Assembly (NCBI RefSeq): GCF_019924635.1
Contig: NZ_CP065037.1
Span: forward strand, 2,976,001 to 3,040,000
DNA: 64,000 bases
Direction: 5' to 3'
Origin: Leifsonia sp. ZF2019
GTDB lineage: Bacteria > Actinomycetota > Actinomycetes > Actinomycetales > Microbacteriaceae
A program made the translations under genes and the position numbers. This document shows positions 1 through 64,000 of the stretch, one piece after another. Position 1 is the first letter of the stretch. Each line of letters opens with the position of its first letter. Under the pieces are notes generated by a model. That model was given only the letters and a program-made list of their open reading frames with translations, was not told where the DNA came from and made no database searches.

Positions 1-464
1 CACTGCGCGAGCTCGTCGTCGCCGGCGACCACCTCGTCGCCGAGCGCGCGACGCTGTGCACCCGTGAAGAGCTCGCGCATCGGATCGCCGCGTCGGCCGG
101 CCGTCGTGGGATCGCGCGTGCCCGCCGTGCGCTCGATCGGGTCCGTCCTGGGTCGGAGTCGCCCGGCGAGACCCGACTCCGGCTTCTCCTCATCGATGCC
201 GGGTTGCCGATGCCCGACCTCAATCGGGAGATCCGGGACGGCGACGTCTTCGTCGCCCGAGTCGATCTCGCCTACCCGACGGCGAAGGTCGCGCTTGAAT
301 ACGAGGGCGACATCCATCGGGTGGACCGCGACGTCTGGCGCAAAGACCTCCGCCGCCGCGAACGCTTGGCTGACCTCGGCTGGCGCATGGTTCGCGTCAG
401 CGGCGACGACATCGCCCACCCCGCCGAGCTGCTCACCCGCGTCCGCCGACTCCTGCAGGAATGA
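1..464 (+). CDS. DUF559 (PD-(D/E)XK-like) domain protein, 3' part
   Basis: This is the C-terminal part of a gene that begins before the window; the open frame starts at base 3. The visible 153 residues carry an Arg-rich helix, then RPGSESPGETRLRLLL, then a core with VDLAYPTAKVALEYEGD, a KDLRRRERL helix and LGWRMVRVS. That pattern is typical of the actinobacterial DUF559 family, a fold related to Vsr/type II endonucleases, in which the E of EYEGD and the D of VDLAYP are candidate metal ligands. These proteins often begin with an AbiEi-like winged helix, which would lie outside the window. The biological role is unknown. A long imperfect hairpin follows the stop codon. Confidence 0.75.
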   Translation, partial: LRELVVAGDHLVAERATLCTREELAHRIAASAGRRGIARARRALDRVRPGSESPGETRLRLLLIDAGLPMPDLNREIRDGDVFVARVDLAYPTAKVALEYEGDIHRVDRDVWRKDLRRRERLADLGWRMVRVSGDDIAHPAELLTRVRRLLQE

Positions 465-473
465 GACGCCCGT

Positions 474-530
474 CGAAGTTCGCGTTGTTGCCCTTAAAAC
501 GCCGGAATGAGCGCAACGACGTGAACTTCG
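474..530. terminator. Long imperfect hairpin between convergent genes
   Basis: Two 18-base arms (474-491 and 513-530) pair with two mismatches around a 21-base loop. Each arm is bounded by CGAAGTTC. It lies between the DUF559 gene (plus) and the aldo/keto reductase gene (minus), so a bidirectional terminator without a U-tract is the likeliest role. Confidence 0.5.
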
Positions 531-560
531 GACGAGAGGTGGGTTACGAGCGCGGGTGGG

Positions 561-1541
561 TTACCAGCGGGGGTGGACGGCGGCGCGGAAGTGGGTGTCG
601 TAGATGGCGCGGACGGCCGGGTCGAGGTCGGGGAGGTGCGGGACGCGCGCGGCGGCGGCGTTGGCGCGGGCCTGGTCCGCGGAGCGGGCGCCCGGGATGA
701 CGGTGGAGACGCCGGGCTGCGCGATGATCCACGCGAGGGCGGTCTGGGCGGGCGTGAAGCCCTCGGGCGCCAGCGCGGCGAACTCGCGGGCGGCGAGCAC
801 GCCCTCCTCGTAGTCGACCCCCGAGAAGGTCTCGCCGACGTCGAAGGCCTCACCGTGACGGTTGTACGAGCGGTGATCGTCGGCGGCGAACTCCGTCTGC
901 TCGGTGTAGCGGCCGCTCAGGAGGCCGGAGGCGAGCGGCACCCGTGCGATGATGCCGACCCCGGCCGCGCGAGCCGCGGGAAGCACCTGGTCCAGCGGTT
1001 TGAGCCGGAAGGCGTTGAGGATGATCTGCACGCTCGCCGTGCCCGGGCGCGCGATCGCGGTGAGCGCTTCGTCGCAGGTCTCGACACTGACGCCGTAGTT
1101 CGCGATGGCGCCGTCGGCGACGAGCGTGTCGAGGGCGTCGTAGACCCCGTCGCTCGAGAACACCGGGGTCGGCGGACAGTGCAGCTGCACGAGGTCGAGC
1201 GTGTCCACACCGAGGTTGCGGCGGGAGCGGTCGGTCCATTCGCGGAACTTCGCGAGGGTGAAGTTGGCCGGATCCTGCTCCTCCCGACGCCCCATCTTGG
1301 TGGCGACGGTCAACGGGAGGTCGGGGCGCGCGGCACGGAACCGCCCGATGAGCTGCTCGCTGCGGCCGTCCCCGTAGACGTCGGCGGTGTCGAAGAAGGT
1401 GACCCCGGCGGCGGTCGCCGCGTCGAGCACCTCGAACGCCGCATGCTCGTCGACGTCGCCCCAGTCTGCCCCCAGCTGCCAGGTCCCGAGACCGACGACC
1501 GAGACCTCGCGGCCGGTCCTGCCCAGCGTCCGTTGCTCCAT
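561..1541 (-). CDS. Aldo/keto reductase
   Basis: A 326-residue NADPH-dependent oxidoreductase of the aldo/keto reductase superfamily, presumably cytosolic, reducing an unidentified aldehyde or ketone. The catalytic tetrad is visible: Asp and Tyr in FDTADVYGDG, Lys in VATKMG and His in LVQLHCPP. The C-terminal IPGARSADQARAN is the usual NADP 2'-phosphate-binding segment. The ATG at 1541 is chosen over an in-frame GTG nine bases upstream because a TAGGGT hexamer (1549-1554, minus strand) ends seven bases before this ATG, which fits a leaderless mRNA. Length is normal for the family. The substrate cannot be read from the sequence. Confidence 0.92.
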   Translation of the reverse strand: MEQRTLGRTGREVSVVGLGTWQLGADWGDVDEHAAFEVLDAATAAGVTFFDTADVYGDGRSEQLIGRFRAARPDLPLTVATKMGRREEQDPANFTLAKFREWTDRSRRNLGVDTLDLVQLHCPPTPVFSSDGVYDALDTLVADGAIANYGVSVETCDEALTAIARPGTASVQIILNAFRLKPLDQVLPAARAAGVGIIARVPLASGLLSGRYTEQTEFAADDHRSYNRHGEAFDVGETFSGVDYEEGVLAAREFAALAPEGFTPAQTALAWIIAQPGVSTVIPGARSADQARANAAAARVPHLPDLDPAVRAIYDTHFRAAVHPRW

Positions 1542-1601
1542 GCGCCCCACCCTAGCCGCCCCGCCCCGGCCGGAGGCCAGGACGGGCGCAGGGAACAGGG
1601 C

Positions 1602-2720
1602 TCAGGCGGCGGCCGCCACGACCCGCTGGTTGCGGAAGTGGCCGACGAGCATCCCGATCAGCCCGAGCGCCGCCCAGCCGAGGAGCACCAGCCAGGCCCC
1701 GGAGGCGTCGGCGTCCGGGAAGTACGACAGGTCGCGCAGCAGGGTGACGGAGGCGCCGGGGACGAACCACTGGCCCACCTCGCCCCAGGGGCCGGTCATG
1801 AACTGCAGCGGTTGGGCCGCCGCGGAGAGCGGGTTGCCGACGAGCATCGTGAGCACGGAGCCGACCGCGATGCCCGCGCGCCCGATGAGCGCGTTCATCC
1901 CGACGATGAAGGCCGCCGTGGCGAACATCGAGAGCCCGACGGCGAGGGAGTTGAGCAGGAAGCCGCCCTGCAGGATGCCGAGCCAGCCCTGCAACACCGC
2001 CGTGACGCCCAGTCCGCCCACGACCGCATAGACCACGACGGCGACGAGCCGGCGCCAGCTGCCGGCGACGAGCAGGGAGATGAGGATGCCGCCGAGCATC
2101 CCGCCGAGCACGAGCGGGAAGGAGGAGACCGACAGTCCGAGGCCGCGGGCGTCGTCGGCGGAGAGCGGGACGACGTCGGTGACGGTGACCGTGATCGTCG
2201 GCGCGACGGTCCCGGCCGGTGCCTTTCCTGCCGCGATCGCCTGCTGCACGGCGGCCGCGGCCTGCGCGTTCGCCTGCGTCTGGATGGTCGCGGCCACCTG
2301 GCCGAGCAACTGCGAGACCGCCGCGCCGTTGGCCGAGGCGGTGAGGACCTCCGGCGTGTCACCCAGGACGATCGCCCCGTAGACCTCGCGGGTCTCGATC
2401 AGCTTCACGGCGTCGTCGCGCGTCGCCGCGGTGGTGATGTCGAAGACGCCGTCGGCCGAGCTTTCGAGCTGCTTCTCGACCTGCGCGACCTGGGCGGAGC
2501 CACCGGCGATCGCGATCGGCAGGTCCTTCACCGAGGAGGTGACGGTCGGCCAGAGGAAGGCGAGGAGGACGACCAGCACGGCGGCGGCCGCCCCGACCGC
2601 CAGCACCACGGAACGCAGCCACGGGGTGTGGGCGACCGGAGCGCGGCCGGGCCCACCGGCGGCGACGGGTGAGTCCCCGGGCGTTGCGGCCGGGTTCGGG
2701 GCGAGGGTGTTCTGTGTCAT
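1602..2720 (-). CDS. ABC-2/YhgE-type membrane permease
   Basis: A 372-residue membrane protein with one N-terminal transmembrane helix (about 34-56), an extracytoplasmic domain of about 150 residues with an Ala/Gln-rich coil, and about six C-terminal membrane helices. This is the architecture of YhgE/Pip-like and ABC-2 type permeases. No ATPase partner lies nearby, so it may act alone or as part of a split exporter. The ATG at 2720 has GGAG six bases upstream. The gene is divergent to a TetR gene, and the intergenic space holds two inverted 18-bp operators, which suggests drug- or lipid-responsive repression. The substrate is unknown. Confidence 0.7.
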   Translation of the reverse strand: MTQNTLAPNPAATPGDSPVAAGGPGRAPVAHTPWLRSVVLAVGAAAAVLVVLLAFLWPTVTSSVKDLPIAIAGGSAQVAQVEKQLESSADGVFDITTAATRDDAVKLIETREVYGAIVLGDTPEVLTASANGAAVSQLLGQVAATIQTQANAQAAAAVQQAIAAGKAPAGTVAPTITVTVTDVVPLSADDARGLGLSVSSFPLVLGGMLGGILISLLVAGSWRRLVAVVVYAVVGGLGVTAVLQGWLGILQGGFLLNSLAVGLSMFATAAFIVGMNALIGRAGIAVGSVLTMLVGNPLSAAAQPLQFMTGPWGEVGQWFVPGASVTLLRDLSYFPDADASGAWLVLLGWAALGLIGMLVGHFRNQRVVAAAA

Positions 2721-2734
2721 GACGGACTCCAATA

Positions 2735-2798
2735 AAACGAATGATCGTTCTTTATGGTGAGGCTCCCATCCGGTATTGTCAAGAATGATCGTTCGTTT
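2735..2798. promoter_or_regulatory. Paired inverted TetR operators
   Basis: The 18-mer at 2735-2752 (AAACGAATGATCGTTCTT) and the reverse complement of 2781-2798 agree at 16 of 18 positions. Each is itself quasi-palindromic around GATC. The centres are 46 bp apart, between the divergent permease and tetR genes. A TATTGT hexamer at 2774-2779 could be the -10 of the tetR promoter, placing its start point inside the second operator. Confidence 0.75.
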
Positions 2799-2817
2799 TT
2801 CATGCGAGGAGGCCGCG

Positions 2818-3417
2818 ATGCCCAAAGTCACCGAGGAGCACAAGGCCGCCCGGCGCCAGCAGATCACGCAAGCCGCCCTCCGGCTGTTCGCCCGCTCCGG
2901 GTTCGCCGCGACGACGATGGCCGACATCATCGAGGAGTCCGGACTGTCGGCGGGCGCGATCTACGGGCACTACAAGAGCAAGGACGAGCTCATCCGCCTC
3001 GCGGTGGCCGAGATCATGGACGCGCGCTTCCTCGACGTCGCCACCGCTCGCGAGCGCGATCCCCTCCCCACCCCCGGCGAGGTCGTCCGACTCCTGGTGA
3101 CGGGGCTCTCCGAGCAGATCGGCGAGCTCCAGCTACTGCTCCAGGTCTGGGGTCAGGTGCCGATCAACCCCGAGCTGCGGACGGTCGCGACCGAGGTCGG
3201 CGCCCGGTTCACCGACATGTTCTGCGGCTATCTGACGCAGTGGTACCGGGCGTCCGCCGGACTCGACGCGGCCGCCTCGTCCGAGCTGGCCCAGCGGCAT
3301 GTGCCCCTCTACGTCGGGATGGTGCACGGCTACGTCACGCAGTCTGCCCTGTTCGCCGGCTTCGACGGGGAGGCCTACCTGGAGGTCGTGGACACGGTGC
3401 GCCTCCCGGCCTCCTGA
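2818..3417 (+). CDS. TetR/AcrR family repressor
   Basis: A 199-residue regulator with an N-terminal helix-turn-helix (about residues 15-60: QITQAALRLFARSGFAATT, MADIIEESGLSAGAIYGHYKSK) and a ligand-binding C-terminal domain of the usual TetR length. The ATG at 2818 is preceded by GAGGAGG at a six-base spacing, so the upstream in-frame alternative at 2776 is rejected. It is divergent to the permease gene at 1602-2720, with two matching operators in between. The simplest reading is autoregulation plus repression of the permease. The ligand is unknown. Confidence 0.92.
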   Translation: MPKVTEEHKAARRQQITQAALRLFARSGFAATTMADIIEESGLSAGAIYGHYKSKDELIRLAVAEIMDARFLDVATARERDPLPTPGEVVRLLVTGLSEQIGELQLLLQVWGQVPINPELRTVATEVGARFTDMFCGYLTQWYRASAGLDAAASSELAQRHVPLYVGMVHGYVTQSALFAGFDGEAYLEVVDTVRLPAS

Positions 3418-3440
3418 CCGGCACGCTCAGCCGACGGGGC

Positions 3441-4247
3441 TCAGCTGCATGCCGCGGCGACCACGCGGGCCAGCCGTTTGCGGATGATGTGGTCGTTGGC
3501 CTCGACCCGGTGCATGGTGACGGAGCGCATCGCCTCGATCACGGCGAGGCTCCCCGGCGCGATGAAGGCGTCGAGCGTCCCGTAGACCACGTGGACCGGT
3601 ACGCGCACGCGCGCGAGGTCGCTCACGACGGTCTGCTGCTCGATGCAGTTCTCCAGCGACAGGACGAACGGCCGCCAGGTGCGCTCCGTGATCTCGAAGA
3701 CCCCCTTGATGGGCAGCATGCGCGCCAGGATGGTGGCGTTCATCATCGTGAACTCCTTGTTGGCCCTCAGGAACTCGTACGCGCGGAGGTAGGCGCTCAC
3801 CCGCGTGCGCACGCGCCGGTCGCCGATCGCCGCGGGCGGGCCGTAGACCGGCGGCCCGACCAGCACCAGCCGGGTCAGGGCGGCGGGATGGTCGGCGGCG
3901 TAGCGGGCGACGATCAGGCTGCCGAGGGAGTGGCCGACCAGGACGAACGGAGCGCGCAGTCTCAGGGCTCGGAGCGTGCGGTGCAGGGCGGCGACGTGCT
4001 CTTCGAGGGTGTACGTCGCGTCGGGCGGGGCGGGCGAGCGCCCGAAGCCCAGGATGTCGATCGAGATCACCCGGTGGCCCGGTTCGAGCAGGGGGACGAG
4101 GTTCTGGAACGTGACGGACGACGATGCGATCCCGTGGACCAGTACGACGACGGGCCCCTCCCCCTCGTCGCCCGCGACGTGCAGCAGCGGGGCGCGGCGG
4201 AACCAGCCGTCGAACACATCGCGCAGGCGGCCCCTGGCTCCTCTCAT
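3441..4247 (-). CDS. Alpha/beta hydrolase
   Basis: A 268-residue alpha/beta-fold hydrolase. The oxyanion segment LVHGIASSS, the nucleophile elbow GHSLGS (Ser), the acidic residue in YGTLDAF and the His of NDHII form a complete catalytic set. It has no signal peptide, so it is probably cytosolic. Its ATG overlaps the TGA of the upstream tetR gene (ATGA), so the two are translationally coupled. With the divergent SDR gene it looks like a small regulated catabolic or detoxification module for an ester or lactone, but the substrate is not evident. Confidence 0.9.
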   Translation of the reverse strand: MRGARGRLRDVFDGWFRRAPLLHVAGDEGEGPVVVLVHGIASSSVTFQNLVPLLEPGHRVISIDILGFGRSPAPPDATYTLEEHVAALHRTLRALRLRAPFVLVGHSLGSLIVARYAADHPAALTRLVLVGPPVYGPPAAIGDRRVRTRVSAYLRAYEFLRANKEFTMMNATILARMLPIKGVFEITERTWRPFVLSLENCIEQQTVVSDLARVRVPVHVVYGTLDAFIAPGSLAVIEAMRSVTMHRVEANDHIIRKRLARVVAAACS

Positions 4248-4834
4248 GGGTGCGTCGCTCCCGCCCGGTCCGGCCACCAGGCCGGGGTCACCCTCCCGAT
4301 CAGGTCGAGCAGCCCGTCGATGTCGCGGGGGCGCGGGCGGCTCAGCCACACGTCGATCGCGCCGATGGTCCCGTCCGCGATATAGCGCGCGATGGCCCGG
4401 CGCTCGAGCTCGTCGCCGGCCGGCACGTCGACGCTGTGCTGGTCGAGCAGCAGCTCGATGGACCCTTCGAAGTGCTCGCTGAGGAGGGCGTGGAGGCTGG
4501 AGCTGCCGCTCTCGGCGCCCAGCCCGCGCCGATAGATGGCGTCGTGGGCGTCGACGTGCTGGAGGACGGCACGGGTGACACCACTCACGGCGGCCGCCGC
4601 ATCCTCCGGCGCGACGCCGACGAGGTAGGCGGCGCGCAGATCGTCCAGCTCGGCGCGCAGTACACGCTGGAGCAGTTCGACCGGCGAGGCGGCGTAGGTG
4701 TACACGGTCGAGCGGTGCACTCCCGCCGCTGCGGCGAGCGCCGAGACGGAGACATCGGCGACCGGGCCCGCCGTGGCGAGCCGCAGGATCGCCGCGGTCA
4801 ATCGGGCGAGCGTCTTCTCCTGGCGGGCATCCAC
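4244..4834 (-). CDS. TetR family regulator
   Basis: A 196-residue TetR-like regulator with the DNA-binding segment VSVSALAAAAGVHRSTVYTY and a divergent C-terminal domain. The GTG at 4834 is preferred. A TACGAT hexamer lies six bases upstream on this strand (leaderless start), and the perfect operator palindrome at 4853-4878 would otherwise fall inside the coding region. The alternative ATG at 4894 would add 20 residues encoded by the operator itself. It is coupled to the downstream hydrolase by an ATGA overlap and divergent to the SDR gene, which it probably represses together with itself. Confidence 0.85.
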   Translation of the reverse strand: MDARQEKTLARLTAAILRLATAGPVADVSVSALAAAAGVHRSTVYTYAASPVELLQRVLRAELDDLRAAYLVGVAPEDAAAAVSGVTRAVLQHVDAHDAIYRRGLGAESGSSSLHALLSEHFEGSIELLLDQHSVDVPAGDELERRAIARYIADGTIGAIDVWLSRPRPRDIDGLLDLIGRVTPAWWPDRAGATHP

Positions 4835-4852
4835 TTTTCGATCGTACAATGG

Positions 4853-4878
4853 AGTTATCCGACAGATGTCGGATAACT
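4853..4878. promoter_or_regulatory. Perfect palindromic operator of the TetR/SDR pair
   Basis: The arms AGTTATCCGACA and TGTCGGATAACT are perfectly complementary over 12 bp with a GA centre. The site sits 15 bp before the SDR start codon and immediately downstream of a TACAAT -10-like hexamer (4845-4850), so a bound repressor would cover the SDR transcription start. It also covers the upstream promoter region of the tetR gene. Confidence 0.85.
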
Positions 4879-4892
4879 GAAGGGAGATTTTC

Positions 4893-5648
4893 ATGGCTCA
4901 GTACGACGTCGCCGACCGGTCCGCGATCGTGACCGGAGGCGGCTCGGGCATCGGGCGCGCCGTGGCGCTCACCCTCGCGGCCAGCGGCGCTGCGGTCCTC
5001 GTGACCGACATCGACGAGGAGCACGCGAAGGCCGTCGTGGCCGAGATCGAGGCGGCCGGCGGAAGGGCCGCCGCGCTCGCGGGCGATGTGACCGACCCCG
5101 CGTTCGGCGAGGCCAGCGTCGCCGCCGCAGGCGCCCTCGCACCGCTCAGGATCGCGATCAACAACGCCGGCATCGGCGGCCAGTCCGCGCCCGTCGGCGA
5201 CTATCCGCTCGACGGCTGGCGCAAGGTCATCGAGATCAACCTCAACGCGGTCTTCTACGGCATGCAGCCGCAGCTGAAGGCTATGGCCGAGAACGGCGGA
5301 GGCGCGATCGTCAACATGGCGTCCATCCTGGGCAGCGTCGGGTTCGCCAACTCCTCCGCCTATGTGACCGCCAAGCACGGGCTGCTCGGCCTCACCCAGA
5401 ACGCGGCGCTCGAGTACGCCGACCGGAAGGTGCGCGTCGTCGCGGTCGGCCCCGGCTTCATCCGCACCCCGCTCGTCGAGGCGAACATGACCGCCGACGC
5501 CCTCGCCTTCCTCGAGGGCAAGCACGCGCTCGGCCGCCTGGGCGAGCCGGAGGAGGTCGCCGCCCTCGTCGCCTTCCTCGCGTCGGACGCCGCGAGCTTC
5601 ATCACCGGCAGCTACCACCTGGTGGACGGCGGCTACACCGCCCAGTGA
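4893..5648 (+). CDS. SDR family NAD(P)-dependent oxidoreductase
   Basis: A 251-residue classical short-chain dehydrogenase/reductase. The dinucleotide-binding TGGGSGIG (residues 14-21), the NNAG motif, a Ser in SILGS and the catalytic Tyr157/Lys161 pair in SAYVTAK are all present. The Asp after beta-2 (TDID) favours NAD over NADP. A Shine-Dalgarno AAGGGAG precedes the ATG. It is controlled from a promoter overlapping the TetR palindrome. The substrate is unknown; the 3-oxoacyl-ACP reductase-like sequence allows many secondary alcohols. Confidence 0.92.
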   Translation: MAQYDVADRSAIVTGGGSGIGRAVALTLAASGAAVLVTDIDEEHAKAVVAEIEAAGGRAAALAGDVTDPAFGEASVAAAGALAPLRIAINNAGIGGQSAPVGDYPLDGWRKVIEINLNAVFYGMQPQLKAMAENGGGAIVNMASILGSVGFANSSAYVTAKHGLLGLTQNAALEYADRKVRVVAVGPGFIRTPLVEANMTADALAFLEGKHALGRLGEPEEVAALVAFLASDAASFITGSYHLVDGGYTAQ

Positions 5649-5699
5649 GTCACCGTTCACCCGTTTCGTGCGCGGTCACGCTCGCCTAGGCTGAGGACC

Positions 5700-6857
5700 G
5701 TGACCGAGCACGAGCTGCTGACCGACGACCTCCTGGAGCGGTTCCGGGGGCGTGCCACCGCCTACGACGCCGAGAACCGCTTCTTCCAGGAGGACTTCGA
5801 CGAGCTCGTCGAGGCCGGCTACCTGCGGGCGCTCGTCCCAGCGGAGTTCGGCGGCCTCGGCCTCAGCCTGGAGCAGACCGCGCGCCTCCAGGTGCGGCTG
5901 GCGGGGGCGGCACCCGCCACCGCGCTCGCGGTCAACATGCACCTGGTGTGGACGGGCATCGCCAAGACCCTGCACGACCGCGGCGACCACGCCCTCGACC
6001 TCGTCCTCCGGGAGGCCGGCGCCGGCGAGGTGTTCGCCTTCGGGCTGAGCGAGGCCGGCAACGACCTCGTGCTGTTCGGCTCGACGACGGAGGCCCGTCC
6101 CGCGGGAGACGGCTCCTACACGTTCCACGGCCGCAAGATCTTCACCTCCCTCTCCCCGGCCTGGACCCGGCTCGGCACGATGGGGCTCGACTCGGCGAGC
6201 GCCGACGCCCCGAAGATCGTCTACGGCTTCATCGACCGCGACGCGGGCGGGTTCGAGATCCGCGACGATTGGGACACGATCGGGATGCGCGCCACCCAGA
6301 GCCGCACGACCGTGCTCGACGGCGCCCGGTCCGCCGCCGACCGCATCGTTCGGCGGCTCGCCCCCGGCCCCAACCCCGACCCGCTGGTCTTCGCGATCTT
6401 CGCCAATTTCGAGATCCTCCTCGCCGCCGTCTACACCGGCATCGGCGCCCGGGCTCTGGAGCTGGCCGTGGCCGCCGCCCATCGCCGCACCAGCCTCAAA
6501 GACGACGGCCGGAGCTACGCGAACGATCCGGACATCCGGTGGCGCGTCGCGGAGGCCGCGATCGAGCAGGACGCCCTCCTCCCCCAGCTCGACGCCCTGG
6601 CACGCGATGTCGACACACTCGCGAACCACGGCGCGCTGTGGTTCCCGAAGCTCGTCGGCCTGAAGGTCCGGGCCACCGAGACCGCGCGCCGCGTGGTCGA
6701 TCAGGCCGTCCGGGTCTCGGGAGGCTCGACCTACTTCGCCGGCAACGAGGTCGGCCGCTTGTACCGCGACGTGCTGGCGGGCATCTTCCACCCCTCGGAC
6801 GCGGAGTCGGCGCACAACACCGTCGCGAACGCCTGGCTCGGCCCCGTGGCGGACTGA
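5700..6857 (+). CDS. Acyl-CoA dehydrogenase family flavoprotein
   Basis: A 385-residue protein with the acyl-CoA dehydrogenase fold: an N-terminal helical domain with VPAEFGGLGLS, a middle beta domain with FGLSEAGNDLVLFG and IGMRATQSRTTVLDG, and a C-terminal FAD-binding helical domain ending in RVSGGSTYFAGNEVGRLYRDVLAG. The last segment resembles the group that includes flavin-dependent monooxygenases, so a role other than beta-oxidation is possible. The start is a GTG with TAGGCT (5687-5692) seven bases upstream, a leaderless arrangement. It is followed by an M24 peptidase gene. The substrate is unknown. Confidence 0.85.
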   Translation: MTEHELLTDDLLERFRGRATAYDAENRFFQEDFDELVEAGYLRALVPAEFGGLGLSLEQTARLQVRLAGAAPATALAVNMHLVWTGIAKTLHDRGDHALDLVLREAGAGEVFAFGLSEAGNDLVLFGSTTEARPAGDGSYTFHGRKIFTSLSPAWTRLGTMGLDSASADAPKIVYGFIDRDAGGFEIRDDWDTIGMRATQSRTTVLDGARSAADRIVRRLAPGPNPDPLVFAIFANFEILLAAVYTGIGARALELAVAAAHRRTSLKDDGRSYANDPDIRWRVAEAAIEQDALLPQLDALARDVDTLANHGALWFPKLVGLKVRATETARRVVDQAVRVSGGSTYFAGNEVGRLYRDVLAGIFHPSDAESAHNTVANAWLGPVAD

Positions 6858-6909
6858 GCGGGCCCGGGTCGTCGCCCGCGAGACATCCCGCAGCGAATCG
6901 GAGGACTCC

Positions 6910-8022
6910 ATGCAGCAGATCACGGCCCAGCACTTCGCCGAGCGGATCCGGCGAGGCGCCGCGCGAGCGCGGGAGGCGGGCTTCGACGGTCTGCTCGTCG
7001 CGCCCGGACCCGACCTCGCGTATTTCGCCGACTACCTCCCGATCGCGACGACCGAGCGCATCACCCTGCTGGTGGTCCCGGCGGACGGCGACCCGTCGAT
7101 GGTCGTCCCGGTCCTGGAGCACGACAGTGCGGCGGCGACCAGGGCGGCGGACGCGATCCGCCTCGTCGACTGGGCGGACGGCGAGGACGAGTACGTCCCG
7201 ACCGCGGCGCTGCTCCGACCGGGAGGTCGGTACGCGGTGTCGGACGCCTTCTGGGCGATGCACCTCCTCGGCCTGCAGGCGCGGCTCCCGGAGGCGCGGT
7301 TCGAGTCGTTCTCGCGGGCTCTGCCCATGCTGCGCGCGGTCAAGGACGCCGATGAGATCGATCGGCTGGCCGCCGCGGGGGCGGCCGCCGATGCGACGTT
7401 CGAGGACATCCTGTCCGTGCGGTTCGCGGGTCGCACCGAGCGCGAGGTCGCCGCTGACCTCGATCGGCTTCTGCGCGAGCACGGGCACGAGCAGGTCGAC
7501 TTCACGGTCGTCGGGTCCGGGCCGAACGGCGCTAACCCGCACCACGAGGCCGGCGACCGCACGATCGGCGAGGGGGACATGGTCGTGCTCGACTTCGGCG
7601 GGCTGATGGACGGTTACGGCTCCGACACCACGCGCACGGTCCACGTCGGCGAGCCGACGGACGAGGAGCACGAGGTGTTCGAGGTCGTGAAGCGTGCACA
7701 GCAGGCCGCTTTCGAGGCGGTCGCCGTCGGCATCCCGTGCCAGGAGATCGACCGGGTCGCGCGGGCGGTGATCCGCGACGCGGGCTACGGAGAGTACTTC
7801 ATCCACCGCGTCGGGCACGGCATCGGCACCACGACGCACGAGCCGCCGTACCTGGTCGAGGGCGAGGAGCAGCCGATCGAGGCGGGGATGTGCTTCTCGC
7901 TGGAGCCCGGGATCTATCTGCCCGGCCGGTTCGGCGTCCGCATCGAGGACATCGTCGTGGCGGGCGAGGACGGCGCGCACCGCCTCAACAACACCAGCCG
8001 CGAACTGCACCTGGTCCGGTGA
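6910..8022 (+). CDS. M24 family Xaa-Pro aminopeptidase/creatinase-like metallopeptidase
   Basis: A 370-residue M24 peptidase. It has an N-terminal creatinase-like domain (about 1-150) and a C-terminal pita-bread domain with the five metal ligands in VLDFGG, YGSDTTRT, HRVGHGIG, FSLEPGIY and RIEDIV. It is expected to be cytosolic and to remove N-terminal residues before proline, though creatinase-like hydrolysis cannot be excluded. GGAGG precedes the ATG. Its TGA overlaps the GTG of the DUF445 gene (GTGA), so the two are translationally coupled. Confidence 0.9.
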   Translation: MQQITAQHFAERIRRGAARAREAGFDGLLVAPGPDLAYFADYLPIATTERITLLVVPADGDPSMVVPVLEHDSAAATRAADAIRLVDWADGEDEYVPTAALLRPGGRYAVSDAFWAMHLLGLQARLPEARFESFSRALPMLRAVKDADEIDRLAAAGAAADATFEDILSVRFAGRTEREVAADLDRLLREHGHEQVDFTVVGSGPNGANPHHEAGDRTIGEGDMVVLDFGGLMDGYGSDTTRTVHVGEPTDEEHEVFEVVKRAQQAAFEAVAVGIPCQEIDRVARAVIRDAGYGEYFIHRVGHGIGTTTHEPPYLVEGEEQPIEAGMCFSLEPGIYLPGRFGVRIEDIVVAGEDGAHRLNNTSRELHLVR

Positions 8023-9323
8023 CGACCGACCGGGCGCCCGCGGACAGCGCCGCCGACGACCGCACGGCCGCTCTCCGTGATGCGGAGCGCCGACGCGCCC
8101 TGCGCCGGATGAAGACCCTCGCCACCTCCCTCCTGGCGATCGCCGCGGTCGTGTTCGCCGTCGCCTTCGCCCTCCAGGACCGCTACCCGTGGCTCGGCTT
8201 CGTCCGCGCCGCGGCGGAGGGCGCGATGGTCGGCGCGCTCGCGGACTGGTTCGCCGTGACCGCGCTGTTCCGGCACCCGCTCGGACTGCGTATCCCGCAC
8301 ACCGCGATCATCCCGACCCGCAAGGACGAGATCGGCGAGAGCCTGGGCGAGTTCGTGGAGACGAACTTCCTCGCCGACGATGTCGTGGCGGGCAAGCTCG
8401 GCTCCCTCGACCTCGCGGGCGCGACCGCCGGCTGGCTGGCCGAGCCGGAGAACGCCCGCAGGGTCGTCGCCGAGGGCTCCGGTGCGCTGGTCGGCGTGGC
8501 CCGGCTGCTGGACGACGAACGGATGCGCGACGCGATCGAGGCGGTCGTGCGCACCCACCTGATCGACCCGCCATGGGGTCCGCCGCTCGGCCGGCTCGGC
8601 GAGAAGGTGCTCGCCTCCGGCGGACACCGCGAGGTCGTCGACCTGGTGCTGGACCGGGTGGACGAGTGGCTCGCCGCGCATCCCGAGGCGTTCGCCACCC
8701 TCGTCTCTCGCCGGCTCCCGTCGTGGGTGCCCTCATTCGTCGACAGAGTGGTGGACGAGCGTCTGCACACCGAGGCGCGACGGTTCCTCGCCGACGTGCG
8801 AGGGGATCCGGAGCACACGCTGCGGCACGCGATCGACGACGCCCTCGCGCAGCTCGCTGACCGCCTGCAGCACGATCCCGACACCGTCAGCCGGCTGGAG
8901 TCGGCCAAGGCGCGGGCGTTCGACGACCCCCGCATCCGTGAGCTCGCCGCATCGGCATGGGCGGCGGCGCGCACGGCTGCGGTCGATGCGCTCTCCGACC
9001 CGGAGAGCGAGCTGCGCCGCCGCGCCGAGGCCGCCCTCGCCGACGCCGCGCGCCGGGTGGCGGGCGATCCCGGCCTCCGCGCGTCCCTCAACTCCCGCAT
9101 CAACGACGCCGCGCTGCACCTCGTGAGCGCCTACCGGCACGACATCGCCGGGATCATCAGCGAAACGGTGCGCGGGTGGGACGCCGCGGAGACCACGGAC
9201 AAGATCGAGACGCAGGTGGGACGCGACCTCCAGTTCATCCGCATCAACGGCACGGTGGTCGGGGCCCTCGCCGGCGTGGCGATCTACAGCGCGGCGACGC
9301 TCATCGCCACGCTCGCCCGTTGA
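8019..9323 (+). CDS. DUF445 family membrane protein
   Basis: A 434-residue DUF445 protein starting at the GTG that overlaps the upstream stop codon. An Arg-rich N-terminus leads into a membrane helix (about 35-55), followed by the family signature AEGAMVGALADWFAVTALFRHPLG and IPTRKDEIGESLGEFVE. Long amphipathic helices form the middle, and a C-terminal membrane helix follows FIRINGTVVGALAG. The family is widespread and uncharacterised. Coupling to the M24 peptidase is probably positional rather than functional. Confidence 0.9.
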   Translation: MTTDRAPADSAADDRTAALRDAERRRALRRMKTLATSLLAIAAVVFAVAFALQDRYPWLGFVRAAAEGAMVGALADWFAVTALFRHPLGLRIPHTAIIPTRKDEIGESLGEFVETNFLADDVVAGKLGSLDLAGATAGWLAEPENARRVVAEGSGALVGVARLLDDERMRDAIEAVVRTHLIDPPWGPPLGRLGEKVLASGGHREVVDLVLDRVDEWLAAHPEAFATLVSRRLPSWVPSFVDRVVDERLHTEARRFLADVRGDPEHTLRHAIDDALAQLADRLQHDPDTVSRLESAKARAFDDPRIRELAASAWAAARTAAVDALSDPESELRRRAEAALADAARRVAGDPGLRASLNSRINDAALHLVSAYRHDIAGIISETVRGWDAAETTDKIETQVGRDLQFIRINGTVVGALAGVAIYSAATLIATLAR

Positions 9324-9367
9324 CCCGCGCGCGATTCGCGCCGAACATCGCGACGTGCAGAAGGACC

Positions 9368-9748
9368 TCAGGCGCGACGGACGGCGCGGCGACGCACGAA
9401 CGGGAGCGCCACGAGCCGCCAGCCCACGAGGAAGACGCCGAGCACGACGAACGCGACGGCGATGAAGCTCGGCTGGACGCCCTGGCCTGCGGAGGTCCGG
9501 ATGAGCATCCCGAGCGCCACCGTCATCAGCCAGATGGGGATGCCCGGCCAGACGATCGCCAGCGGCCGGCGCCACGCCCAGGTCACGAGCCATCCGGCGA
9601 CGAGGGCCACGAGGAACGGCCAGAGGGTCGTGAACAGGCCCACGACGCTCGCGGACTCGCCGTGACTGCGGCGCCCGACGAGCACGAAGACCAGCACGAG
9701 GGCGGCATCGATGGCGAATGCCATGACCGCCGTCCTCCAGGGTTTCAC
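9368..9748 (-). CDS. DUF3054 family membrane protein
   Basis: A 126-residue protein with four predicted membrane helices and the conserved WPFLVALVAGWLVTW and GIPIWLMTVALGMLIR segments typical of DUF3054. The start is a GTG with TAGCAT (9755-9760, minus strand) six bases upstream, so the mRNA is probably leaderless. Function is unknown in the family. It is convergent to the DUF445 gene and divergent to the fusion gene at 9881. Confidence 0.88.
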   Translation of the reverse strand: MKPWRTAVMAFAIDAALVLVFVLVGRRSHGESASVVGLFTTLWPFLVALVAGWLVTWAWRRPLAIVWPGIPIWLMTVALGMLIRTSAGQGVQPSFIAVAFVVLGVFLVGWRLVALPFVRRRAVRRA

Positions 9749-9880
9749 GCGTCGATGCTACGCGTCGCACCCCGTGCGTTGCCTGGGTGCCGGGCGGCGG
9801 ACGGCGAGGATCTTCGCAGCGCCCGGGAGGGTCACGCTCACTAGACTGGACACAGCCCGCCGACGAGCCCTGGAGCCCCT

Positions 9881-12751
9881 GTGCCGAACTTCGACTTCCT
9901 CGAGCAGCCCTCCCTTCCCCGCCCGGACATCACCCCCGACGACGCGCGTGCCATCGCCGCAGAGCGCTTCGGACTGAGCGGTGCGATCACCGAGCTGGGA
10001 AGCCAGCAGGACCGCAACTTCCTCATCGACACCGGCGAGAGCCGCTTCGTGCTCAAGATCGCCAACCCTGTCTTCTCGGCCGACGAGCTGCTCGCGCAGA
10101 ACGCGGCGCTGAGCGTGCTGGCCGGGTCGGGAATCCGCGTGCCGTCTGTCGTGTCCGCGACGGGAGGCGGCGAGCTGCAGCCCGTCGACGTGCGCGGGGT
10201 CGAGCTGCACGCCCGCGTGCTCAGCTTCCTCGACGGCGATCCGCTGACCGACGTCGCCCACCCGACCAGCGAGCAGCTGCGCACGCTGGGAGCGCTGGCG
10301 GGAGGCATCGCCGCCGGTCTCGCCGGACTGGAGCACCCCGGGCTCGACCGCACCACCCAATGGGACGCGCGCATCGGCGGTGAGGTGGTCGACCTCCTCC
10401 TGGAGCACGTCGGGCAGCCGGCGAAGCGGCGCGTGGTGCGGGCCGCCGCCGACGCTGCACTCGCGCGCCTGGAGCCGCTGCGCTCGCGCCTCCGCGTGCA
10501 GGCCACGCACGGCGACGTGACCGACGACAACATCGTGCTCGGTGCCGCCGGCCCGGGCGTCATCGACTTCGGCGACGTCGCGGACGGATGGCTGGCCGGT
10601 GAGCTCGCCGCCACGGTCACGAGCGTGCTGCATCATGTGCCCGAGGAACCCTTCGCCGCCGTGCTCGACGTGGTGGAGGCGTTCCACGAGCACTCGCCGC
10701 TCGACGACGCCGACCTCGCCGCGCTGTGGCCGCTCGTCGTGCTGCGCGGGGCCGTGCTCGTCGTGAGCGGTGAGCAGCAGGTCGCCATCGACGGCGACAA
10801 CGCGTACGCGGACGAGAACCGCGCGCACGAGTGGCTCGCGTTCGACGTCGCGCGCCGCATCGACGCCGACGAGATGGAGGCCCTCCTCCGGCACCGCCTG
10901 AGCGCGCCCGCGGTGTCGCCCGAGGTGGGCAGGCTCGTCGCCCTCGACAGTGAGCCGCGCAACCTGGCCGACCTCTCCGTGCTCGGCCGCGACCAGGATG
11001 CCGGGGCGTGGACGCAGGACTCCGCAGAGGACGACGCTCTCGCCCGGGTGTGCCGCGACGCCGGTCATGCGATCACTCGCTACGGAGAGGCTCGCCTCAC
11101 CCGTGCAGTGCGCGATCGCACCGGATCGACCGCCACCATCGCGCTCGGGGTGACGCTGGAAGCGCCCGCGGGCGTCGCCGTGCTCGCGCCGTTCGCCGGC
11201 GAGCTCGCCCTCGTCGAGGGCGCCTGGCTCCTCCGCGGCGACGGGATCGAGCTGTGGCTGGACGGGCTGGCCCGCCCGCTCACGACCGCCGCCGTGGCGG
11301 CAGGCGACGAGATCGGCTCCGCCGTCCGCCTCACGGCGCAGTTGAGCCGAACCCGCGGCCACCGCCCGCCCGCCTTCGTCACGCCGACCGCGCCGTTCGC
11401 GCTCTGGGCTGCCGTCTCCCCCGATCCGTCCGAGCTGTTCGGACTCGACGTGACGGCGACCATCCCGGACCCGGCCGGCGCGCTCGCCCGCCGCGACGAC
11501 ACCTTCGCCCGCGTGCAGGAGCACTACTTCGCACACCCGCCGCTCATCGAGCGCGGCTGGCGCCACCACCTCTTCGACACGCGCGCGCAGAGCTACCTCG
11601 ACATGGTGAACAACGTGACGCAGATCGGCCACGGTCACCCGCGTCTGGTCGAGGCGGTGCGCGACCAGTGGGCGCGTCTCAACACGAACTCGCGGTTCCA
11701 CTACGAGGAGCTCTCGCGCTACACCGAGCGACTGGCGGAGCTCGCACCGGAGGGCCTCGACACCGTCTTCCTCGTCAACTCGGGCAGCGAGGCGGTCGAC
11801 CTCGCCCTCCGCCTCGCGCAGACCCACACCGGTCGCCGCACCGTGCTGGCGGTGAAGGAGGCCTACCACGGCTGGACGGTCGGCTCCGACTCCGTCTCGT
11901 CCTCGCTCGGCGACAACCCGCGCGCCCTGGAGACCCGGCCCGACTGGGTGAAGCTGGTCGCCGCTCCCAACGCGCTGCGCGGCATCCACCGCGGTCCGGA
12001 CTCGGCGGGGGCCTACCTGGACGATCTCGACGACGACCTCGCCGCGCTCGAGGCGGAGGGGATCGATGTCGCGGGCTACATCGCCGAGCCGGTGTTCGGC
12101 AACGCGGGCGGTCTCATGCTCCCCGACGGCTACCTGGCCGGCGTCTACGAGCGGATCCGCGCCCGCGGCGGCGTCTGCATCGCCGACGAGGTGCAGGTGG
12201 GCTTCGGGAGGCTCGGGCACTACTTCTGGGGCTCGCAGCAGCAGGGGGTGACGCCGGACATCATCACGATCGCCAAAGCGGTCGGCAACGGCCAGCCCCT
12301 CGGGGCCGTCATCACGACCAGGGAGATCGCGGAGTCGTTCGCCGCCGAGGGGTCGTTCTTCTCGTCCGCAGGCGGCAGCCCGGTCAGCTCCGTGGTCGGG
12401 CTCACCGTGCTCGATGTGATGCGCGACGAGCACCTGCAGGAGAACGCCGTCGAGGTCGGGGATCACCTCGCCGCCCGCTTGCGGGAGCTCGGCGACCGCC
12501 ACCCGCTCGTGGGTGCGGTGCACGGGATGGGCCTGTACCTCGGCGTCGAGCTCGTGCTCGACCGCGCGGAGATGACCCCGGCGACCGCGGAGGCGACCCT
12601 CGTGTGCGATCGCATGCTCGCCGAGGGCGCGATCGTGCAGCCCACGGGCGACTACAAGAACGTGCTCAAGATCAAGCCGCCGCTGTGCATCACGCGGGAG
12701 AGCGCCGACCGCTTCGCCGACGCGCTCGACCTGGTGCTGGCGACGCTCTAG
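9881..12751 (+). CDS. APH-like kinase / M23-like / class III aminotransferase fusion
   Basis: A 956-residue three-part protein. Residues 1-330 form an aminoglycoside/homoserine-kinase-like phosphotransferase domain with the catalytic HGDVTDDN loop (near 209) and the metal-binding IDFGD. Residues 370-520 resemble the M23-peptidase-like beta domain found in this fusion family, with no zinc ligands visible. Residues 530-956 are a class III PLP aminotransferase with NSGSEAVDLALRLA, DEVQVGFGR and the Schiff-base lysine K799 in TIAKAVGNG. Related proteins include the phosphoethanolamine/phosphohydroxylysine phospho-lyases, so the pair may phosphorylate an amino alcohol and then eliminate phosphate. 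TGGAG precedes the GTG start. Confidence 0.88.
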   Translation: MPNFDFLEQPSLPRPDITPDDARAIAAERFGLSGAITELGSQQDRNFLIDTGESRFVLKIANPVFSADELLAQNAALSVLAGSGIRVPSVVSATGGGELQPVDVRGVELHARVLSFLDGDPLTDVAHPTSEQLRTLGALAGGIAAGLAGLEHPGLDRTTQWDARIGGEVVDLLLEHVGQPAKRRVVRAAADAALARLEPLRSRLRVQATHGDVTDDNIVLGAAGPGVIDFGDVADGWLAGELAATVTSVLHHVPEEPFAAVLDVVEAFHEHSPLDDADLAALWPLVVLRGAVLVVSGEQQVAIDGDNAYADENRAHEWLAFDVARRIDADEMEALLRHRLSAPAVSPEVGRLVALDSEPRNLADLSVLGRDQDAGAWTQDSAEDDALARVCRDAGHAITRYGEARLTRAVRDRTGSTATIALGVTLEAPAGVAVLAPFAGELALVEGAWLLRGDGIELWLDGLARPLTTAAVAAGDEIGSAVRLTAQLSRTRGHRPPAFVTPTAPFALWAAVSPDPSELFGLDVTATIPDPAGALARRDDTFARVQEHYFAHPPLIERGWRHHLFDTRAQSYLDMVNNVTQIGHGHPRLVEAVRDQWARLNTNSRFHYEELSRYTERLAELAPEGLDTVFLVNSGSEAVDLALRLAQTHTGRRTVLAVKEAYHGWTVGSDSVSSSLGDNPRALETRPDWVKLVAAPNALRGIHRGPDSAGAYLDDLDDDLAALEAEGIDVAGYIAEPVFGNAGGLMLPDGYLAGVYERIRARGGVCIADEVQVGFGRLGHYFWGSQQQGVTPDIITIAKAVGNGQPLGAVITTREIAESFAAEGSFFSSAGGSPVSSVVGLTVLDVMRDEHLQENAVEVGDHLAARLRELGDRHPLVGAVHGMGLYLGVELVLDRAEMTPATAEATLVCDRMLAEGAIVQPTGDYKNVLKIKPPLCITRESADRFADALDLVLATL

Positions 12752-12760
12752 CCGGCGGGC

Positions 12761-12779
12761 GCTGCGCGTCGGGCGCAGC
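12761..12779. terminator. Short hairpin between convergent genes
   Basis: GCTGCGC and GCGCAGC pair around a five-base loop, just after the fusion gene stop codon and just before the end of the convergent lysG-like gene. There is no U-tract. Confidence 0.4.
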
Positions 12780-12782
12780 CGG

Positions 12783-13670
12783 TCAGGAGCGGCGCGGCGG
12801 CTGCAGGGCGGCCGCCGCGTGCTCCCGGATGGCGTCGGCGACCGCCGCGAGCGTGTCCGAGCGCATCGACCACTGATGCCAGTGGAGCATGACCGACTCA
12901 GCACCGGCGTCGTCGAGCACCACGAGCCGGCCCTCGGCGAGGTGCGTCACGATCTGGAGGTCGGGCAGCATCCCCCAGCCGAGGCCCAGCTCGGCCGCGC
13001 GCACGAACTCGGTCGACGCCGGGATGTATTGCCGCGGCGGGCGCGCGCGCGGCGCGAATCGCGCGAGGTAGCGGTCCTGGAGGGCGTCCTTGCGGTCGTA
13101 GACGAGCATGGGCGCGACGCCGGCGGCCTCCGGAGTCCAGCCCTCCGCCGCCCAGCGCGCGACGAAGGCGGGGCTGGCGACAGGCCGGTAGACCATGGCC
13201 CCGAGCGGCGACACCGTGCACCCCTGCACCGGGTCGGCGTCCGAGCCGATCGCCGCCATCGCCGTGCCGTCGCGCAGCCGGTCGAGGGTGTGCTCCTGGT
13301 CGTCCAGGCCGACCTCGAAGACCAGGTGCGGGAGGCTCGCGAGGGCGGGGAGCACCCAGGTGGCCAGGGAGTCCGCATTGACGACGAGCGGGATCGCGGG
13401 CGTGGACCCGTCGATTCCGCCCAGCTCCGCGGCGGCCTCCTCCTCCAGCAGGGCGACCTGGCGGGCGAGGCGCAGCAGCACGCGCCCGGCGTCGGTGGGC
13501 GCGATCGGTTTGCTCCGGCGCACGAGCACGCGGCCGGCACGCTCTTCGAGCGCCTTCATCCGCTGGCTGACCGCCGAGGGCGTCATGTGAAGAGCCAGCG
13601 CGGCGCGCTCGAACGTGCCGTGGTCGATCACGGCGGCCAGGGTCCGGAGGTGCTCGGCGTTCACGTCCAT
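12783..13670 (-). CDS. lysG: LysR family regulator of the ArgP/LysG type
   Basis: A 295-residue LysR-type activator. The N-terminal winged helix-turn-helix reads LRTLAAVIDHGTFERAALAL and SAVSQRMKALE; the remainder is the co-inducer-binding domain. The divergent neighbour is a LysE-family exporter, the classical lysG-lysE arrangement in which the regulator senses basic amino acids and activates the exporter. The ATG at 13670 gives the family's usual start (MDVNAEHL). The 71-bp intergenic region is the expected binding site. The symbol is assigned mainly by this context. Confidence 0.88.
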   Translation of the reverse strand: MDVNAEHLRTLAAVIDHGTFERAALALHMTPSAVSQRMKALEERAGRVLVRRSKPIAPTDAGRVLLRLARQVALLEEEAAAELGGIDGSTPAIPLVVNADSLATWVLPALASLPHLVFEVGLDDQEHTLDRLRDGTAMAAIGSDADPVQGCTVSPLGAMVYRPVASPAFVARWAAEGWTPEAAGVAPMLVYDRKDALQDRYLARFAPRARPPRQYIPASTEFVRAAELGLGWGMLPDLQIVTHLAEGRLVVLDDAGAESVMLHWHQWSMRSDTLAAVADAIREHAAAALQPPRRS

Positions 13671-13741
13671 GAACAGTGATGCTAATGCTTCGTAAGGAAC
13701 CCAAGCTGTACTGAACGCGCGGCGCTCCCTATCGTCGAGAC

Positions 13742-14341
13742 GTGCTCGCCATCTTCCTGACCGGCCTCGGCTCCGGCGCCTCACTCATCGTCGCCATCGG
13801 CGCGCAGAACGCCTTCGTCCTGCGCCAAGGCCTGCGCCGCGAGCACGTGCTCCCGGTCGTGGCGCTCTGCGTGCTCAGCGACGCCGTCCTGATCGCCGCC
13901 GGGGTGGCCGGGATCGGTGCGCTGGTGAAAGCTGCGCCGCTCGCGCTCGGGATCGTCCGCTGGGCCGGGTTCGCCTTCCTGCTCGGGTACGCGGTGTTCG
14001 CCGCCCGCCGCGCGCTGAAGCCGTCGGGGCTCACCGCGGCCTCGGGAGTCTCGCCGTCTCTGCTCTCGACGATCGGCATGTGTCTCGCGATCACCTGGCT
14101 CAACCCGCACGTGTACCTCGACACGGTGCTGCTGCTCGGCTCCCTGTCGGCCGATCACGGGGATCCCGGCCGCTGGGTGTTCGGCGCGGGCGCCGCGACG
14201 GCGAGCCTGCTGTGGTTCAGCGTGCTCGGGTTCGGCGCCCGCGTCGCCGCACCGCTCTTCGCCCGGCCGATCGCCTGGCGCATCCTGGACGCCGGGATCG
14301 CGGTGCTGATGGTGGTGCTGGCGGTGCTCCTCGTCGTGTGA
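13742..14341 (+). CDS. lysE: LysE/ArgO family amino acid exporter
   Basis: A 199-residue inner-membrane exporter with six predicted helices and the family signature GSGASLIVAIGAQNAFVLRQ near the N-terminus, followed by ITWLNPHVYLD in the fourth helix. These proteins export L-lysine or L-arginine using the membrane potential. The GTG start lies six bases after TATCGT (13730-13735), so the message is probably leaderless. It is divergent to the lysG-like regulator and overlaps or nearly abuts the AraC gene downstream. Confidence 0.92.
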   Translation: MLAIFLTGLGSGASLIVAIGAQNAFVLRQGLRREHVLPVVALCVLSDAVLIAAGVAGIGALVKAAPLALGIVRWAGFAFLLGYAVFAARRALKPSGLTAASGVSPSLLSTIGMCLAITWLNPHVYLDTVLLLGSLSADHGDPGRWVFGAGAATASLLWFSVLGFGARVAAPLFARPIAWRILDAGIAVLMVVLAVLLVV

Positions 14342-14412
14342 TGCCACAGGTCGATCGAGGTGCGGCTCGGCGGTGCGGGAATCCCGTCCCGTCCCGCGCG
14401 GTTGCGCTCCTC

Positions 14413-15312
14413 GTGAGCATCATCGAATCGGACGCCCCTCCCGCCGTCGCCCCGCTCCCGGCCGCCGCGGCCTCCCGCGAGCTCACCGAAGACACGGCCC
14501 GGCTGCTCGAGCAGATGCTCGCCGCCCTGGACTGGACGCTCGTCGATTTCGCGCGGCACGAACTGCTGGACGGCGAGACGATCTCCGGCCGGGTGATCGA
14601 GGTGCCCTTCTTCCTGGTGATGAGCGGCGAGATCGAGCTGCGCACCGACGGAGAGAGCACCCTCTTGCGCGGCGGGGACTTCGTGCTGCGCACCCGGCCG
14701 ACCGCCTACCGGATCCACGCCACGTCCGGGGCGGAGGTCGTCGCCGGCTCACTGCGACTGGCCTCCGGCGCCGAACACCCTCTGGCCCGCTCTCTGCCCG
14801 ACGCGCTGATCGCGTGCCAGCTGCTGCGGCGGGATGCGCACCTCAACGCGCTCGCCGAGGCTCTGCTGGCCGAGGTGGCGAGCGCGCGCCCGGCCTCGTG
14901 CGCCTTCGCCGGGCGGCTCGTGAGCGTGCTCGCGGCGTCGGCGGTGCGGGCGTGGGTCGAGAACGGCTGCGCCCCGGACGGCTGGCTCCTTCCCGCGAGC
15001 GATCCGCACATCGCGCGCGCCGTCGCAGCCATCCGCGACGACCCCGGGAGCGCGTGGACACTGGAGCGGCTCGCCCGCGTCGCGAGCACGTCGCGTTCGG
15101 CGTTCGCCGAACGCTTCCATGCCGTCGTCGGTGAGCCGCCCGCGCGCTACCTGCTCCGGGTGCGGATGGAGCGGGCCAAATCGCTCCTGTCCGGCGGCCG
15201 CGTGAGCGTCGCCCAGGCCGCCCTGTCGCTGGGGTACGGCTCGGAGGCCGCCTTCAGCCGCGCGTTCCGGCGGCACACCGGCTCCACCCCGTCCGCCTGG
15301 CGCAGAGCCTGA
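14413..15312 (+). CDS. AraC family transcriptional regulator
   Basis: A regulator with an N-terminal cupin-like sensing domain (PFFLVMSGEIELRTDGE, GGDFVLRTRP) and a C-terminal pair of helix-turn-helix motifs (WTLERLARVASTSRSAFAERF and VSVAQAALSLGYGSEAAFSRAF). The GTG at 14413 gives 299 residues; an in-frame ATG at 14341, overlapping the lysE stop, would give 323 and cannot be excluded. The convergent MFS exporter at 15422-16648 is a plausible target, since this AraC subtype is commonly next to a drug exporter. Confidence 0.85.
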   Translation: MSIIESDAPPAVAPLPAAAASRELTEDTARLLEQMLAALDWTLVDFARHELLDGETISGRVIEVPFFLVMSGEIELRTDGESTLLRGGDFVLRTRPTAYRIHATSGAEVVAGSLRLASGAEHPLARSLPDALIACQLLRRDAHLNALAEALLAEVASARPASCAFAGRLVSVLAASAVRAWVENGCAPDGWLLPASDPHIARAVAAIRDDPGSAWTLERLARVASTSRSAFAERFHAVVGEPPARYLLRVRMERAKSLLSGGRVSVAQAALSLGYGSEAAFSRAFRRHTGSTPSAWRRA

Positions 15313-15336
15313 GGCTCGCCGCCGCCCTCCGTACGC

Positions 15337-15395
15337 CAGAGGGGTCGCGTTCTGCCGGAAAGCCGCGCGCTTTGCGGCAGAATGCGACCCCTCTG
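15337..15395. repeat. Long intergenic hairpin
   Basis: Arms of 21 bases (15337-15357 and 15375-15395) pair with one mismatch. After a G-G mismatch the inner AAAGC/GCTTT extends the stem by five more pairs, leaving a five-base loop. It lies between the convergent AraC and MFS genes. It lacks a U-tract; a bidirectional terminator is the plainest role. Confidence 0.7.
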
Positions 15396-15421
15396 CGGGT
15401 GGTGGGCCGACGCGGGGCCGG

Positions 15422-16648
15422 TCAGGCGGCGCGGCGGCCGAACCAGCGGCGGGTGGAGGCGAGCAGCAGTCCGCCGAGTGCGGCCGAGACACCGCCGGCC
15501 ACGAACACCACCGAGACCGTCGTGGCGTCGATCAGCACCCCGCCGACCACGGCACCCGTGGAGATCGCCAGTTGGAACGTCGCGACCGTGAGCCCACCGG
15601 CGCTCTCCATCCGTTCGGGCTCGACCCGGGCCGACCAGGTCTGCGCCATGGTCGGCACACCGCCGAACGCCATGCCCCAGATCGCGGCCGCCGCGAACGC
15701 GAGCAGCACCGAGCCGGACGCGAACGAGAACGCGATCACCGCCGCGCCGAGGATGGTGGGCAGCACCACCAGCGTCGTGGCCAGGCGCTTGTCGACCACG
15801 CTTCCCGTGATCAGGTTGCCCAGAAGGCCGCCGACACCGTAGACCGCGAGCAGCGCGGCGATCCCGGTCGCACCGAGTCCCGGCACCTGTTCGGCAGCGG
15901 GACGGATGTAGGTGAAGCTCGCGAAGTGGCCGGCGACGATGAGGAGCACCCCGACGAGCCCCACGATCATCGCCCTGGAGCGCACGGTCGCGACGAGCGC
16001 GCGCAGCCCGGTCCCCGCGGCGGCCGGCACCGACGGCATGGCCAGCGCCATGACCACGATCGCGACCGCGGTCGCCCCGGCGACGGCGAAGAACACGACC
16101 CGCCACCCGGCGACCGAGCTGATGAGGGCGCCGAGCGGGACCGCCGCGACGGTGGCCGCGGAGACGCCGGTGTTGACGACCATCATCGCCCGGCCGAGGT
16201 GCCGCGCGGGGACGAGATGGGCCGAGACCGCGAGCGCCATCGACCAGGTTCCCGAGATGGCCAGCCCGAGCGCGACACGCGCGACCACGACCATCCAGAA
16301 CGCCGGAGCGATCGCCGTCACCAGGTTCGCCGCGAGCGCCAGCACGAGCAGGCCCAGGAGGAGCCTCTTCCGATCGAGGCGCGGGAACACCAGCGCCGTC
16401 GCGGGCCCGGCCACGACGCCCACGAGAGCGGTCGCCGTCACCACTTGCCCGGCGACCCCCTCCGTCACCCCGAACTCCGCCGCCATGGCGGGCAGGAGGC
16501 TGGCGGGCAGGAACTCACTGGTCACCAGGACGAACACTCCCACGAGCAGCGCGACGACGCCGGCCCAGCGGGCGGTCTGTCCGCCGGGTGTTCCCGGCAG
16601 CGGGATGGCGGCGGTCGGGGAGGTCGGAACGGTGTCGCTGGCGGTCAT
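15422..16648 (-). CDS. MFS transporter, DHA1-type drug/sugar efflux
   Basis: A 408-residue major facilitator protein with twelve predicted helices. The motifs LVTSEFLPASLLPAMAAEFG in helix 1, PLGALISSVAGWRVVFF at the end of helix 5 and a basic RLDRKRLLL loop place it in the DHA1 group with Cmx/AraJ-like exporters. ATG at 16648; GGAGG lies unusually close to the ATG. It is convergent to the AraC regulator. The substrate is unknown; chloramphenicol-like compounds are possible but unproven. Confidence 0.9.
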   Translation of the reverse strand: MTASDTVPTSPTAAIPLPGTPGGQTARWAGVVALLVGVFVLVTSEFLPASLLPAMAAEFGVTEGVAGQVVTATALVGVVAGPATALVFPRLDRKRLLLGLLVLALAANLVTAIAPAFWMVVVARVALGLAISGTWSMALAVSAHLVPARHLGRAMMVVNTGVSAATVAAVPLGALISSVAGWRVVFFAVAGATAVAIVVMALAMPSVPAAAGTGLRALVATVRSRAMIVGLVGVLLIVAGHFASFTYIRPAAEQVPGLGATGIAALLAVYGVGGLLGNLITGSVVDKRLATTLVVLPTILGAAVIAFSFASGSVLLAFAAAAIWGMAFGGVPTMAQTWSARVEPERMESAGGLTVATFQLAISTGAVVGGVLIDATTVSVVFVAGGVSAALGGLLLASTRRWFGRRAA

Positions 16649-16734
16649 GCCTCCATGCTCACGGCACCGCGGAGCGCCCACCTGATCGGTCGTCCGGGAG
16701 GTGTGACTCTGCGTCCGGAACGGGCTGGACGCGA

Positions 16735-16768
16735 GGGGCGCGCCGATGCCGCAGCACCGGCGCGCCCC
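16735..16768 (-). terminator. Terminator after the xylanase gene
   Basis: GGGGCGCGCCG (16735-16745) pairs perfectly with 16758-16768 around a 12-base loop, shortly after the xylanase stop codon in the direction of transcription. The stem is all GC with no U-tract. Confidence 0.6.
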
Positions 16769-16786
16769 CGCGTCGATCATCGCCGG

Positions 16787-19700
16787 TCAGATCGCGCGGC
16801 GCCTCCGCAGGACGATCCCCCCGGCGACCAGCAGGGCGAGCCCCACCAGAGCGGCGACGGCGTAGCCGGCCGCGCTCGTCGACCCCGTCGCGGCGAGGTC
16901 ACCGGATGCGGTGGCCGCCGTATCGGTGCCGACCGCCCCCGGTACGCCGCCGGCCGCCGGGGCCACCACGGCGAGCGAGGCCGTGGCCGCCGTCGTGTCG
17001 CCCAGCCGCGCCTCGAGGAGGTAGTCCCCGGCGAGCGTGGCCTGCGGCACGGTCAGCGTCGCCGCGCCCGAGCCGTCGTCGCCGATCGCCACGCTGCCGA
17101 GCAGCCCCCCGGAGCTCGCGGTCGGCCCGGCGATGGCGGCCGCGGCGGCGACGCTCGCCCGCTCGCCCGGCGCGGGAGCCGGCTCGAGCCACACGTCGAC
17201 GACGTCCCCCGTGGTGAAGCCGGACACCGTGACGTCCACCGTGGACCCGGCCTCGACCGACGGCGCAGCGGGGACGATCGCGGCGTCGGCCGCCTCGGTC
17301 TGCTCGACGAGGCGGGCCACGCCCCAGCGGGTGGTGTTGTTCCAGCTCGCGCCGCTGCTGTCCGCCCAGTTGCGGACGCCGACCCGACGCCCGCCGTTCG
17401 CATCGTTCACCTGAGCCTCGAAGCCGATGGTCGCGCCCGGTCCGCCCTTTCCGAGAAGGGCGATCGCCGCCTCGACGACGTAGCCGCCGTCGACCACCGT
17501 CACCGCCGAGTCGACGCGGGCGGCCTGCGCGGCCGCGTCGCCCGAGCCGAAGCTCTCGGCCCCCGCGGCATTGATCCGCAGTTGCATGTCGTCGGAGGTG
17601 TACGCACCGGCCTTACGGTTTCCGAGGTCCACGAACAGCTCGACCGAGTCCTTCTCGTGTGCGGCGGACGCGCTCGTGTCGATGACGGGATCGGCGACCT
17701 CGGCCAGGACGAACAGCGTGTCGCCGTCGCCCGACCAGAGCGTGCGGACCCGCGCAGTGGCGGTTCCCGTTCCTGTCACGGCCTTGTCCGTCGACACCGC
17801 GTTGGCGGGCTCCCAGAGCTCGTCGACGACGCCGTCGATCGCCGGGGCGGAGGGCGCCTTCAGTACGTCGACGCTCTGGAGGTCGTCGAGCAGCGTCAGG
17901 TCTCCGTCGATGCCGCCGGGGTTCCACCCGTGAGCGGCGCCGCCGTCGGTGACGACGATGTTGAACTTCGAGGTGCCTCCCGACGCCAGTGCCGACGCGG
18001 GGATGCGGAGCACGGCCTCCCAACCGGTCGCGGTCTCCTTGCGGACGCCTTCGACGTCACCCGATCCGTCCCGCCCGTAGGTGTGGACGCGCCCATCGAA
18101 GGTGACGTCGATCCCGTCGGCGGCCTCGGGCGTGCGATCGGCGGAGACCACCTTCACCGTCAGATGATCGGCGCTCCAGCGCAGGGCGAAAGAGGTGCCG
18201 TCCGCCAGCGCCGTGGGCGCGAGCTGGGCCCAGACGGGGCTGGAGGTCGCCCGGTGGTCGAGCGCGACGTCGCCCCCGTACACGTTCATGGCTTTCGGCT
18301 CCGCGGGGATCTCGCCGCCCCGCGCCCCGACGTACGCCCACTTCGCGTTGTAGTAGTCGTCGAAGAGCAGCGGAGCGCCCTCGTAGTAGCGCCAGGAGCC
18401 CAGGTCGGCGAGGCCCCAGACGGTCACCGAGTAGAGGTCTTTCACCCGGTCGTGCTGCCGGAAGATGTCGAACGCCCGCTTCACGAACGCGCCCTGACGG
18501 ACGAGGAGGCGCTCGGTGGCCGGGTACCCGGTCGCCACGTCGAACTCGGTGACCGCTTGCACCACCGGCATCGTCTCGAAGGCGGTGAGGGCGGTGTCCA
18601 GGTTGGCGACGGGGGTGCTGAGGCTGACGTGGAACTGGTGCCCGACGCCGTCGACGGGCACTCCTCGCTGCATGAGTCGCTCGACCAGGTCGTGATAGCG
18701 GCGGAGCTTGGTCGACGCGCCATCGCCGCCCTCGGTGCCGTACTCGTTGATGAAGAGCTTCACCGGACGTGTCGCGGCGGGGTCCGCGTACACATCGTTG
18801 AAGGCCTCGTCCGCGAAGCGGAAGGCATCGTCGACGAACGTCTCGCCCAGGATGTTGTACCAGTTGCTCGTTCGCATCCCGTTGCTCGCCGTCGCCGTGG
18901 AATCGGCGATGACCTCGTTGACGACATCGAAGGCGGTGAGCGGGTTGCCTGCGGAGCCGAACGGTCCGTACTTGTCCGCGAAGTAGCCGGCCACGCCGTA
19001 GATGTGCGCGCGCATCCGCTCGCGCAGGATCTGCTGGTCGTCGACGGACGAGGTGAGGGCGACTCCCGCGTCGGTGCGGAAGAACCACGCCGGGACCTGG
19101 CTGTGCCACACGAGGACGTGGCCGTAGACGCGGCCGTCGGTCCGCCGGGCCCAGTCCATGAGCGCATCCGCTTCGGAGTTCGCGGCGACGAAGCTCTTGT
19201 CCGCGGTGTACCACGCCTCCGGCTTCATGTAGTTCTCCGGGGTCACCTGGTTGAAGTGCCGGGTGAGGACATCGCCGGGCTGACCGGTGGTGAAACGCTG
19301 GTACGTCGCCGCCCCGATCGGGAAGGGCAGCGCGTCCTTGAGCGGGGCGGTGCCGTCGATGACGGTCCTCCCGGCGCGATACGCCGTGATGAGCGGGTCG
19401 TCGAGCAGGAACGTCACCGTGGGATCCTCGGCCGCGATCACGAGCGTCCCGCCTGTCACGGCGGCGGCCCGGATGTAGTCGCCGCTCAGGCGGGTCCAGC
19501 CGTCGGCCGTGACCGTCTGAGCTGTCGCGACGGGGACGACGGCGCCCCCGTCCTCGACGACGTCGATCCTCATGCGCGACGGGCTCGCACCGGCGTCCAG
19601 GCGCGCCCAGACGCTGGCGGTGTAGCGCTCGCCCGCCCGCAGGAGCGTGCCGATGGGTGTTCCCGCGCCGTGCGAGCTCGCGGTGCGGCCGGTGACCCGG

Positions 19701-19930
19701 AGGCTCGTCTCGTGGCTGAGCCGCACCGCGTTGTAGGCCGCGACGGCGACGCCGGAGCCATAGGCGCTCCACGGAGCGATCCGCCCCTGCTCGAAGTTGG
19801 AGAAGAGCACGGTGGTCGGTGCTTCCTCGACGGTGGCCGCCTGAGCGGGGAGGGACAGGGTACTGCTCACCAGAGCCGCGGCCACTGCCGCGGCGAGGGC
19901 GAACGCACGCCGTTTCGGGGGTCTCTTCAT
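16787..19930 (-). CDS. Secreted, wall-anchored GH10 endo-1,4-beta-xylanase
   Basis: A 1047-residue multidomain xylanase. Order: signal peptide (1-31, cleavage after AQA); CBM22-like xylan-binding module (about 36-180); GH10 catalytic domain (about 190-520) with acid/base E339 in DVVNEV and nucleophile E462 in VTEFD; two CBM9/DOMON-like carbohydrate-binding modules (about 530-870, the second beginning IDGVVDELWEPAN); an Ig-like linker; and a C-terminal LAATG motif (1012-1016), a membrane helix and RRRR. The last is the arrangement recognised by class E sortases, so the enzyme should be covalently attached to peptidoglycan. It is divergent to the GH51 gene with shared LacI-type operators. Confidence 0.93.
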   Translation of the reverse strand: MKRPPKRRAFALAAAVAAALVSSTLSLPAQAATVEEAPTTVLFSNFEQGRIAPWSAYGSGVAVAAYNAVRLSHETSLRVTGRTASSHGAGTPIGTLLRAGERYTASVWARLDAGASPSRMRIDVVEDGGAVVPVATAQTVTADGWTRLSGDYIRAAAVTGGTLVIAAEDPTVTFLLDDPLITAYRAGRTVIDGTAPLKDALPFPIGAATYQRFTTGQPGDVLTRHFNQVTPENYMKPEAWYTADKSFVAANSEADALMDWARRTDGRVYGHVLVWHSQVPAWFFRTDAGVALTSSVDDQQILRERMRAHIYGVAGYFADKYGPFGSAGNPLTAFDVVNEVIADSTATASNGMRTSNWYNILGETFVDDAFRFADEAFNDVYADPAATRPVKLFINEYGTEGGDGASTKLRRYHDLVERLMQRGVPVDGVGHQFHVSLSTPVANLDTALTAFETMPVVQAVTEFDVATGYPATERLLVRQGAFVKRAFDIFRQHDRVKDLYSVTVWGLADLGSWRYYEGAPLLFDDYYNAKWAYVGARGGEIPAEPKAMNVYGGDVALDHRATSSPVWAQLAPTALADGTSFALRWSADHLTVKVVSADRTPEAADGIDVTFDGRVHTYGRDGSGDVEGVRKETATGWEAVLRIPASALASGGTSKFNIVVTDGGAAHGWNPGGIDGDLTLLDDLQSVDVLKAPSAPAIDGVVDELWEPANAVSTDKAVTGTGTATARVRTLWSGDGDTLFVLAEVADPVIDTSASAAHEKDSVELFVDLGNRKAGAYTSDDMQLRINAAGAESFGSGDAAAQAARVDSAVTVVDGGYVVEAAIALLGKGGPGATIGFEAQVNDANGGRRVGVRNWADSSGASWNNTTRWGVARLVEQTEAADAAIVPAAPSVEAGSTVDVTVSGFTTGDVVDVWLEPAPAPGERASVAAAAAIAGPTASSGGLLGSVAIGDDGSGAATLTVPQATLAGDYLLEARLGDTTAATASLAVVAPAAGGVPGAVGTDTAATASGDLAATGSTSAAGYAVAALVGLALLVAGGIVLRRRRAI

Positions 19931-20007
19931 CGTTGAATGCCTCGCGTTTGTCTGAGAGTTCTGACAGGAAGGGTGGTGCGAGCCGCACGCTAGCGGCATT
20001 TGCAGCG

Positions 20008-20050
20008 TGTTGCAACAATTTTCAAAAACCCCGGAAAACGTTTTCGAAAA
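20008..20050. promoter_or_regulatory. Cluster of LacI-type palindromes in the xylan locus
   Basis: Three short perfect palindromes lie between the divergent xylanase and arabinofuranosidase genes: TGTTGCAACA (20008-20017), GAAAACGTTTTC (20034-20045) and TTTTCGAAAA (20041-20050). The last two overlap. The GAAA-N-TTTC layout matches the kind of operator bound by LacI-family sugar regulators of xylan genes in actinomycetes. No such regulator gene is in the window. Confidence 0.6.
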
Positions 20051-20172
20051 TGATGGACAGATGGCCCGCGTGCTGTGACACTGGCGGTTCGTGCACAGAC
20101 GCCGAGGCGCCGGCGCGAGCCGCCTGCCGACCCGCCGGAGCTCGTGCCGCCCGGCCGGATGAAGGATGGCAG

Positions 20173-21690
20173 TTGGTCTCTCACGCCCAGGTCACACTGG
20201 ACCGCAGCGCGGTCGTCGCCCCCGTCCCCCGCCGCCTGTTCGGCTCGTTCGTCGAGCATCTGGGACGCTGCGTCTACGACGGGCTCTACGAACCGAGCCA
20301 CCCCGATGCGGATGCGGACGGCTTCCGCCGCGACGTGATCGCGCTCGTGAAGGAGCTTGGCGTGACGACCGTCCGCTACCCCGGAGGCAACTTCGTCTCG
20401 GGCTACCGGTGGGAGGACGGTATCGGCCCCCGCGAGACGCGCCCTGTCCGGCGCGATCTCGCGTGGCATTCCCTCGAGTCGAACCAGGTCGGGATCGACG
20501 AGTTCGCGCGCTGGTGCGCCGCGACGGGTTCGGAGCTGATGATGGCCGTCAACCTCGGCACCCGCGGGATCGCCGAGGCCCTCGACCTCCTGGAGTACGC
20601 GAACCAGCCCGCGGGCACGGCGCTCAGCGACCTCCGCGCCGCCAACGGCGCCGTCGAGCCGTACGACATCCGCATGTGGTGTCTCGGCAACGAGATGGAC
20701 GGCCCGTGGCAGCTCGGCCATCTGACGGCCGAGGAGTACGGCGCCCTCGCCGCGCGCACGGCATCCGCGATGAAGATGGCCGACAAAGACCTCGAACTCG
20801 TCGTCTGCGGCTCGTCCGGCTCGGCCATGCCCACGTTCGGGGAGTGGGAGCGGGTGGTGCTGGAGCGGGCGTACGACCACGTGGACTACATCAGCTGCCA
20901 CGCCTACTACCAGGAGCGCGGCGGTGATCTCGGGTCCTTCCTCGCCTCGTCGATCGACATGCAGTTCTTCATCGACACGGTCACGACGACGGCCGATCAG
21001 GTCAAGCGGCGGCGGCGGAGCTCGAAGACCATCGACGTCTCGTTCGACGAGTGGAACATCTGGTATCTCGACGAGCACCAGTCGCTCACCGACGTGTCGG
21101 ACACCTGGGAGTTCGCGCCGCACCTCCTGGAGGACGTCTACTCCGTGGCGGATGCCGTCGTGCTCGGCAACCTGCTCATCACCCTCCTCGGCAACACCGA
21201 CCGGGTGACGTCGGCCAGTCTCGCGCAGCTGGTCAACGTCATCGCCCCCGTCCGGACCGAACCGGGCGGTATCGCCTGGCGGCAGACCACGTTCTTCCCG
21301 TTCGCGACGACGAGCCGGCTCGCTCGCGGGGTCGTTCTGCGCCCGACGATCACCTGCGCCACCTACGAGACCGCGGTCTACGGCGACGCGGCGGTGGTGG
21401 ACGCGGTGGCCACGCTGGACGAGGAGTCCGGGAGCGCCGCGGTCTTCCTCGTCAACCGCAGCCTGACCGAGCCGATCGTCGCCACGATCGACGCCCGGAG
21501 CCTCGGGGTGAGCGCGATACGGGAGACCGCGATGCTCCACGACGCGGATCCGAACGCCACGAACTCCCCCGCCGATCCGGCGCGTGTCGCCCTCCGGCCC
21601 AACCCGTCCGCGTCGGTCGAGGACGGGCTGCTCACCGTGACGCTCCCGCCCGTGTCGTGGACGGCCGTCGCGCTGACGCTCGGCGACTGA
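20173..21690 (+). CDS. GH51 alpha-N-arabinofuranosidase
   Basis: A 505-residue intracellular glycosidase that releases arabinose from arabinoxylan oligosaccharides. The (beta/alpha)8 domain carries the acid/base E174 in LGNEMDGPWQ and the nucleophile E293 in SFDEWNIWY; VRYPGGNFVSGYRWEDGIGP is the standard GH51 signature. A C-terminal beta domain follows. There is no signal peptide. The start is a TTG with GAAGGA six bases upstream; no ATG or GTG fits the family N-terminus (LFGSFVEHLGR). It is divergent to the xylanase: the xylanase cuts outside, this enzyme finishes inside. Confidence 0.92.
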   Translation: MVSHAQVTLDRSAVVAPVPRRLFGSFVEHLGRCVYDGLYEPSHPDADADGFRRDVIALVKELGVTTVRYPGGNFVSGYRWEDGIGPRETRPVRRDLAWHSLESNQVGIDEFARWCAATGSELMMAVNLGTRGIAEALDLLEYANQPAGTALSDLRAANGAVEPYDIRMWCLGNEMDGPWQLGHLTAEEYGALAARTASAMKMADKDLELVVCGSSGSAMPTFGEWERVVLERAYDHVDYISCHAYYQERGGDLGSFLASSIDMQFFIDTVTTTADQVKRRRRSSKTIDVSFDEWNIWYLDEHQSLTDVSDTWEFAPHLLEDVYSVADAVVLGNLLITLLGNTDRVTSASLAQLVNVIAPVRTEPGGIAWRQTTFFPFATTSRLARGVVLRPTITCATYETAVYGDAAVVDAVATLDEESGSAAVFLVNRSLTEPIVATIDARSLGVSAIRETAMLHDADPNATNSPADPARVALRPNPSASVEDGLLTVTLPPVSWTAVALTLGD

Positions 21691-21720
21691 CCTCGTCCGT
21701 TCGGACGCCCCGTGGCGTCC

Positions 21721-22329
21721 TCAGCCCCGCAGCACGGGCTGCCGCAGCAGCGTCCGCAGCTTCTCGGGTGCGACGCGTCGGGCGTCGCTGAGGTAGACCT
21801 CGTGGTGCTTCCCGGTCATCCGGAGGCCGGACTCCGGGATGAACGTGTCGTGCATCCGTTCGAGGGTCGCCGCCTCGTCGTCGTAGGGGCCGAGGTGGAG
21901 GGTCTGCACGCAGGTCCCCTCGTCCAACTCCTCCACCCGCAGGAGGTCGAGCGCGGGAGCCTTCCTGGCGGCTTTGGCGCGGGCGGCGTCGACGAGGTCG
22001 TCCGTGATCCAGTCCGGCACCAGGATCATCGCCGTCCAGTCCCAGGCGGATGTGTCGCGGGAGGACGTGAACGCGGCCATCGACTCGGCCCACCAGAGCG
22101 CTTCGAGCGGCGGGACGACGTAGTCGCGGTCGAGGCCGTCCTTGCTCGCGAACTTCAGCGCGTACGCCACCGGGTAGAGCGTCGCCACGGCATCCGCGTA
22201 CGCCGCGGACGTGTTCGGGTCGCCGTGACCGTCGATCATGAGGTAACGCTGCGGCGGGACCTCGATGATGCGGAACGTGCCCGCCTGCGCCCGATACCGG
22301 TCGAGCGTCTTCACGAAGTCGGTCTTCAT
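21721..22329 (-). CDS. GyrI-like small-molecule-binding protein
   Basis: A 202-residue single-domain protein of the GyrI-like/SOUL-BRE fold family. Recognisable segments are PPQRYLMIDGHGDPN at the start of the domain, the Trp-rich LEALWWAESM and WDWTAMILVPDWIT, and the C-terminal QTLHLGPYDDE with FIPESGLRMTGKHHEVYLSD. Proteins of this type bind or hydrolyse small hydrophobic compounds. It stands alone between the arabinofuranosidase and tRNA-Ala. The ligand is unknown. Confidence 0.85.
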   Translation of the reverse strand: MKTDFVKTLDRYRAQAGTFRIIEVPPQRYLMIDGHGDPNTSAAYADAVATLYPVAYALKFASKDGLDRDYVVPPLEALWWAESMAAFTSSRDTSAWDWTAMILVPDWITDDLVDAARAKAARKAPALDLLRVEELDEGTCVQTLHLGPYDDEAATLERMHDTFIPESGLRMTGKHHEVYLSDARRVAPEKLRTLLRQPVLRG

Positions 22330-22381
22330 CGAGCCCTCTCACGGATCGCCGTCTGCTCCAGCATGGCGTATCGGGCTCCGA

Positions 22382-22417
22382 CGCAGAAGGGCCGCTCTGG
22401 CGAGCGGCCCTTCTGCG
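22382..22417. terminator. Strong hairpin terminator near tRNA-Ala
   Basis: The arms 22382-22397 and 22402-22417 are perfectly complementary over 16 bp (CGCAGAAGGGCCGCTC) with a TGGC loop. It lies just after the 3' end of tRNA-Ala on the minus strand and upstream of the GyrI-like gene. There is no U-tract. Confidence 0.75.
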
Positions 22418-22423
22418 GTGTTC

Positions 22424-22499
22424 TGGTGGAGCTAAGGAGATTCGAACTCCTGACCTCTTCGATGCGAACGAAGCGCGCTACCAACTGCGCCATAGCCCC
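22424..22499 (-). tRNA. tRNA-Ala (CGC)
   Basis: On the minus strand the sequence folds as a full cloverleaf. The acceptor GGGGCTA pairs with TAGCTCC (one G-T). The anticodon stem CTTCG/CGAAG encloses TTCGCAT with anticodon CGC, and the T-arm contains GTTCGAATC. The discriminator is A and CCA is encoded (22424-22426). It reads GCG alanine codons. Confidence 0.95.
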
Positions 22500-22557
22500 G
22501 GGGAACTGCTCTGAAAGCCTAGCACCCCATCCGCTCCGAGCCGAAATCGAGCGCCGC

Positions 22558-23637
22558 TCAGCTCGCCGCGCGGCGACGGCGGAGCACCGCGTCGAGATCG
22601 ATCGCTCCGTCGGACGCGGGGTCGACGATGCCCATGCTCGCGTAGCGGCTCGGGACGGGCTCGGGGATCGGTCGAACCGGGGCGACCGCCTGCACAGAGG
22701 AGGCCGGAACCTCCTCCGTCACCGCGGCGGGGCGCAGCGGCACCGGCGGCGCGACCGGCGCGAGCTCGGAGGCCTTGCGGTCGAACTCGGCGCGCGCTGC
22801 GGAGCGGCGCAGCTCGGTGGCGGCGTCGACCGACGCCATCGCCGCTGCGGCGATGGTCCCGGGCGAGAGGTGGAGGGGCTTCGGGAGGGGCCGCGGGGTC
22901 CAGCTCTGGCGCAGACGCTCCTGGACCGGCAGTTCGTCGTGCTGAGCGTCGTCGTAGAGAGCCGGCGCGGCCGGGATGGTGACGGCGCGCGCGGGAGCTG
23001 CGGGAGCCTCCTGCGGGTGCGCGAGGCGCCCCAGCATCCCGAGCGCGGCGACGGAGACCGCGGCCGACAGCGCGGGCACCAGCCAGGCGCCGGTGGACAG
23101 CATGACGCCGGTGCCTACGACGACGCCGATCACGCCGACGACGAGCACGAGGGTGCTGAGCGCGCGGGCGCGACGGAGACGACGACGGCGCTGCGGCGAG
23201 AGCATCGGGCGGCTGCTCGCGGCCGCGATGGCGCGTGCGCGCTGGGCCGCGGCGGCGCGGGAGGCGCGCTCGACGGCGATCGCAGCCTCGGCGGCGCGCT
23301 CGGCCTCCTCGGCGGCGAGCCGGCGCTCCTCGGCGATCGCCTGCTCGCGACGCGCGTGGGCCGCTGCCTCGGCGCGTGCCTCGACGAGCTGGCGCTGCTC
23401 GGCCCGGCGCAGCACGCGCTGCTGCTCCGCGACCGTGCGGGCCGTGGCCTCCATGCGGACCTCGTCGGGCAGCTCGCTCGTCTCCGCGAGGATGCGGAGG
23501 GTCTGCTGCAGTCGTACGGCGTTGCGCTCGGTGGCGAGATACTCGCGGCGTCGGAGCCAGACCGGGATCAGATAGGCCAGCCAGAGGATCGCCGCGATGG
23601 CGACGACCACCCCTCCGCCCATCACATCCCCGTTCAT
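22558..23637 (-). CDS. Membrane protein with long coiled coil, unknown function
   Basis: A 359-residue protein with an N-terminal membrane helix (about 7-27, then WLRRREYL), a Glu/Ala/Arg-rich coiled coil (about 60-150), a basic stretch RRRRLRRAR, two close membrane helices (about 165-205) and a Pro-rich cytoplasmic tail ending in LRRRRAAS. ATG at 23637 with TAGCGT six bases upstream, so leaderless. A gene of this type next to a RimJ-like acetyltransferase and galU is, as I recall, common in Microbacteriaceae. I do not recognise a function; the layout suggests an envelope or divisome-associated scaffold, which is only a guess. Confidence 0.75.
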   Translation of the reverse strand: MNGDVMGGGVVVAIAAILWLAYLIPVWLRRREYLATERNAVRLQQTLRILAETSELPDEVRMEATARTVAEQQRVLRRAEQRQLVEARAEAAAHARREQAIAEERRLAAEEAERAAEAAIAVERASRAAAAQRARAIAAASSRPMLSPQRRRRLRRARALSTLVLVVGVIGVVVGTGVMLSTGAWLVPALSAAVSVAALGMLGRLAHPQEAPAAPARAVTIPAAPALYDDAQHDELPVQERLRQSWTPRPLPKPLHLSPGTIAAAAMASVDAATELRRSAARAEFDRKASELAPVAPPVPLRPAAVTEEVPASSVQAVAPVRPIPEPVPSRYASMGIVDPASDGAIDLDAVLRRRRAAS

Positions 23638-23692
23638 GTCTCTACGCTAGGGGGCCGCGGGCGTGCGGGCGCGGCAGCGGGCCGGGCGTGTC

Positions 23693-24355
23693 TCAGCGAA
23701 TCCGGGCGATCGGCAGCGGGAGTGCCGCGGCCGCGAGGTCCTCGGCGGTGACGGTCGCCGCATCCGGAGGCACCGCGCCGTCGCGCCAGCGCCGCAGCAC
23801 GCCCTGCGTCAGCTCCTCCGAGACGAGCCCGAAGCAGAAGTGGTCCCGCCAATCGCCGTTGATGTGGATGTACCGACGACGGAGGCCCTCGTAGCGGAAG
23901 CCGAGCTTCTGCACCACGCGCAGGCTCGGCTTGTTCTCCGGGCGGATGCAGATCTCCATCCGGTGCAGGCCCAACTGGTAGAAGCAGTAGTCGGTGGCGA
24001 GGGCGACGGCCGTCGGCGTCACGTCGCGGCCGGCGAACTCCTCCGCCACCCAGTAGCCGATCGTCGCGCTCGACAGGGAGCCGTACGCGATCGACGACAC
24101 GTTGAGCTGTCCGGCGAGCGCGCCCTCGTACTCGACGATGAAGGGCAGCCCGTGCCCGGCGCGCGCGTTGGCGAGCAGGGAACGGATGCTCGCCCGGGTG
24201 TCGAACGACCCCGGCGAGTAGGGGCTGGTCGCCTCCCACTGCCGCAGCCAGCCGCGGTTGTCGAGCAGGGACCGCTCGAGCGCGCGCGCGTCGCGCAGGC
24301 GGATGGGGCGCAACCCCACCGGCCCCTCACCGAGCGTGGGGACGACGATCGCCAC
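23693..24355 (-). CDS. GNAT N-acetyltransferase, RimJ/RimL-like
   Basis: A GNAT acetyltransferase with the RimJ/RimL N-terminus (GLRPIRLRDARALERSLL), the acetyl-CoA-binding segment and RVVQKLGFRYEGLRRRYIHINGDWRDHFCFGL at the C-terminus. Homologues acetylate ribosomal protein N-termini. The GTG at 24355 has GGAG at a six-base spacing; the ATG two codons upstream would abut the Shine-Dalgarno, so the GTG is preferred (220 residues). The gene lies downstream of galU on the same strand. Confidence 0.85.
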   Translation of the reverse strand: MAIVVPTLGEGPVGLRPIRLRDARALERSLLDNRGWLRQWEATSPYSPGSFDTRASIRSLLANARAGHGLPFIVEYEGALAGQLNVSSIAYGSLSSATIGYWVAEEFAGRDVTPTAVALATDYCFYQLGLHRMEICIRPENKPSLRVVQKLGFRYEGLRRRYIHINGDWRDHFCFGLVSEELTQGVLRRWRDGAVPPDAATVTAEDLAAAALPLPIARIR

Positions 24356-24423
24356 GGGCATCTCCTTCGTGCGGGCTACTGTTCAGTTGCGTTCGAGGGC
24401 GGTTGACGGGAGGGGCGTCGCCC

Positions 24424-25377
24424 TCAGGCCGTCGGCTCGCCCACGGGCTCGGCGGGCATCTCCTCGACGGCCTCCTCGGGGGCGTCGTCCAGCCCCTTCG
24501 CGAAGTCGCGCAGCCACGGGCGCAGCTCGGGGCCGAGGTCCTCGCGGTCGGCGGCGAGCTGCACGATCGCCTTGATGTAGTCGAGACGATCGCCGGTGTC
24601 GTAGCGGCGCCCGCGGAACACGACGCCGTAGACGCCTCCGGTCCAGTCGGGGGCGTGGGCCATCGACTGCAGCGCATCGGTCAGCTGGATCTCGTTGCCG
24701 CGGCCCGGCTCGGTGCGCTCCAGCACGTCGAAGACCTCGGGGCGGAGGATGTATCGGCCGATGATGGCGTAGTTGGAGGGCGCGTCCTCCTTGTTCGGCT
24801 TCTCCACGAGGCCGGTGATGCGGACGACGTCGTCCTCGTCCGTCTCCTCGACGGCGGCCGCGCCGTACAGGTGGATGCTGTCGGGGTCGACCTCCATCAG
24901 GGCGACGACCGTGGTGTTGTGCTCGTGCTGCACCTCGAGCATGCGCTTGAGGAGGGGGTCGCGGGAGTCGATGATGTCGTCGCCGAGGAGCACGGCGAAC
25001 GGCTCGCGGCCGACGTGCATCTTGGCGCGCAGCACGGCGTGGCCGAGGCCCTTCGGGTCGCCCTGGCGCACGTAGTGCATGTCGGCGAGGGCGGTCGAGT
25101 AGTTGACCTTTTCGAGACGGTCCGTGTCGCCCTTCGCCTTGAGCGTGTCCTCCAGCTCGGCGTTGCGGTCGAAGTGGTTCTCGAGCGCGTTCTTGTTGCG
25201 GCCCGTGATCATCAGGACGTCGTGGAGGCCGGCGTCGACCGCCTCCTCGACCACGTACTGGATGGCCGGCTTGTCGACGACCGGGAGCATCTCCTTCGGC
25301 ATCGCCTTGGTGGCGGGCAGGAATCGGGTGCCGAGACCGGCCGCGGGGATGACTGCTTTGGTGACGTGGTTAGCCAT
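24424..25377 (-). CDS. galU: UTP-glucose-1-phosphate uridylyltransferase
   Basis: A 317-residue GalU. It makes UDP-glucose from UTP and glucose 1-phosphate for cell-wall polysaccharides, trehalose and glycolipids. The nucleotide-binding signature AVIPAAGLGTRFLPATKAMPKEMLPV is at residues 8-33, with LLGDDII for metal binding and GLVEKP and TDALQ further on. The tail ends in EEMPAEPVGEP. ATG at 25377 follows TACTGT (25385-25390, minus strand) by seven bases, a leaderless start. It is divergent to the folate enzyme gene. Confidence 0.97.
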   Translation of the reverse strand: MANHVTKAVIPAAGLGTRFLPATKAMPKEMLPVVDKPAIQYVVEEAVDAGLHDVLMITGRNKNALENHFDRNAELEDTLKAKGDTDRLEKVNYSTALADMHYVRQGDPKGLGHAVLRAKMHVGREPFAVLLGDDIIDSRDPLLKRMLEVQHEHNTTVVALMEVDPDSIHLYGAAAVEETDEDDVVRITGLVEKPNKEDAPSNYAIIGRYILRPEVFDVLERTEPGRGNEIQLTDALQSMAHAPDWTGGVYGVVFRGRRYDTGDRLDYIKAIVQLAADREDLGPELRPWLRDFAKGLDDAPEEAVEEMPAEPVGEPTA

Positions 25378-25436
25378 GCCGCCTACAGTATCCGCATTTC
25401 CTCCGGCGTCACGGCCCCATCTTCTAGGATTGCGCC

Positions 25437-26021
25437 ATGGACTCTGACACTGCCGCCCATCGCAAACGCGCCCTGCGCGCGGAACTGCGGGAGCGACGAC
25501 AGAACCTCACGACCACCGAGCGGGCCGCAGCGACGGCCGGTCTCACCCGGCACCTCGTCGACCTGACCACCGACCTGAACGCGCGTTCGGTCGCCTGCTT
25601 CCTCTCCACCACGATCGAGCCGGACACCCGCCCATTCCTCAACTGGGCGCACGCGCAGGGGCTGCGGGTGCTGCTGCCGATCTCCCGCGCGGACGGGCTC
25701 CTCGACTGGACCACGGGCGACGGCGAGACCGAGACGGAGGGCCTGTTCGGGATGCCAGAAGCCGTCGGAGAGCTGCTCGGCCCGATCGCCATCAACGACG
25801 TCGACCTCATCATCGTGCCGGCCGCCGCGGTCGACGCCTCGGGTATGCGCCTGGGCTGGGGACGCGGCTATTTCGACAAGACGCTCGGCAGCATGGAAAA
25901 ATGTCCCCCGGTGTACGCCGTCCTGTTCGACGGCGAGCTGGTGGACGAGGTGCCGCGCGAGCGGCACGACCAGCCGGTCGACGGAGTCGTCACCCCGACC
26001 CGCATCGTCCAGTTCACCTGA
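25437..26021 (+). CDS. 5-formyltetrahydrofolate cyclo-ligase
   Basis: A 194-residue MTHFS enzyme that converts 5-formyl-THF to 5,10-methenyl-THF with ATP, rescuing folate for one-carbon metabolism. The family landmarks are RRQNLTTTERAAAT near the N-terminus and MRLGWGRGYFDKTL plus VPRERHDQPVDGVVTP at the C-terminus. ATG at 25437 with TAGGAT (25425-25430) six bases upstream: leaderless. It is followed by fmdB-like and mscL genes on the same strand, an order often seen in actinobacteria. Confidence 0.95.
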   Translation: MDSDTAAHRKRALRAELRERRQNLTTTERAAATAGLTRHLVDLTTDLNARSVACFLSTTIEPDTRPFLNWAHAQGLRVLLPISRADGLLDWTTGDGETETEGLFGMPEAVGELLGPIAINDVDLIIVPAAAVDASGMRLGWGRGYFDKTLGSMEKCPPVYAVLFDGELVDEVPRERHDQPVDGVVTPTRIVQFT

Positions 26022-26061
26022 CGCACCCGCACTCGGACGCACCTGTACTCAACGGAGCCTC

Positions 26062-26367
26062 ATGCCCACCTACTCCTACGCCTGCCGTGACTGCGGCCAC
26101 GCCTTCGACATCCAGCAGGCCTTCACCGACGACGCCCTGACGGTCTGCCCGAACTGCGGCGGGAACCTGCGCAAGGTGTTCGGCGCCGTCGGCGTCACGT
26201 TCAACGGCTCCGGCTTCTACCGGACCGACTCGCGTGGTACGAAGAGTTCGGGAGTGTCGGGAGGGTCGTCGACCGGTGCCGGCTCGTCGACCGGTGCCGG
26301 CTCGTCGTCCGGCGGCGGCTCGTCGTCCGGCGGCGGCTCGTCGTCCTCCAGCGGCTCCTCCTCCTAG
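26062..26367 (+). CDS. FmdB family zinc-ribbon protein
   Basis: A 101-residue regulatory-type zinc-ribbon protein. The N-terminal domain begins MPTYSYACRDCGHAF and has two Cys pairs (CRDC and CPNC) for one zinc, then GVTFNGSGFYRTDSR, the usual FmdB end. The C-terminal third is a low-complexity Ser/Gly tail encoded by an 18-bp tandem repeat. GGAG lies five bases before the ATG. The exact role of FmdB proteins in actinobacteria is unknown. Confidence 0.93.
   Translation: MPTYSYACRDCGHAFDIQQAFTDDALTVCPNCGGNLRKVFGAVGVTFNGSGFYRTDSRGTKSSGVSGGSSTGAGSSTGAGSSSGGGSSSGGGSSSSSGSSS
26266..26337 (+). repeat. 18-bp tandem repeat in the fmdB-like gene
   Basis: Four in-frame 18-bp units: two of TCGTCGACCGGTGCCGGC followed by two of TCGTCGTCCGGCGGCGGC. 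They encode SSTGAG twice and SSSGGG twice. The unit length is a multiple of three, so copy-number change alters tail length without a frameshift. Confidence 0.95.
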
Positions 26368-26410
26368 GCTCCGCGCGACCTGTGCACCACCCCTGGCGAA
26401 AGGACCGACC

Positions 26411-26848
26411 ATGATCAAAGGCTTCAAAGAGTTCATCCTCCGCGGGAACGTGATCGATCTGGCCGTCGCCGTGGTCATCGGCGCCGCGTTCACGGCCGTC
26501 GTCAACTCCATCGTCGGCAACATCTTCAACCCGCTGATCAGCGCCATCTTCAAGGCCGACACACTGGACAACGCGCTCGACGTCCCCGTCGGCGACGCGA
26601 CGATCAAGTTCGGGGCCGTCGTCGGCGCGATCATCAGCTTCGTGATCGTCGCCGCGGTCGTCTACTTCGTCTTCGTCTACCCGCTCAACCTGGTCAAGGA
26701 GCGCGCCGAGCGCCTCCGCAAGAAGGGCGTCGTCGAGCCCGACGCGCCCATCACCGAGCTCGACCTGCTCACCGAGATCCGCGACCTCCTGCAGACGCAG
26801 CAGGCGCCGCCGCAGGCCACCGGCAAGCACTCCGACCCGCAGGCCTGA
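26411..26848 (+). CDS. mscL: Large-conductance mechanosensitive channel
   Basis: A 145-residue MscL. It forms a homopentameric emergency channel that opens under membrane tension during osmotic downshock. The amphipathic N-terminus MIKGFKEFILRGNVIDLAVAVVIGAAF, first helix with GAAFTAVVNSIVGNIFNP, second helix after the periplasmic loop, and the charged C-terminal bundle (KERAERLRKK) are all present. AAAGGA precedes the ATG. Length matches the family. Confidence 0.97.
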   Translation: MIKGFKEFILRGNVIDLAVAVVIGAAFTAVVNSIVGNIFNPLISAIFKADTLDNALDVPVGDATIKFGAVVGAIISFVIVAAVVYFVFVYPLNLVKERAERLRKKGVVEPDAPITELDLLTEIRDLLQTQQAPPQATGKHSDPQA

Positions 26849-26859
26849 GCGGCTCCACG

Positions 26860-27045
26860 TCAGTAGTGCGGCGGGACGTCCCGCCGCAGCTGCTCGTCGT
26901 TCGACCCGAACGACGGCGAGTGGTCAGAGTCCTCTCCTGCATGCTCTCCGCGCACCTGAGGCGAGGGATCGGCGCCGGGCGCGCCGGCCCGCTGCACCCG
27001 CCGGTGCCGGCGCACGGGCGGGCGCTCAGGGCTGCTCTCGGTCAT
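26860..27045 (-). CDS. Small conserved-looking hydrophilic protein
   Basis: A 61-residue Arg/Pro-rich hydrophilic protein ending in NDEQLRRDVPPHY. The C-terminal NDE-L-R-D-PPH pattern recurs, as I recall, in short actinobacterial proteins of unknown function. No domain is recognised. ATG at 27045 with GGAGGG unusually close. It is convergent to mscL and lies between mscL and the toxin-antitoxin pair. Confidence 0.6.
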   Translation of the reverse strand: MTESSPERPPVRRHRRVQRAGAPGADPSPQVRGEHAGEDSDHSPSFGSNDEQLRRDVPPHY

Positions 27046-27064
27046 CCCTCCAGCGTAGCCGCGC

Positions 27065-27424
27065 TCACAGCGAGAGATGGAAACGGAGGGCATCGTCGAC
27101 CTGGTGCATGATCCATGCGGGCGTGACTCCGCGATAGCGGCCGATACGCGGGTGACCGATCGCGCGCACCTGCTCAGCCTGGATCTTCGACGCCCGGTCG
27201 AGCCCCATCAGGGCGAGGTCCTCGGGGTCGTCCACGGCCACCTGGAACTCGTGGACGTTCGCGACATTCGAGGTCAGCGGAACGAACGCGAGAACGCCGC
27301 GACCGCGTCGGGTGACGGAGGCGTTGACCCCTTCGTTGCTCACCACGATGCACGGACGCAACCGCGCCGCCTCCCCCTCGACGACGGGATCGAGCTGGAC
27401 GTCGTAGACCTCTCCCCGTCTCAC
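27065..27424 (-). CDS. MazF/PemK family toxin
   Basis: A 119-residue type II toxin of the PemK/MazF fold, normally a ribosome-independent mRNA interferase. Typical elements are VRRGEVYDVQLDPVVEGE at the N-terminus, RPCIVVSNEGVN, VLAFVPLTSNVA and the C-terminal LDRASKIQAEQVRAI. The GTG start overlaps the antitoxin TGA (GTGA), so synthesis is coupled and antitoxin comes first. The frame could be read further upstream, but that would overlap the antitoxin gene deeply. Confidence 0.92.
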   Translation of the reverse strand: MRRGEVYDVQLDPVVEGEAARLRPCIVVSNEGVNASVTRRGRGVLAFVPLTSNVANVHEFQVAVDDPEDLALMGLDRASKIQAEQVRAIGHPRIGRYRGVTPAWIMHQVDDALRFHLSL

Positions 27425-27642
27425 TCCTCGAGACCGTCCCCCGCCGTCTGGTCCCAGAGCTCCTGCTCCCCGGACGCCTCCCACTCGTCGAACGCCTGTG
27501 CGTAGGCGCCCTCGGCGTCGAGTTCGCGCTTGAGGCGGATCAGTCGATGGATCGCCGCCGAGCGATTGCCGGCGAAATCAGCGGCGACGACGTCGAGGTA
27601 GGCGACGTCCTCCTCCGAGAGGCTCACACTCAACTTGGTCAT
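27421..27642 (-). CDS. Ribbon-helix-helix antitoxin of the MazF pair
   Basis: A 73-residue antitoxin with an N-terminal ribbon-helix-helix (KLSVSLSEEDVAYLDVVA, NRSAAIHRLIRLKR) and an acidic C-terminal tail (EWEASGEQELWDQTAGDGLEE) that would occupy the toxin groove. ATG at 27642 follows TAGCAT (27649-27654, minus strand) by six bases: leaderless. A CTACC-AC-GGTAG palindrome next to the -10 is a candidate autoregulatory operator. Confidence 0.9.
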   Translation of the reverse strand: MTKLSVSLSEEDVAYLDVVAADFAGNRSAAIHRLIRLKRELDAEGAYAQAFDEWEASGEQELWDQTAGDGLEE

Positions 27643-27651
27643 ACCGCGATG

Positions 27652-27663
27652 CTACCACGGTAG
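27652..27663. promoter_or_regulatory. Candidate operator of the toxin-antitoxin operon
   Basis: CTACC-AC-GGTAG is a perfect five-base-pair inverted repeat overlapping the -10 hexamer TAGCAT of the antitoxin gene, where a ribbon-helix-helix repressor would be expected to bind. Confidence 0.5.
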
Positions 27664-27670
27664 GAAGAGC

Positions 27671-30600
27671 CTAGGCCGGGAGCGTGATCGGGGCCGTCTC
27701 GGTCCCCGGCTCGGCCGCGCCGATGAGGCGGGCGATGCGGGATGCGACGGCGTCCGGGTCCGCGAAGAGCTCGAAGCTGTGCACGCGGAGGTAGTGCCAG
27801 CCGAGGCGGCGGAGCACATCGGGGCGCAGCCGGAGCGACTCGCGCAGGCTGCCGGAGTGGACGTCCTCGTCGGTCTCGACGACGACGGCCCGGCCCTCGT
27901 GCGAAGCGATGAGGGTGAGCTTGCCGCGATAGCCCAGGTGCACGTCGAGGCCGCGCCGGGCGAGGCGCTTGGCGAGATCGATGATCATCGGGTCCGCGTC
28001 GGGGCTGAGGTGCTCGGGCGCCGCGGCCTGGAGCTGGTCGGCCTCCCCCAGCACCTGAGCGAGCGCGGCGATGCCGTGACGCATGCGGGTCTCGTCGATG
28101 TCGTCGGGCGAGAAGCAGGACACGATGTCCATCCCGCGGCGGGCGCGCGTCATGCCGATGGCGAGAAGGCGGTCGCCGCCCGGCTCGGCGAGGGCGCCGA
28201 AGTTCGAGAGCAGGCGCCCGTGCGGGGTGCGTCCGTAGCCGATGGAGAAGATCACGCGGTCGCGGCTCTGCCCGACGGACTGGTCGAGCGTGACGACCGA
28301 GAACGGCTCGGCGCGGTCGCCCAGGATGAAGTCGGCGAGGTCGGTGCGCTTGGCGAAGGCCGCCAGCACCGCCTGGTTGACCCGGACGGCGTGCCGATCG
28401 CTCGCCGAGATGACCATCAGCGACTCGCGCGGGCGCTCGATCGCGTGCTGGAGCACCAGCTCGACGACCTTCGCGACTTCCGCGTCCGTGCTCTCCACCG
28501 CTCCCGTGTCGCTGTCGGGCATGCCCTGACCGCCGGAGACGTAGTGCAGCGCGAGGCTGCCGTGGCCGAGGTAGGTGCCCGCCCAGGGCAGCGAGTCGAT
28601 CATGCCGCCGTAGAAACGGCGGTTGACGAGCTCCGCGAGGTCTTCGCCTCCGGCGCGGTAGCTGCGCTTGAGCGTGTAGACCGGCAGAAGCTCGGCGAGA
28701 CGGGCCAGGGCGGAGTCGGCGTGCATCGCGTCGACGTCGTCGGGGACGCCCTCGAAGGACGTGCCGTACTCGTGCACCCCGATGTCGAAGCGCGACGGCG
28801 TCTGCGTGACGGGGTCGCCGAACGCGACCAGCTGCTTGGCGCGGCGCAGCACCGGGATGTTCTCGGCGAGTGTGGAGGCGCCGGCGTCCACCAGCACCAC
28901 GGCGTCGAAGGCGAGGTCGGGTCCGAGCTCGGGCACCTCGTACGGCGAGATCAGCCACACCGGCGCCAGCGGCCGCGACAGATGCGGCGCGGCGGCCTCG
29001 AGGGCGGACGCGGTGGGGTGTCCGGCCTTCAGCAGCCGCTTGAGCGCCGCGGCCTCGTCCGGCCAGTCGACGATGCCGATCTTCCAGGTCTCGGCCATCA
29101 GCCAGGCGAGCTGCTTGCCCGTGGCGGAGGCGTGCGCCTCGTCGACGAGACGGAAGTCGGCCTCCAGGCGGTCGAGCACACCGGTGTTGGCGTTCAGGAG
29201 GGCACGGTCGGCGGCGAGCAGCGACTCCAGCACCGACTGCCACCAGGCGAGCTCCAGCTCGGCGCTGACCTGCGACTCGGGCACGTGGCGCACCGACAGG
29301 TCCTGGATGAGCGGGTCGAGGTCCAGGTCGCGCAGCTGTCCCAGGAGGGCGGTGCGCTCCTGGAGGTTGGCGAGCACCTCCGACTCGGCCGCGAGCCCGG
29401 CGATCTGGCGCGTGAGCACCTCGATCGGCAGGGCGGCCAGCGACTGCGGCGTGCCGGTGCGGCGCAGCGGGATGTCCAGGCGGGCGAGGTCTTCCGCGAC
29501 GCGCTGGTAAGCGACCTGCACGTCGGCGATGCCCACCGGGACCTCGGGGACGACGCCGGCGACGGCGAAGCGGTTCCACAGGATGCGCTGCTGCTGGATG
29601 CGGCGGAGGCTCTCGTTGAGGTCGGTGACATGCACGCCGGGTCGCACGTACTCGAGCGCCAGCTTGCGCAGCCGACGGCGGTTGGCGCCCGTCATCGTGG
29701 CCGACTCCCGGCGCGACGCGGTCGCGGCGATGAGCTCGGCGAGCGAGCGGTCGAACACGGCCGGCGTGAAGCGGTCGAGGGTCTCGCGGATGTCGAGCAG
29801 CAGCCGCAGGTACACGCCGAGCTCGGCGATCGACTCGAACGGACGCATCCGCGTCTGGCCGATCAGCGCGCGGGCGCGGTCGATCAGGCGCGGCAACTCG
29901 GCGCGGTTGAGCTTCTTGGCGAGGTCGTGGGCGGCCTTGCCCTCCTCCGTGGTCGTGAACGACGCGCCGTACCAGGGCGAGTCGTCGGGACCATAGCGGA
30001 ACTCCCCGAGGCGCGCGGCACGGATCAGGGCGTCCGCCGACGCGTCGCGGTCGACCGCGAGCGCTTCGATGGACGTGCGGCCGAGCCGGGCGGTGGTCGA
30101 GGGCGGCGACGGGAGTAGGGAGAGACGGGAGAGCTCGCGCAGGGCATCGAGCACCGAGACCTTGAGGACGGGGTCGCGGCGGCCGAGCGCCGAGCGGTAG
30201 TCGAGCAGCACCTTGCGGAGGCGCACGAGTGCCTCGTCCACGTCGGTGACACGCGGCTGCGTCGCCTTCTCGTTGCGGCCGATGGACTGGATGAGGTCGC
30301 GGCGCAGCGTGCGCGGCGTCACGGCGAGGCCCGGGAGGCCGACGCGGGTGAGGCGCTGCGCGATGTCGTCGAGGCTCGACCGGCGCGGGCTGACCACCAG
30401 CACGCGCTTGTGCTGGGAGACGAGGGCGCCGATCGCGTTGACGACCGTCTGGGTCCCTCCCGTTCCGGGGAGGGTCTTGACGACGAGGGAGTTGCCTGCC
30501 GCGATCTGCTCGACCACGGCCTCCTGCTCCTCGTCGGCGTCGAGCAGGAGCGTGTCGGTGGCCGGCGGCCGCTCGTCCTGGGGGATGTGCTCCACCGGGT

Positions 30601-31432
30601 TGAAGGCGCTCTCGATCGTCGTCCGCGCGGACGGGTTGCCCGCGAGCGCATTGAGGAGGGTCGTGTCGAGATCCTCGGCCTCCGCTCGCAGGGCGGGGGC
30701 GACGTCGGCGAAGGACGACACCACGAGGCGGGGCTGCACGTTGAACCAGGGCAGATGCGAGGTGAGGCCGCGCAGCCGGTCGATCACGGGTTGCGGTTTG
30801 AAGACGCCGTTGGTGAGCGCGAGGGCGACGAACGCGTTCGCGTCGAGGGTGATCTGGAACTGCTCGGCGAGGGCGCGCGACAACTCCGGGTTGAGGAAGG
30901 GCTGCCCCTTCAGCTTCAGCTCGAAGTCACGGCCGTAGCGGCGGATCGCCAGCGGACGCAGCAGGATGGGCGCGGTCAGCTCATCGCCGCCGTGCCGCCA
31001 CTGCGCCAGGCCGATCGCCAGATGCACCGACTCGATTCCGCGCACGGTGCGCAGCTCGATGCCCTTGGTGGTGATCGCGTTCGCCGCGGCGCGCGCGGTG
31101 CGCAGCGCGAGCTCGTCGCGGATCAAACTGGAGAGCAGGGTGCTCTTGCCGGTGATGAACTGCGGGAGTCCGCCCGGGTGCGTCGTGCTCAGCTCGATGC
31201 GCGCCCGCGGGCTGTCCTCGAAGTGCAGGAGCGGGGAGACACCGCCGATGGACGCGATCTCGTCCTGCCAGCGCTTCCGCACCGGGTCGGCGATGTTGCC
31301 GGCCACCAGGCCCGGATCCCCCAGGCTCAGCTGGTGCGGCGCGGTCGAGTTCGCGACCGGGTGCAGGGCGTCGTCGTCCGCGAGGCGGGACCCGTCCAGG
31401 TCCTCCTCGTTCTTCCTATCCAGTCGCCACAC
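27671..31432 (-). CDS. Degenerate DUF4011/SF1 helicase-like protein
   Basis: A 1253-residue protein with the layout of large SF1 helicase-nucleases: DUF4011-like N-terminus (VSPLLHFEDS near 65-75), split RecA domains and a C-terminal Vsr/DUF559-like fold (1150-1250). The Walker A site reads LPGTGGTQT (321-329), with Gly326 where Lys is needed. The Walker B site reads VLVDAGAS (near 842) instead of DEAS. Late motifs survive (VTLDQSVGQSRDRVIFS; MTRARRGMDIV). The nuclease motif keeps VVVETD but has lost the earlier Asp. ATP hydrolysis is therefore doubtful. It is the last gene of the ArsR-MFS operon; the GTG lies nine bases after the MFS stop. Confidence 0.85.
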   Translation of the reverse strand: MWRLDRKNEEDLDGSRLADDDALHPVANSTAPHQLSLGDPGLVAGNIADPVRKRWQDEIASIGGVSPLLHFEDSPRARIELSTTHPGGLPQFITGKSTLLSSLIRDELALRTARAAANAITTKGIELRTVRGIESVHLAIGLAQWRHGGDELTAPILLRPLAIRRYGRDFELKLKGQPFLNPELSRALAEQFQITLDANAFVALALTNGVFKPQPVIDRLRGLTSHLPWFNVQPRLVVSSFADVAPALRAEAEDLDTTLLNALAGNPSARTTIESAFNPVEHIPQDERPPATDTLLLDADEEQEAVVEQIAAGNSLVVKTLPGTGGTQTVVNAIGALVSQHKRVLVVSPRRSSLDDIAQRLTRVGLPGLAVTPRTLRRDLIQSIGRNEKATQPRVTDVDEALVRLRKVLLDYRSALGRRDPVLKVSVLDALRELSRLSLLPSPPSTTARLGRTSIEALAVDRDASADALIRAARLGEFRYGPDDSPWYGASFTTTEEGKAAHDLAKKLNRAELPRLIDRARALIGQTRMRPFESIAELGVYLRLLLDIRETLDRFTPAVFDRSLAELIAATASRRESATMTGANRRRLRKLALEYVRPGVHVTDLNESLRRIQQQRILWNRFAVAGVVPEVPVGIADVQVAYQRVAEDLARLDIPLRRTGTPQSLAALPIEVLTRQIAGLAAESEVLANLQERTALLGQLRDLDLDPLIQDLSVRHVPESQVSAELELAWWQSVLESLLAADRALLNANTGVLDRLEADFRLVDEAHASATGKQLAWLMAETWKIGIVDWPDEAAALKRLLKAGHPTASALEAAAPHLSRPLAPVWLISPYEVPELGPDLAFDAVVLVDAGASTLAENIPVLRRAKQLVAFGDPVTQTPSRFDIGVHEYGTSFEGVPDDVDAMHADSALARLAELLPVYTLKRSYRAGGEDLAELVNRRFYGGMIDSLPWAGTYLGHGSLALHYVSGGQGMPDSDTGAVESTDAEVAKVVELVLQHAIERPRESLMVISASDRHAVRVNQAVLAAFAKRTDLADFILGDRAEPFSVVTLDQSVGQSRDRVIFSIGYGRTPHGRLLSNFGALAEPGGDRLLAIGMTRARRGMDIVSCFSPDDIDETRMRHGIAALAQVLGEADQLQAAAPEHLSPDADPMIIDLAKRLARRGLDVHLGYRGKLTLIASHEGRAVVVETDEDVHSGSLRESLRLRPDVLRRLGWHYLRVHSFELFADPDAVASRIARLIGAAEPGTETAPITLPA

Positions 31433-31441
31433 ACGGACACC

Positions 31442-32779
31442 CTACGTGCGATTCCCGGAAACACCCGGCATCCCGGGCGGGTTTCGCGGCAAAACGGGGG
31501 TGGGCGGTCGCAGCGCCAGCAGCGCGATCACCCCGCACGCCAGATACAGCGCCGCCTGTCCGTCGAGGATCGTGACCACGTCGAACCGTTCGGCGAGGAG
31601 GCCGCCCGCCAGGAGGCCGACGCCCTGAGCCGCGCCCGCGACCGTGGTCATCGCGGCGATGACCCGGCCGAGCGCGTGCGGCGGCGTCGCGGTCTGGACC
31701 AGTGTGATCTCGCCGGTCGCCGTCGCCACCGCGGGGATGCCCATCGCGATGAAGAGCCCGGCGTAGACCCCGAGGGCGGTCGTGAACGGCGCGAGGTTCC
31801 AGGTCAGCAGCGAGAGGAGACCGAACGCCAGGTAGCCGGCCCCGACCAGAGCCCGCGGGGCGAGCCGACGCACCAGCATGCCGGAGAGGAGGCCGCCGAG
31901 CACGCCGCCGATCGCCTGGACGCCGCGCAGGAGGCCGACTCCCGCATCCCCGGCGCCGAGGTCCTGCGTGACGTAGACGATGAAGAGGACCAGGAAGAGT
32001 CCCTGCGAGACGCTCCCGAGCGCGGTGATGACGGCGAGGGTCCGCAGCGTGCCCGAGCGGCCGATCAGGGCGAGCCCCTCCCGCCACTCGCGCAACAGGC
32101 GGCGCTCGACCGCCGCCGGGGCCTCCTCTGCGGCCGGTGTCGTGCGTGGGGAGCGGGGCGTGCGCCGCATGAACGCGACGAGCGCGGCGGTGATGAGGAA
32201 GGTCGCGGCATCGGCGACGACGACCCCCGGCAGGCCGCCCGCGGCGAACGCGATCCCGCCGAGCGGGGAGCCGACGAGACGCGCGATGCTGTCGCTCACC
32301 GCGATGAGGGCATTGCCGCGGGCGAGCTGATCCGGCTCGACGAGGCTCGGGACGAGCGCTTGGCGCGCGGGGTTGATCACGGCGCCGAGACACGCCTCCA
32401 CCGCGGCGACCGTGTAGACGATCCACATCCGGTCGGCGGAGGCGGCGAGCAGCGGGAGCAGCGCGACGGCCTGCAGCAGCGCCGTGACGATGATGGTGCG
32501 GCGGCGGTCCCAGCGGTCGACGAGCACGCCCAGGAAGGTGCCGAGCAGCAGCATCGGCACAAGCTCGACGAGGAAGACGGTCGACGCGCCGAGGGCGGAG
32601 CCGGTCGCGGCGAAGGCGAACAGCGGCAGTGCGATCATCAGCAGCCAGTCGCCGGTGTCGGAGACGAGGCCGGCCGACCAAATCAGCGCATAGTCGCGGC
32701 GGAGCAGCGGCGACCGCGAGGCAGGAGGGCGCGGGGAGGCCGACTGCTCGGGCGAGGTCGCCTGGTCACGGGAGGTCAT
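31442..32779 (-). CDS. MFS transporter, DHA3-type efflux
   Basis: A 445-residue major facilitator with about twelve helices, an N-terminal cytoplasmic SPLLRRDYALIWSAGLVSDTGDWLLMIALPLF and the loop FLGVLVDRWDRRRTIIV (motif A). These are typical of the DHA3 group that includes macrolide- and enterobactin-type exporters. Its ATG overlaps the stop of the ArsR-type regulator (ATGA), so the exporter is directly coupled to its likely repressor. The substrate is unknown. Confidence 0.92.
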   Translation of the reverse strand: MTSRDQATSPEQSASPRPPASRSPLLRRDYALIWSAGLVSDTGDWLLMIALPLFAFAATGSALGASTVFLVELVPMLLLGTFLGVLVDRWDRRRTIIVTALLQAVALLPLLAASADRMWIVYTVAAVEACLGAVINPARQALVPSLVEPDQLARGNALIAVSDSIARLVGSPLGGIAFAAGGLPGVVVADAATFLITAALVAFMRRTPRSPRTTPAAEEAPAAVERRLLREWREGLALIGRSGTLRTLAVITALGSVSQGLFLVLFIVYVTQDLGAGDAGVGLLRGVQAIGGVLGGLLSGMLVRRLAPRALVGAGYLAFGLLSLLTWNLAPFTTALGVYAGLFIAMGIPAVATATGEITLVQTATPPHALGRVIAAMTTVAGAAQGVGLLAGGLLAERFDVVTILDGQAALYLACGVIALLALRPPTPVLPRNPPGMPGVSGNRT

Positions 32780-33360
32780 GAGGCGTCCGGGTGACGGAAC
32801 GCGGCGAGGTGCAGGGCGACGACGTCGCTTCCCTCGGGCGGATCAGCGCGGGTCAGCCCGATGTACGGCCGGATGAGGGCGTCCAGCTTCGTGCCGAGCT
32901 CCTTCAGCTCGGCGGGCGTCAGGCGGAGCGCGTAGCCGGACAGCATGCTCGCGTCGCGCCACTCCTCCGGCTGATCGTCCCGCTGCGCCAAAGCGCGGTG
33001 TGCCAGTTCGGCCTGATCGTCGATCTGCCGGTCGGCGAGAAGGCGCTCCGCGGTGTCGGCGCCCAGCCGGAAGCCCGGGTCGTCGGTGCGCCCGAACGAG
33101 AGCCCGGTGGCCGTGGACTGCCACGGCCGTTCGCGACCGTCGTCGGCCTCCGCCGGCTCCACCAGCCCGAACTTGGCGAGGGAGCGCAGGTGATAGCTGC
33201 AGTTGGAGGCCGTGGAGCCGACGGCCTCCGCGCACTCGCTCGCGGTGCGCGGGCCGAACGCCATCAGGTGATCGAGCAGCGCGAGCCGCAGCGGGTGCGC
33301 GAGGGCGCGCAGGGCACGCGGGTCGGTGACGGTGCGGCGCTCCGGCGATCTGAAAGACAT
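32776..33360 (-). CDS. ArsR-type winged-helix regulator
   Basis: A 194-residue regulator with an N-terminal winged helix (LRALAHPLRLALLDHLMAFG, TASECAEAVGSTASNCSYHLRSLAKFGLVE) and a helical C-terminal extension. No Cys pair for metal sensing is evident, so it is more likely a drug or metabolite sensor. ATG at 33360. The promoter is unusually clear: TTGACG, a 17-base spacer, GACAAT, then seven bases to the ATG, so a leaderless mRNA. A palindrome covers the -10 and start codon, indicating autorepression of the three-gene operon. Confidence 0.9.
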   Translation of the reverse strand: MSFRSPERRTVTDPRALRALAHPLRLALLDHLMAFGPRTASECAEAVGSTASNCSYHLRSLAKFGLVEPAEADDGRERPWQSTATGLSFGRTDDPGFRLGADTAERLLADRQIDDQAELAHRALAQRDDQPEEWRDASMLSGYALRLTPAELKELGTKLDALIRPYIGLTRADPPEGSDVVALHLAAFRHPDAS

Positions 33361-33396
33361 GTTTCAGATTGTCCACTGCCGCTTCTTTCACGTCAA
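33348..33396 (-). promoter_or_regulatory. ArsR operon promoter and operator
   Basis: On the minus strand TTGACG (33391-33396) and GACAAT (33368-33373) are 17 bases apart and the ATG begins seven bases downstream. ATCTGAAA (33348-33355) and TTTCAGAT (33362-33369) form an inverted repeat with a six-base centre over the start codon and the -10 edge. Confidence 0.7.
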
Positions 33397-33423
33397 GACG
33401 GGAATGGACGAAACCGCCGCGCG

Positions 33424-33443
33424 TTGTTCACACGTGTGAACAA
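33424..33443. promoter_or_regulatory. 20-bp perfect palindrome over the exporter start codon
   Basis: TTGTTCACACGTGTGAACAA is perfectly self-complementary and contains the GTG start codon (33436-33438) of the downstream MFS gene. It is probably an operator; in RNA it would also hide the initiation region. Confidence 0.75.
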
Positions 33444-34881
33444 TCCCACCCACGCGAGTGTCGGCTTCCGGTCCGAGCGCGGCCCCGTCCTGATCGCCCT
33501 CATGCTGACGACAGGACTCGTCGCGATCGACTCCACGATCCTGGCGACCGCCGTGCCGTCGATCGTCACCGACCTGGGCGGGTTCTCGCAGTTCCCCTGG
33601 CTCTTCTCGGTCTACCTGCTGGCACAGGCCGTCTCGGTCCCCGTCTATGCGAAGCTCGCCGACACCGTCGGCCGCAAGCCTCTGGTCCTCATCGGGATCG
33701 GGCTCTTCCTGCTCGGCTCGATCCTGTGCGGCTTCGCCTGGTCGATGCCCGCGCTCATCTTGTTCCGCGTCATCCAGGGCCTCGGCGCGGGGGCCATCCA
33801 GCCGATCGCGATCACCATCGCCGGCGACATCTACACGATCACCGAGCGTGCGAAGGTCCAGGGCTACCTCGCCAGCGTCTGGGCGATCTCCTCCGTCGTC
33901 GGCCCGACCCTCGGCGGGGTCTTCTCGCAGTTCGTCTCGTGGCGGTGGATCTTCTTCGTCAACATCCCGCTGTGCCTCCTGGCCGCGTGGATGCTCGCGC
34001 GCAACTTCCACGAGAACGTCGAACGCCGCCCGCACCGCATCGACTACGCGGGCGCCGCGCTGCTGACCGTCGGAATGAGCCTCCTCATCCTCGCGGTGCT
34101 CGAGGGCGGCCAGGCGTGGGCGTGGAACTCGGTGTGGAGCATCGGCGCATTCGTCGTCGGCGGGCTGCTGCTCGTGGCTTTCCTGCTGGTGGAGCGGCGG
34201 GCGGCCGAGCCGATCCTGCCGCTCTGGGTGTTCTCGCGACGGCTGCTCGTGACCACGACCCTGATCTCCCTCGGCATCGGCGCCATCCTGATCGGCCTCA
34301 CCTCGTACGTCCCCACGTACCTGGAGACCACCACCGGCGCTTCCCCGCTGATCGCCGGTCTCGCCGTCGCCGCCCTGACCCTGGGCTGGCCGATCGCGGC
34401 GAGCCTCTCCGGCCGGTTCTACCTGCGGATCGGGTTCCGCAGCACGGCGCTGCTCGGCACCTCCATCGCCATCGTCGGCGCGATCGCGCTCGCCGCGACC
34501 TCCGTGCACCCGAGCGTCGCGTTCGTCGCGATCAGCTGCTTCGTGGTCGGGCTCGGGATGGGCCTGGTCGCGACCCCGACCCTCATCGCCGCGCAGTCGA
34601 GCGTCGCGTGGAACGAACGCGGCGTGGTGACCGGAACCAACATGTTCTCGCGTTCGATCGGCAGTTCGGTCGGCGTCGCCGTGTTCGGCGCGATCGCGAA
34701 CGCCATCATCGCCTCCTCCGCCGGCGGCGACCACGACCCGGGAACGGTGCAGGCGGCGTCCACGGCGGTGTTCGTCGCCGTCGCGATCGCGGCCGCCCTC
34801 ACCATCGTCGCCGGCCTCGCGATGCCGCGCTCCCGGGTCGAGGACGTCGAGCTCGGCCACCAGCCCGCCACCGCCGAGTAG
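33436..34881 (+). CDS. EmrB/QacA-type MFS multidrug exporter
   Basis: A 481-residue DHA2-family exporter with fourteen predicted helices. Motifs are LVAIDSTILATAVPSIVTDLG in helix 1, LADTVGRKPLVL (motif A), LFRVIQGLGAGAIQPIAITIAGDIY (motif B) and VGPTLGGVFSQFVSWRWIFFVN (motif C, antiporter signature). It should expel a hydrophobic drug in exchange for protons. The GTG start at 33436 lies inside a 20-bp palindrome; no Shine-Dalgarno is evident. The nearest regulator, the divergent ArsR gene, has a different operator, so the controlling repressor may be elsewhere. Confidence 0.92.
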   Translation: MNNPTHASVGFRSERGPVLIALMLTTGLVAIDSTILATAVPSIVTDLGGFSQFPWLFSVYLLAQAVSVPVYAKLADTVGRKPLVLIGIGLFLLGSILCGFAWSMPALILFRVIQGLGAGAIQPIAITIAGDIYTITERAKVQGYLASVWAISSVVGPTLGGVFSQFVSWRWIFFVNIPLCLLAAWMLARNFHENVERRPHRIDYAGAALLTVGMSLLILAVLEGGQAWAWNSVWSIGAFVVGGLLLVAFLLVERRAAEPILPLWVFSRRLLVTTTLISLGIGAILIGLTSYVPTYLETTTGASPLIAGLAVAALTLGWPIAASLSGRFYLRIGFRSTALLGTSIAIVGAIALAATSVHPSVAFVAISCFVVGLGMGLVATPTLIAAQSSVAWNERGVVTGTNMFSRSIGSSVGVAVFGAIANAIIASSAGGDHDPGTVQAASTAVFVAVAIAAALTIVAGLAMPRSRVEDVELGHQPATAE

Positions 34882-34893
34882 CCCGCGCGACCC

Positions 34894-34960
34894 TCCATCG
34901 AGGCGGCGAATAGTGGGCCGTCTCGATGCGAGACGGCCCACTATTCGCCGCCTCGATGGA
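34894..34960. repeat. 67-bp perfect intergenic palindrome
   Basis: Arms of 32 bases (34894-34925 and 34929-34960) are perfectly complementary with an ATG loop. It lies between the exporter stop codon and the FadR-type operator. There is no U-tract. It is far longer and cleaner than an ordinary terminator. Confidence 0.95.
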
Positions 34961-34988
34961 TGTGGGCGGCTCGCAGAGTGCGCGCTAG

Positions 34989-35016
34989 TGTGGTCTGACC
35001 ATATGGTCGGACCACA
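34989..35016. promoter_or_regulatory. Tandem FadR/LldR-type operators
   Basis: TGGTCTGACCA (34991-35001) and TGGTCGGACCA (35004-35014) are each palindromic, and together they form a 28-bp near-perfect palindrome. The TGGTN3ACCA core is that of FadR-subfamily GntR regulators. A TAGTGT hexamer overlaps the left edge. Confidence 0.85.
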
Positions 35017-35025
35017 GGAGGGGCG

Positions 35026-35781
35026 ATGACCGCGGAGCCGCGGGCGTGGGAGGGCGTGCTCGCCCACATCGAGGCGCGGCTCGTCGACGGACGGCTCCGG
35101 CCGGGCGACCACCTCCCCGCGGAGCGGGCGCTGTCCGCCGAGCTCGGCGTGGGCCGTTCGAGCGTGCGCGAGGCCATCCGCGTGCTGGAGGCGATGGGTC
35201 TCGTCCGCACCCAGACCGGCTCGGGACCGACCTCCGGCGCGATCATCGTCGCGCGGCCCGTCGGCGGCATGCAGGCGCTCATGCGGCTCCAGGTCGCGGC
35301 CAGCGGCTTCCCCGTCGCCGATGTCGTCCGCACGCGACTGCTGCTCGAGACCGCGGTCGCCGACGAGCTCGCCGAGCGCCCCGGCGCGGTCGGCCTCGCC
35401 GATGCCGGGCAGCTGCTCGATGCGATGGACGACCCGGCGCTCACGCCGCAGGAGTTCCTCGCGCTCGACGCGCAGTTCCACCTCGCGCTCGCCGACGCCT
35501 CGGGCAACACCGTCGTCGCGGCGACGATGGCGGGCCTCCGCACCTCCATCGAGGGCTACGTGCTCGCCGGCCTCGCCCGCATCACCGACTGGGAGGCCAT
35601 GGCCGCCCGCCTGCGCGCCGAGCACCGCGCGGTGGTCGAGGCGATCGGAGCAGGCGATGCCGCAGCGGCGCGCACGCGCGTCCACGCGCACATCAGCGGC
35701 TACTACCGCGACGCCTTCCCGTCCGACCCCGACTCCGAACCCGCCATCGCCATCACCACCGCCACCCACGAATCCAGATAG
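35026..35781 (+). CDS. FadR-subfamily GntR regulator (LldR-like)
   Basis: A 251-residue regulator with an N-terminal winged helix ([35 protein letters not shown]) and a C-terminal FCD domain with the metal-ligand histidines in FHLAL, EHRAV and HAHISG. AGGAGG precedes the ATG. It is followed 11 bases later by lldD, so it is probably a lactate-responsive repressor like LldR. The two TGGTC-N-GACCA sites just upstream imply autoregulation of the two-gene operon. Confidence 0.9.
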
Positions 35782-35792
35782 GCAGCCCGCAC

Positions 35793-37049
35793 ATGGTCAC
35801 CCGCCAGTTCCCCCAGCCCGCCGAGCTCCTCGAGCTGATGAAGTTCAAGAAGCCGGAGCTCGACGCGAAGAAGCGCCGCCTGCAGGGCGCACTCACGATC
35901 GAGGACCTGCAGCGCATCGCCAAGCGCCGCACCCCGAAGGCCGCCTTCGACTACACCGAGGGCGCCGCGGAGGGCGAGCTCTCGCTGGCCCGCGCCCGTC
36001 AGGCGTTCCAGGACATCGAGTTCCACCCGTCGATCCTGAAGGACGTGTCGGTCGTCGACACCTCGTGCGAGATCTGGGGCGGCCCCTCCGCCCTCCCGTT
36101 CGGCATCGCACCGACCGGCTTCACGCGCCTGATGCAGACCGAGGGCGAGGTCGCGGGCGCCGGAGCCGCCGGAGCCGCAGGCATCCCGTTCACCCTCTCC
36201 ACGCTCGGCACGACATCCATCGAGGACGTGAAGGCGGCCAATCCGGCCGGCCGCAACTGGTTCCAGCTCTACGTCATGCGCCAACGCGAGATCTCGTACG
36301 AGCTCGTGCGCCGCGCCGCCGCGGCCGGATTCGACACCCTGTTCTTCACCGTGGACACGCCGGTCGCCGGCGCTCGCCTGCGCGACAAGCGCAACGGCTT
36401 CTCGATCCCGCCGCAGCTCACGCTCGGCACGATCGTCAACGCCATCCCGCGCCCGTGGTGGTGGTACGACTTCCTCACGACGCCCAAGCTGGAGTTCGCG
36501 TCGCTGTCGTCGACCGGCGGCACCGTCGGCGACCTGCTCGACGCCGCGATGGACCCGTCGATCAGCTTCGACGACCTGAAGATCATCCGCGACCTGTTCC
36601 CGGGCAAGATCGTCGTCAAGGGCGTGCAGAACGTCGAGGACTCCGCCAAGCTGGTCGATCTCGGCGTCGACGGCATCGTGCTCTCGAACCACGGCGGCCG
36701 CCAGCTCGACCGCGCGCCCATCCCGTTCCACCTCCTGCCCAAGGTGGTGCAGGAGGTCGGCCACCACACCGAGGTCGCGATCGACACCGGCATCATGAAC
36801 GGCGCCGACATCGTCGCCGCGTACGCGCTCGGCGCCAAGTTCACCCTCATCGGCCGCGCGTACCTGTACGGCCTGATGGCGGGAGGCCGCGCGGGCGTCG
36901 ACCGCACCATCCGCATCCTGTCGGACCAGATCGTCCGCACCATGCAGCTGCTCGAGGTCTCGTCGCTCGCCGAGCTGACGCCGGGGCACGTCACCCAGCT
37001 GCAGCGCCTCGTGCCGGTCGGCGCGACCAGCTCCGCCGCCGTCCGCTGA
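35793..37049 (+). CDS. lldD: L-lactate dehydrogenase (FMN, quinone-linked)
   Basis: A 418-residue FMN-dependent alpha-hydroxy acid dehydrogenase. The active-site base is the His in [33 protein letters not shown] and [31 protein letters not shown] form the FMN phosphate-binding end; the N-terminus [13 protein letters not shown] is typical. It oxidises L-lactate to pyruvate and feeds the respiratory chain at the membrane. It shares an operon with the LldR-like regulator. Other alpha-hydroxy acids are a less likely substrate. Confidence 0.92.
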
Positions 37050-37072
37050 GAGGGGCGGCGACGGTGCAGGGG

Positions 37073-37696
37073 CTACTCGCAGCCGACCCCGTCGCCGTCG
37101 CGGTCCAGGTCGTAGATGTCCGTCCCGACGACCTGCACCGGCCCGCTGACGTAGGAGGGTCCGTTGCCGCTGCCGCCGGCGCAGTCGACATCCGAGTCGA
37201 TCGGGACGCAGGCTCCGGAGTAGTTCGGGTCGCAGGTCCCCTGCTGCTGCGGCGGCGGGGCGGCTTCTGCGGCCGGAGCCGGCTGTCGCGTGCCCACACT
37301 CGTGACCTGATCGACGGGCGGTGTGGTCACGGTCTCGGAGACGAGGGTGCGCGACGTCTCCGCCCCGTCGACCAGCGTGACGCTGTACCGGCGCGTGGTG
37401 ACGCCGTCGCGCCCCTCCGTCGTGACCGAGCGGACGCCGGCATCGAGGCCGGGGTCGTCGACGGTCGTCGACGCGAACGGGAGGGCGACCTCCACGTCGA
37501 CGGTGGTCACCTCGATCTGCGGCGTGTGCGGCACCGAGGCGGTCGGCACCGACACGAATGAGGAGGCGTCGGACTCGGCGACCTCTGCCGGAGCGCGCCC
37601 GCCCGCGGCGTAGGCGGACACACCGACCACGACCGCCAGGGCGGCTGCGGCGGCGGCGATCGGCCAGCCCAGCGTGGTCAGCCTGCGTCGCGTCAC
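37073..37696 (-). CDS. Exported G5 and Excalibur domain protein
   Basis: A 207-residue protein with an N-terminal signal anchor (PIAAAAAALAVVVGVSAYAAG), a G5 domain (about 60-135: EVTTVDVEVALPF, VTLVDGAETSRTLVSETVT), a Pro/Gln linker, and a C-terminal Excalibur calcium-binding motif (DIYDLDRDGDGVGCE) with a Cys pair. The combination suggests a surface protein binding peptidoglycan or calcium. GTG start with AAGGAG six bases upstream. It is convergent to lldD. Confidence 0.88.
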   Translation of the reverse strand: MTRRRLTTLGWPIAAAAAALAVVVGVSAYAAGGRAPAEVAESDASSFVSVPTASVPHTPQIEVTTVDVEVALPFASTTVDDPGLDAGVRSVTTEGRDGVTTRRYSVTLVDGAETSRTLVSETVTTPPVDQVTSVGTRQPAPAAEAAPPPQQQGTCDPNYSGACVPIDSDVDCAGGSGNGPSYVSGPVQVVGTDIYDLDRDGDGVGCE

Positions 37697-37775
37697 GTTC
37701 GCTCCTTCGGGTCGTGCTCGCTGCAGTCTGCCGAGTGCGACCGCGCACGGCAAGGACCCGAACGAGGGGCGGACG

Positions 37776-38402
37776 CTACGCCGACGGGATCCGGGAGACC
37801 ATGACGAATTCGTTGTACTGGAAGACCTTGCCCGCCGCGCGCGGGAAGGGGAACGAGTAGTGGCGCTCCGGCCGCACACCGATCCTCTCGCTGAGCCGCG
37901 CCAGGCCGTCGAAGTCGACGAAGCTGACGTGGGTCGCGTCGCTGCGGTAGCCGACCTCCTGCGGGGTGATGAAGCAGACCCGGCCGCCGGGCTTGATGTA
38001 CCGGAGGTAGTCCGTCAGCAGGGAGACCGCGAAATCCGCGTCGAGGTGCTCGACCAGATGCGCGGCGAGCATGGAGTCGAAGGCGCCGGGCACCGCGTAC
38101 TCGGTCGACGGGAACTCGTCGGAGGTGAACGCCGTCAGGCCGCGCGCCCGCGCGATCTCGATCGACGCCGCGTTGTGGTCGACGCCGACCCCGTTGTTGC
38201 CGAGGTGCGCGAGGTTGCGGCCCAGTCCGCAGCCGACGTCCAGCACCCGGCCGAGCCGCAGGCGGCGGATGTTCCAGCGGTACGGCGCCTGCACGTTCAG
38301 CGTGCGCCTCCACCACGATCCGTCGAGCCGCCGGAGCCGTTCGGCGTACTCGTCGCCCGCCGTGCCCTCGCCCGTGCCTGCGTCCGGCGTCCCGTCCGCC
38401 AT
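37776..38402 (-). CDS. Class I SAM-dependent methyltransferase
   Basis: A 208-residue methyltransferase with the SAM-binding motif VLDVGCGLGRNLAHLG (about 55-70), GVDHN after beta-2, and LAAHLVEHL with LLTDYLRYIKPGGRV downstream. No substrate domain is recognisable. ATG at 38402 shares its A with the TGA of an apparent eight-codon leader ORF, so it may be translated by termination-reinitiation. It is divergent to the DsbA-like gene. Confidence 0.88.
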   Translation of the reverse strand: MADGTPDAGTGEGTAGDEYAERLRRLDGSWWRRTLNVQAPYRWNIRRLRLGRVLDVGCGLGRNLAHLGNNGVGVDHNAASIEIARARGLTAFTSDEFPSTEYAVPGAFDSMLAAHLVEHLDADFAVSLLTDYLRYIKPGGRVCFITPQEVGYRSDATHVSFVDFDGLARLSERIGVRPERHYSFPFPRAAGKVFQYNEFVMVSRIPSA

Positions 38403-38440
38403 CAGCTCACGCCATCGTCTGTTCGCATGGCCCTAGGCTA
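38402..38440 (-). promoter_or_regulatory. Leaderless promoter with eight-codon uORF
   Basis: On the minus strand TAGCCT (38435-38440) ends six bases before an ATG (38428). The resulting ORF encodes MRTDDGVS and stops at a TGA that shares one base with the methyltransferase start codon. No separate Shine-Dalgarno precedes the methyltransferase. Confidence 0.45.
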
Positions 38441-38522
38441 GCGCCGATGCCACCAGCCCTCTCATAGGTAACTACCCCTACGATCGGTGGAGGAATGTCC
38501 GCACTCGGATGGGATGAACTGA

Positions 38523-39428
38523 ATGGCAACGGGTAGAGGGGCCTCCGGCCCGAGCAAACGCGACCGTCGCGAAGAGGCGCGCGAGACCGCGCGCCTCATG
38601 CGCGAGGAGGCCGCGAAGAAGGCGAAGCGCCGTAAGGTCATCGTCCAGAGCTCCGTGATCGTCGGTGTGCTCGCGGTGCTCACGGTCGTCGGCCTCGTCA
38701 TCTACTCGAGCGTCAGCGCCTCGACCAACGTCGCCAATCCCAAGAACATGATCAGCGGCGGCATCGTGCTCACCCAGGCCGACCAGGCCGTGACCAGCGC
38801 CGCGATCACGGGCGGCGACGCCCCGACGCCGACCACGCAGAAGCTGGACGGCAAGACGGCGCACATCCAGATCTGGCTCGACTACCAGTGCCCCTACTGC
38901 GACCAGTTCGAGACGACGAACAGCGACCAGATGAAGAAGATGATGGCCGACGGCACCGCGACCCTCGAGATCCACCCGGTCGCCATCCTCGACTCGCCGA
39001 CGAACAACAAGTACTCGACGCGGTCCGCCGCCGCCGCCGCGTGCGTGGCCAACTACGACCCGGACAAGTTCTTCGACATCAACAGCGCCTTGTTCGCCAA
39101 CCAGCCGGATGAGCAGACCGGCACCGGACTCACGAACGCCGAGATCCTGAAGCTGTTCAAGGATGCGGGCGTCGAGTCGAAGGCGATCACCGACTGCGTG
39201 AACAACCAGACCTACGCGCAGTTCGTCACCAACCGCACCAAGGAGGCGGTCGCCAGCAAGCAGCTCGCGAACCCCACCAGCGGCGGCTTCGGCACGCCGA
39301 CCGTGTTCGTCAACGGCGAGCGCTACCAGGGCGGCTTCACCGACGCCACCCAGTTCGCCACGTTCGTCGCCACCGCCGTCAAGGACGCCGGTGACAGCGG
39401 CTCGGTCACCTTCCCGAAGAAGAGCTGA
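38523..39428 (+). CDS. DsbA-like membrane-anchored thioredoxin-fold protein
   Basis: A 301-residue protein with a very basic cytoplasmic N-terminus (about 1-38), one membrane helix (39-63) and an extracytoplasmic DsbA/DsbG-type thioredoxin fold with the active site C123-P-Y-C126 and the cis-Pro loop GTPTVFVNG. A second Cys pair (AAAACVAN and ITDCVNN) is typical of actinobacterial DsbA-like proteins. It should oxidise or isomerise disulfides in exported proteins. A strong hairpin terminator follows. Confidence 0.92.
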   Translation: MATGRGASGPSKRDRREEARETARLMREEAAKKAKRRKVIVQSSVIVGVLAVLTVVGLVIYSSVSASTNVANPKNMISGGIVLTQADQAVTSAAITGGDAPTPTTQKLDGKTAHIQIWLDYQCPYCDQFETTNSDQMKKMMADGTATLEIHPVAILDSPTNNKYSTRSAAAAACVANYDPDKFFDINSALFANQPDEQTGTGLTNAEILKLFKDAGVESKAITDCVNNQTYAQFVTNRTKEAVASKQLANPTSGGFGTPTVFVNGERYQGGFTDATQFATFVATAVKDAGDSGSVTFPKKS

Positions 39429-39446
39429 CCGCTCCCGCACCGCTCG

Positions 39447-39482
39447 AGAAGGCGGCCGGCTCTCACGGGCCGGCCGCCTTCT
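39447..39482 (+). terminator. Terminator of the DsbA-like gene
   Basis: A perfect 14-bp stem, AGAAGGCGGCCGGC and its complement, with an eight-base loop, 19 bases after the stop codon. The 3' end reads CCTTCTGCG, with no long U-tract. Confidence 0.8.
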
Positions 39483-39552
39483 GCGTCGCCGCGTGCGGGT
39501 GTAGGTTCGCCGCATCGCACCCACCGCATCCCGCAGCGACAGGAGGCCCCGC

Positions 39553-39849
39553 ATGGACCGCATCCCCGAGGACGGCGTCGAGGACGAGCAGTACGGCGAC
39601 GGAGACGCCGGCGACACCGCGGGCTGGGTCGATCCCGCCGTCGGCGACGTCGACTACGCCGCCGACGACCCCATCGCCGAGGCCGACTTCGCCGACGAGC
39701 TCGTCACCACGGACGGCGTCGCCGGCGAGACCGTCTGGGGCAACCCGGCCGGCGGCGAGGCCTCCCCGATCGAGGACGAGCACGACCTCCTGGACGACCC
39801 CGACGAGGGCGTGCTGACGGAGGAGGACGTGGAGGAGGAAGGGATCTAG
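39553..39849 (+). CDS. Small acidic protein of unknown function
   Basis: A 98-residue protein extremely rich in Asp and Glu (for example EDEHDLLDDPDEGVLTEEDVEEEGI at the C-terminus), with no membrane segment or Cys. AGGAGG precedes the ATG. The last codons share a CTAG with the convergent tetR gene, so each stop codon is the other's complement. I recognise no function; the composition resembles disordered actinobacterial proteins of the DUF5709 kind. Confidence 0.75.
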   Translation: MDRIPEDGVEDEQYGDGDAGDTAGWVDPAVGDVDYAADDPIAEADFADELVTTDGVAGETVWGNPAGGEASPIEDEHDLLDDPDEGVLTEEDVEEEGI

Positions 39850-40451
39850 TCCGGCCGGCCGGGAACCGGGATCGCCGCGACCACGCCGCGGGCGCTCCGT
39901 TCCAGGAAGCCGACGATCTCGTCGGACGAGAGGTCGGTGCCGAGTGCGCTCTCGACGAGGGCCTCCTCTGCGAAGGCCACCCACGAGCGCAGCGCGATGC
40001 GCAGCAGCGGAGTGTCGGGCACGCCGAGTTCGAGGAAGGCCGCGACGACGCGGCCGGCCTGTTCCTCCCGCGCCTCCTCCACGACGGCGCGCACCTCGCT
40101 GTCGCCGCTCGCCACGCCGCGCACGAGCGAGTAGAACGTGCCGCGGTGCTCGCGCACGAACCGGACGATGCGCTCGAGCGTGTCGCGGAGGCGCTCGAGC
40201 GGGGGCAGCTCTGGCACCGGTTCCGTGGCGTGCAGCATGCTGTCGCGGGCGGTGCGGACGACCTCCCGGTGCAAGCCCTGCTTCGAGCCGAAGTAGTGGA
40301 AGAGGAGCGCCCGGGAGACCCCGGCGCGCTCGGAGAGGATGTCGATCGTGAGCGCATCCAGCGGCTCTTCGGCCAGGAGGGTGATGCCGAGCGCCACCAG
40401 CTGGGCACGACGCTCGTCCGGAGTGAGCCGGGTGCGCCGATCGGTGGACAT
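39846..40451 (-). CDS. TetR family regulator (second of a tandem pair)
   Basis: A 201-residue TetR protein with the DNA-binding segment LTIDILSERAGVSRALLFHYFGSKQGL and a C-terminal domain with the TetR_C pattern (VREHRGTFYSLVRG, LRSWVAFAEEALVE). ATG at 40451, 10 bases after the stop of another tetR gene on the same strand, so the two are probably co-transcribed. It ends by overlapping the convergent acidic-protein gene by four bases. Its target may be the TATTGACA-type palindrome at 41717. Confidence 0.88.
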   Translation of the reverse strand: MSTDRRTRLTPDERRAQLVALGITLLAEEPLDALTIDILSERAGVSRALLFHYFGSKQGLHREVVRTARDSMLHATEPVPELPPLERLRDTLERIVRFVREHRGTFYSLVRGVASGDSEVRAVVEEAREEQAGRVVAAFLELGVPDTPLLRIALRSWVAFAEEALVESALGTDLSSDEIVGFLERSARGVVAAIPVPGRPD

Positions 40452-40461
40452 GCTGCCCAGC

Positions 40462-41106
40462 CTAGGCGGCGAGGCGGTCGACCTCGGCGCGGAGGATGTC
40501 CAGCGCCCACTCCGGGGATCCGTCGCGCACGAGCAGGTGGAGGGCGAGGCCGTCGACGAGAGCGTGCAGGCGGAGCGCGTCCGTGCCGAGCGCGCGCTCG
40601 CGATCGGCGGCGTCCGCACCGGTGTCGTCCCCATCGGCGTCGGCACCCTCGGCGTCGGCACCCTCGGTCCCGGCTTCCCGGCGGAGGAGGCGAACCAGGT
40701 GGAGACATGCCCGCGACAGCGCCTGGTCGGCGATGTCGCGGATGCGGGCGAGGCCCGGCACGGCGGGCGCTTCCGCGATGAGCGCGATGTTGACCTCCAG
40801 CTCGGCGCGGCCGTCCGCCGTCAGCGGAAGCAGCTCGGCGAGCACGTCGAGCGCGTATTCCCGGGTGTCGGCGCGGCGCGGGAGGGCCTGGATGCGATCG
40901 GTGACGCGCTCGACCATCAGCTCGGCGGAGAACTCGATCAACTCGGTCCGCGTCGGGAACAGATGCCGGAGGGACCCGACCGCCACCTTCGCCTCCGCGG
41001 CCACGGTGCGAACCGAGACCGCTCCGAGACCCCGATCGGCGATGACGCGCCAGACGGCCTGGGCGAGGTCGGCTTTGCGGGCGTCGTGGTCGATCGTGCG
41101 CGGCAT
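40462..41106 (-). CDS. TetR family regulator (first of a tandem pair)
   Basis: A 214-residue TetR protein with the DNA-binding segment VSVRTVAAEAKVAVGSLRHLF followed by PTRTELIEF. Residues about 160-180 form an Asp/Glu/Ala-rich insertion (EGADAEGADADGDDTGADAA) encoded by short DNA repeats, probably a disordered loop. ATG at 41106 is preferred over an in-frame start six codons upstream that would run into the operator. It is divergent to the membrane-protein operon, with two matching operators in the 70-bp gap. Confidence 0.88.
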   Translation of the reverse strand: MPRTIDHDARKADLAQAVWRVIADRGLGAVSVRTVAAEAKVAVGSLRHLFPTRTELIEFSAELMVERVTDRIQALPRRADTREYALDVLAELLPLTADGRAELEVNIALIAEAPAVPGLARIRDIADQALSRACLHLVRLLRREAGTEGADAEGADADGDDTGADAADRERALGTDALRLHALVDGLALHLLVRDGSPEWALDILRAEVDRLAA

Positions 41107-41118
41107 GGAATCGGATGC

Positions 41119-41156
41119 TAGCACGAGCGTGCTAATTTGCTAGTACAATCGTGCTA
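41119..41156. promoter_or_regulatory. Twin TetR operators, TAGCACG class
   Basis: TAGCACG-AG-CGTGCTA (41119-41134) is a perfect palindrome, and TAGTACAATCGTGCTA (41141-41156) matches it at 13 of 16 positions. Centres are 22 bp apart. TACAAT (41144-41149) within the second site could be the -10 of the rightward promoter. Confidence 0.8.
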
Positions 41157-41176
41157 CCAACCAGGGAGGGGTGTCC

Positions 41177-41722
41177 ATGCTCGTCGCCGTGATCATCGCC
41201 TGCGAGGTCCTGTTCTGGGTCTTCATCGTCGCGGGGCTCAGTGCTCGCTATCCGCTCCGCCGCCGTCGCCTCGGGGCCGCGCTGCTCGCCCTCGCCCCGG
41301 TGACCGACGTGCTGCTCCTGGCCACGACCGCGATCGATCTCGCCGGAGGAGCGACGGCGACAGCAGCGCACGGGATCGCAGCGATCTACCTCGGCCTGTC
41401 GGTCGCATACGGGCGCGCGATGATCCGGTGGGCGGACATCCGCTTCGCCCACCGCTTCGCCGACGGTCCTGCCCCGATCAGGCGCACAGGGGCGGACTAC
41501 ACCCGCGCCTGCTGGCGGGATGTGCTCCGCACCCTGCTCGGCGCCGCCATCGCCGCCGGCGTCATCGGCCTGCTCATCCTCGTCGCGGGAGATCCGGAAC
41601 GCTCACAGGCGGTCGCGGCGTTCCTCCCGATCCTGTGCGTGGTGGTCGGGATCGACACACTGTGGGCGGTCAGCTACACGATCTGGCCGCGTCCGGCCCC
41701 TCGAACGGGTGCCACCTATTGA
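41177..41722 (+). CDS. Integral membrane protein, unknown function
   Basis: A 181-residue protein with five predicted membrane helices and a short cytoplasmic loop (IRWADIRFAHRFADGPAPIRR). The ATG at 41177 has GGAGGGG at a normal spacing; an in-frame GTG six bases upstream would overlap the Shine-Dalgarno. It is the first gene to the right of the twin TetR operators. Its stop codon lies inside the palindrome that controls the next promoter. No family is recognised with confidence. Confidence 0.75.
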   Translation: MLVAVIIACEVLFWVFIVAGLSARYPLRRRRLGAALLALAPVTDVLLLATTAIDLAGGATATAAHGIAAIYLGLSVAYGRAMIRWADIRFAHRFADGPAPIRRTGADYTRACWRDVLRTLLGAAIAAGVIGLLILVAGDPERSQAVAAFLPILCVVVGIDTLWAVSYTIWPRPAPRTGATY

Positions 41723-41746
41723 CAAACTGTCAATAACGTCTAGGTT
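41717..41746 (+). promoter_or_regulatory. Promoter with palindromic operator before the DUF6230 gene
   Basis: TTGACA (41719-41724) and TAGGTT (41741-41746) are separated by 16 bases. TATTGACA-AAC-TGTCAATA (41717-41735) is a perfect palindrome over the -35. It differs in sequence from the TAGCACG operators 600 bp upstream. Confidence 0.75.
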
Positions 41747-41799
41747 TGCTCCTGGACCTGACCGCACTGGCGCTGTCACGGCCCCGAACAGGAGGATCG

Positions 41800-42396
41800 A
41801 TGAGGTTTCGAAAGTTCGCCGGCACCCACGGGGGCCGCATCGTGCTCGCCGCCGTGCCCGTCGCCGTGGTGTCGACACTGCTGATGGCGGGAGTCGCGCA
41901 GGGAGCCGTGCCCGTGTCGTTCGCCGTCTCGGGCAGTCAATTCCAGATCTCCGCCTCGAAGCTGGAGGGCAGCGGATTCTCGCAGTACGCGGGCGTCGCG
42001 CCCGACACTGCGGGCACAGACCACCAGGTCGCGATCGCCAACATCAAGTCGGCGACACTGGCTGACCTCTGCCAGTCGGTCGTCACCGACACCCCGCTCG
42101 GCAAGGTCGGCATGCTCATCACCGCGGGCGGGGGCGGTTCGCCCGCCTCGGCCTCCGACCTCCAGATCGGCATGACCGACCTCAAGGGGGACTCGCAGTT
42201 CGGCAACATCCGGATCGGCGTCGACGCCTCCGCGGTCAACACGGCCGCCAAGGGCACCGCCGGCGACTTCGCACAGGACGCCGACACCGTCACGATCTCG
42301 AACCTGCAGCAGACGGCGTGGAGCACGCAGGCCTCCGTGTTCACCCTCACCGGAATGCACGTGCAGCTGACGGACGGTTCCAAGGGGTGCTTCTGA
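41800..42396 (+). CDS. DUF6230 family exported protein
   Basis: A 198-residue protein with an N-terminal signal or anchor helix (GRIVLAAVPVAVVSTLLMAGVAQG) and a beta-rich extracytoplasmic domain (PVSFAVSGSQFQISASKLEG, HQVAIANIKSATLADLCQS, two Cys). I recognise this as DUF6230, a family paired with DUF6114 in Streptomyces and other actinobacteria. GGAGG precedes the ATG. It begins an operon read from the TTGACA/TAGGTT promoter and overlaps the DUF6114 gene. The role is unknown; an envelope-associated lipid- or steroid-binding function is a guess. Confidence 0.82.
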   Translation: MRFRKFAGTHGGRIVLAAVPVAVVSTLLMAGVAQGAVPVSFAVSGSQFQISASKLEGSGFSQYAGVAPDTAGTDHQVAIANIKSATLADLCQSVVTDTPLGKVGMLITAGGGGSPASASDLQIGMTDLKGDSQFGNIRIGVDASAVNTAAKGTAGDFAQDADTVTISNLQQTAWSTQASVFTLTGMHVQLTDGSKGCF

Positions 42397-42833
42397 ACGC
42401 GACGGCCGCGGCGTCGGACGGCCGGACGGCGGGCGTCGTCCGCGCCCCCTCCGGCTCGCGGCGCGCACGGTTCCGCTCCTGGCGTCGCTCCCGTCCGTTC
42501 GTCGGCGGGCTGCTCACGGCGCTCGGCGGCATCGAGCTGTTCTTCTCCGGGCAGCTCGACATCGGCAAGATCCACGTGCAGCTTGGGATCGAGGGCCTCC
42601 AGGCGACGATCATCCCGATCGTGCTGGTGCTGCTCGGCGTCCTGGCCGTCGCGATGCCCGCCCACCACGTCTTCTACGGGGTCATCGCCCTCGCGGTCGC
42701 CGTGTACTCGCTCGTCGGCGTCAACCTCGGCGGGTTCTTCGTCGGGATGCTGCTGGCCAGCGTCGGAGGCGTGCTCACGGTGGCCTGGATGCCGAAGAAG
42801 ACCTCGACCGACGCCGGAGACGACGAGCGATGA
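42387..42833 (+). CDS. DUF6114 family membrane protein
   Basis: A protein of about 148 residues with a basic N-terminus (SRRARFRSWRRSRPFVGGLL) and four predicted helices (LGGIELFF, IIPIVLVLLGVLAVAMP, FYGVIALAVAVYSLVGVNLGG, FVGMLLASVGGVLTV), the pattern of DUF6114. The GTG at 42387 overlaps the DUF6230 gene by 10 bases; the ATG at 42318 is an alternative. Its TGA overlaps the ATG of the next gene (ATGA). It probably forms a membrane complex with the DUF6230 protein. Confidence 0.8.
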   Translation: MLLNATAAASDGRTAGVVRAPSGSRRARFRSWRRSRPFVGGLLTALGGIELFFSGQLDIGKIHVQLGIEGLQATIIPIVLVLLGVLAVAMPAHHVFYGVIALAVAVYSLVGVNLGGFFVGMLLASVGGVLTVAWMPKKTSTDAGDDER

Positions 42834-43573
42834 GCCCGCACGGCAGGCGGACGCGGCCCGGCGTGATGGTCGCCGCTCTGCTGGCGTGCGTGGTCGTCGC
42901 CGTGGGCGGTCTCGGCGCGGCGCGCCTCCCGGCCACCGCGCGCAGCGAGTTCTGCATCCCGATCCTGATCCCGTGCTCGACTCCGACGCCGACTCCGACA
43001 CCGACACCCTCGCCGGGGTCCGGCACAGGAGGCGGCTCGGGCGCGCCGGGCTCACCGCTCGACCCGCTGCTGCCCACGCCGACTCCCACACCGGGCGCTC
43101 CGGGCCCGACGCCCTCCGCGCCCGCGACGCCGGCTCCGGCGCCCACCGACGACGCGAGCGCACCGATCTTCACTCAGCCGCCGGCCCAGCTCGGTAGCCA
43201 GTCGCTCTCGTTCACCGGGCTCAGCGGTATCGCCGTCGTGAACGTGCCGCTGGCCGACGGCAGCCGCGTCCCCGCGCTGAGGATCTCGGCCGAGAGCATC
43301 ACGATCGGCGGCTTCAGCCTCACCGTGCGGCATGACACCGGCCCGTCGCTCGCCACCACGGCGGACACGATGACGTTGAAGGGCCACGTGCAGGTCTACC
43401 TGAACTCGATCACCGCGACGACAGCCGACGGGCGCTCCCTGACCCTCGGCGCCGACACTCCTCCCCCGGCGGACGGGGTGCCGAACGACCTGCTGCGTGT
43501 GACGCTCGGGCTCGTGGGCGCGACGGCCGACTCCATCGTCTACACGAACACGAAGCAGCACCTCTCGGAGTGA
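42830..43573 (+). CDS. Secreted Pro/Thr-repeat protein of the DUF6230/DUF6114 operon
   Basis: A 247-residue exported protein: signal sequence (about 10-35), a short CIPILIPC segment whose two Cys may form a disulfide, a long Thr-Pro/Ser-Pro stalk (about 48-110) encoded by CCGAC-type repeats, and a C-terminal beta-rich domain (LSFTGLSGIAVVNVPLADGS, LRISAESITIGGFSLTV). The last domain is reminiscent of the DUF6230 fold. The ATG overlaps the DUF6114 stop, so all three products are made in step. Function unknown. Confidence 0.8.
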   Translation: MSPHGRRTRPGVMVAALLACVVVAVGGLGAARLPATARSEFCIPILIPCSTPTPTPTPTPSPGSGTGGGSGAPGSPLDPLLPTPTPTPGAPGPTPSAPATPAPAPTDDASAPIFTQPPAQLGSQSLSFTGLSGIAVVNVPLADGSRVPALRISAESITIGGFSLTVRHDTGPSLATTADTMTLKGHVQVYLNSITATTADGRSLTLGADTPPPADGVPNDLLRVTLGLVGATADSIVYTNTKQHLSE

Positions 43574-43610
43574 GCCCGGCGCGGTGAAGCCGGCGCGGCG
43601 ACACGGCCCC

Positions 43611-44216
43611 TCAGCGGGCGCGGCGCAGACGGCGGCGTTCGCGGCGGCTCAGCGCGGCATACGCCTCCGCCTCCGCCCGGCGCCGTTCCTCGGCGACCCG
43701 GAGGCGTTCGGCACGGCGCTTCGCCCACGCCGCGACCTCCGCGTCCGCATCCCGCGTCGCGGTGACGACGGGAGGGCCGCCCTGCAGCTGGCGGCGCGCC
43801 TCCCGTACCCGGCGGTTGAAGTCCTCGACGTGCTCGCGCACGGCGCGTTCGGAGCCGAGGCGATCCAGACGCTCGGCGAACTCCCTGTCCTCCGTGCGGA
43901 GCGTGAGAGCGGGCGGCCCCAGGCCGGTGAGCTTCTCGCGCTCGATCTTGCGGCGGATCCACCAGTCGGGATCGTGCGTGCCGGTCAGGCCCGGCAGCGG
44001 CTTGCCCGCGCCGGGCAGGTCGTCGAAGTCGCCACGGCGGATGGCCTGCTGGATGGCGTTCTCGATCACGTGCGCCCGCTGGTCCATCGACGGCTGACCG
44101 GCGTTCGCCTCCTCCGCCTCCTCGCCGCGCTCCTGCGCCTCCCTGCGGAGCCGGTAGCGCACGGCGTCGACGCGGGCATCCCCCTGCTGCGGCGCGGGCT
44201 CGCGGGAGTCGGACAT
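43611..44216 (-). CDS. DUF1992 (DnaJ homologue subfamily C member 28-like) protein
   Basis: A 201-residue, highly charged cytosolic protein with the DUF1992 core VIENAIQQAIRRGDFDDLPGAGKPLPG and DPDWWIRRKIEREK, followed by long Arg/Glu-rich helices. There is no J domain despite the family name. ATG at 44216. It is convergent to the secreted-protein gene. The molecular function is unknown; the helices may act as a coiled-coil adaptor. Confidence 0.88.
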   Translation of the reverse strand: MSDSREPAPQQGDARVDAVRYRLRREAQERGEEAEEANAGQPSMDQRAHVIENAIQQAIRRGDFDDLPGAGKPLPGLTGTHDPDWWIRRKIEREKLTGLGPPALTLRTEDREFAERLDRLGSERAVREHVEDFNRRVREARRQLQGGPPVVTATRDADAEVAAWAKRRAERLRVAEERRRAEAEAYAALSRRERRRLRRAR

Positions 44217-44561
44217 GCCTCCACCCTACGCGCGGGCCCGCGGGGAGGCTCCGGACACGGTCGCAGCGGCGGTGATCTCCTGGAGGCGCACATGCGTCGC
44301 TGAGAGCAGAACCCCTGATATCCGTTGACTTCTGAGCGATCGGCTCTACTGTGTTGGTTGACCACGGCGTCCCGCATGGCGGCGCCGCGCGGCCGGACGG
44401 CGCGCCGACCCGCTGGGACGGGCCGCCACCGCGATAACCGGCAGGCGACGGCCGGCTTCTCGGGTGAGCCGGTCGTCGTTGCGCGCGGACGGTAAAGTAG
44501 CGGCGCGGGCCGGCAGGGATGCCGAGCGCGCGCACCGACGCCGACACGAGGGGGAAATGCC
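44217..44561. other. 345-bp intergenic region with a candidate promoter
   Basis: No supported gene. TTGACT (44325-44330) and TACTGT (44347-44352) are 16 bases apart and point right, which would give a leader of about 200 nt before the gene at 44562. A TAAAGT hexamer at 44493-44498 is a nearer -10 candidate. A 39-codon ORF (44374-44493) has no Shine-Dalgarno. Confidence 0.5.
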
Positions 44562-44792
44562 ATGCTGAGCGGACTCGCGGGGTGGCACACGATCATGCTG
44601 CTGGTGTGGGTGGTCCCCCTCGTGCTCTGGGTGATCGCCCTCGTGCAGATCGCGCTGAGCCGCACCACCGCCGCGTATGTGATCGCGTGGATCGCGATCG
44701 CGACCCTCGTTCCCGTGATCGGCGCCATCCTGTGGTTCACGCTCGGCCGGACGAACGCGCCCGCCAACCGGTCGACGGGAGGCGCCGCATGA
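44562..44792 (+). CDS. Small PLD-nuclease N-terminal-type membrane protein
   Basis: A 76-residue protein with two membrane helices (MLLVWVVPLVLWVIALVQIAL and AYVIAWIAIATLVPVIGAILWFTLGR). This is the PLDNc domain that precedes cardiolipin synthases but here stands alone. Its TGA overlaps the ATG of the DUF3592 gene (ATGA), so the two are coupled. It is probably a small inner-membrane partner; function unknown. Confidence 0.85.
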   Translation: MLSGLAGWHTIMLLVWVVPLVLWVIALVQIALSRTTAAYVIAWIAIATLVPVIGAILWFTLGRTNAPANRSTGGAA

Positions 44793-45502
44793 GCACCGTC
44801 GACCCGTCCTACGCCCGCGCCGCCCGCCAGGCGCGTCGCCCCGGCACGACGCGCGTCGTCGTCCTGCTGGTCGTGCTGTTCGCCGGCGGAGTGCTCATGG
44901 GATGGGGGTGGGGCGGCTTCGCCCTCATCGGCGAGGATGCCGAACCTCCCGTCGGCGCGGTGGTCGGAGCGGTCGGCGGCCTGATCCTCTCCGTCGCCGG
45001 ATTCGCCGGCTGGACGGCGACGGTGCTGCGCCGGTCGGATGTCGGCCTCGGATACGGCGCCGCGGCGGAGCTGTTCGGTGGCGGCGCCGGTCTGATGGCC
45101 GTCCTCCAGGGCACGCAGAACGTCGTCGCCCTCGGGATCGCGTGGGCGCTGTTCGTGCTCGGCGCCCTCTTCCTCGTGCTCGGCGTCTCCGCCGCGGCCG
45201 CCCGCCGACGCCAGGACTCACGGGACGAGCGCATCATGGAGTCCGGAATGCTCACCACGGCGACCGTGAGCGACAAGGGCTACGACTTCTTCCACGAGAG
45301 CTCGCGCATCCTCACCACCGTCACGTTCACTTTCACCGACCTCCAGGGCACGCAGCGCTGGGTGCAGAAGACCGTGCTGATCGAGCAGTCCGCCCCGATC
45401 ATGGAGGGGCAGGAGACCCGCCTCTGGTACGACGCGGCGAACCCGGGCGACACCCGCAGCATCGTGGTGGAGCTGGCGCGCGCGAACGCGCTGCGCCGCT
45501 GA
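44789..45502 (+). CDS. DUF3592 domain membrane protein
   Basis: A 237-residue protein with an N-terminal basic segment, four predicted membrane helices (about 20-140), then a cytoplasmic or extracytoplasmic beta domain (about 155-237: GMLTTATVSDKGYDFF, TTVTFTFTDLQGTQRW, LWYDAANPGDTRSIVVE) that matches the DUF3592 pattern. The start overlaps the upstream PLDNc gene. The role is unknown. Confidence 0.82.
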   Translation: MSTVDPSYARAARQARRPGTTRVVVLLVVLFAGGVLMGWGWGGFALIGEDAEPPVGAVVGAVGGLILSVAGFAGWTATVLRRSDVGLGYGAAAELFGGGAGLMAVLQGTQNVVALGIAWALFVLGALFLVLGVSAAAARRRQDSRDERIMESGMLTTATVSDKGYDFFHESSRILTTVTFTFTDLQGTQRWVQKTVLIEQSAPIMEGQETRLWYDAANPGDTRSIVVELARANALRR

Positions 45503-45825
45503 GTCGCGACCGCCGCTGTTCGGGACGACTGCGGCGGGGCGCGGGACCGCGAACGTCCCGAACCGGCGCAGACGTTCGCGAAACGGGCCTTGCGCTGCCA
45601 CGTCGGTGCGGCCGCTCTGTGCCTGACGGGTGCGGCACGCTCCCGGTGACGACTCAGTCGTAGCCGAGGATGACGACGTCGTCCTCGCGCAACCGATCGA
45701 CGTCGGGCTGTTCTTCGAGGACGGCGCTGGCGAGCATGCCTGGGATGCTACGTCGCGTCCCGTGCACGCCTGAATCGACACGGTGTCCAATCCGCGCGCT
45801 CGCGTCGACACCGCGTCCAGCACGA
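45503..45825. other. Gene-poor region with inverted repeats and a possible tiny ORF
   Basis: No established gene. GTTCGGGACG (45518-45527) pairs with 45554-45563, while CGCGAACGT (45548-45556) pairs with 45572-45580, so the two stems are mutually exclusive. A 27-codon minus-strand ORF (45654-45737, MLASAVLEEQPDVD...) follows TAGCAT (45745-45750) by seven bases, a leaderless-like start, but has no recognised family. Confidence 0.4.
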
Positions 45826-45858
45826 CGACGGCCCCCGTTCCAGGAACGGGGGCCGTCG
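45826..45858 (-). terminator. Terminator after the LAATG surface-protein gene
   Basis: CGACGGCCCCCGTTC and its exact complement form a 15-bp stem with a CAG loop, 13 bases beyond the stop codon of the minus-strand gene. No U-tract. Confidence 0.75.
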
Positions 45859-45871
45859 CGGGTGAGGTGCG

Positions 45872-47278
45872 TTACGCCTGCGCGGAGCGACGACGGCGCG
45901 CGACCAGCACACCGGCGGCGCCGAGCAGGACGAGGAGGCCACCGATCGTCGCCGGGATCGCGGCGTCGGATCCCGTCGCGGCGAGCGCGGCGGTCGTGGT
46001 GACGGCGGCGACGCTCAGGGCGACCGCCTGGACGCCGCCCGAGCTCTGCCCGACCAGTACGAGCGTGTGCGATCCGGCGGCCAGCTGAGCGAGCACATCG
46101 GCGCTCAGCGTGACCTGGACCTTACCGTCGACGACCGGGAACGAACCCAGGAGGATCGGGGTCGAGTACACGTAGACGTCGACGAACGAGTCCGCCGAGG
46201 TCCACTCGACCGAGGCCGTGTATCCCTTCGTCGGGTCGAGCGTCGCCGGCAGGCCCGCCGAGAGCGGAGTGCCGGGCGTGACGCCGTTCGCGGCGAGGTA
46301 GGCCGGGAGCGCGTCCGAGTTCGGCACCGGGGCCGCGGCGGCGGGCTTCTGCGGGGCGGTGACGACGCCGGTCGTGCTGCTGCGGACCCACGCGGTCGTG
46401 TGCCCGGCGAGCGTCGCGGTCACGATGACGCCGACGCTCATGCCCACCTCGGCGTCGGTGACGGTGTAGCTGTCCGTCGTGCTGCTGAGTTCGCTGCCGG
46501 ACTGGCCCGAGCTGGCGAACCACTGGTACGAGAACTGCGAACCCTCCGGGAACCCGGCCGGGGACACGGTCAGCGTCGTGCCGACGGTCGCAGCACCCGC
46601 GACCGTCGCGGTGCCGGTGGGGACGAACGAGTACGTGGTGCCGTTGAAAGTGACGGAGTCGACGTCCGCCTGCGTGCCTGCCTCGGTGAGCACGCCGAAA
46701 CCGAGCACCTGGACGGTGTCGACGTCGAGCGCGGCGAGGAAGTCGCCGAGGGTGGCCGAGTCGTTCTTGGCGTAGAGCGGCGCGCCATCGGCGTCGGTGA
46801 TCGCCGTGCTGGTGACCCAGGTGTCGGTCAGCGCAGCGGTGTTGGTGCCCTCGACCGGCGACGCCGGGCGCAGCGTCGTGAACTTGGGCGCCGTCGCATC
46901 CCCGTAGAAGAGGGGGAGCTGGAAGTACGCGGAGTTCCACGAGGTCTTCCAGGAGACGCCCCCGGCCTGCACGAGGCTCTCGAGCTGCGCCCCGGTCAGA
47001 CGCTCCTGCTCGGTGTAGCCGTAGAGGATCTGCGACTCGCCGGTCAGCTCGAGGCCGTTGGCGCCCACGACCGCACGGTCTTCGGCGTTCGCGTACCCCT
47101 GGTGCCAGCCCGGGTAGGTGTCCTCGTTCGACCGGATGTCCTGCTGGTGGACCTCCGCGGTCGCCGGGGCGGCCTGTGCGGGTGCGGAGGCGACGAGCGC
47201 CATCCCGCCCGCGATGACCGCACTCAGACCGAGGGCCGCAGCACGTGCGGCCCAGGTGGTGTTCTTCGTCGAATTCAC
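45872..47278 (-). CDS. Wall-anchored Ig-like surface protein (LAATG)
   Basis: A 468-residue exported protein. Signal peptide about 1-36 (cleavage after AQA); a novel N-terminal domain (about 40-205, beginning IRSNEDTYPGWHQGY); an Ig-like repeat (about 215-305: VGTTLTVSPAGFPEGSQFSYQWF, YTVTDAEVGMSVGVIVTATLAGH); a further beta domain; then LAATG, a membrane helix and RRRR at the end. The tail is the sortase E substrate signature, shared with the xylanase. A TAAGCT hexamer near 47373 may be its -10. Probable adhesin or wall protein; ligand unknown. Confidence 0.85.
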   Translation of the reverse strand: MNSTKNTTWAARAAALGLSAVIAGGMALVASAPAQAAPATAEVHQQDIRSNEDTYPGWHQGYANAEDRAVVGANGLELTGESQILYGYTEQERLTGAQLESLVQAGGVSWKTSWNSAYFQLPLFYGDATAPKFTTLRPASPVEGTNTAALTDTWVTSTAITDADGAPLYAKNDSATLGDFLAALDVDTVQVLGFGVLTEAGTQADVDSVTFNGTTYSFVPTGTATVAGAATVGTTLTVSPAGFPEGSQFSYQWFASSGQSGSELSSTTDSYTVTDAEVGMSVGVIVTATLAGHTTAWVRSSTTGVVTAPQKPAAAAPVPNSDALPAYLAANGVTPGTPLSAGLPATLDPTKGYTASVEWTSADSFVDVYVYSTPILLGSFPVVDGKVQVTLSADVLAQLAAGSHTLVLVGQSSGGVQAVALSVAAVTTTAALAATGSDAAIPATIGGLLVLLGAAGVLVARRRRSAQA

Positions 47279-47448
47279 AGTGTCAATGACCCATTCACGT
47301 CGGTGTCGCTCGTCTGGTGTGCAACCGGGCGGACGCGCGTGATAAACGTGCGATCCCCCCTGTTATCCCTTGAGCTTAGGCGTTGGTTGACTAACGCAAC
47401 TATTACCCGAATGGGGGTCATTTCACCGTGCGTCGCCGCCCGCGGCCG

Positions 47449-48543
47449 TCAGGCCCGGCGGAACTGGGTGACCATCGGGCAATCGAACGGGTCACGTGCG
47501 GAGAGGCCGACGCGGTTCAGGTAGTCGATCACGATCCGATACGACCGCACCAGCCCGGTCTCCGTGTACGGGATGCCGTGGGTCGCGCAGTGCGCGCGCA
47601 CCATCCGGCGAGCGCGGGCGAGGCTGGGCCGCGGCATACTCGGGAACAGGTGGTGCTCCACCTGGTGGTTGAGACCTCCCATGAGGAGGTCCATCCACCA
47701 GCCGCCGCGGATGTTGCGGGAGGTGAGCACCTGCTTGCTGAGGAAGTCGACGCGGGCTCCGGCCGGCAGTTGCGGCATGCCCTTGTGGTTCGGCGCGAAC
47801 GACGCGCCCATGTAGACGCCGAAGACGGCGAGCTGCACGCCCAGGAAGGCGAACGCCATCCCGACCGGGAGCATGAGGAAGACGATCGCCACATAGACGG
47901 AGAGACGGGTGCCGATCGCGACGAGTTCGCGCCGGCGTCCGTCGACCTTGCGCACCTCGACGAGCGAGCGGATCGAGGTGACGTGGAGGTTGACGCCTTC
48001 CAGCAGGAGCAGCGGGAAGAACAAGTGACCCTGCCTGCGGGTGATCGCCGCCAGCAGGCCGGTGGCGCGGGCCGCGTCGTCCGTCGTGAACGAGATCGTG
48101 TCGCGCGCGATGTCCGGGTCTTTGCCGACGACGTTGGGGTTGGCGTGGTGCCGGGTGTGCTTCGTCATCCACCACTGGTAGCTCATGCCCACCAGCCAGG
48201 TGACGATGAACCGGCCCGCGCGGTCGTTGGCCGGGCCGGACGCGAACACCTGCCGGTGGGATGCCTCGTGACCGAGGAAGGCGAGCTGCGTGAAGATGAC
48301 CCCCAGGACCGCGGCGATCAGCAGCTGGAACCAGGAGTCGCCGAGGAGGACGAATCCGGCGGATGCGCCGGCCAGGCCGACGATCAGCACGGCGAAGACC
48401 CCGGCGTAGAACCCGCGGCGGCGCTCCAGGAGACCGGCTCCGCGGACCTCCCCGAGCAGTTCGTTGTACGTGCTGGTGACCGGGGCCCGGCCTTCAGGAC
48501 GCGTGCGCGTCGGACGGATCGGTCCGAGAGTGGATGTGGGCAT
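47449..48543 (-). CDS. Membrane fatty acid desaturase
   Basis: A 364-residue integral-membrane di-iron desaturase. The three histidine boxes are HEASH (92-96), HTRHH (129-133) and HQVEHH (about 297-302), with four membrane helices between. It introduces a double bond into an acyl-lipid or acyl-CoA; the QVEHH form of the third box is found in front-end and related bacterial acyl-lipid desaturases. ATG at 48543 with GGAGGGG at a five-base spacing. No electron-transfer partner is adjacent. Confidence 0.92.
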   Translation of the reverse strand: MPTSTLGPIRPTRTRPEGRAPVTSTYNELLGEVRGAGLLERRRGFYAGVFAVLIVGLAGASAGFVLLGDSWFQLLIAAVLGVIFTQLAFLGHEASHRQVFASGPANDRAGRFIVTWLVGMSYQWWMTKHTRHHANPNVVGKDPDIARDTISFTTDDAARATGLLAAITRRQGHLFFPLLLLEGVNLHVTSIRSLVEVRKVDGRRRELVAIGTRLSVYVAIVFLMLPVGMAFAFLGVQLAVFGVYMGASFAPNHKGMPQLPAGARVDFLSKQVLTSRNIRGGWWMDLLMGGLNHQVEHHLFPSMPRPSLARARRMVRAHCATHGIPYTETGLVRSYRIVIDYLNRVGLSARDPFDCPMVTQFRRA

Positions 48544-48666
48544 ACGCCCCTCCGCTGGTTCAGGCGACTTCCCAGCCGAGGTGAGGGGCAGTTTGCCCGA
48601 GATGCTGCAACCGTACGCGGCGAAGCTGGGCACCAGCCGCGTAGCGGGCGATCCGCGCCGCGCAGC

Positions 48667-50193
<1,527 letters not shown>

Positions 50194-50202
50194 TCACACT
50201 GT

Positions 50203-50218
50203 GCTTGCCGCAAGCCCC
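50203..50218 (-). promoter_or_regulatory. Rifamycin-associated element (RAE)-like site
   Basis: On the minus strand the sequence reads GGGGCTTGCGGCAAGC. The first 15 bases equal the left part of the RAE consensus as I recall it (GGGGCTTGCGGCAAGGCCCC); the right arm here is not conserved. It lies 64-79 bases before the monooxygenase start. GCTTGC-C-GCAAGC is a perfect palindrome. Confidence 0.7.
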
Positions 50219-50317
50219 GGGGGCTCCGGTATCCTGGAAATGCAGGCAGGGATCGCTTCGGCACCATCGCGTGCGTTTCGTCACATGGCGTATCCCGTCA
50301 TGTCGCACGCGGCCCGG

Positions 50318-50551
50318 CTACTCGTCCCGGGCGTCCGCCCCGTCGAACTCGTCCAGCTGGTCGACGCCCTGCGACTGCTCGACCTCCACATCGACGCCGC
50401 CGTCGACGTCGGCCGCCTCGACGACGGTTCCCGCGGCTCCCGGTGCTCCGGGGGCCCGGAACGCGCCGGTCCCCTCGTCCAGCGTTCCTTCGCCGTCCGG
50501 GTAGCCGGCCTCATCCGGGTACTCGACCCCGCCCGTGTCCGACATGTCCAT
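50318..50551 (-). CDS. Small acidic protein of unknown function
   Basis: A 77-residue acidic, Gly/Ala/Pro-containing protein with no membrane segment or Cys. GGAG lies six bases before the ATG at 50551, supporting a real gene. It resembles the acidic protein at 39553 only in composition. It is located between the catabolic operon and the monooxygenase on the same strand. No function is recognised. Confidence 0.6.
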   Translation of the reverse strand: MDMSDTGGVEYPDEAGYPDGEGTLDEGTGAFRAPGAPGAAGTVVEAADVDGGVDVEVEQSQGVDQLDEFDGADARDE

Positions 50552-50659
50552 GCGGTTCTCCCTCCGGTGGTCGTTCGCGACGAGCGGACCGCCCGTGGTC
50601 CGATCCTCCACCCGCTCGCCGCCGACCGCCAGTCCCGCGGGGCGCGGAGCCGACCCGGC

Positions 50660-51652
50660 TCACACCCGGTTGACCGGCGCCTCCGGCGCTCCCTCGCGCA
50701 CCGCGTCCACCGCGTTCTGCGCCTGCACCCGCACGTACTCCCCCTCGGTGAAGCGCGAGAAGTACGCGATGTGCGGAGTCAGCACCACATCGTCACGCCC
50801 GACGAGGGGATGCCCTGCGGCGGGCGGCTCCCGGTCGAGCACGTCGAGCGCAGCGCCCGCCAGGTGGCCACGGTCGAGCGCATCCACCAGGGCGGCGTTG
50901 TCGAGGAGGCCGCCGCGGGAGACGTTGATCAGGCGGGAGCCGGCGGGCATCGCGGCGAGGAACCCCGCGTCGACCATCCCCGTCGTCTCGGGGGTCAACG
51001 GCATGTGCAGCGACAGCGCGTCGGAGGCGGCGCGCACCTGCTCCAGGCTCGTCCGCTCGATGCCGAGCCGGCGGAGGTCGGCGACGATCTCCGGTGTGTC
51101 CGGCAGCATCGGATCGTAGCCGAGCACGCGGCCGAAGAGCGGGCCGGCGAGGCGGGCGAACTCGCGGCCGATCCGCCCGAGGCCGAGGATGCCGAGGGTC
51201 TGCTCGCTCAATCGCGGCGGCGGGGAGGCGGCGCGCTCGTTCCACCGGTCCGGTGTCGCGGAGGCCGTGTAGAACGGGAGCTGGCGCGCGCTCGCGAGGA
51301 GGAGCGCGAGCGCGTGCGTCGCAACCTCCTCCGTCGCGGCGCCGGGCACGTTCGTCACCCAGACGCCGTGCTCGGTGGCGGCCTCCACATCCACGTAGTC
51401 GAAGCCCATCGACATGAGGGCGACGACCTTCAGCTGCGGCAGGGCGGCGATCATCTCGCGGGTGACGGCGGCGTAGCCGGGGAGGAGGGCGTCCGCGTCC
51501 TGCGCCCCCGCGACGATCGCAGCGGGGTCGCGGGTGCCGAGCACGCGCACCTCGAAGCCCTGCGCCTCCAGCAGCGCGATGCCGGGAGCCGGGTCGGTGT
51601 CCTCGACGTCGGTGTAGACCGCGACGGGGCGGCGGTCGGCGGCGTCAGTCAT
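50660..51652 (-). CDS. D-2-hydroxyacid dehydrogenase family protein
   Basis: A 330-residue NAD-dependent dehydrogenase. The Rossmann motif is [16 protein letters not shown], and the catalytic Arg ([10 protein letters not shown]), Glu (DVLDREPP) and His (TPHIAY) are all present. It interconverts a 2-hydroxyacid and a 2-oxoacid. It is the last gene of the five-gene operon and overlaps the ureohydrolase gene by eight bases. In this context it could oxidise argininic acid to 5-guanidino-2-oxopentanoate; that assignment is inferred from neighbours only. Confidence 0.9.
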
Positions 51653-52670
51653 CGGCCGACCCGCGGGGATGCGCGCTGCCCTCGCGCACGATCACCTGCG
51701 CCATCGCGGTCATCAGCTCGTACGCGACGTGCGCAGCAGCGATGCCGGTCACCTGGGCGTGGTCGTAGGCGGGAGCGACCTCCACCACGTCCGCGCCGAC
51801 GATGTTCAGGTCGGTGAGGCCGCGCAGGATCCGCAGCAGCTCGCGGCTGGTCAGGCCGCCGGCCTCCGGCGTCCCGGTTCCGGGAGCGTGGGCCGGGTCG
51901 AGCACGTCGATGTCGATCGAGATGTAGAGCGGACGGTCGCCGACGCGCGTGCGGATGCGCTCGAGGGCGGCGGGGATGCCGTGCTCCTCGATGTACTCGC
52001 TCGACACGATCGAGAAGCCCAGACGCGCGTCGTCCTCGAGGTCCTGCTTGCTGTAGAGCGGCCCGCGGGTACCGACGTGCACGGACGCGGTGCGGTCGAG
52101 GTAGCCCTCCTCCGACGCCCGCCGGAAGGGGGTGCCGTGCGTGATCGGCTCGTCGAAGTAGGTGTCCCAGGTGTCGAGGTGCGCGTCGAAGTGCAGCACG
52201 GCCACCGGTCCGTGCTTCGCGCTGACGGCCTTGAGCAGCGGGTACGCGATGGTGTGGTCGCCGCCGATCGTGAGGATGCGCCGCACCCGGTCGCCGAGCG
52301 CGCCCGCGGCCTCCGCGATCTGGTTCACCGCCTCGTCGATGTGGAACGGGTTGACCGCGATGTCGCCGGCGTCGGCGACCTGCACGGCCTCCCATCCCGA
52401 GAAGTCCTGGGCCGGGTTGTACGGCCGCAGCAGACGGCTGGAGGCGCGCACGTGCTCCGGGCCGAAGCGGGCGCCGGGACGGTAGCTGACGCCGGTGTCG
52501 AACGGGATTCCGACGACCGCGAGGTCCACCGCGGGAACGTCCTCGAGCCGCGGGAGGCGGGCGAAGGTCGAGAGCCCGGCGTACCGCGGGGTCCTCGAGG
52601 CGTCGGCCGGCCCGACGGGCGGGGTGGCCGGGGTGCTGGTGGCCGGGGTGCTGGTGGGGATCGTGCTCAT
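51645..52670 (-). CDS. Ureohydrolase (agmatinase/guanidinobutyrase family)
   Basis: A 341-residue binuclear-manganese hydrolase. All metal ligands are visible: [15 protein letters not shown] and [19 protein letters not shown]. The family splits a guanidino group into urea and an amine. The PGTGTPE end favours agmatinase-type over arginase. Next to an AruI-like decarboxylase, guanidinobutyrase (4-guanidinobutyrate to GABA plus urea) is at least as likely as agmatinase. The N-terminus contains a short Thr/Pro repeat ([13 protein letters not shown]). Nine bases separate it from the decarboxylase gene. Confidence 0.9.
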
Positions 52671-52679
52671 CGGTCTCTC

Positions 52680-54329
52680 CTACTTCGTGAACGTGTGCTG
52701 CGGAAGGTGGACGACCTGCAGCCCGCCCGCGGCGCCCGCGGCGGCGACGGCATCGGCCAGCTGGGCGGCGGACGCCACGCGGCGCCCGGTGCCGCCGAAC
52801 GCGTCGGCGAGCGCCGCCCAGTCGGGCTGCGCCAGATCGACGCCGACGGGAGCGATGCCCGCATCCGCCTCGTTCTGCTTGATCTCGGCGTACCCGCCGT
52901 TGTCGACGACGATCACGGTGACGTCGAGCCGCTGCTCCACCACGGTCATGAACTCCTGCAGCGAGAACATCAGCGCACCGTCGCCGACCACCGCGAAGAC
53001 CGGCCGGTCGGGCCGCGCGACGCGGGCGCCGATCGCGGCGGGCAGGCCGTAGCCGAGCGTGGCGTAGGTGGCCATGTACGGCGTCGAGTTCGGCTTCGCG
53101 ACCCGCAGCCGGTTCAGGAGGCCCCAATAGGCGATCTGCGACGAGTCGGTGGTCACGATGGCATCGTCCGGCAGGGCGGCGACGATGGCGTCGGCGAGGG
53201 CGGTGTTCACCGCGGAGAGTTCGGCGCACTCCGCGGCGACGGCCGCCAGCGTCTCGGCCACCCGCGGGACGCGGAGCGCGGACGAGGCCGGCGTGTGCGA
53301 GTCCGCCTCCTGCGACTCCAGCCGCCGGCCGATCGCGGCGAGCGCAGCGGCCGCGTCCGCGACGATCCGGACGTCCGCCGGCTGGTTCTTGTCGAGCTGC
53401 GCGGCGACGAGGTCGACGCGGATCACACGACCACGGGCCTCCAGCGCCTCCACCCACAGCTCGGCCTCGCCGAGCTTGGACCCGACGACGAGGAGCACGT
53501 CGGCGTCCCGCGCACGGTTGCGTGCCGCCGCCAGGCGCAGGTTGGAGCCGAGCGACAGCGGGTGGCGCTCGTCGAGCACGCCCTTGGCGTTGAGGGTCGT
53601 GACGACCGGCGCGTTCAGGCGCTCGGCGAGCGCGCGGAGCTCGTCCGCAGCGCCGCGCGAGCCGCCTCCCGCGAGGATGACGGGGTCGTTCGCGCCCGCC
53701 AGCAGACGCGCCGCCTCCGCGACCGCCGCGGCATCCGGTAGGGCCACGGGAGCGGACTCCCGCGCCGTGAGCGCGTCGCCGTCGAGGCCGGTCTCCTCCT
53801 CGAGGAGGTCGAGCGGCACCTCGATGTAGACCGGACGCGGGCGACCGGTGCGGAACAGCGCGAACGCGTCGTGGACGGCCGCGACGGCCTCCTCGACGGA
53901 CTGCACGCGACGGCCCCACTCGACGATCGCCGACACGGCGCTCAGCTGGTCCTTGGTCTCGTGCAGGGTGCCCACGTCCGCGAACTCGCGGCCGCGCGCC
54001 GGGCCGGGCGAGAGGAGGATCATGGGCCGCGACTCGCAGTACGCGGTGCCCGCGGCCGAGAGCGCGTTGAGCAGGCCGGGGCCGCTCGTGGTGATCACGA
54101 CGCCCGGCTTGCCGGTCTGGAGCGACCACCCGTCGGCCGCGTATCCGGCGCCCTGCTCGTGACGCGCGGTCACGGGATGCACGCCCAACGCGGTCAGCGG
54201 CCGGTAGAACTCGAGGTTGTGGGTGCCGGGGATGCCGAACACCGTGTCCACGCCGTAGTTGCGGAGGGTTTCGATGAGCACCCACCCGGTCGTGCGTCGG
54301 GGCTGCGTCTCCACGCTCGTCGTCTCCAT
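52680..54329 (-). CDS. TPP-dependent decarboxylase, AruI-like
   Basis: A 549-residue thiamine-diphosphate enzyme with the three acetolactate-synthase-type domains. The catalytic Glu lies in ARHEQGAGYAADG (about 57-69), and the TPP/Mg motif runs from GDGALMF to VVDNGGY. The segment EIKQNEADAGIAPVGVDLAQPD matches the region that in AruI (5-guanidino-2-oxopentanoate decarboxylase) follows the GYGEI motif. It would turn 2-ketoarginine into 4-guanidinobutanal and CO2. Acetolactate synthase is unlikely because there is no small subunit and real ALS genes are usually with ilvC. Substrate not proven. Confidence 0.82.
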   Translation of the reverse strand: METTSVETQPRRTTGWVLIETLRNYGVDTVFGIPGTHNLEFYRPLTALGVHPVTARHEQGAGYAADGWSLQTGKPGVVITTSGPGLLNALSAAGTAYCESRPMILLSPGPARGREFADVGTLHETKDQLSAVSAIVEWGRRVQSVEEAVAAVHDAFALFRTGRPRPVYIEVPLDLLEEETGLDGDALTARESAPVALPDAAAVAEAARLLAGANDPVILAGGGSRGAADELRALAERLNAPVVTTLNAKGVLDERHPLSLGSNLRLAAARNRARDADVLLVVGSKLGEAELWVEALEARGRVIRVDLVAAQLDKNQPADVRIVADAAAALAAIGRRLESQEADSHTPASSALRVPRVAETLAAVAAECAELSAVNTALADAIVAALPDDAIVTTDSSQIAYWGLLNRLRVAKPNSTPYMATYATLGYGLPAAIGARVARPDRPVFAVVGDGALMFSLQEFMTVVEQRLDVTVIVVDNGGYAEIKQNEADAGIAPVGVDLAQPDWAALADAFGGTGRRVASAAQLADAVAAAGAAGGLQVVHLPQHTFTK

Positions 54330-54354
54330 TCCGTTCCGTCCCTCCCGAGCCGTC

Positions 54355-56028
54355 TCAGCGGCCGTCGGCGTCGTAGCGAGGCGTGCCGTCCACCCACGTG
54401 GCGCGCACCGGGATGTCCGCGATCGTGTCCGCCGCCGCCGTGAGCGGGTTCGCCCCCAGGACCACGAAGTCGGCGCGCTTGCCGACCGTGAGCGAGCCGA
54501 GCTCGTTCTCGCGGCCGAGCGTGATCGCTCCCTCCAGGGTGTGGCCGCGCAGGGCCTCCTCCGCGCTGATCCGCAGCGAGTCGGGGCCGAGCTTGTGGCC
54601 GCGGCGGGTGACCCGGGTCACGGCGGCCTGGATCGCCTCCAGCGGGCGCGGCTCGGCGACCGGGGCGTCCGACGAGATCGTCACCGGCACGCCGGCTTCG
54701 ATGAACTCGCCGAGCGGGTTGAACCGCTCCCCGGGCGTGCCGATGGCCTGCTCCACCCCCTCGCCCCAGTTGTAGTAGTGCTGGGTCTGATTGACCGGAC
54801 GGATGCCGAGGCGCGCCATCCGCGCGATCTCCTTCGGATCCGGGAGGCCGCAGTGCTCGATGCGGTGGCGGGCGTCGTGGTCGGGGCGCTCGGTCAGCGC
54901 CTGTTCCACGGCATCCACGACCATCGCGATGGCTGTCGGCGACTGCGCGTGCGTCGCGGTCTGCAGCCCGGCCGCGTGCGCCCGGGCGACGAGTCCCGCG
55001 TACTCGGCGGGCTCGTGGTAGAGCTGCCCGGTGCGGCACGGGTCGCCGATGTAGCCTTCGGGGAAGTACGCCGTCCATCCCCCGAGCGTGCCGTCCGCGT
55101 AGAGTTTGATGCCCGCGACGGACAGGAATGCGTTGCCGAACGGCCCGGTGAGTCCGAGCTCCACCACCTGGTCGAGCAGATGGGAGAGGAAGTATATCGA
55201 GACGCGCACGGAGAGCTCGCCGCGGTCGGCCATCGCCAGGTAGGCGGACAGCTCGCGCTTCGACACCTGCGCGTCGCCGAGGGCCGTGACCCCGGAGGAG
55301 AGGAACTCGCGCTGCGCGATGTCGAGCTGGCGCTGGTGCTCCGCCGGCTCGTCGCCGAGGTGGAAGTTGGGGCCGTGGTGGCCGATCTTCACTCCGTGCA
55401 GCCCGGTGAGCACGTTGCAGGCCGCGTCGGACAGCTCGCCGGTCAGCTCGCCGTCCGCATCGCGGAAGAACTCGCCGCCCTCGGGGTTGGGCGTGTCCCT
55501 CGTGATGCCGTACTTCTGCAGCGTGAAGGTGTTCACGACGCCGCCGTGGCCGGAGGCGTTCATGATGTAGACCTCGCGGTCGGTGGCGACCCGGTCCAGC
55601 TCCTCCTTCGTGGGGTGGCGCCGCTCCTGAAGGTTGCGCTGCTCGTAGCCGTAGCCGCGGAGCGGGACGCCGGCCGGCAGCCGGCGCGCGCCCTCCCGCA
55701 TCAGCTCCACGATCTCGGGGATGGACGCCGCCTTGGCCGGGCTGACGTCCACCCACGTGAGCAGCTGCCCGTACATCAGCGGGTGCGCGTGCGCGTCGAT
55801 GAAGCCGGGCACGATCGTCGCGCCGGGGAAGTCCGCGCGGACCGGTGCGACACCGGCAGCGTCCGCCGCCGCCTCGACCTCGGCGAGCGTCCCCACGGCG
55901 AGGATGCGGCCGCTCGCGGTGAGCATCGCCTCCGCGCGCGGGGTGTCGTCGTCGACGGTCAGGATCACGTCGGCCGTCACGATGGTGGGGGCCGAATCGC
56001 GGTCGTCGAACGTTGCCAGGTGTCGCAT
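54355..56028 (-). CDS. YtcJ-like amidohydrolase
   Basis: A 557-residue metal-dependent amidohydrolase of the YtcJ/TIM-barrel type. The first metal motif is IDAHAHP (about 76-82), later ligands lie in DARHRIEHCGLPD, and the catalytic Asp is in ISSDAPV. The inserted composite domain gives the typical length. It would hydrolyse an amide, lactam or imide bond, probably cytosolically. It lies three bases downstream of the MHS transporter gene, suggesting that it acts on the imported substrate. Confidence 0.9.
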   Translation of the reverse strand: MRHLATFDDRDSAPTIVTADVILTVDDDTPRAEAMLTASGRILAVGTLAEVEAAADAAGVAPVRADFPGATIVPGFIDAHAHPLMYGQLLTWVDVSPAKAASIPEIVELMREGARRLPAGVPLRGYGYEQRNLQERRHPTKEELDRVATDREVYIMNASGHGGVVNTFTLQKYGITRDTPNPEGGEFFRDADGELTGELSDAACNVLTGLHGVKIGHHGPNFHLGDEPAEHQRQLDIAQREFLSSGVTALGDAQVSKRELSAYLAMADRGELSVRVSIYFLSHLLDQVVELGLTGPFGNAFLSVAGIKLYADGTLGGWTAYFPEGYIGDPCRTGQLYHEPAEYAGLVARAHAAGLQTATHAQSPTAIAMVVDAVEQALTERPDHDARHRIEHCGLPDPKEIARMARLGIRPVNQTQHYYNWGEGVEQAIGTPGERFNPLGEFIEAGVPVTISSDAPVAEPRPLEAIQAAVTRVTRRGHKLGPDSLRISAEEALRGHTLEGAITLGRENELGSLTVGKRADFVVLGANPLTAAADTIADIPVRATWVDGTPRYDADGR

Positions 56029-56031
56029 GGG

Positions 56032-57378
56032 TCAGATCCTCGTGGTCTTGATGGCGGTCGTGTCCAGGCGCGGGGTGAAGGATCCCGTCGCCGGTGCGGA
56101 GTCGGAGTGCTGCGGCGCGAACCAGGTGCCGACGACGGCGATCAGCGCGAGAGCGCCGAAGAACCAGATCGCGGACCAGAAGGTGCCGGTGACGGCGATC
56201 AGGCCGGTCGCGATGGCGGGCGACAGGCCGCCCCAGACCGCGGCGCCGATCCCGTACGAGAGCGACATCGAGGTGTAGCGCGCCTGCGGGCGGAACATCT
56301 GCGTCATGACCGTCGAGAGCGGGGCCCACGCACCGCTCAGGGTGATGCGGATGACGCTGACGAAGATGTAGATGAGCGTCACCTGGTGGTTCTGGATGAC
56401 GAGCACCAGCGGGATCACGGCCACGAACGACAGCAGCGATCCGAGGATGATGACGCGCTTGCCTCCCCACTTGTCGCCGAGCAGCGCCAGCGGCAGGGTG
56501 ACCAGGGCCTCGATGAACGAGGCGACCGTCATGGCGCCGAGGATGACGCTCGCGTCCAGGCCGACCTCCGGGCTCGTGGCGAAGTTCTGCACGAAGACCG
56601 TGGCGATCACGTAGCCGCCCGACGACATCGCGATGATGCAGAAGCCGAGCAGGATGGCCAGCCAGTTGTTGCGCAGCGCGAACAGGATCGGGGTGGACTG
56701 CGTGTGGCCCTCGATCTTCTCCTCGAAGACCGGCGTCTCCTCCACGCGGTAGCGCACCCAGATGCCCACGCCGATCAGCACGATGCTGAACAGGAACGGG
56801 ATGCGCCAGCCCCAGGTCAGCAGCACGTCGTCGCCCATTCCCGCGAGGATCCAGAACGCGCCGGAGGCGAGCAGCGCGCCCAGCGGGTTGCCCAGCTGGG
56901 TGAAGCCGCCGTAGAAGTTCTTGAACTTCGGCGGTGCGCTCTCCACCGACATGAGGCTCGCACCGCCCCACTCGCCGCCGACCGCGAGGCCCTGCGCGAT
57001 GCGGAGCACGATGAGCAGGACGGGCGCGACGATCCCGATCGTGTTGTAGCCGGGCAGGCAGCCGACCAGCACCGTCGCCACGCCCATGATGAAGAGCGTG
57101 ATCGTCAGCGCGCGCTTGCGGCCGAGCTTGTCGCCGATGTGGCCGAAGATGATGCCGCCCAGCGGCCGCATGAAGTACGCCACCGCGTAGGTGCCGAACG
57201 ATGCCAGCGTGCCGAGCGCGTGGTTGACCTCGGGGAAGAACACCTGGGGGAAGACGATGGCGGCGGCCGTGGCGTAGACGTAGAAGTCGTACCACTCGAT
57301 GGTCGTGCCGACCACCGAGGCGAGGCCGGCCTTCAACGCACGGGCGTGCCCGGGGGGTTGCGTCGCGATTGCAGACAC
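56032..57378 (-). CDS. MHS-family proton symporter
   Basis: A 448-residue MFS protein of the metabolite:H+ symporter family (ShiA/ProP/KgtP). Motifs: VGTTIEWYDFYVYATAAA in helix 1, PLGGIIFGHIGDKLGRKRAL (motif A) and LRIAQGLAVGGEWGGASLMSVE in helix 4-5. It should import an organic acid or zwitterion. It is the first gene of the catabolic operon and divergent to the Lrp/AsnC-type regulator. Confidence 0.93.
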   Translation of the reverse strand: MSAIATQPPGHARALKAGLASVVGTTIEWYDFYVYATAAAIVFPQVFFPEVNHALGTLASFGTYAVAYFMRPLGGIIFGHIGDKLGRKRALTITLFIMGVATVLVGCLPGYNTIGIVAPVLLIVLRIAQGLAVGGEWGGASLMSVESAPPKFKNFYGGFTQLGNPLGALLASGAFWILAGMGDDVLLTWGWRIPFLFSIVLIGVGIWVRYRVEETPVFEEKIEGHTQSTPILFALRNNWLAILLGFCIIAMSSGGYVIATVFVQNFATSPEVGLDASVILGAMTVASFIEALVTLPLALLGDKWGGKRVIILGSLLSFVAVIPLVLVIQNHQVTLIYIFVSVIRITLSGAWAPLSTVMTQMFRPQARYTSMSLSYGIGAAVWGGLSPAIATGLIAVTGTFWSAIWFFGALALIAVVGTWFAPQHSDSAPATGSFTPRLDTTAIKTTRI

Positions 57379-57604
57379 ACAAAGCTCCTTTGCTCGTACT
57401 GCCGAAATTCGATTGTCGTGCGCGTTTCGTCGTGAAGTCTCATCCCGTCGGCCGGGATGCGCAAGCGCAGTTCCGCGTCGAGAGTGGGACTGTTCCGCCC
57501 TTCTGCGGGGTTATCGCGCCAATTCGCGCGCGATTCGGCAGCATGATGCGTGCCATGCCATCCTTTTGCGGCCGAAGGGATGCGTTTCCGGGTATTCTGC
57601 GGAT

Positions 57605-58543
57605 GTGCCCGCCCGCCCCGAACGCGCCGCCCCCGACCGCGACACCGACGCCCTCGACAGCAGCCTCTTCCGTGCGCTGCAGTCCGACGGCCGCGCCAGC
57701 ATCCACGAGCTCGCCCGCACGCTCGGCGTCTCCCGCGACCTCGTCTCACGCCGCCTCGGCACGCTGATCGGGCGGGACGGTCTGCGCGTCGTCGCCGCCC
57801 TCGATCCCGGCTTCGCCGGCCTCAACGTCCTCATCCACGGCCTCGTCGCCGTCGACGGTCGCGCCCGACCCGTCGCCGAGCGCATCGCCGACCTCCCCGA
57901 CACCGTCTTCGTGTCCCTGGTCGGCGGCTCCTCCCCCATCGTCTTCGAGTCCCGCCACGGCGACACCGACGAGTTGCACGCCACCCTCACGGCCATCCGC
58001 GCCATCCCCGGCGTCCGCGGCCTCCGCGTCAGCACCTACGACGCCCTCCTCAAGGAGTTCATCACCGCCGCCACCGTCACCTCCGTGAAGCTGGACCGCC
58101 TCGACCACGACCTCATCGCCGTACTGCAGGACGACGGCCGCGCCAGCTACCGCGCCCTGGCCGACCGCGTGCGGCTCTCCCCGTCGTCCGCGCGTGCCCG
58201 GGTCAAGCGCCTCCTCGACGCGGGCGTCATCCGCATCGCCGCCATCGACGCCGGCGGCCTCTCCCGCAACCGCGTCGCCGTCGGCGTCGGCATCGCCCTG
58301 CGCGGCTCGGCGGACCCGGTGCACCGCTATCTCGTCGACGCGACCGCGGTCGACCTCGCCGCCGACGCCCACGGAGCCTACGACGTCATCGCGACGATCG
58401 TCGGCACGACCCGCGTCGGGGTGCTCGAGGTGATCGAGGACCTGCGGGCCCTGCCGGAGGTCGGCGCGGTGGAGACGTGGGCGCACCTCGACATCATCAA
58501 GGAGGACTACGCGCGGACGCTGGGGCGGATCGTGCGGGGGTAG
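57605..58543 (+). CDS. Lrp/AsnC family regulator with duplicated HTH
   Basis: A 312-residue regulator containing two Lrp/AsnC helix-turn-helix units (IHELARTLGVSRDLVSRRLGTL near 38-60 and YRALADRVRLSPSSARARVKRLL near 190-212) each followed by a RAM-type ligand domain. Actinobacterial double-AsnC proteins of this size are common. GTG at 57605 follows TATTCT (57593-57598) by six bases: leaderless. It is divergent to the MHS operon and is probably its regulator, sensing an amino acid or the pathway substrate. Confidence 0.9.
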   Translation: MPARPERAAPDRDTDALDSSLFRALQSDGRASIHELARTLGVSRDLVSRRLGTLIGRDGLRVVAALDPGFAGLNVLIHGLVAVDGRARPVAERIADLPDTVFVSLVGGSSPIVFESRHGDTDELHATLTAIRAIPGVRGLRVSTYDALLKEFITAATVTSVKLDRLDHDLIAVLQDDGRASYRALADRVRLSPSSARARVKRLLDAGVIRIAAIDAGGLSRNRVAVGVGIALRGSADPVHRYLVDATAVDLAADAHGAYDVIATIVGTTRVGVLEVIEDLRALPEVGAVETWAHLDIIKEDYARTLGRIVRG

Positions 58544-58564
58544 CGGCTACCGCGCGTACCGCCG

Positions 58565-58912
58565 CTACCGCCCCTGCCGCTTCTTGTAGGGCTTCGGCTG
58601 CCCCTTCACGATCGGCGCCCTCCCCCTGCCTTTCGACGCCTTGGCCTTGCCGCCCGCCGGAACGACCGGCTTCGGCGCAGGCGTGGGCGCCGCCGCGATC
58701 TCGGCCCTCGCCGTCGCGAGGAAGAGCGTGCCGGCGTTCGTCAGCCGGGTTCCTGAGGCATCCCGCACGAACAACGGCGACCCCACCTCGTCCTCCAGCT
58801 TCGCGATCGACGAGTAGAGCGACGCCAGCGGGATGTTCAGAGCCTTCGCCGCCCGCGGGAAGTGCAGCTCCTCGGCGACAGCGACGAACCGGGTCAGCAG
58901 GGTGATGTTCAC
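58565..58912 (-). CDS. Short LysR-type HTH protein with basic tail
   Basis: A 115-residue protein that contains only the LysR DNA-binding domain (LLTRFVAVAEELHFPRAAKALNIPLASLYSSIAKLEDEVGSPLFVRD) and then a Lys/Arg/Pro-rich tail ending in KPYKKRQGR. It lacks the co-inducer domain. GTG at 58912. It lies 34 bases downstream of the S4 gene on the same strand. It could be a nucleoid-associated or constitutive DNA-binding protein, or a decayed LysR gene; the tidy basic tail argues against simple decay. Confidence 0.75.
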   Translation of the reverse strand: MNITLLTRFVAVAEELHFPRAAKALNIPLASLYSSIAKLEDEVGSPLFVRDASGTRLTNAGTLFLATARAEIAAAPTPAPKPVVPAGGKAKASKGRGRAPIVKGQPKPYKKRQGR

Positions 58913-58946
58913 GGGGTACGCGCTCCAGTCCCTCTCGTCACGCTCA

Positions 58947-59174
58947 TCACGGGCAGACGCGGACGCTGCGCCCCTCGAACGTGACGACATCCCCCACCTG
59001 CAGCTGCCGCCCGCGACGCCGGTCGACCTCGCCGTTCACGGTCACATACCCGTCGATGATGGCCTCTTTGACATTGCCGCCCGAGTCCAGGAGGCCCGCG
59101 AACTTCAGGAACTGGCCCAGCCGGATGCCGTCCCCGCCGATCGGGATGTCGTCGATCGCGGGTGGGGTGGCCAT
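58947..59174 (-). CDS. S4-domain RNA-binding protein (YbcJ-like)
   Basis: A 75-residue single S4 domain (IPIGGDGIRLGQFLKFAGLLDSGG, IIDGYVTVNGEVDRRRGRQLQVGDVV) of the YbcJ/YaaA type, which binds structured RNA. ATG at 59174 follows TAGCAT (59181-59186, minus strand) by six bases, so leaderless. It is divergent to arfB, which also works on the ribosome. Confidence 0.9.
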   Translation of the reverse strand: MATPPAIDDIPIGGDGIRLGQFLKFAGLLDSGGNVKEAIIDGYVTVNGEVDRRRGRQLQVGDVVTFEGRSVRVCP

Positions 59175-59223
59175 TCCCAAATGCTAACCCACCGCACCGG
59201 CAGCCCAGGAGGATGATGGACCC

Positions 59224-59661
59224 GTGCCCTCCGCCCACCGCCCTGGCCTCCGGGTCGACGCTGGACTCACCATCCCCGAGTCCGAGCTCACCTGGCGTTT
59301 CTCGCGCTCGTCCGGCCCCGGCGGCCAGGGCGTGAACACCGCCGACTCCCGCGCGGAGCTGGTGTGGGACGTCGCCGCCTCCACAGCGTTGTCGCCGCCC
59401 CAGCGTGAACGCCTCCTCGACCGCCTCTCCGGCCGGCTGGTGGACGGGGTTCTGACCATCGCGGCCTCTGAACACCGCGCCCAGCTGCGCAACCGGGAAG
59501 CCGCGCGCCTCCGCCTGGCCGCCCTGGTCGCGGACGCCCTCCAACCGCCCGCTCCCTCGCGCCGCCCCACGAAACCGACCCGCGGCGCCCGCGAACGCCG
59601 CCTCGACGCCAAGAAGCGCCGAACCGACATCAAGCGCCTGCGCCGCCCGCCGCAGGACTGA
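59224..59661 (+). CDS. arfB: Peptidyl-tRNA hydrolase ArfB
   Basis: A 145-residue ribosome-rescue factor with the GGQ motif in SGPGGQGVNTADSRAELVWD and a basic C-terminal tail (AKKRRTDIKRLRRPPQD) that would enter the empty mRNA channel of stalled ribosomes. It hydrolyses peptidyl-tRNA on non-stop complexes. GTG start with AGGAGG about nine bases upstream. Length matches the family. Confidence 0.93.
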   Translation: MPSAHRPGLRVDAGLTIPESELTWRFSRSSGPGGQGVNTADSRAELVWDVAASTALSPPQRERLLDRLSGRLVDGVLTIAASEHRAQLRNREAARLRLAALVADALQPPAPSRRPTKPTRGARERRLDAKKRRTDIKRLRRPPQD

Positions 59662-59699
59662 CCGCCACCCACTCGCGGCCCACCCTCGAGGAAGAGACC

Positions 59700-60259
59700 A
59701 TGCGACCCCTCCGCTACGCCATCAACGTCACCCTCGACGGCTGCGTCCACCACGAGGCCGGCCTCCCGCCCGACGAGGACTCGATGCGGTTCTGGACCAC
59801 CGAGCTGCAGCGCGCCGACGCCCTCCTCTTCGGCCGCACGACCTACGAGATGATGCGATCCGCCTGGCGCCGGCCCCTGTCCGGATCCTGGCCCGAGTGG
59901 ATGGCCGACTGGCAGCGCCCGTTCGCGGAGACCATCGACACGGCCCCGAAGCACGTCGTGTCGAGCACCCTGGACGAGGTCGACTGGAACGCCGACCTGC
60001 TGCGCGGCGACCTGCGGACCGCGGTCGAGCGACTCAAGGAGGAGCCGGGCAACGGGCTGTTCGTGGGCGGCGTGACCCTCCCCGCGCCCTGGCCGATATG
60101 GGACTGATCGACGAGTACGTGTTCGTGGTCCAGCCGATGGTGGCGGGCCACGGGCCGACGTTGCTCGCGGGGCTGCGGGAGACGGTGCGGCTGGAGGTCG
60201 TGGAGCGGCGGGTGCTCGGGTCGGGCGTGGAAGTGGTGCGGTGTCGGCCCGACGAGTAG
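59700..60259 (+). pseudogene. RibD/DHFR-like reductase gene with a frameshift
   Basis: The first frame (59700-60107) encodes MRPLRYAINVTLDGCVHHEAG, the Arg/Thr-rich LLFGRTTYEMM and GLFVGGVTLP, the start and middle of the RibD C-terminal/dihydrofolate-reductase-like family, then turns to PAPWPIWD and stops. The expected continuation (ADMGLIDEYVFVVQPMVAGHG ... EVVRCRPDE) is read in the frame one base earlier up to 60259. One base appears to be missing near 60081-60090 in a C/G-rich run. A sequencing error is possible. Confidence 0.85.
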
Positions 60260-60295
60260 GCGAGCGGGGAGGTCGGGCATCCGCACGTCTTCCAC

Positions 60296-60363
60296 AGAGC
60301 CCGTTCTCGATCAGAGCCCGCTCTCGATCAGAGCCCGTTCTCGATCAGGGCCCGTTCTCGGTC
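60296..60363. repeat. Four 17-bp tandem repeats after the MarR gene
   Basis: Four head-to-tail copies of AGAGCCCGTTCTCGATC (60296-60312, 60313-60329, 60330-60346, 60347-60363), identical except for one base in copy 2 and two in copy 4. They abut the marR-like stop codon. Read on the minus strand each unit contains TGA, and because 17 is not a multiple of three, successive copies close all three frames. Confidence 0.95.
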
Positions 60364-60832
60364 AGCGCCCCTGCTCCGGTGAGGACCGGCTGAAGTCGTG
60401 CGTCTGAACCTGAGCGATGGCGCGTTCCAGCACCTGGATCGCGGCGTCGATGGCGGCGGGGTCGATCCCGGCGAGTGCGACACCGCGGACCACGGCGAAC
60501 GGGTCCGGTAGTCCGTCCAGCAGCCGGCGTCCGGACGGGGTGAGGGTGAGTTCGCGTTGTCGCTGGTCCGCCGGGGAGATCGTCTGCTCGACGAAGCCTT
60601 TGCGCACCAGGGTCGAGACGATGCCGCTGAGCGCCGCGCGTTCGGCATCGATGATGGGGCCGAGGTCGCGTTGCGCGGTCGGTCCGGCGTGGGCGAGGTG
60701 GCGGAGGACCAGCCACTGGGTCGAGCCGATGCCATGGGCTTTCAGGAGCGTCTCGACGGCCAGTCGGTTCGCGTAGTAGTAGCGTTTCGCCCAGGTGCCG
60801 AGGGAGTCCTTCTCGTCGGTCGTCGCGTTCAT
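60362..60832 (-). CDS. MarR family regulator
   Basis: A 156-residue MarR-type winged-helix protein (WLVLRHLAHAGPTAQRDLGPIIDAERAALSGIVSTLVRKGFVEQTI, then the wing DQRQRELTLTPSGRRLLDGL). ATG at 60832, 11 bases after the stop of the SDR gene, with AGGGG as ribosome-binding site. It is co-transcribed with the SDR and likely represses the operon through the palindrome at 61616. The stop codon touches the 17-bp repeats. Confidence 0.9.
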   Translation of the reverse strand: MNATTDEKDSLGTWAKRYYYANRLAVETLLKAHGIGSTQWLVLRHLAHAGPTAQRDLGPIIDAERAALSGIVSTLVRKGFVEQTISPADQRQRELTLTPSGRRLLDGLPDPFAVVRGVALAGIDPAAIDAAIQVLERAIAQVQTHDFSRSSPEQGR

Positions 60833-60843
60833 CTGCGCCCCTG

Positions 60844-61602
60844 TCACCACGGGATGCTCTGGTTCTCCCAGCGGGTGAACGTGCCGCTCGGTCCATCCGG
60901 GCCGAGCAGGCAGACGCGCACCACCTCACGGGACCCGTCCTCCACCGATTCGGCCCCCGCGAACGCGTTCAGGTTCGTGGCGGTGTATGCGGGCGACACC
61001 AGGTTCACCTTGATGTCGGTGTCCTCGAGCTCGACCATGATCGCCAGCGTGATGGCGTTCTCCGCCGCCTTCGACGCCGGATACACGGGGCCGAACATCG
61101 AGTGGTACGGGTAGCTCGGGTCGGCGTTCGCGGTGAGGGACCCTACGCCACTCGAGACGTTCACGATCCGCGCATCCGACGACCTCCGCAGCAGCGGGAG
61201 CATCGCCTGGTAGACCGCGAGCGTGCCGAAGACGTTCGTCTCCCACACCGTGCGGATCTCGTCCAGCGACGCCGTGCTGGCCTTGTTCGCCGCCGCGTAC
61301 CCTGCGAGGAAGTCCCCGTCGGTCCGGGCCGCGCGCGAGATGCCCGCATTGTTGACGAGCAGATCGAGCCGACCGAACTCGCCCTCGATACGCTCCCGGG
61401 CCGCACGAATCGAGGCGCCGTCCGTGATGTCGATCTGAATCGGGATGGCACCCTCACCGATCTCGTGAGCGGCAGCAGCCCCCTTGGCCGCGTCACGCGA
61501 GCCCAGGAGAACCGTCACCCCATTTGCCACGAGCTCCTTCGCCACCTGGAACCCGACACCCTGATTCGCCCCCGTGATGAGAGCAATGCGCGCGAATGTC
61601 AT
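60844..61602 (-). CDS. SDR family oxidoreductase
   Basis: A 252-residue short-chain dehydrogenase. TGANQGVG (residues 10-17) is the cofactor motif, SRDAA after beta-2 suggests NADP preference, NNAGIS and NVSSGVGS precede a Tyr/Lys pair in VYPASKAA. ATG at 61602 with AAAGGA seven bases upstream. It is the first gene of a two-gene operon with a MarR regulator and probably detoxifies a reactive carbonyl. The substrate is unknown. Confidence 0.92.
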   Translation of the reverse strand: MTFARIALITGANQGVGFQVAKELVANGVTVLLGSRDAAKGAAAAHEIGEGAIPIQIDITDGASIRAARERIEGEFGRLDLLVNNAGISRAARTDGDFLAGYAAANKASTASLDEIRTVWETNVFGTLAVYQAMLPLLRRSSDARIVNVSSGVGSLTANADPSYPYHSMFGPVYPASKAAENAITLAIMVELEDTDIKVNLVSPAYTATNLNAFAGAESVEDGSREVVRVCLLGPDGPSGTFTRWENQSIPW

Positions 61603-61615
61603 GACTCGTCCTTTC

Positions 61616-61629
61616 GTTCGGTACCGAAC
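61616..61629. promoter_or_regulatory. Palindromic operator of the SDR-MarR operon
   Basis: GTTCGGTACCGAAC is a perfect 14-bp palindrome beginning 14 bases upstream of the SDR start codon, a natural site for the co-transcribed MarR protein. Confidence 0.65.
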
Positions 61630-61806
61630 TAGTTTCGCGCGGTGCCGGACGAAGCGCAAGGGTTGAGGCGAGATGGGTGGAGGGCAGCGGTCACGGCGAT
61701 TGTGAAAGAGACTCGGGCCGGGGTCTCGGTGCGGCCAAGGCACACGCCCGGCGCGGCGGATGAATCGGCGTCACCCGACGATCGTCGCCGAGGGCGATTG
61801 GCCCGT

Positions 61807-61821
61807 CGGTGCCCCTGGAGG
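61807..61821. repeat. Left 15-bp target-site duplication
   Basis: CGGTGCCCCTGGAGG directly abuts the left end of the insertion sequence and is repeated exactly at 63124-63138, next to the right end. The right copy includes the 3' end of tRNA-Arg. Confidence 0.9.
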
Positions 61822-61893
61822 TGTCTGGGTTCACGACATAGGTCTCAGTTGATAGGTCCCTGGTGAGTCGGGACATGCGTCACAGTCGGTGGC

Positions 61894-63084
61894 ATGTCGA
61901 AGGCTCGGGTCGCCGTGATGAAGATCGTGTCCAAACAGCTCACCGTGACGGCGGCAGCTGCCGAGTACGGGTTCTCCCGCCGGCACCTGCATCGGCTGCT
62001 CGCACGCTACCGAGACGGCGGCCTGGACGCGGTCGAACCGCGCTCCCGAGCCCCGCACACCAGCCCGCAGCGAACCGCGGACGAAGTCCGGGAACGGATC
62101 CTGCAATTGCGAGCTGAGCTGATCGGGAACGGGTTGGATGCCGGCCCGGTCACCATCGCCTGGCACCTCGAACAGGAGAACCTGCAGGCTCCGTCGACCT
62201 CGACGATCCGCCGGACCCTCCACACCGCCGGGCTCATCACCCCGGAACCCCGGAAACGGCCCCGCTCCTCCTACCTCCGGTTTCAGGCCGCGCAACCGAA
62301 CGAGACCTGGCAGTCCGACTTCACCCACTGGCGCCTGGCCGATGGCACCGATATCGAGATCCTGAACTGGCTGGACGACCACTCCCGCTACCTGCTCTCC
62401 TGCACCGCACACCGCCCGGTCACCGGCGACGACGTGGTCACCAGCTTCCTGACCGCGACCGAACGGCACGGCATCCCTGCCTCCACCCTGACCGATAACG
62501 GCAGGGTCTACACCGCCCGGTTCGGCGGCGGCCGCAACGCCTTCGAATACCTGCTCCCCCTGCTCGGCGTCACCCAGAAGAACGGCTCACCCAGCCACCC
62601 GCAAACTCAAGGCAAGATCGAACGCTTCCACCAAACCCTCAAACGCTGGCTCACCGCACGGCCCGCCGCCGACACCCTGACCGAGCTCCAGACTCAGCTC
62701 GACGCGTTCCGGGAGCACTACAACGAGCACCGCCCCCACCGCGCCCTGAACCGGCAGACACCCGGGCAAGCATTCCGCGCCACCCCGAAAGCGCTCCCCG
62801 CCCAGGCCCGCACCCCCGGCCACTACCGCATCCGCTACGACCTCGTCGGAACAGGCGGCAAAGTCAGCCTCCGCCGCGCCGGCCGAATGCACCACCTCGG
62901 CATCGGCTACCACCACCGCGGAACCCGCATCCTCGCCCTCGCCGACGACACCACCGTCACCGTCATCGCCCTGAACACCGGCGAAATCCTCTCCACCCAC
63001 ACCATCGACCCCACCCGCAGCTACTGGCGCAACAACGAGAAAACCCCCGGCCGATGGCCGAGGGCTTCTTCACGTGAGACCTAA
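61894..63084 (+). CDS. IS481-type transposase
   Basis: A 396-residue DDE transposase. The N-terminal helix-turn-helix (KQLTVTAAAAEYGFSRRHLHRLLARYRDGG) is followed by an HTH_29-like segment and an integrase core with D in WQSDFTHW, D in LTDNGRVYT and E in GKIERFHQTLKRW. RALNRQTPGQAF is typical of the family. The C-terminus extends into the right subterminal repeat, so the stop codon lies within a probable transposase-binding site. Confidence 0.93.
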   Translation: MSKARVAVMKIVSKQLTVTAAAAEYGFSRRHLHRLLARYRDGGLDAVEPRSRAPHTSPQRTADEVRERILQLRAELIGNGLDAGPVTIAWHLEQENLQAPSTSTIRRTLHTAGLITPEPRKRPRSSYLRFQAAQPNETWQSDFTHWRLADGTDIEILNWLDDHSRYLLSCTAHRPVTGDDVVTSFLTATERHGIPASTLTDNGRVYTARFGGGRNAFEYLLPLLGVTQKNGSPSHPQTQGKIERFHQTLKRWLTARPAADTLTELQTQLDAFREHYNEHRPHRALNRQTPGQAFRATPKALPAQARTPGHYRIRYDLVGTGGKVSLRRAGRMHHLGIGYHHRGTRILALADDTTVTVIALNTGEILSTHTIDPTRSYWRNNEKTPGRWPRASSRET

Positions 63085-63118
63085 GACGCGACTCAGGTGA
63101 GACCTATGTCGCGACTCA
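63075..63118. repeat. Doubled right-end repeats of the IS element
   Basis: Two 21-bp copies lie in tandem: 63075-63095 and 63098-63118, each beginning TGAGACCTA and ending GCGACTCA, differing at two positions in the middle. The outer copy belongs to the terminal inverted repeat. Confidence 0.85.
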
Positions 63119-63126
63119 AGACACGG

Positions 63127-63198
63127 TGCCCCTGGAGGGACTCGAACCCCCAACCTTCTCCTTAGGACGGAGCAGCTCTTCCATTGAGCTACAGAGGC
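63127..63198 (-). tRNA. tRNA-Arg (CCT)
   Basis: A 72-nt cloverleaf on the minus strand. The acceptor GCCTCTG pairs with CAGGGGC, the anticodon loop GTCCTAA carries anticodon CCT, and the T-arm reads GGGTTCGAGTCCC. Discriminator A; CCA is not encoded (the next bases are CCG). It reads AGG codons, rare in a genome this GC-rich. The IS element sits directly beyond its 3' end but leaves it intact. Confidence 0.93.
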
Positions 63199-63239
63199 CA
63201 GCCCATCGAGTCTAGCGAAACCGACGCGAGGAGCAGGAA

Positions 63240-63737
63240 TCACGCCGCGGGGGCGAGGTAGTCCTCCCAGTCGGGTTGGGAGATCTCGGTGCCGCGGACC
63301 ATCCAGGAGGCGTCGTGGGGCGCGCGGGGGGTGACGGCGAGGGTCCAGCCCATTTCGGCGGGGGTGCGGTCGCCTTTGAGGTTGTTGCAGCGGAGGCAGC
63401 AGGCGACGAGGTTCTCCCAGCTGTCGCGGCCACCGCGGGAGCGGGGCTGCACGTGGTCGATGGTCGTGGCGGACTTGCCGCAGTAGCCGCAGCGGTGGAG
63501 GTCGCGGCGGAGGACGCCGCGGCGGCTGACGGGGACGGCGCGGCCGCGTGGGAGGCGCACGTAGCGGGTGAGGAGGATGACAGAGGGGCGCTCGAAGCTG
63601 CCCGAGATGGTCCAGACGGGGTGGTCGGGGTCGATGGAGAGCACGGTGGCCTTGTGATTCATCACGAGGACGAGGGCGCGCTTGAACGAGACGACCGCGA
63701 GGGGTTCGTAGCCGGCGTTGAGGACCAGAGTCTTCAT
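63240..63737 (-). CDS. HNH endonuclease
   Basis: A 165-residue HNH-family nuclease. The zinc-binding Cys pairs (CGYCGK and CCLRCNN) frame the catalytic TIDHVQPRSRGG and the Asn/His motif ENLVACC. The N-terminus MKTLVLNAGYEPLAVVSFKRAL and LTRYVRLPRGRAVPVSRRGVLRRD are typical of a conserved actinobacterial HNH protein. ATG at 63737 with GGAAGG upstream. Its biological role is not established; there is no phage context. Confidence 0.9.
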   Translation of the reverse strand: MKTLVLNAGYEPLAVVSFKRALVLVMNHKATVLSIDPDHPVWTISGSFERPSVILLTRYVRLPRGRAVPVSRRGVLRRDLHRCGYCGKSATTIDHVQPRSRGGRDSWENLVACCLRCNNLKGDRTPAEMGWTLAVTPRAPHDASWMVRGTEISQPDWEDYLAPAA

Positions 63738-63786
63738 CTGCGACCTTCCGGGAGGGCGAGAGGGGTGGGGGTGGACGCTGCAGGGC

Positions 63787-63821
63787 AAACAAAAAGGGCA
63801 CTGTCCGTGCGGACAGCGCCC
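63787..63821 (-). terminator. Intrinsic terminator with U-tract
   Basis: On the minus strand a GGGC-CTGTCC stem with one internal mismatch (63796-63821, GCAC loop) is followed directly by TTTTTGTTT (63787-63795). This is the only classical Rho-independent terminator seen in the window. It lies between the unsampled upstream region and the HNH gene, so it either ends an upstream transcript or attenuates HNH expression. Confidence 0.85.
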
Positions 63822-64000
63822 AATGAAGGAACGACAGGGTGGTGGTGACGCACCACGCGATGGTGGAGGCAGGGCTCCACATGGTGGCGGCAGGCGAAGA
63901 AGTCGCGGCGACGCTCCACCGACGGGAGGCCGCGCTCGGCCCGTCGGGTCGCCCTCAGCGACCAGACTCCGGGCGGAACAGCAACCGGATGACGCGGCAT

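Follow-up and report, generated by a model that had tools for sequence, protein, structure and literature searches.

The window (the whole 64,000-nucleotide stretch of Leifsonia DNA that was analysed) carries a six-gene locus which, judged by comparison with related loci, is built around a conserved actinobacterial gene set: one TetR-family regulator (T1) facing an operon for a DUF6230 protein, a DUF6114 protein and a stalk protein. The remaining two genes, for a second TetR-family regulator (T2) and a small membrane protein (MP), form on the same comparative grounds a separate regulator-membrane protein pair that is unrelated to the core operon and lies between T1 and its predicted operator. 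The gene set, its linkage, a fusion within it, the correlation of T1 with an operator and the insertion of the pair all emerged from comparison of genomes. We give an even chance to the reading that the core is a surface operon for handling lipids or fatty esters, repressed by T1 until a hydrophobic ligand is present, with T2-MP as an insertion.

Genes of the locus

Gene calls and Pfam searches found all six genes where the earlier note had placed them. T1 (39846-40451, minus strand) matches TetR_N (E 8e-11; 42 bits against a Pfam cut-off of 24, which assigns it to the TetR family) and TetR_C_46 (E 1.3e-9); its start at 40451 was read from the sequence, and 40448 was used in the searches. T2 (40462-41106, minus strand) is placed in the same family by its TetR_N match (E 5.5e-8; 32.9 bits, same cut-off) and has a BetI-type C-terminus (E 9.1e-11). 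MP (41171-41722, plus strand), the partner of T2, is by eye a small multi-pass membrane protein that matched no Pfam family; the ATG at 41177 is a likelier start than 41171.

The next three genes are all on the plus strand. The exported all-beta DUF6230 protein (41800-42396; PF19741, E 3.7e-47) scores 160.7 bits against a cut-off of 27.5, covers model positions 1-145 of 145 and is predicted to fold into long strands with a mean pLDDT of 72. Its family is the one labelled cholesterol esterase in Streptomyces. The DUF6114 multi-pass membrane protein (42387-42833, GTG start read from the sequence; PF19609, E 2.2e-32) scores 112.3 bits against a cut-off of 27.9. The last gene (42830-43573) encodes a Thr/Pro stalk with a C-terminal beta domain at about residues 105-247, and neither the whole protein nor the domain matched a Pfam family above the cut-off. 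DUF6230 and DUF6114 overlap by 10 nt, and DUF6114 and the stalk gene overlap in ATGA; these head-to-tail overlaps fit translational coupling, in line with the earlier description of three coupled exported or membrane proteins.

Linkage and spread of the core operon

Of 396 genomes sampled across the phylum, 22 carry DUF6230, and 11 of these belong to a single genus (g9); the family sample has it in 47 of 398. The window's own genome counts in both samples. A set of 80 named loci from Microbacteriaceae, Sinomonas, Arthrobacter, Brevibacterium and unclassified MAGs was studied more closely; one single-sequence search yielded 122 confirmed relatives, of which these are the top 80, and they are therefore close relatives rather than independent cases. 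The closest named locus is that of Leifsonia aquatica, whose DUF6230 is 96% identical. DUF6114 follows DUF6230 in 80/80 of these loci and the stalk protein is present in 77/80, the three without it (L105, L154 and L170) meeting a contig edge soon after DUF6230. Among the short loci from the phylum and family samples, a DUF6114 profile match adjoins DUF6230 in 59/60, L022 being the exception. The earlier note had made its proposal depend on conserved linkage in other genomes, and for these three genes such linkage was found.

T1 is divergent to DUF6230 in 71 of the 80 named loci. In five loci from one distant family (L017-L021), a TetR gene matching the T1 profile (E 6e-9 to 8e-14) lies convergent and 3' of DUF6114. 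Wider surroundings vary, homologs of the dsbA-like and DnaJ-C28-like neighbours being near the set in 10/80 loci, all named Leifsonia. The DUF6230 frame of L102 ends early, for which reason this locus was excluded from both alignments used for structure work, which took in the window together with 56 (A2) or 54 (A3) of the 80 loci. For four DUF6230 regions, no annotation was present in the plasmid records.

T1 and its predicted operator

The predicted T1 operator, TATTGACAAACTGTCAATA with arms TATTGACA and TGTCAATA, lies at 41717-41735 and overlaps the MP stop codon. It follows the pattern TATTGAC-N5-GTCAATA, the core TTGAC-N5-GTCAA standing upstream of DUF6230 and a TANNCT-like element beginning 22 bases on. 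Most T1-bearing relatives have the operator in a similar position ahead of DUF6230. The 72 different sites compared were selected on the ten arm bases, which for that reason do not vary, whereas the flanks were unconstrained; the latter are nonetheless T in 71/72 and A in 66/72 on the left, and T in 56/72 and A in 41/72 on the right. Presence of the operator was tabulated for the loci with 700 bases upstream, which left out 1/80. T1 and the operator occur together in 64 of these 79 loci, T1 occurs without a good operator in 7, neither is found in 8 and the operator alone in 0, so that the operator accompanies T1 in 64/71 loci and is seen in 0/8 of those without it. Some of the seven exceptions retain an asymmetric TATTG...CAATA. 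In the window's genome the core occurs three times, and both flanks only at the copy upstream of DUF6230.

The operator contains TTGACA, which is the likely -35 box of the operon, with TAGGTT as the proposed -10 after a 16-nt spacer; a promoter scan listed no sigma-70 site here, and TAGGTT matches the -10 consensus at 3/6 positions. From the overlap of the operator with the -35 box, T1 is presumed to be the dedicated repressor of the DUF6230 operon. Its ligand was sought through relatives in the PDB. Most of the rows were mainly N-terminal, and the best (2qib, residues 3-163) is a record that names no ligand, so none was assigned to T1. The operator was also looked for in a Streptomyces plasmid locus (L184), where a TetR_C_46 regulator stands beside DUF6230. 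No exact site was found there; one operator-like site (5738-5752), with a single mismatch, overlaps the end of the TetR gene, and sites with one or two mismatches number eight, more than in any of 200 shuffles.

Insertion of the T2-MP pair

In listed relatives without the insert, 28 to 75 bases separate the T1 start from the operator (224 in L173). T2-MP fills this gap in the window, L101 and L102, and T1 is thus parted from its operator. At the DUF6230 locus the pair occurs only in the window and in these 2/80 named relatives. MP homologs were found in 45 of 299 Microbacteriaceae genomes, and among 20 MP loci, the window's own being one, 18 have a T2-like TetR next to MP, either divergent or downstream. 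Two TAGCACG-type palindromes between T2 and MP, at 41119-41134 (TAGCACGAGCGTGCTA) and 41141-41156 (TAGTACAATCGTGCTA), are presumed to be T2 operators. Such a palindrome precedes MP in 4/20 MP loci (the window, L191, L193 and L196). The 4.34-Mb genome has two copies of the motif TAGNACNNNNGTNCTA, both between T2 and MP, and one of the reversed pattern, which was taken as a control. Both operator types reported in the earlier note are thus present beyond chance, that of T1 by its conserved position and that of T2 by its rarity in the genome.

A TAGNNT element just upstream of the T1 start, on the T1 strand, was seen in 14/16 listed relatives, with TACGCT in L107 and L110. Its counterpart in the window, TAGGCT (40459-40464, minus strand), may be the -10 of a leaderless T1 transcript and now overlaps the T2 stop codon, and MP ends inside the operator. 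Since T2-MP lies between the T1 gene and the operator, T1 is probably co-transcribed with T2 in the window's clade. This anatomy of T1, operator and insertion is well supported by the comparison of loci, and a regulator gene cut off from its operator in this way offers a clean natural case of regulatory rewiring.

The two regulators had been described in the earlier note as tandem TetRs that, together with MP and both operators, belong to one six-gene envelope system. Their adjacency is real, and with only 10 bases from the T2 stop to the T1 start, T2 could affect expression of T1 in this clade. Joint control of a single system by T1 and T2 is nevertheless very improbable: T2-MP is missing from the DUF6230 locus in 78/80 named relatives (one of which, L169, has only 562 bases upstream), it is found elsewhere as a pair of its own, and in the window's genome the T2 operator type occurs only between T2 and MP. 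On this distribution the two TetRs were rejected as one regulatory system and assigned to different units.

The stalk domain and its weak likeness to DUF6230

The Thr/Pro stalk varies in length. The beta domain that it bears is also seen next to DUF6230-DUF6114 in distant loci, three of which encode it as a fusion with DUF6114. It had been suggested in the earlier note that this domain resembles DUF6230, and a weak likeness was indeed detected. With shallow alignments, hhalign gave a probability of 0.4%; with deeper ones it gave 15%, at a score of 26.8 over 118 columns, whereas 60 column shuffles reached 16.0 at most and reversed profiles scored 16.7 and 17.3. When distant DUF6230 members were added the score was 25.3 (10%) over 52 columns, and with the distant members alone it was 22.9 (6%) in a different register. 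The likeness stands above the shuffled and reversed controls, but at a probability of 15% and with no Pfam hit of the domain to DUF6230 it is suggestive of homology and not proof. Foldseek searches of both models against the PDB, and of the stalk protein against viral models, returned nothing at E 0.001, and PDB sequence profiles gave weak rows alone (E 0.22 or worse). A match of the stalk domain to Phage_sheath_domII was set aside as chance (E 0.01 in the window, 8/55 members, below the cut-off).

Counterpart in Streptomyces

In the loci of Streptomyces type, a label that rests on gene order and che1 matches, the order read by eye in L087 and L089 is a thioredoxin-like gene, DUF6230, DUF6114, the stalk protein and pyruvate kinase. 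In PMC7494193, SCO5423 is named pyk2 and SCO5420 a cholesterol esterase whose expression rose almost 37-fold on Tween. By synteny and numbering, SCO5420-5422 correspond to the window operon. The che1 RNA (RF02935) was matched as a leader in L087, L093, L002, L004, L006, L011, L012 and L023, and was not matched in L008, L026 and L029. This RNA is credited to Weinberg et al. 2017 in PMC8388888, is listed as a cis element of S. lividans in a published table, and is given as of unknown function in PMC11678152. A search for T1 within 1.5 kb in 19 loci of this type (L002-L012 and L023-L030) gave no match, and the 3,015 bases around the window's operator (L186) gave no Rfam hit and no RF02935 leader.

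In the library searched, the names DUF6230 and DUF6114 led to one paper, in which DUF6230 is a table entry. Among the matches listed, mostly from the open literature, the titles and abstracts never take up the three genes together as one unit. The system had been put forward as undescribed, which overstates the case: the Streptomyces counterpart already bears an esterase label, and related loci have the known che1 leader.

Function of the core operon

A lipid-handling role is favoured from the Streptomyces expression data together with the weak fold likeness. DUF6230 and the stalk beta domain, both exported and all-beta, would join with their membrane partner DUF6114 in handling a ligand of lipid or fatty-ester type at the cell surface. 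T1, bound to TATTGAC-N5-GTCAATA and so to the -35 box, would repress the operon, and a hydrophobic ligand would release T1 and derepress it. A bolder version appears quite improbable: DUF6230 and the stalk domain would be divergent copies of one lipid-binding fold, forming a bridge from a DUF6114 base through the wall of single-membrane actinobacteria, that is, an Lpt-like lipid path without an outer membrane and with a lipid-sensing TetR switch.

The cholesterol esterase label can also be taken at face value. DUF6230 would then be a genuine secreted esterase, though from an unusual family, and would be exported or anchored by DUF6114 and the stalk protein. The label and the Tween induction in Streptomyces speak for this, as do the detection of proteins so labelled outside the cell and the titles of two papers (Xiang et al. 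2006 and 2007) that name a novel cholesterol esterase of actinomycetes, although that enzyme may not be DUF6230. Against it, 28 DUF6230 sequences hold no His at 85% conservation, and DUF6230 matches no hydrolase family in Pfam or NCBIfam; we regard this explanation as possible, if on the unlikely side. The residues invariant in these sequences are Ser44, Gly45, Phe48, Leu55, Gly140 and two cysteines. A classical sterol esterase or lipase of the alpha/beta hydrolase type was rejected, there being no hydrolase domain match and no conserved Ser-His-acid triad. It is doubtful, too, that the operon builds a purely structural surface assembly without a lipid role, in which the stalk bears its beta domain outward and DUF6230 decorates it. 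The variable Thr/Pro stalk, the conserved cysteines, the all-beta domains without a conserved catalytic set and the weak likeness of the two beta domains would suit such an assembly, but TetR control with one flanked operator in the genome and the Tween induction of the Streptomyces counterpart would fit a ligand-responsive function better.

The comparison brings together in one operon a family-less domain and two Pfam families without a known function, with a physical link by gene fusion. The operon also gains a regulator that is likely to be dedicated to it, an operator of defined sequence and a ligand class that can be tested, and the results suggest that the database label 'cholesterol esterase' needs checking.

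Comparison with known systems

The SCO5420-SCO5422 region of Streptomyces coelicolor, next to pyk2, holds the same three families as the window. Control of this one gene set differs between lineages: a che1 RNA leader was matched in Streptomyces-type loci, with no T1 within 1.5 kb in the 19 searched, whereas Leifsonia has the TetR regulator T1 with its operator and no Rfam match. The Streptomyces plasmid locus L184 does have a TetR_C_46 regulator. The LptA/LptC and TULIP lipid-transfer folds likewise have a long-stranded beta domain and supplied the top VIA-align rows for the stalk domain, at scores that are not significant. With divergent repressor modules of the TetR family, the locus has in common the TetR_N domain, a palindromic operator over the promoter and divergent targets; it differs from a typical module in that the regulator gene of the window has been parted from its operator by an insertion.

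Motif upstream of DUF6230

Among the named loci (the best 80 of 122 confirmed relatives), nine have no match to T1, the divergent TetR and presumed repressor, and in seven of these (L133, L142, L149, L152, L163, L169 and L176) the motif GCGTCATA was found upstream of DUF6230; it was not found in the other two, L165 and L168. The motif is present too in some T1-bearing loci, e.g. L113, L114 and L118, and is a putative control element other than the T1 operator.

Gene copies and placement

In L084 and L152 (Frigoribacterium MAG) the DUF6230-DUF6114-stalk set occurs twice, in opposite orientations and with equal scores, the DUF6230 matches of both copies lying ≤2.4 kb apart; this doubling may be an assembly artefact. 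L096 (genome G062) has three DUF6230 matches inside ~4.3 kb, and DUF6114 lies amid them; one of the three matches falls in an open frame of 471 aa. The homolog of MP, the small membrane protein paired with the second TetR, is located outside the DUF6230 locus in G657, a genome of the same genus as the window (contig C4:59960-60490, ~17 kb away).

che1 RNA leaders

In two Streptomyces-type loci, an assignment resting partly on gene order and on the che1 matches themselves, the DUF6230 leader matches che1 RNA (RF02935), at L087:6231-6329 and L093:7547-7639. A separate search of 20 loci gave matches in six, each Streptomyces-type. The loci of this search that come from Microbacteriaceae or Brevibacterium, or that hold a second paralog, gave none. 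By eye, a 5' segment of the che1-type leader might pair with the ribosome-binding site, a candidate translation switch.
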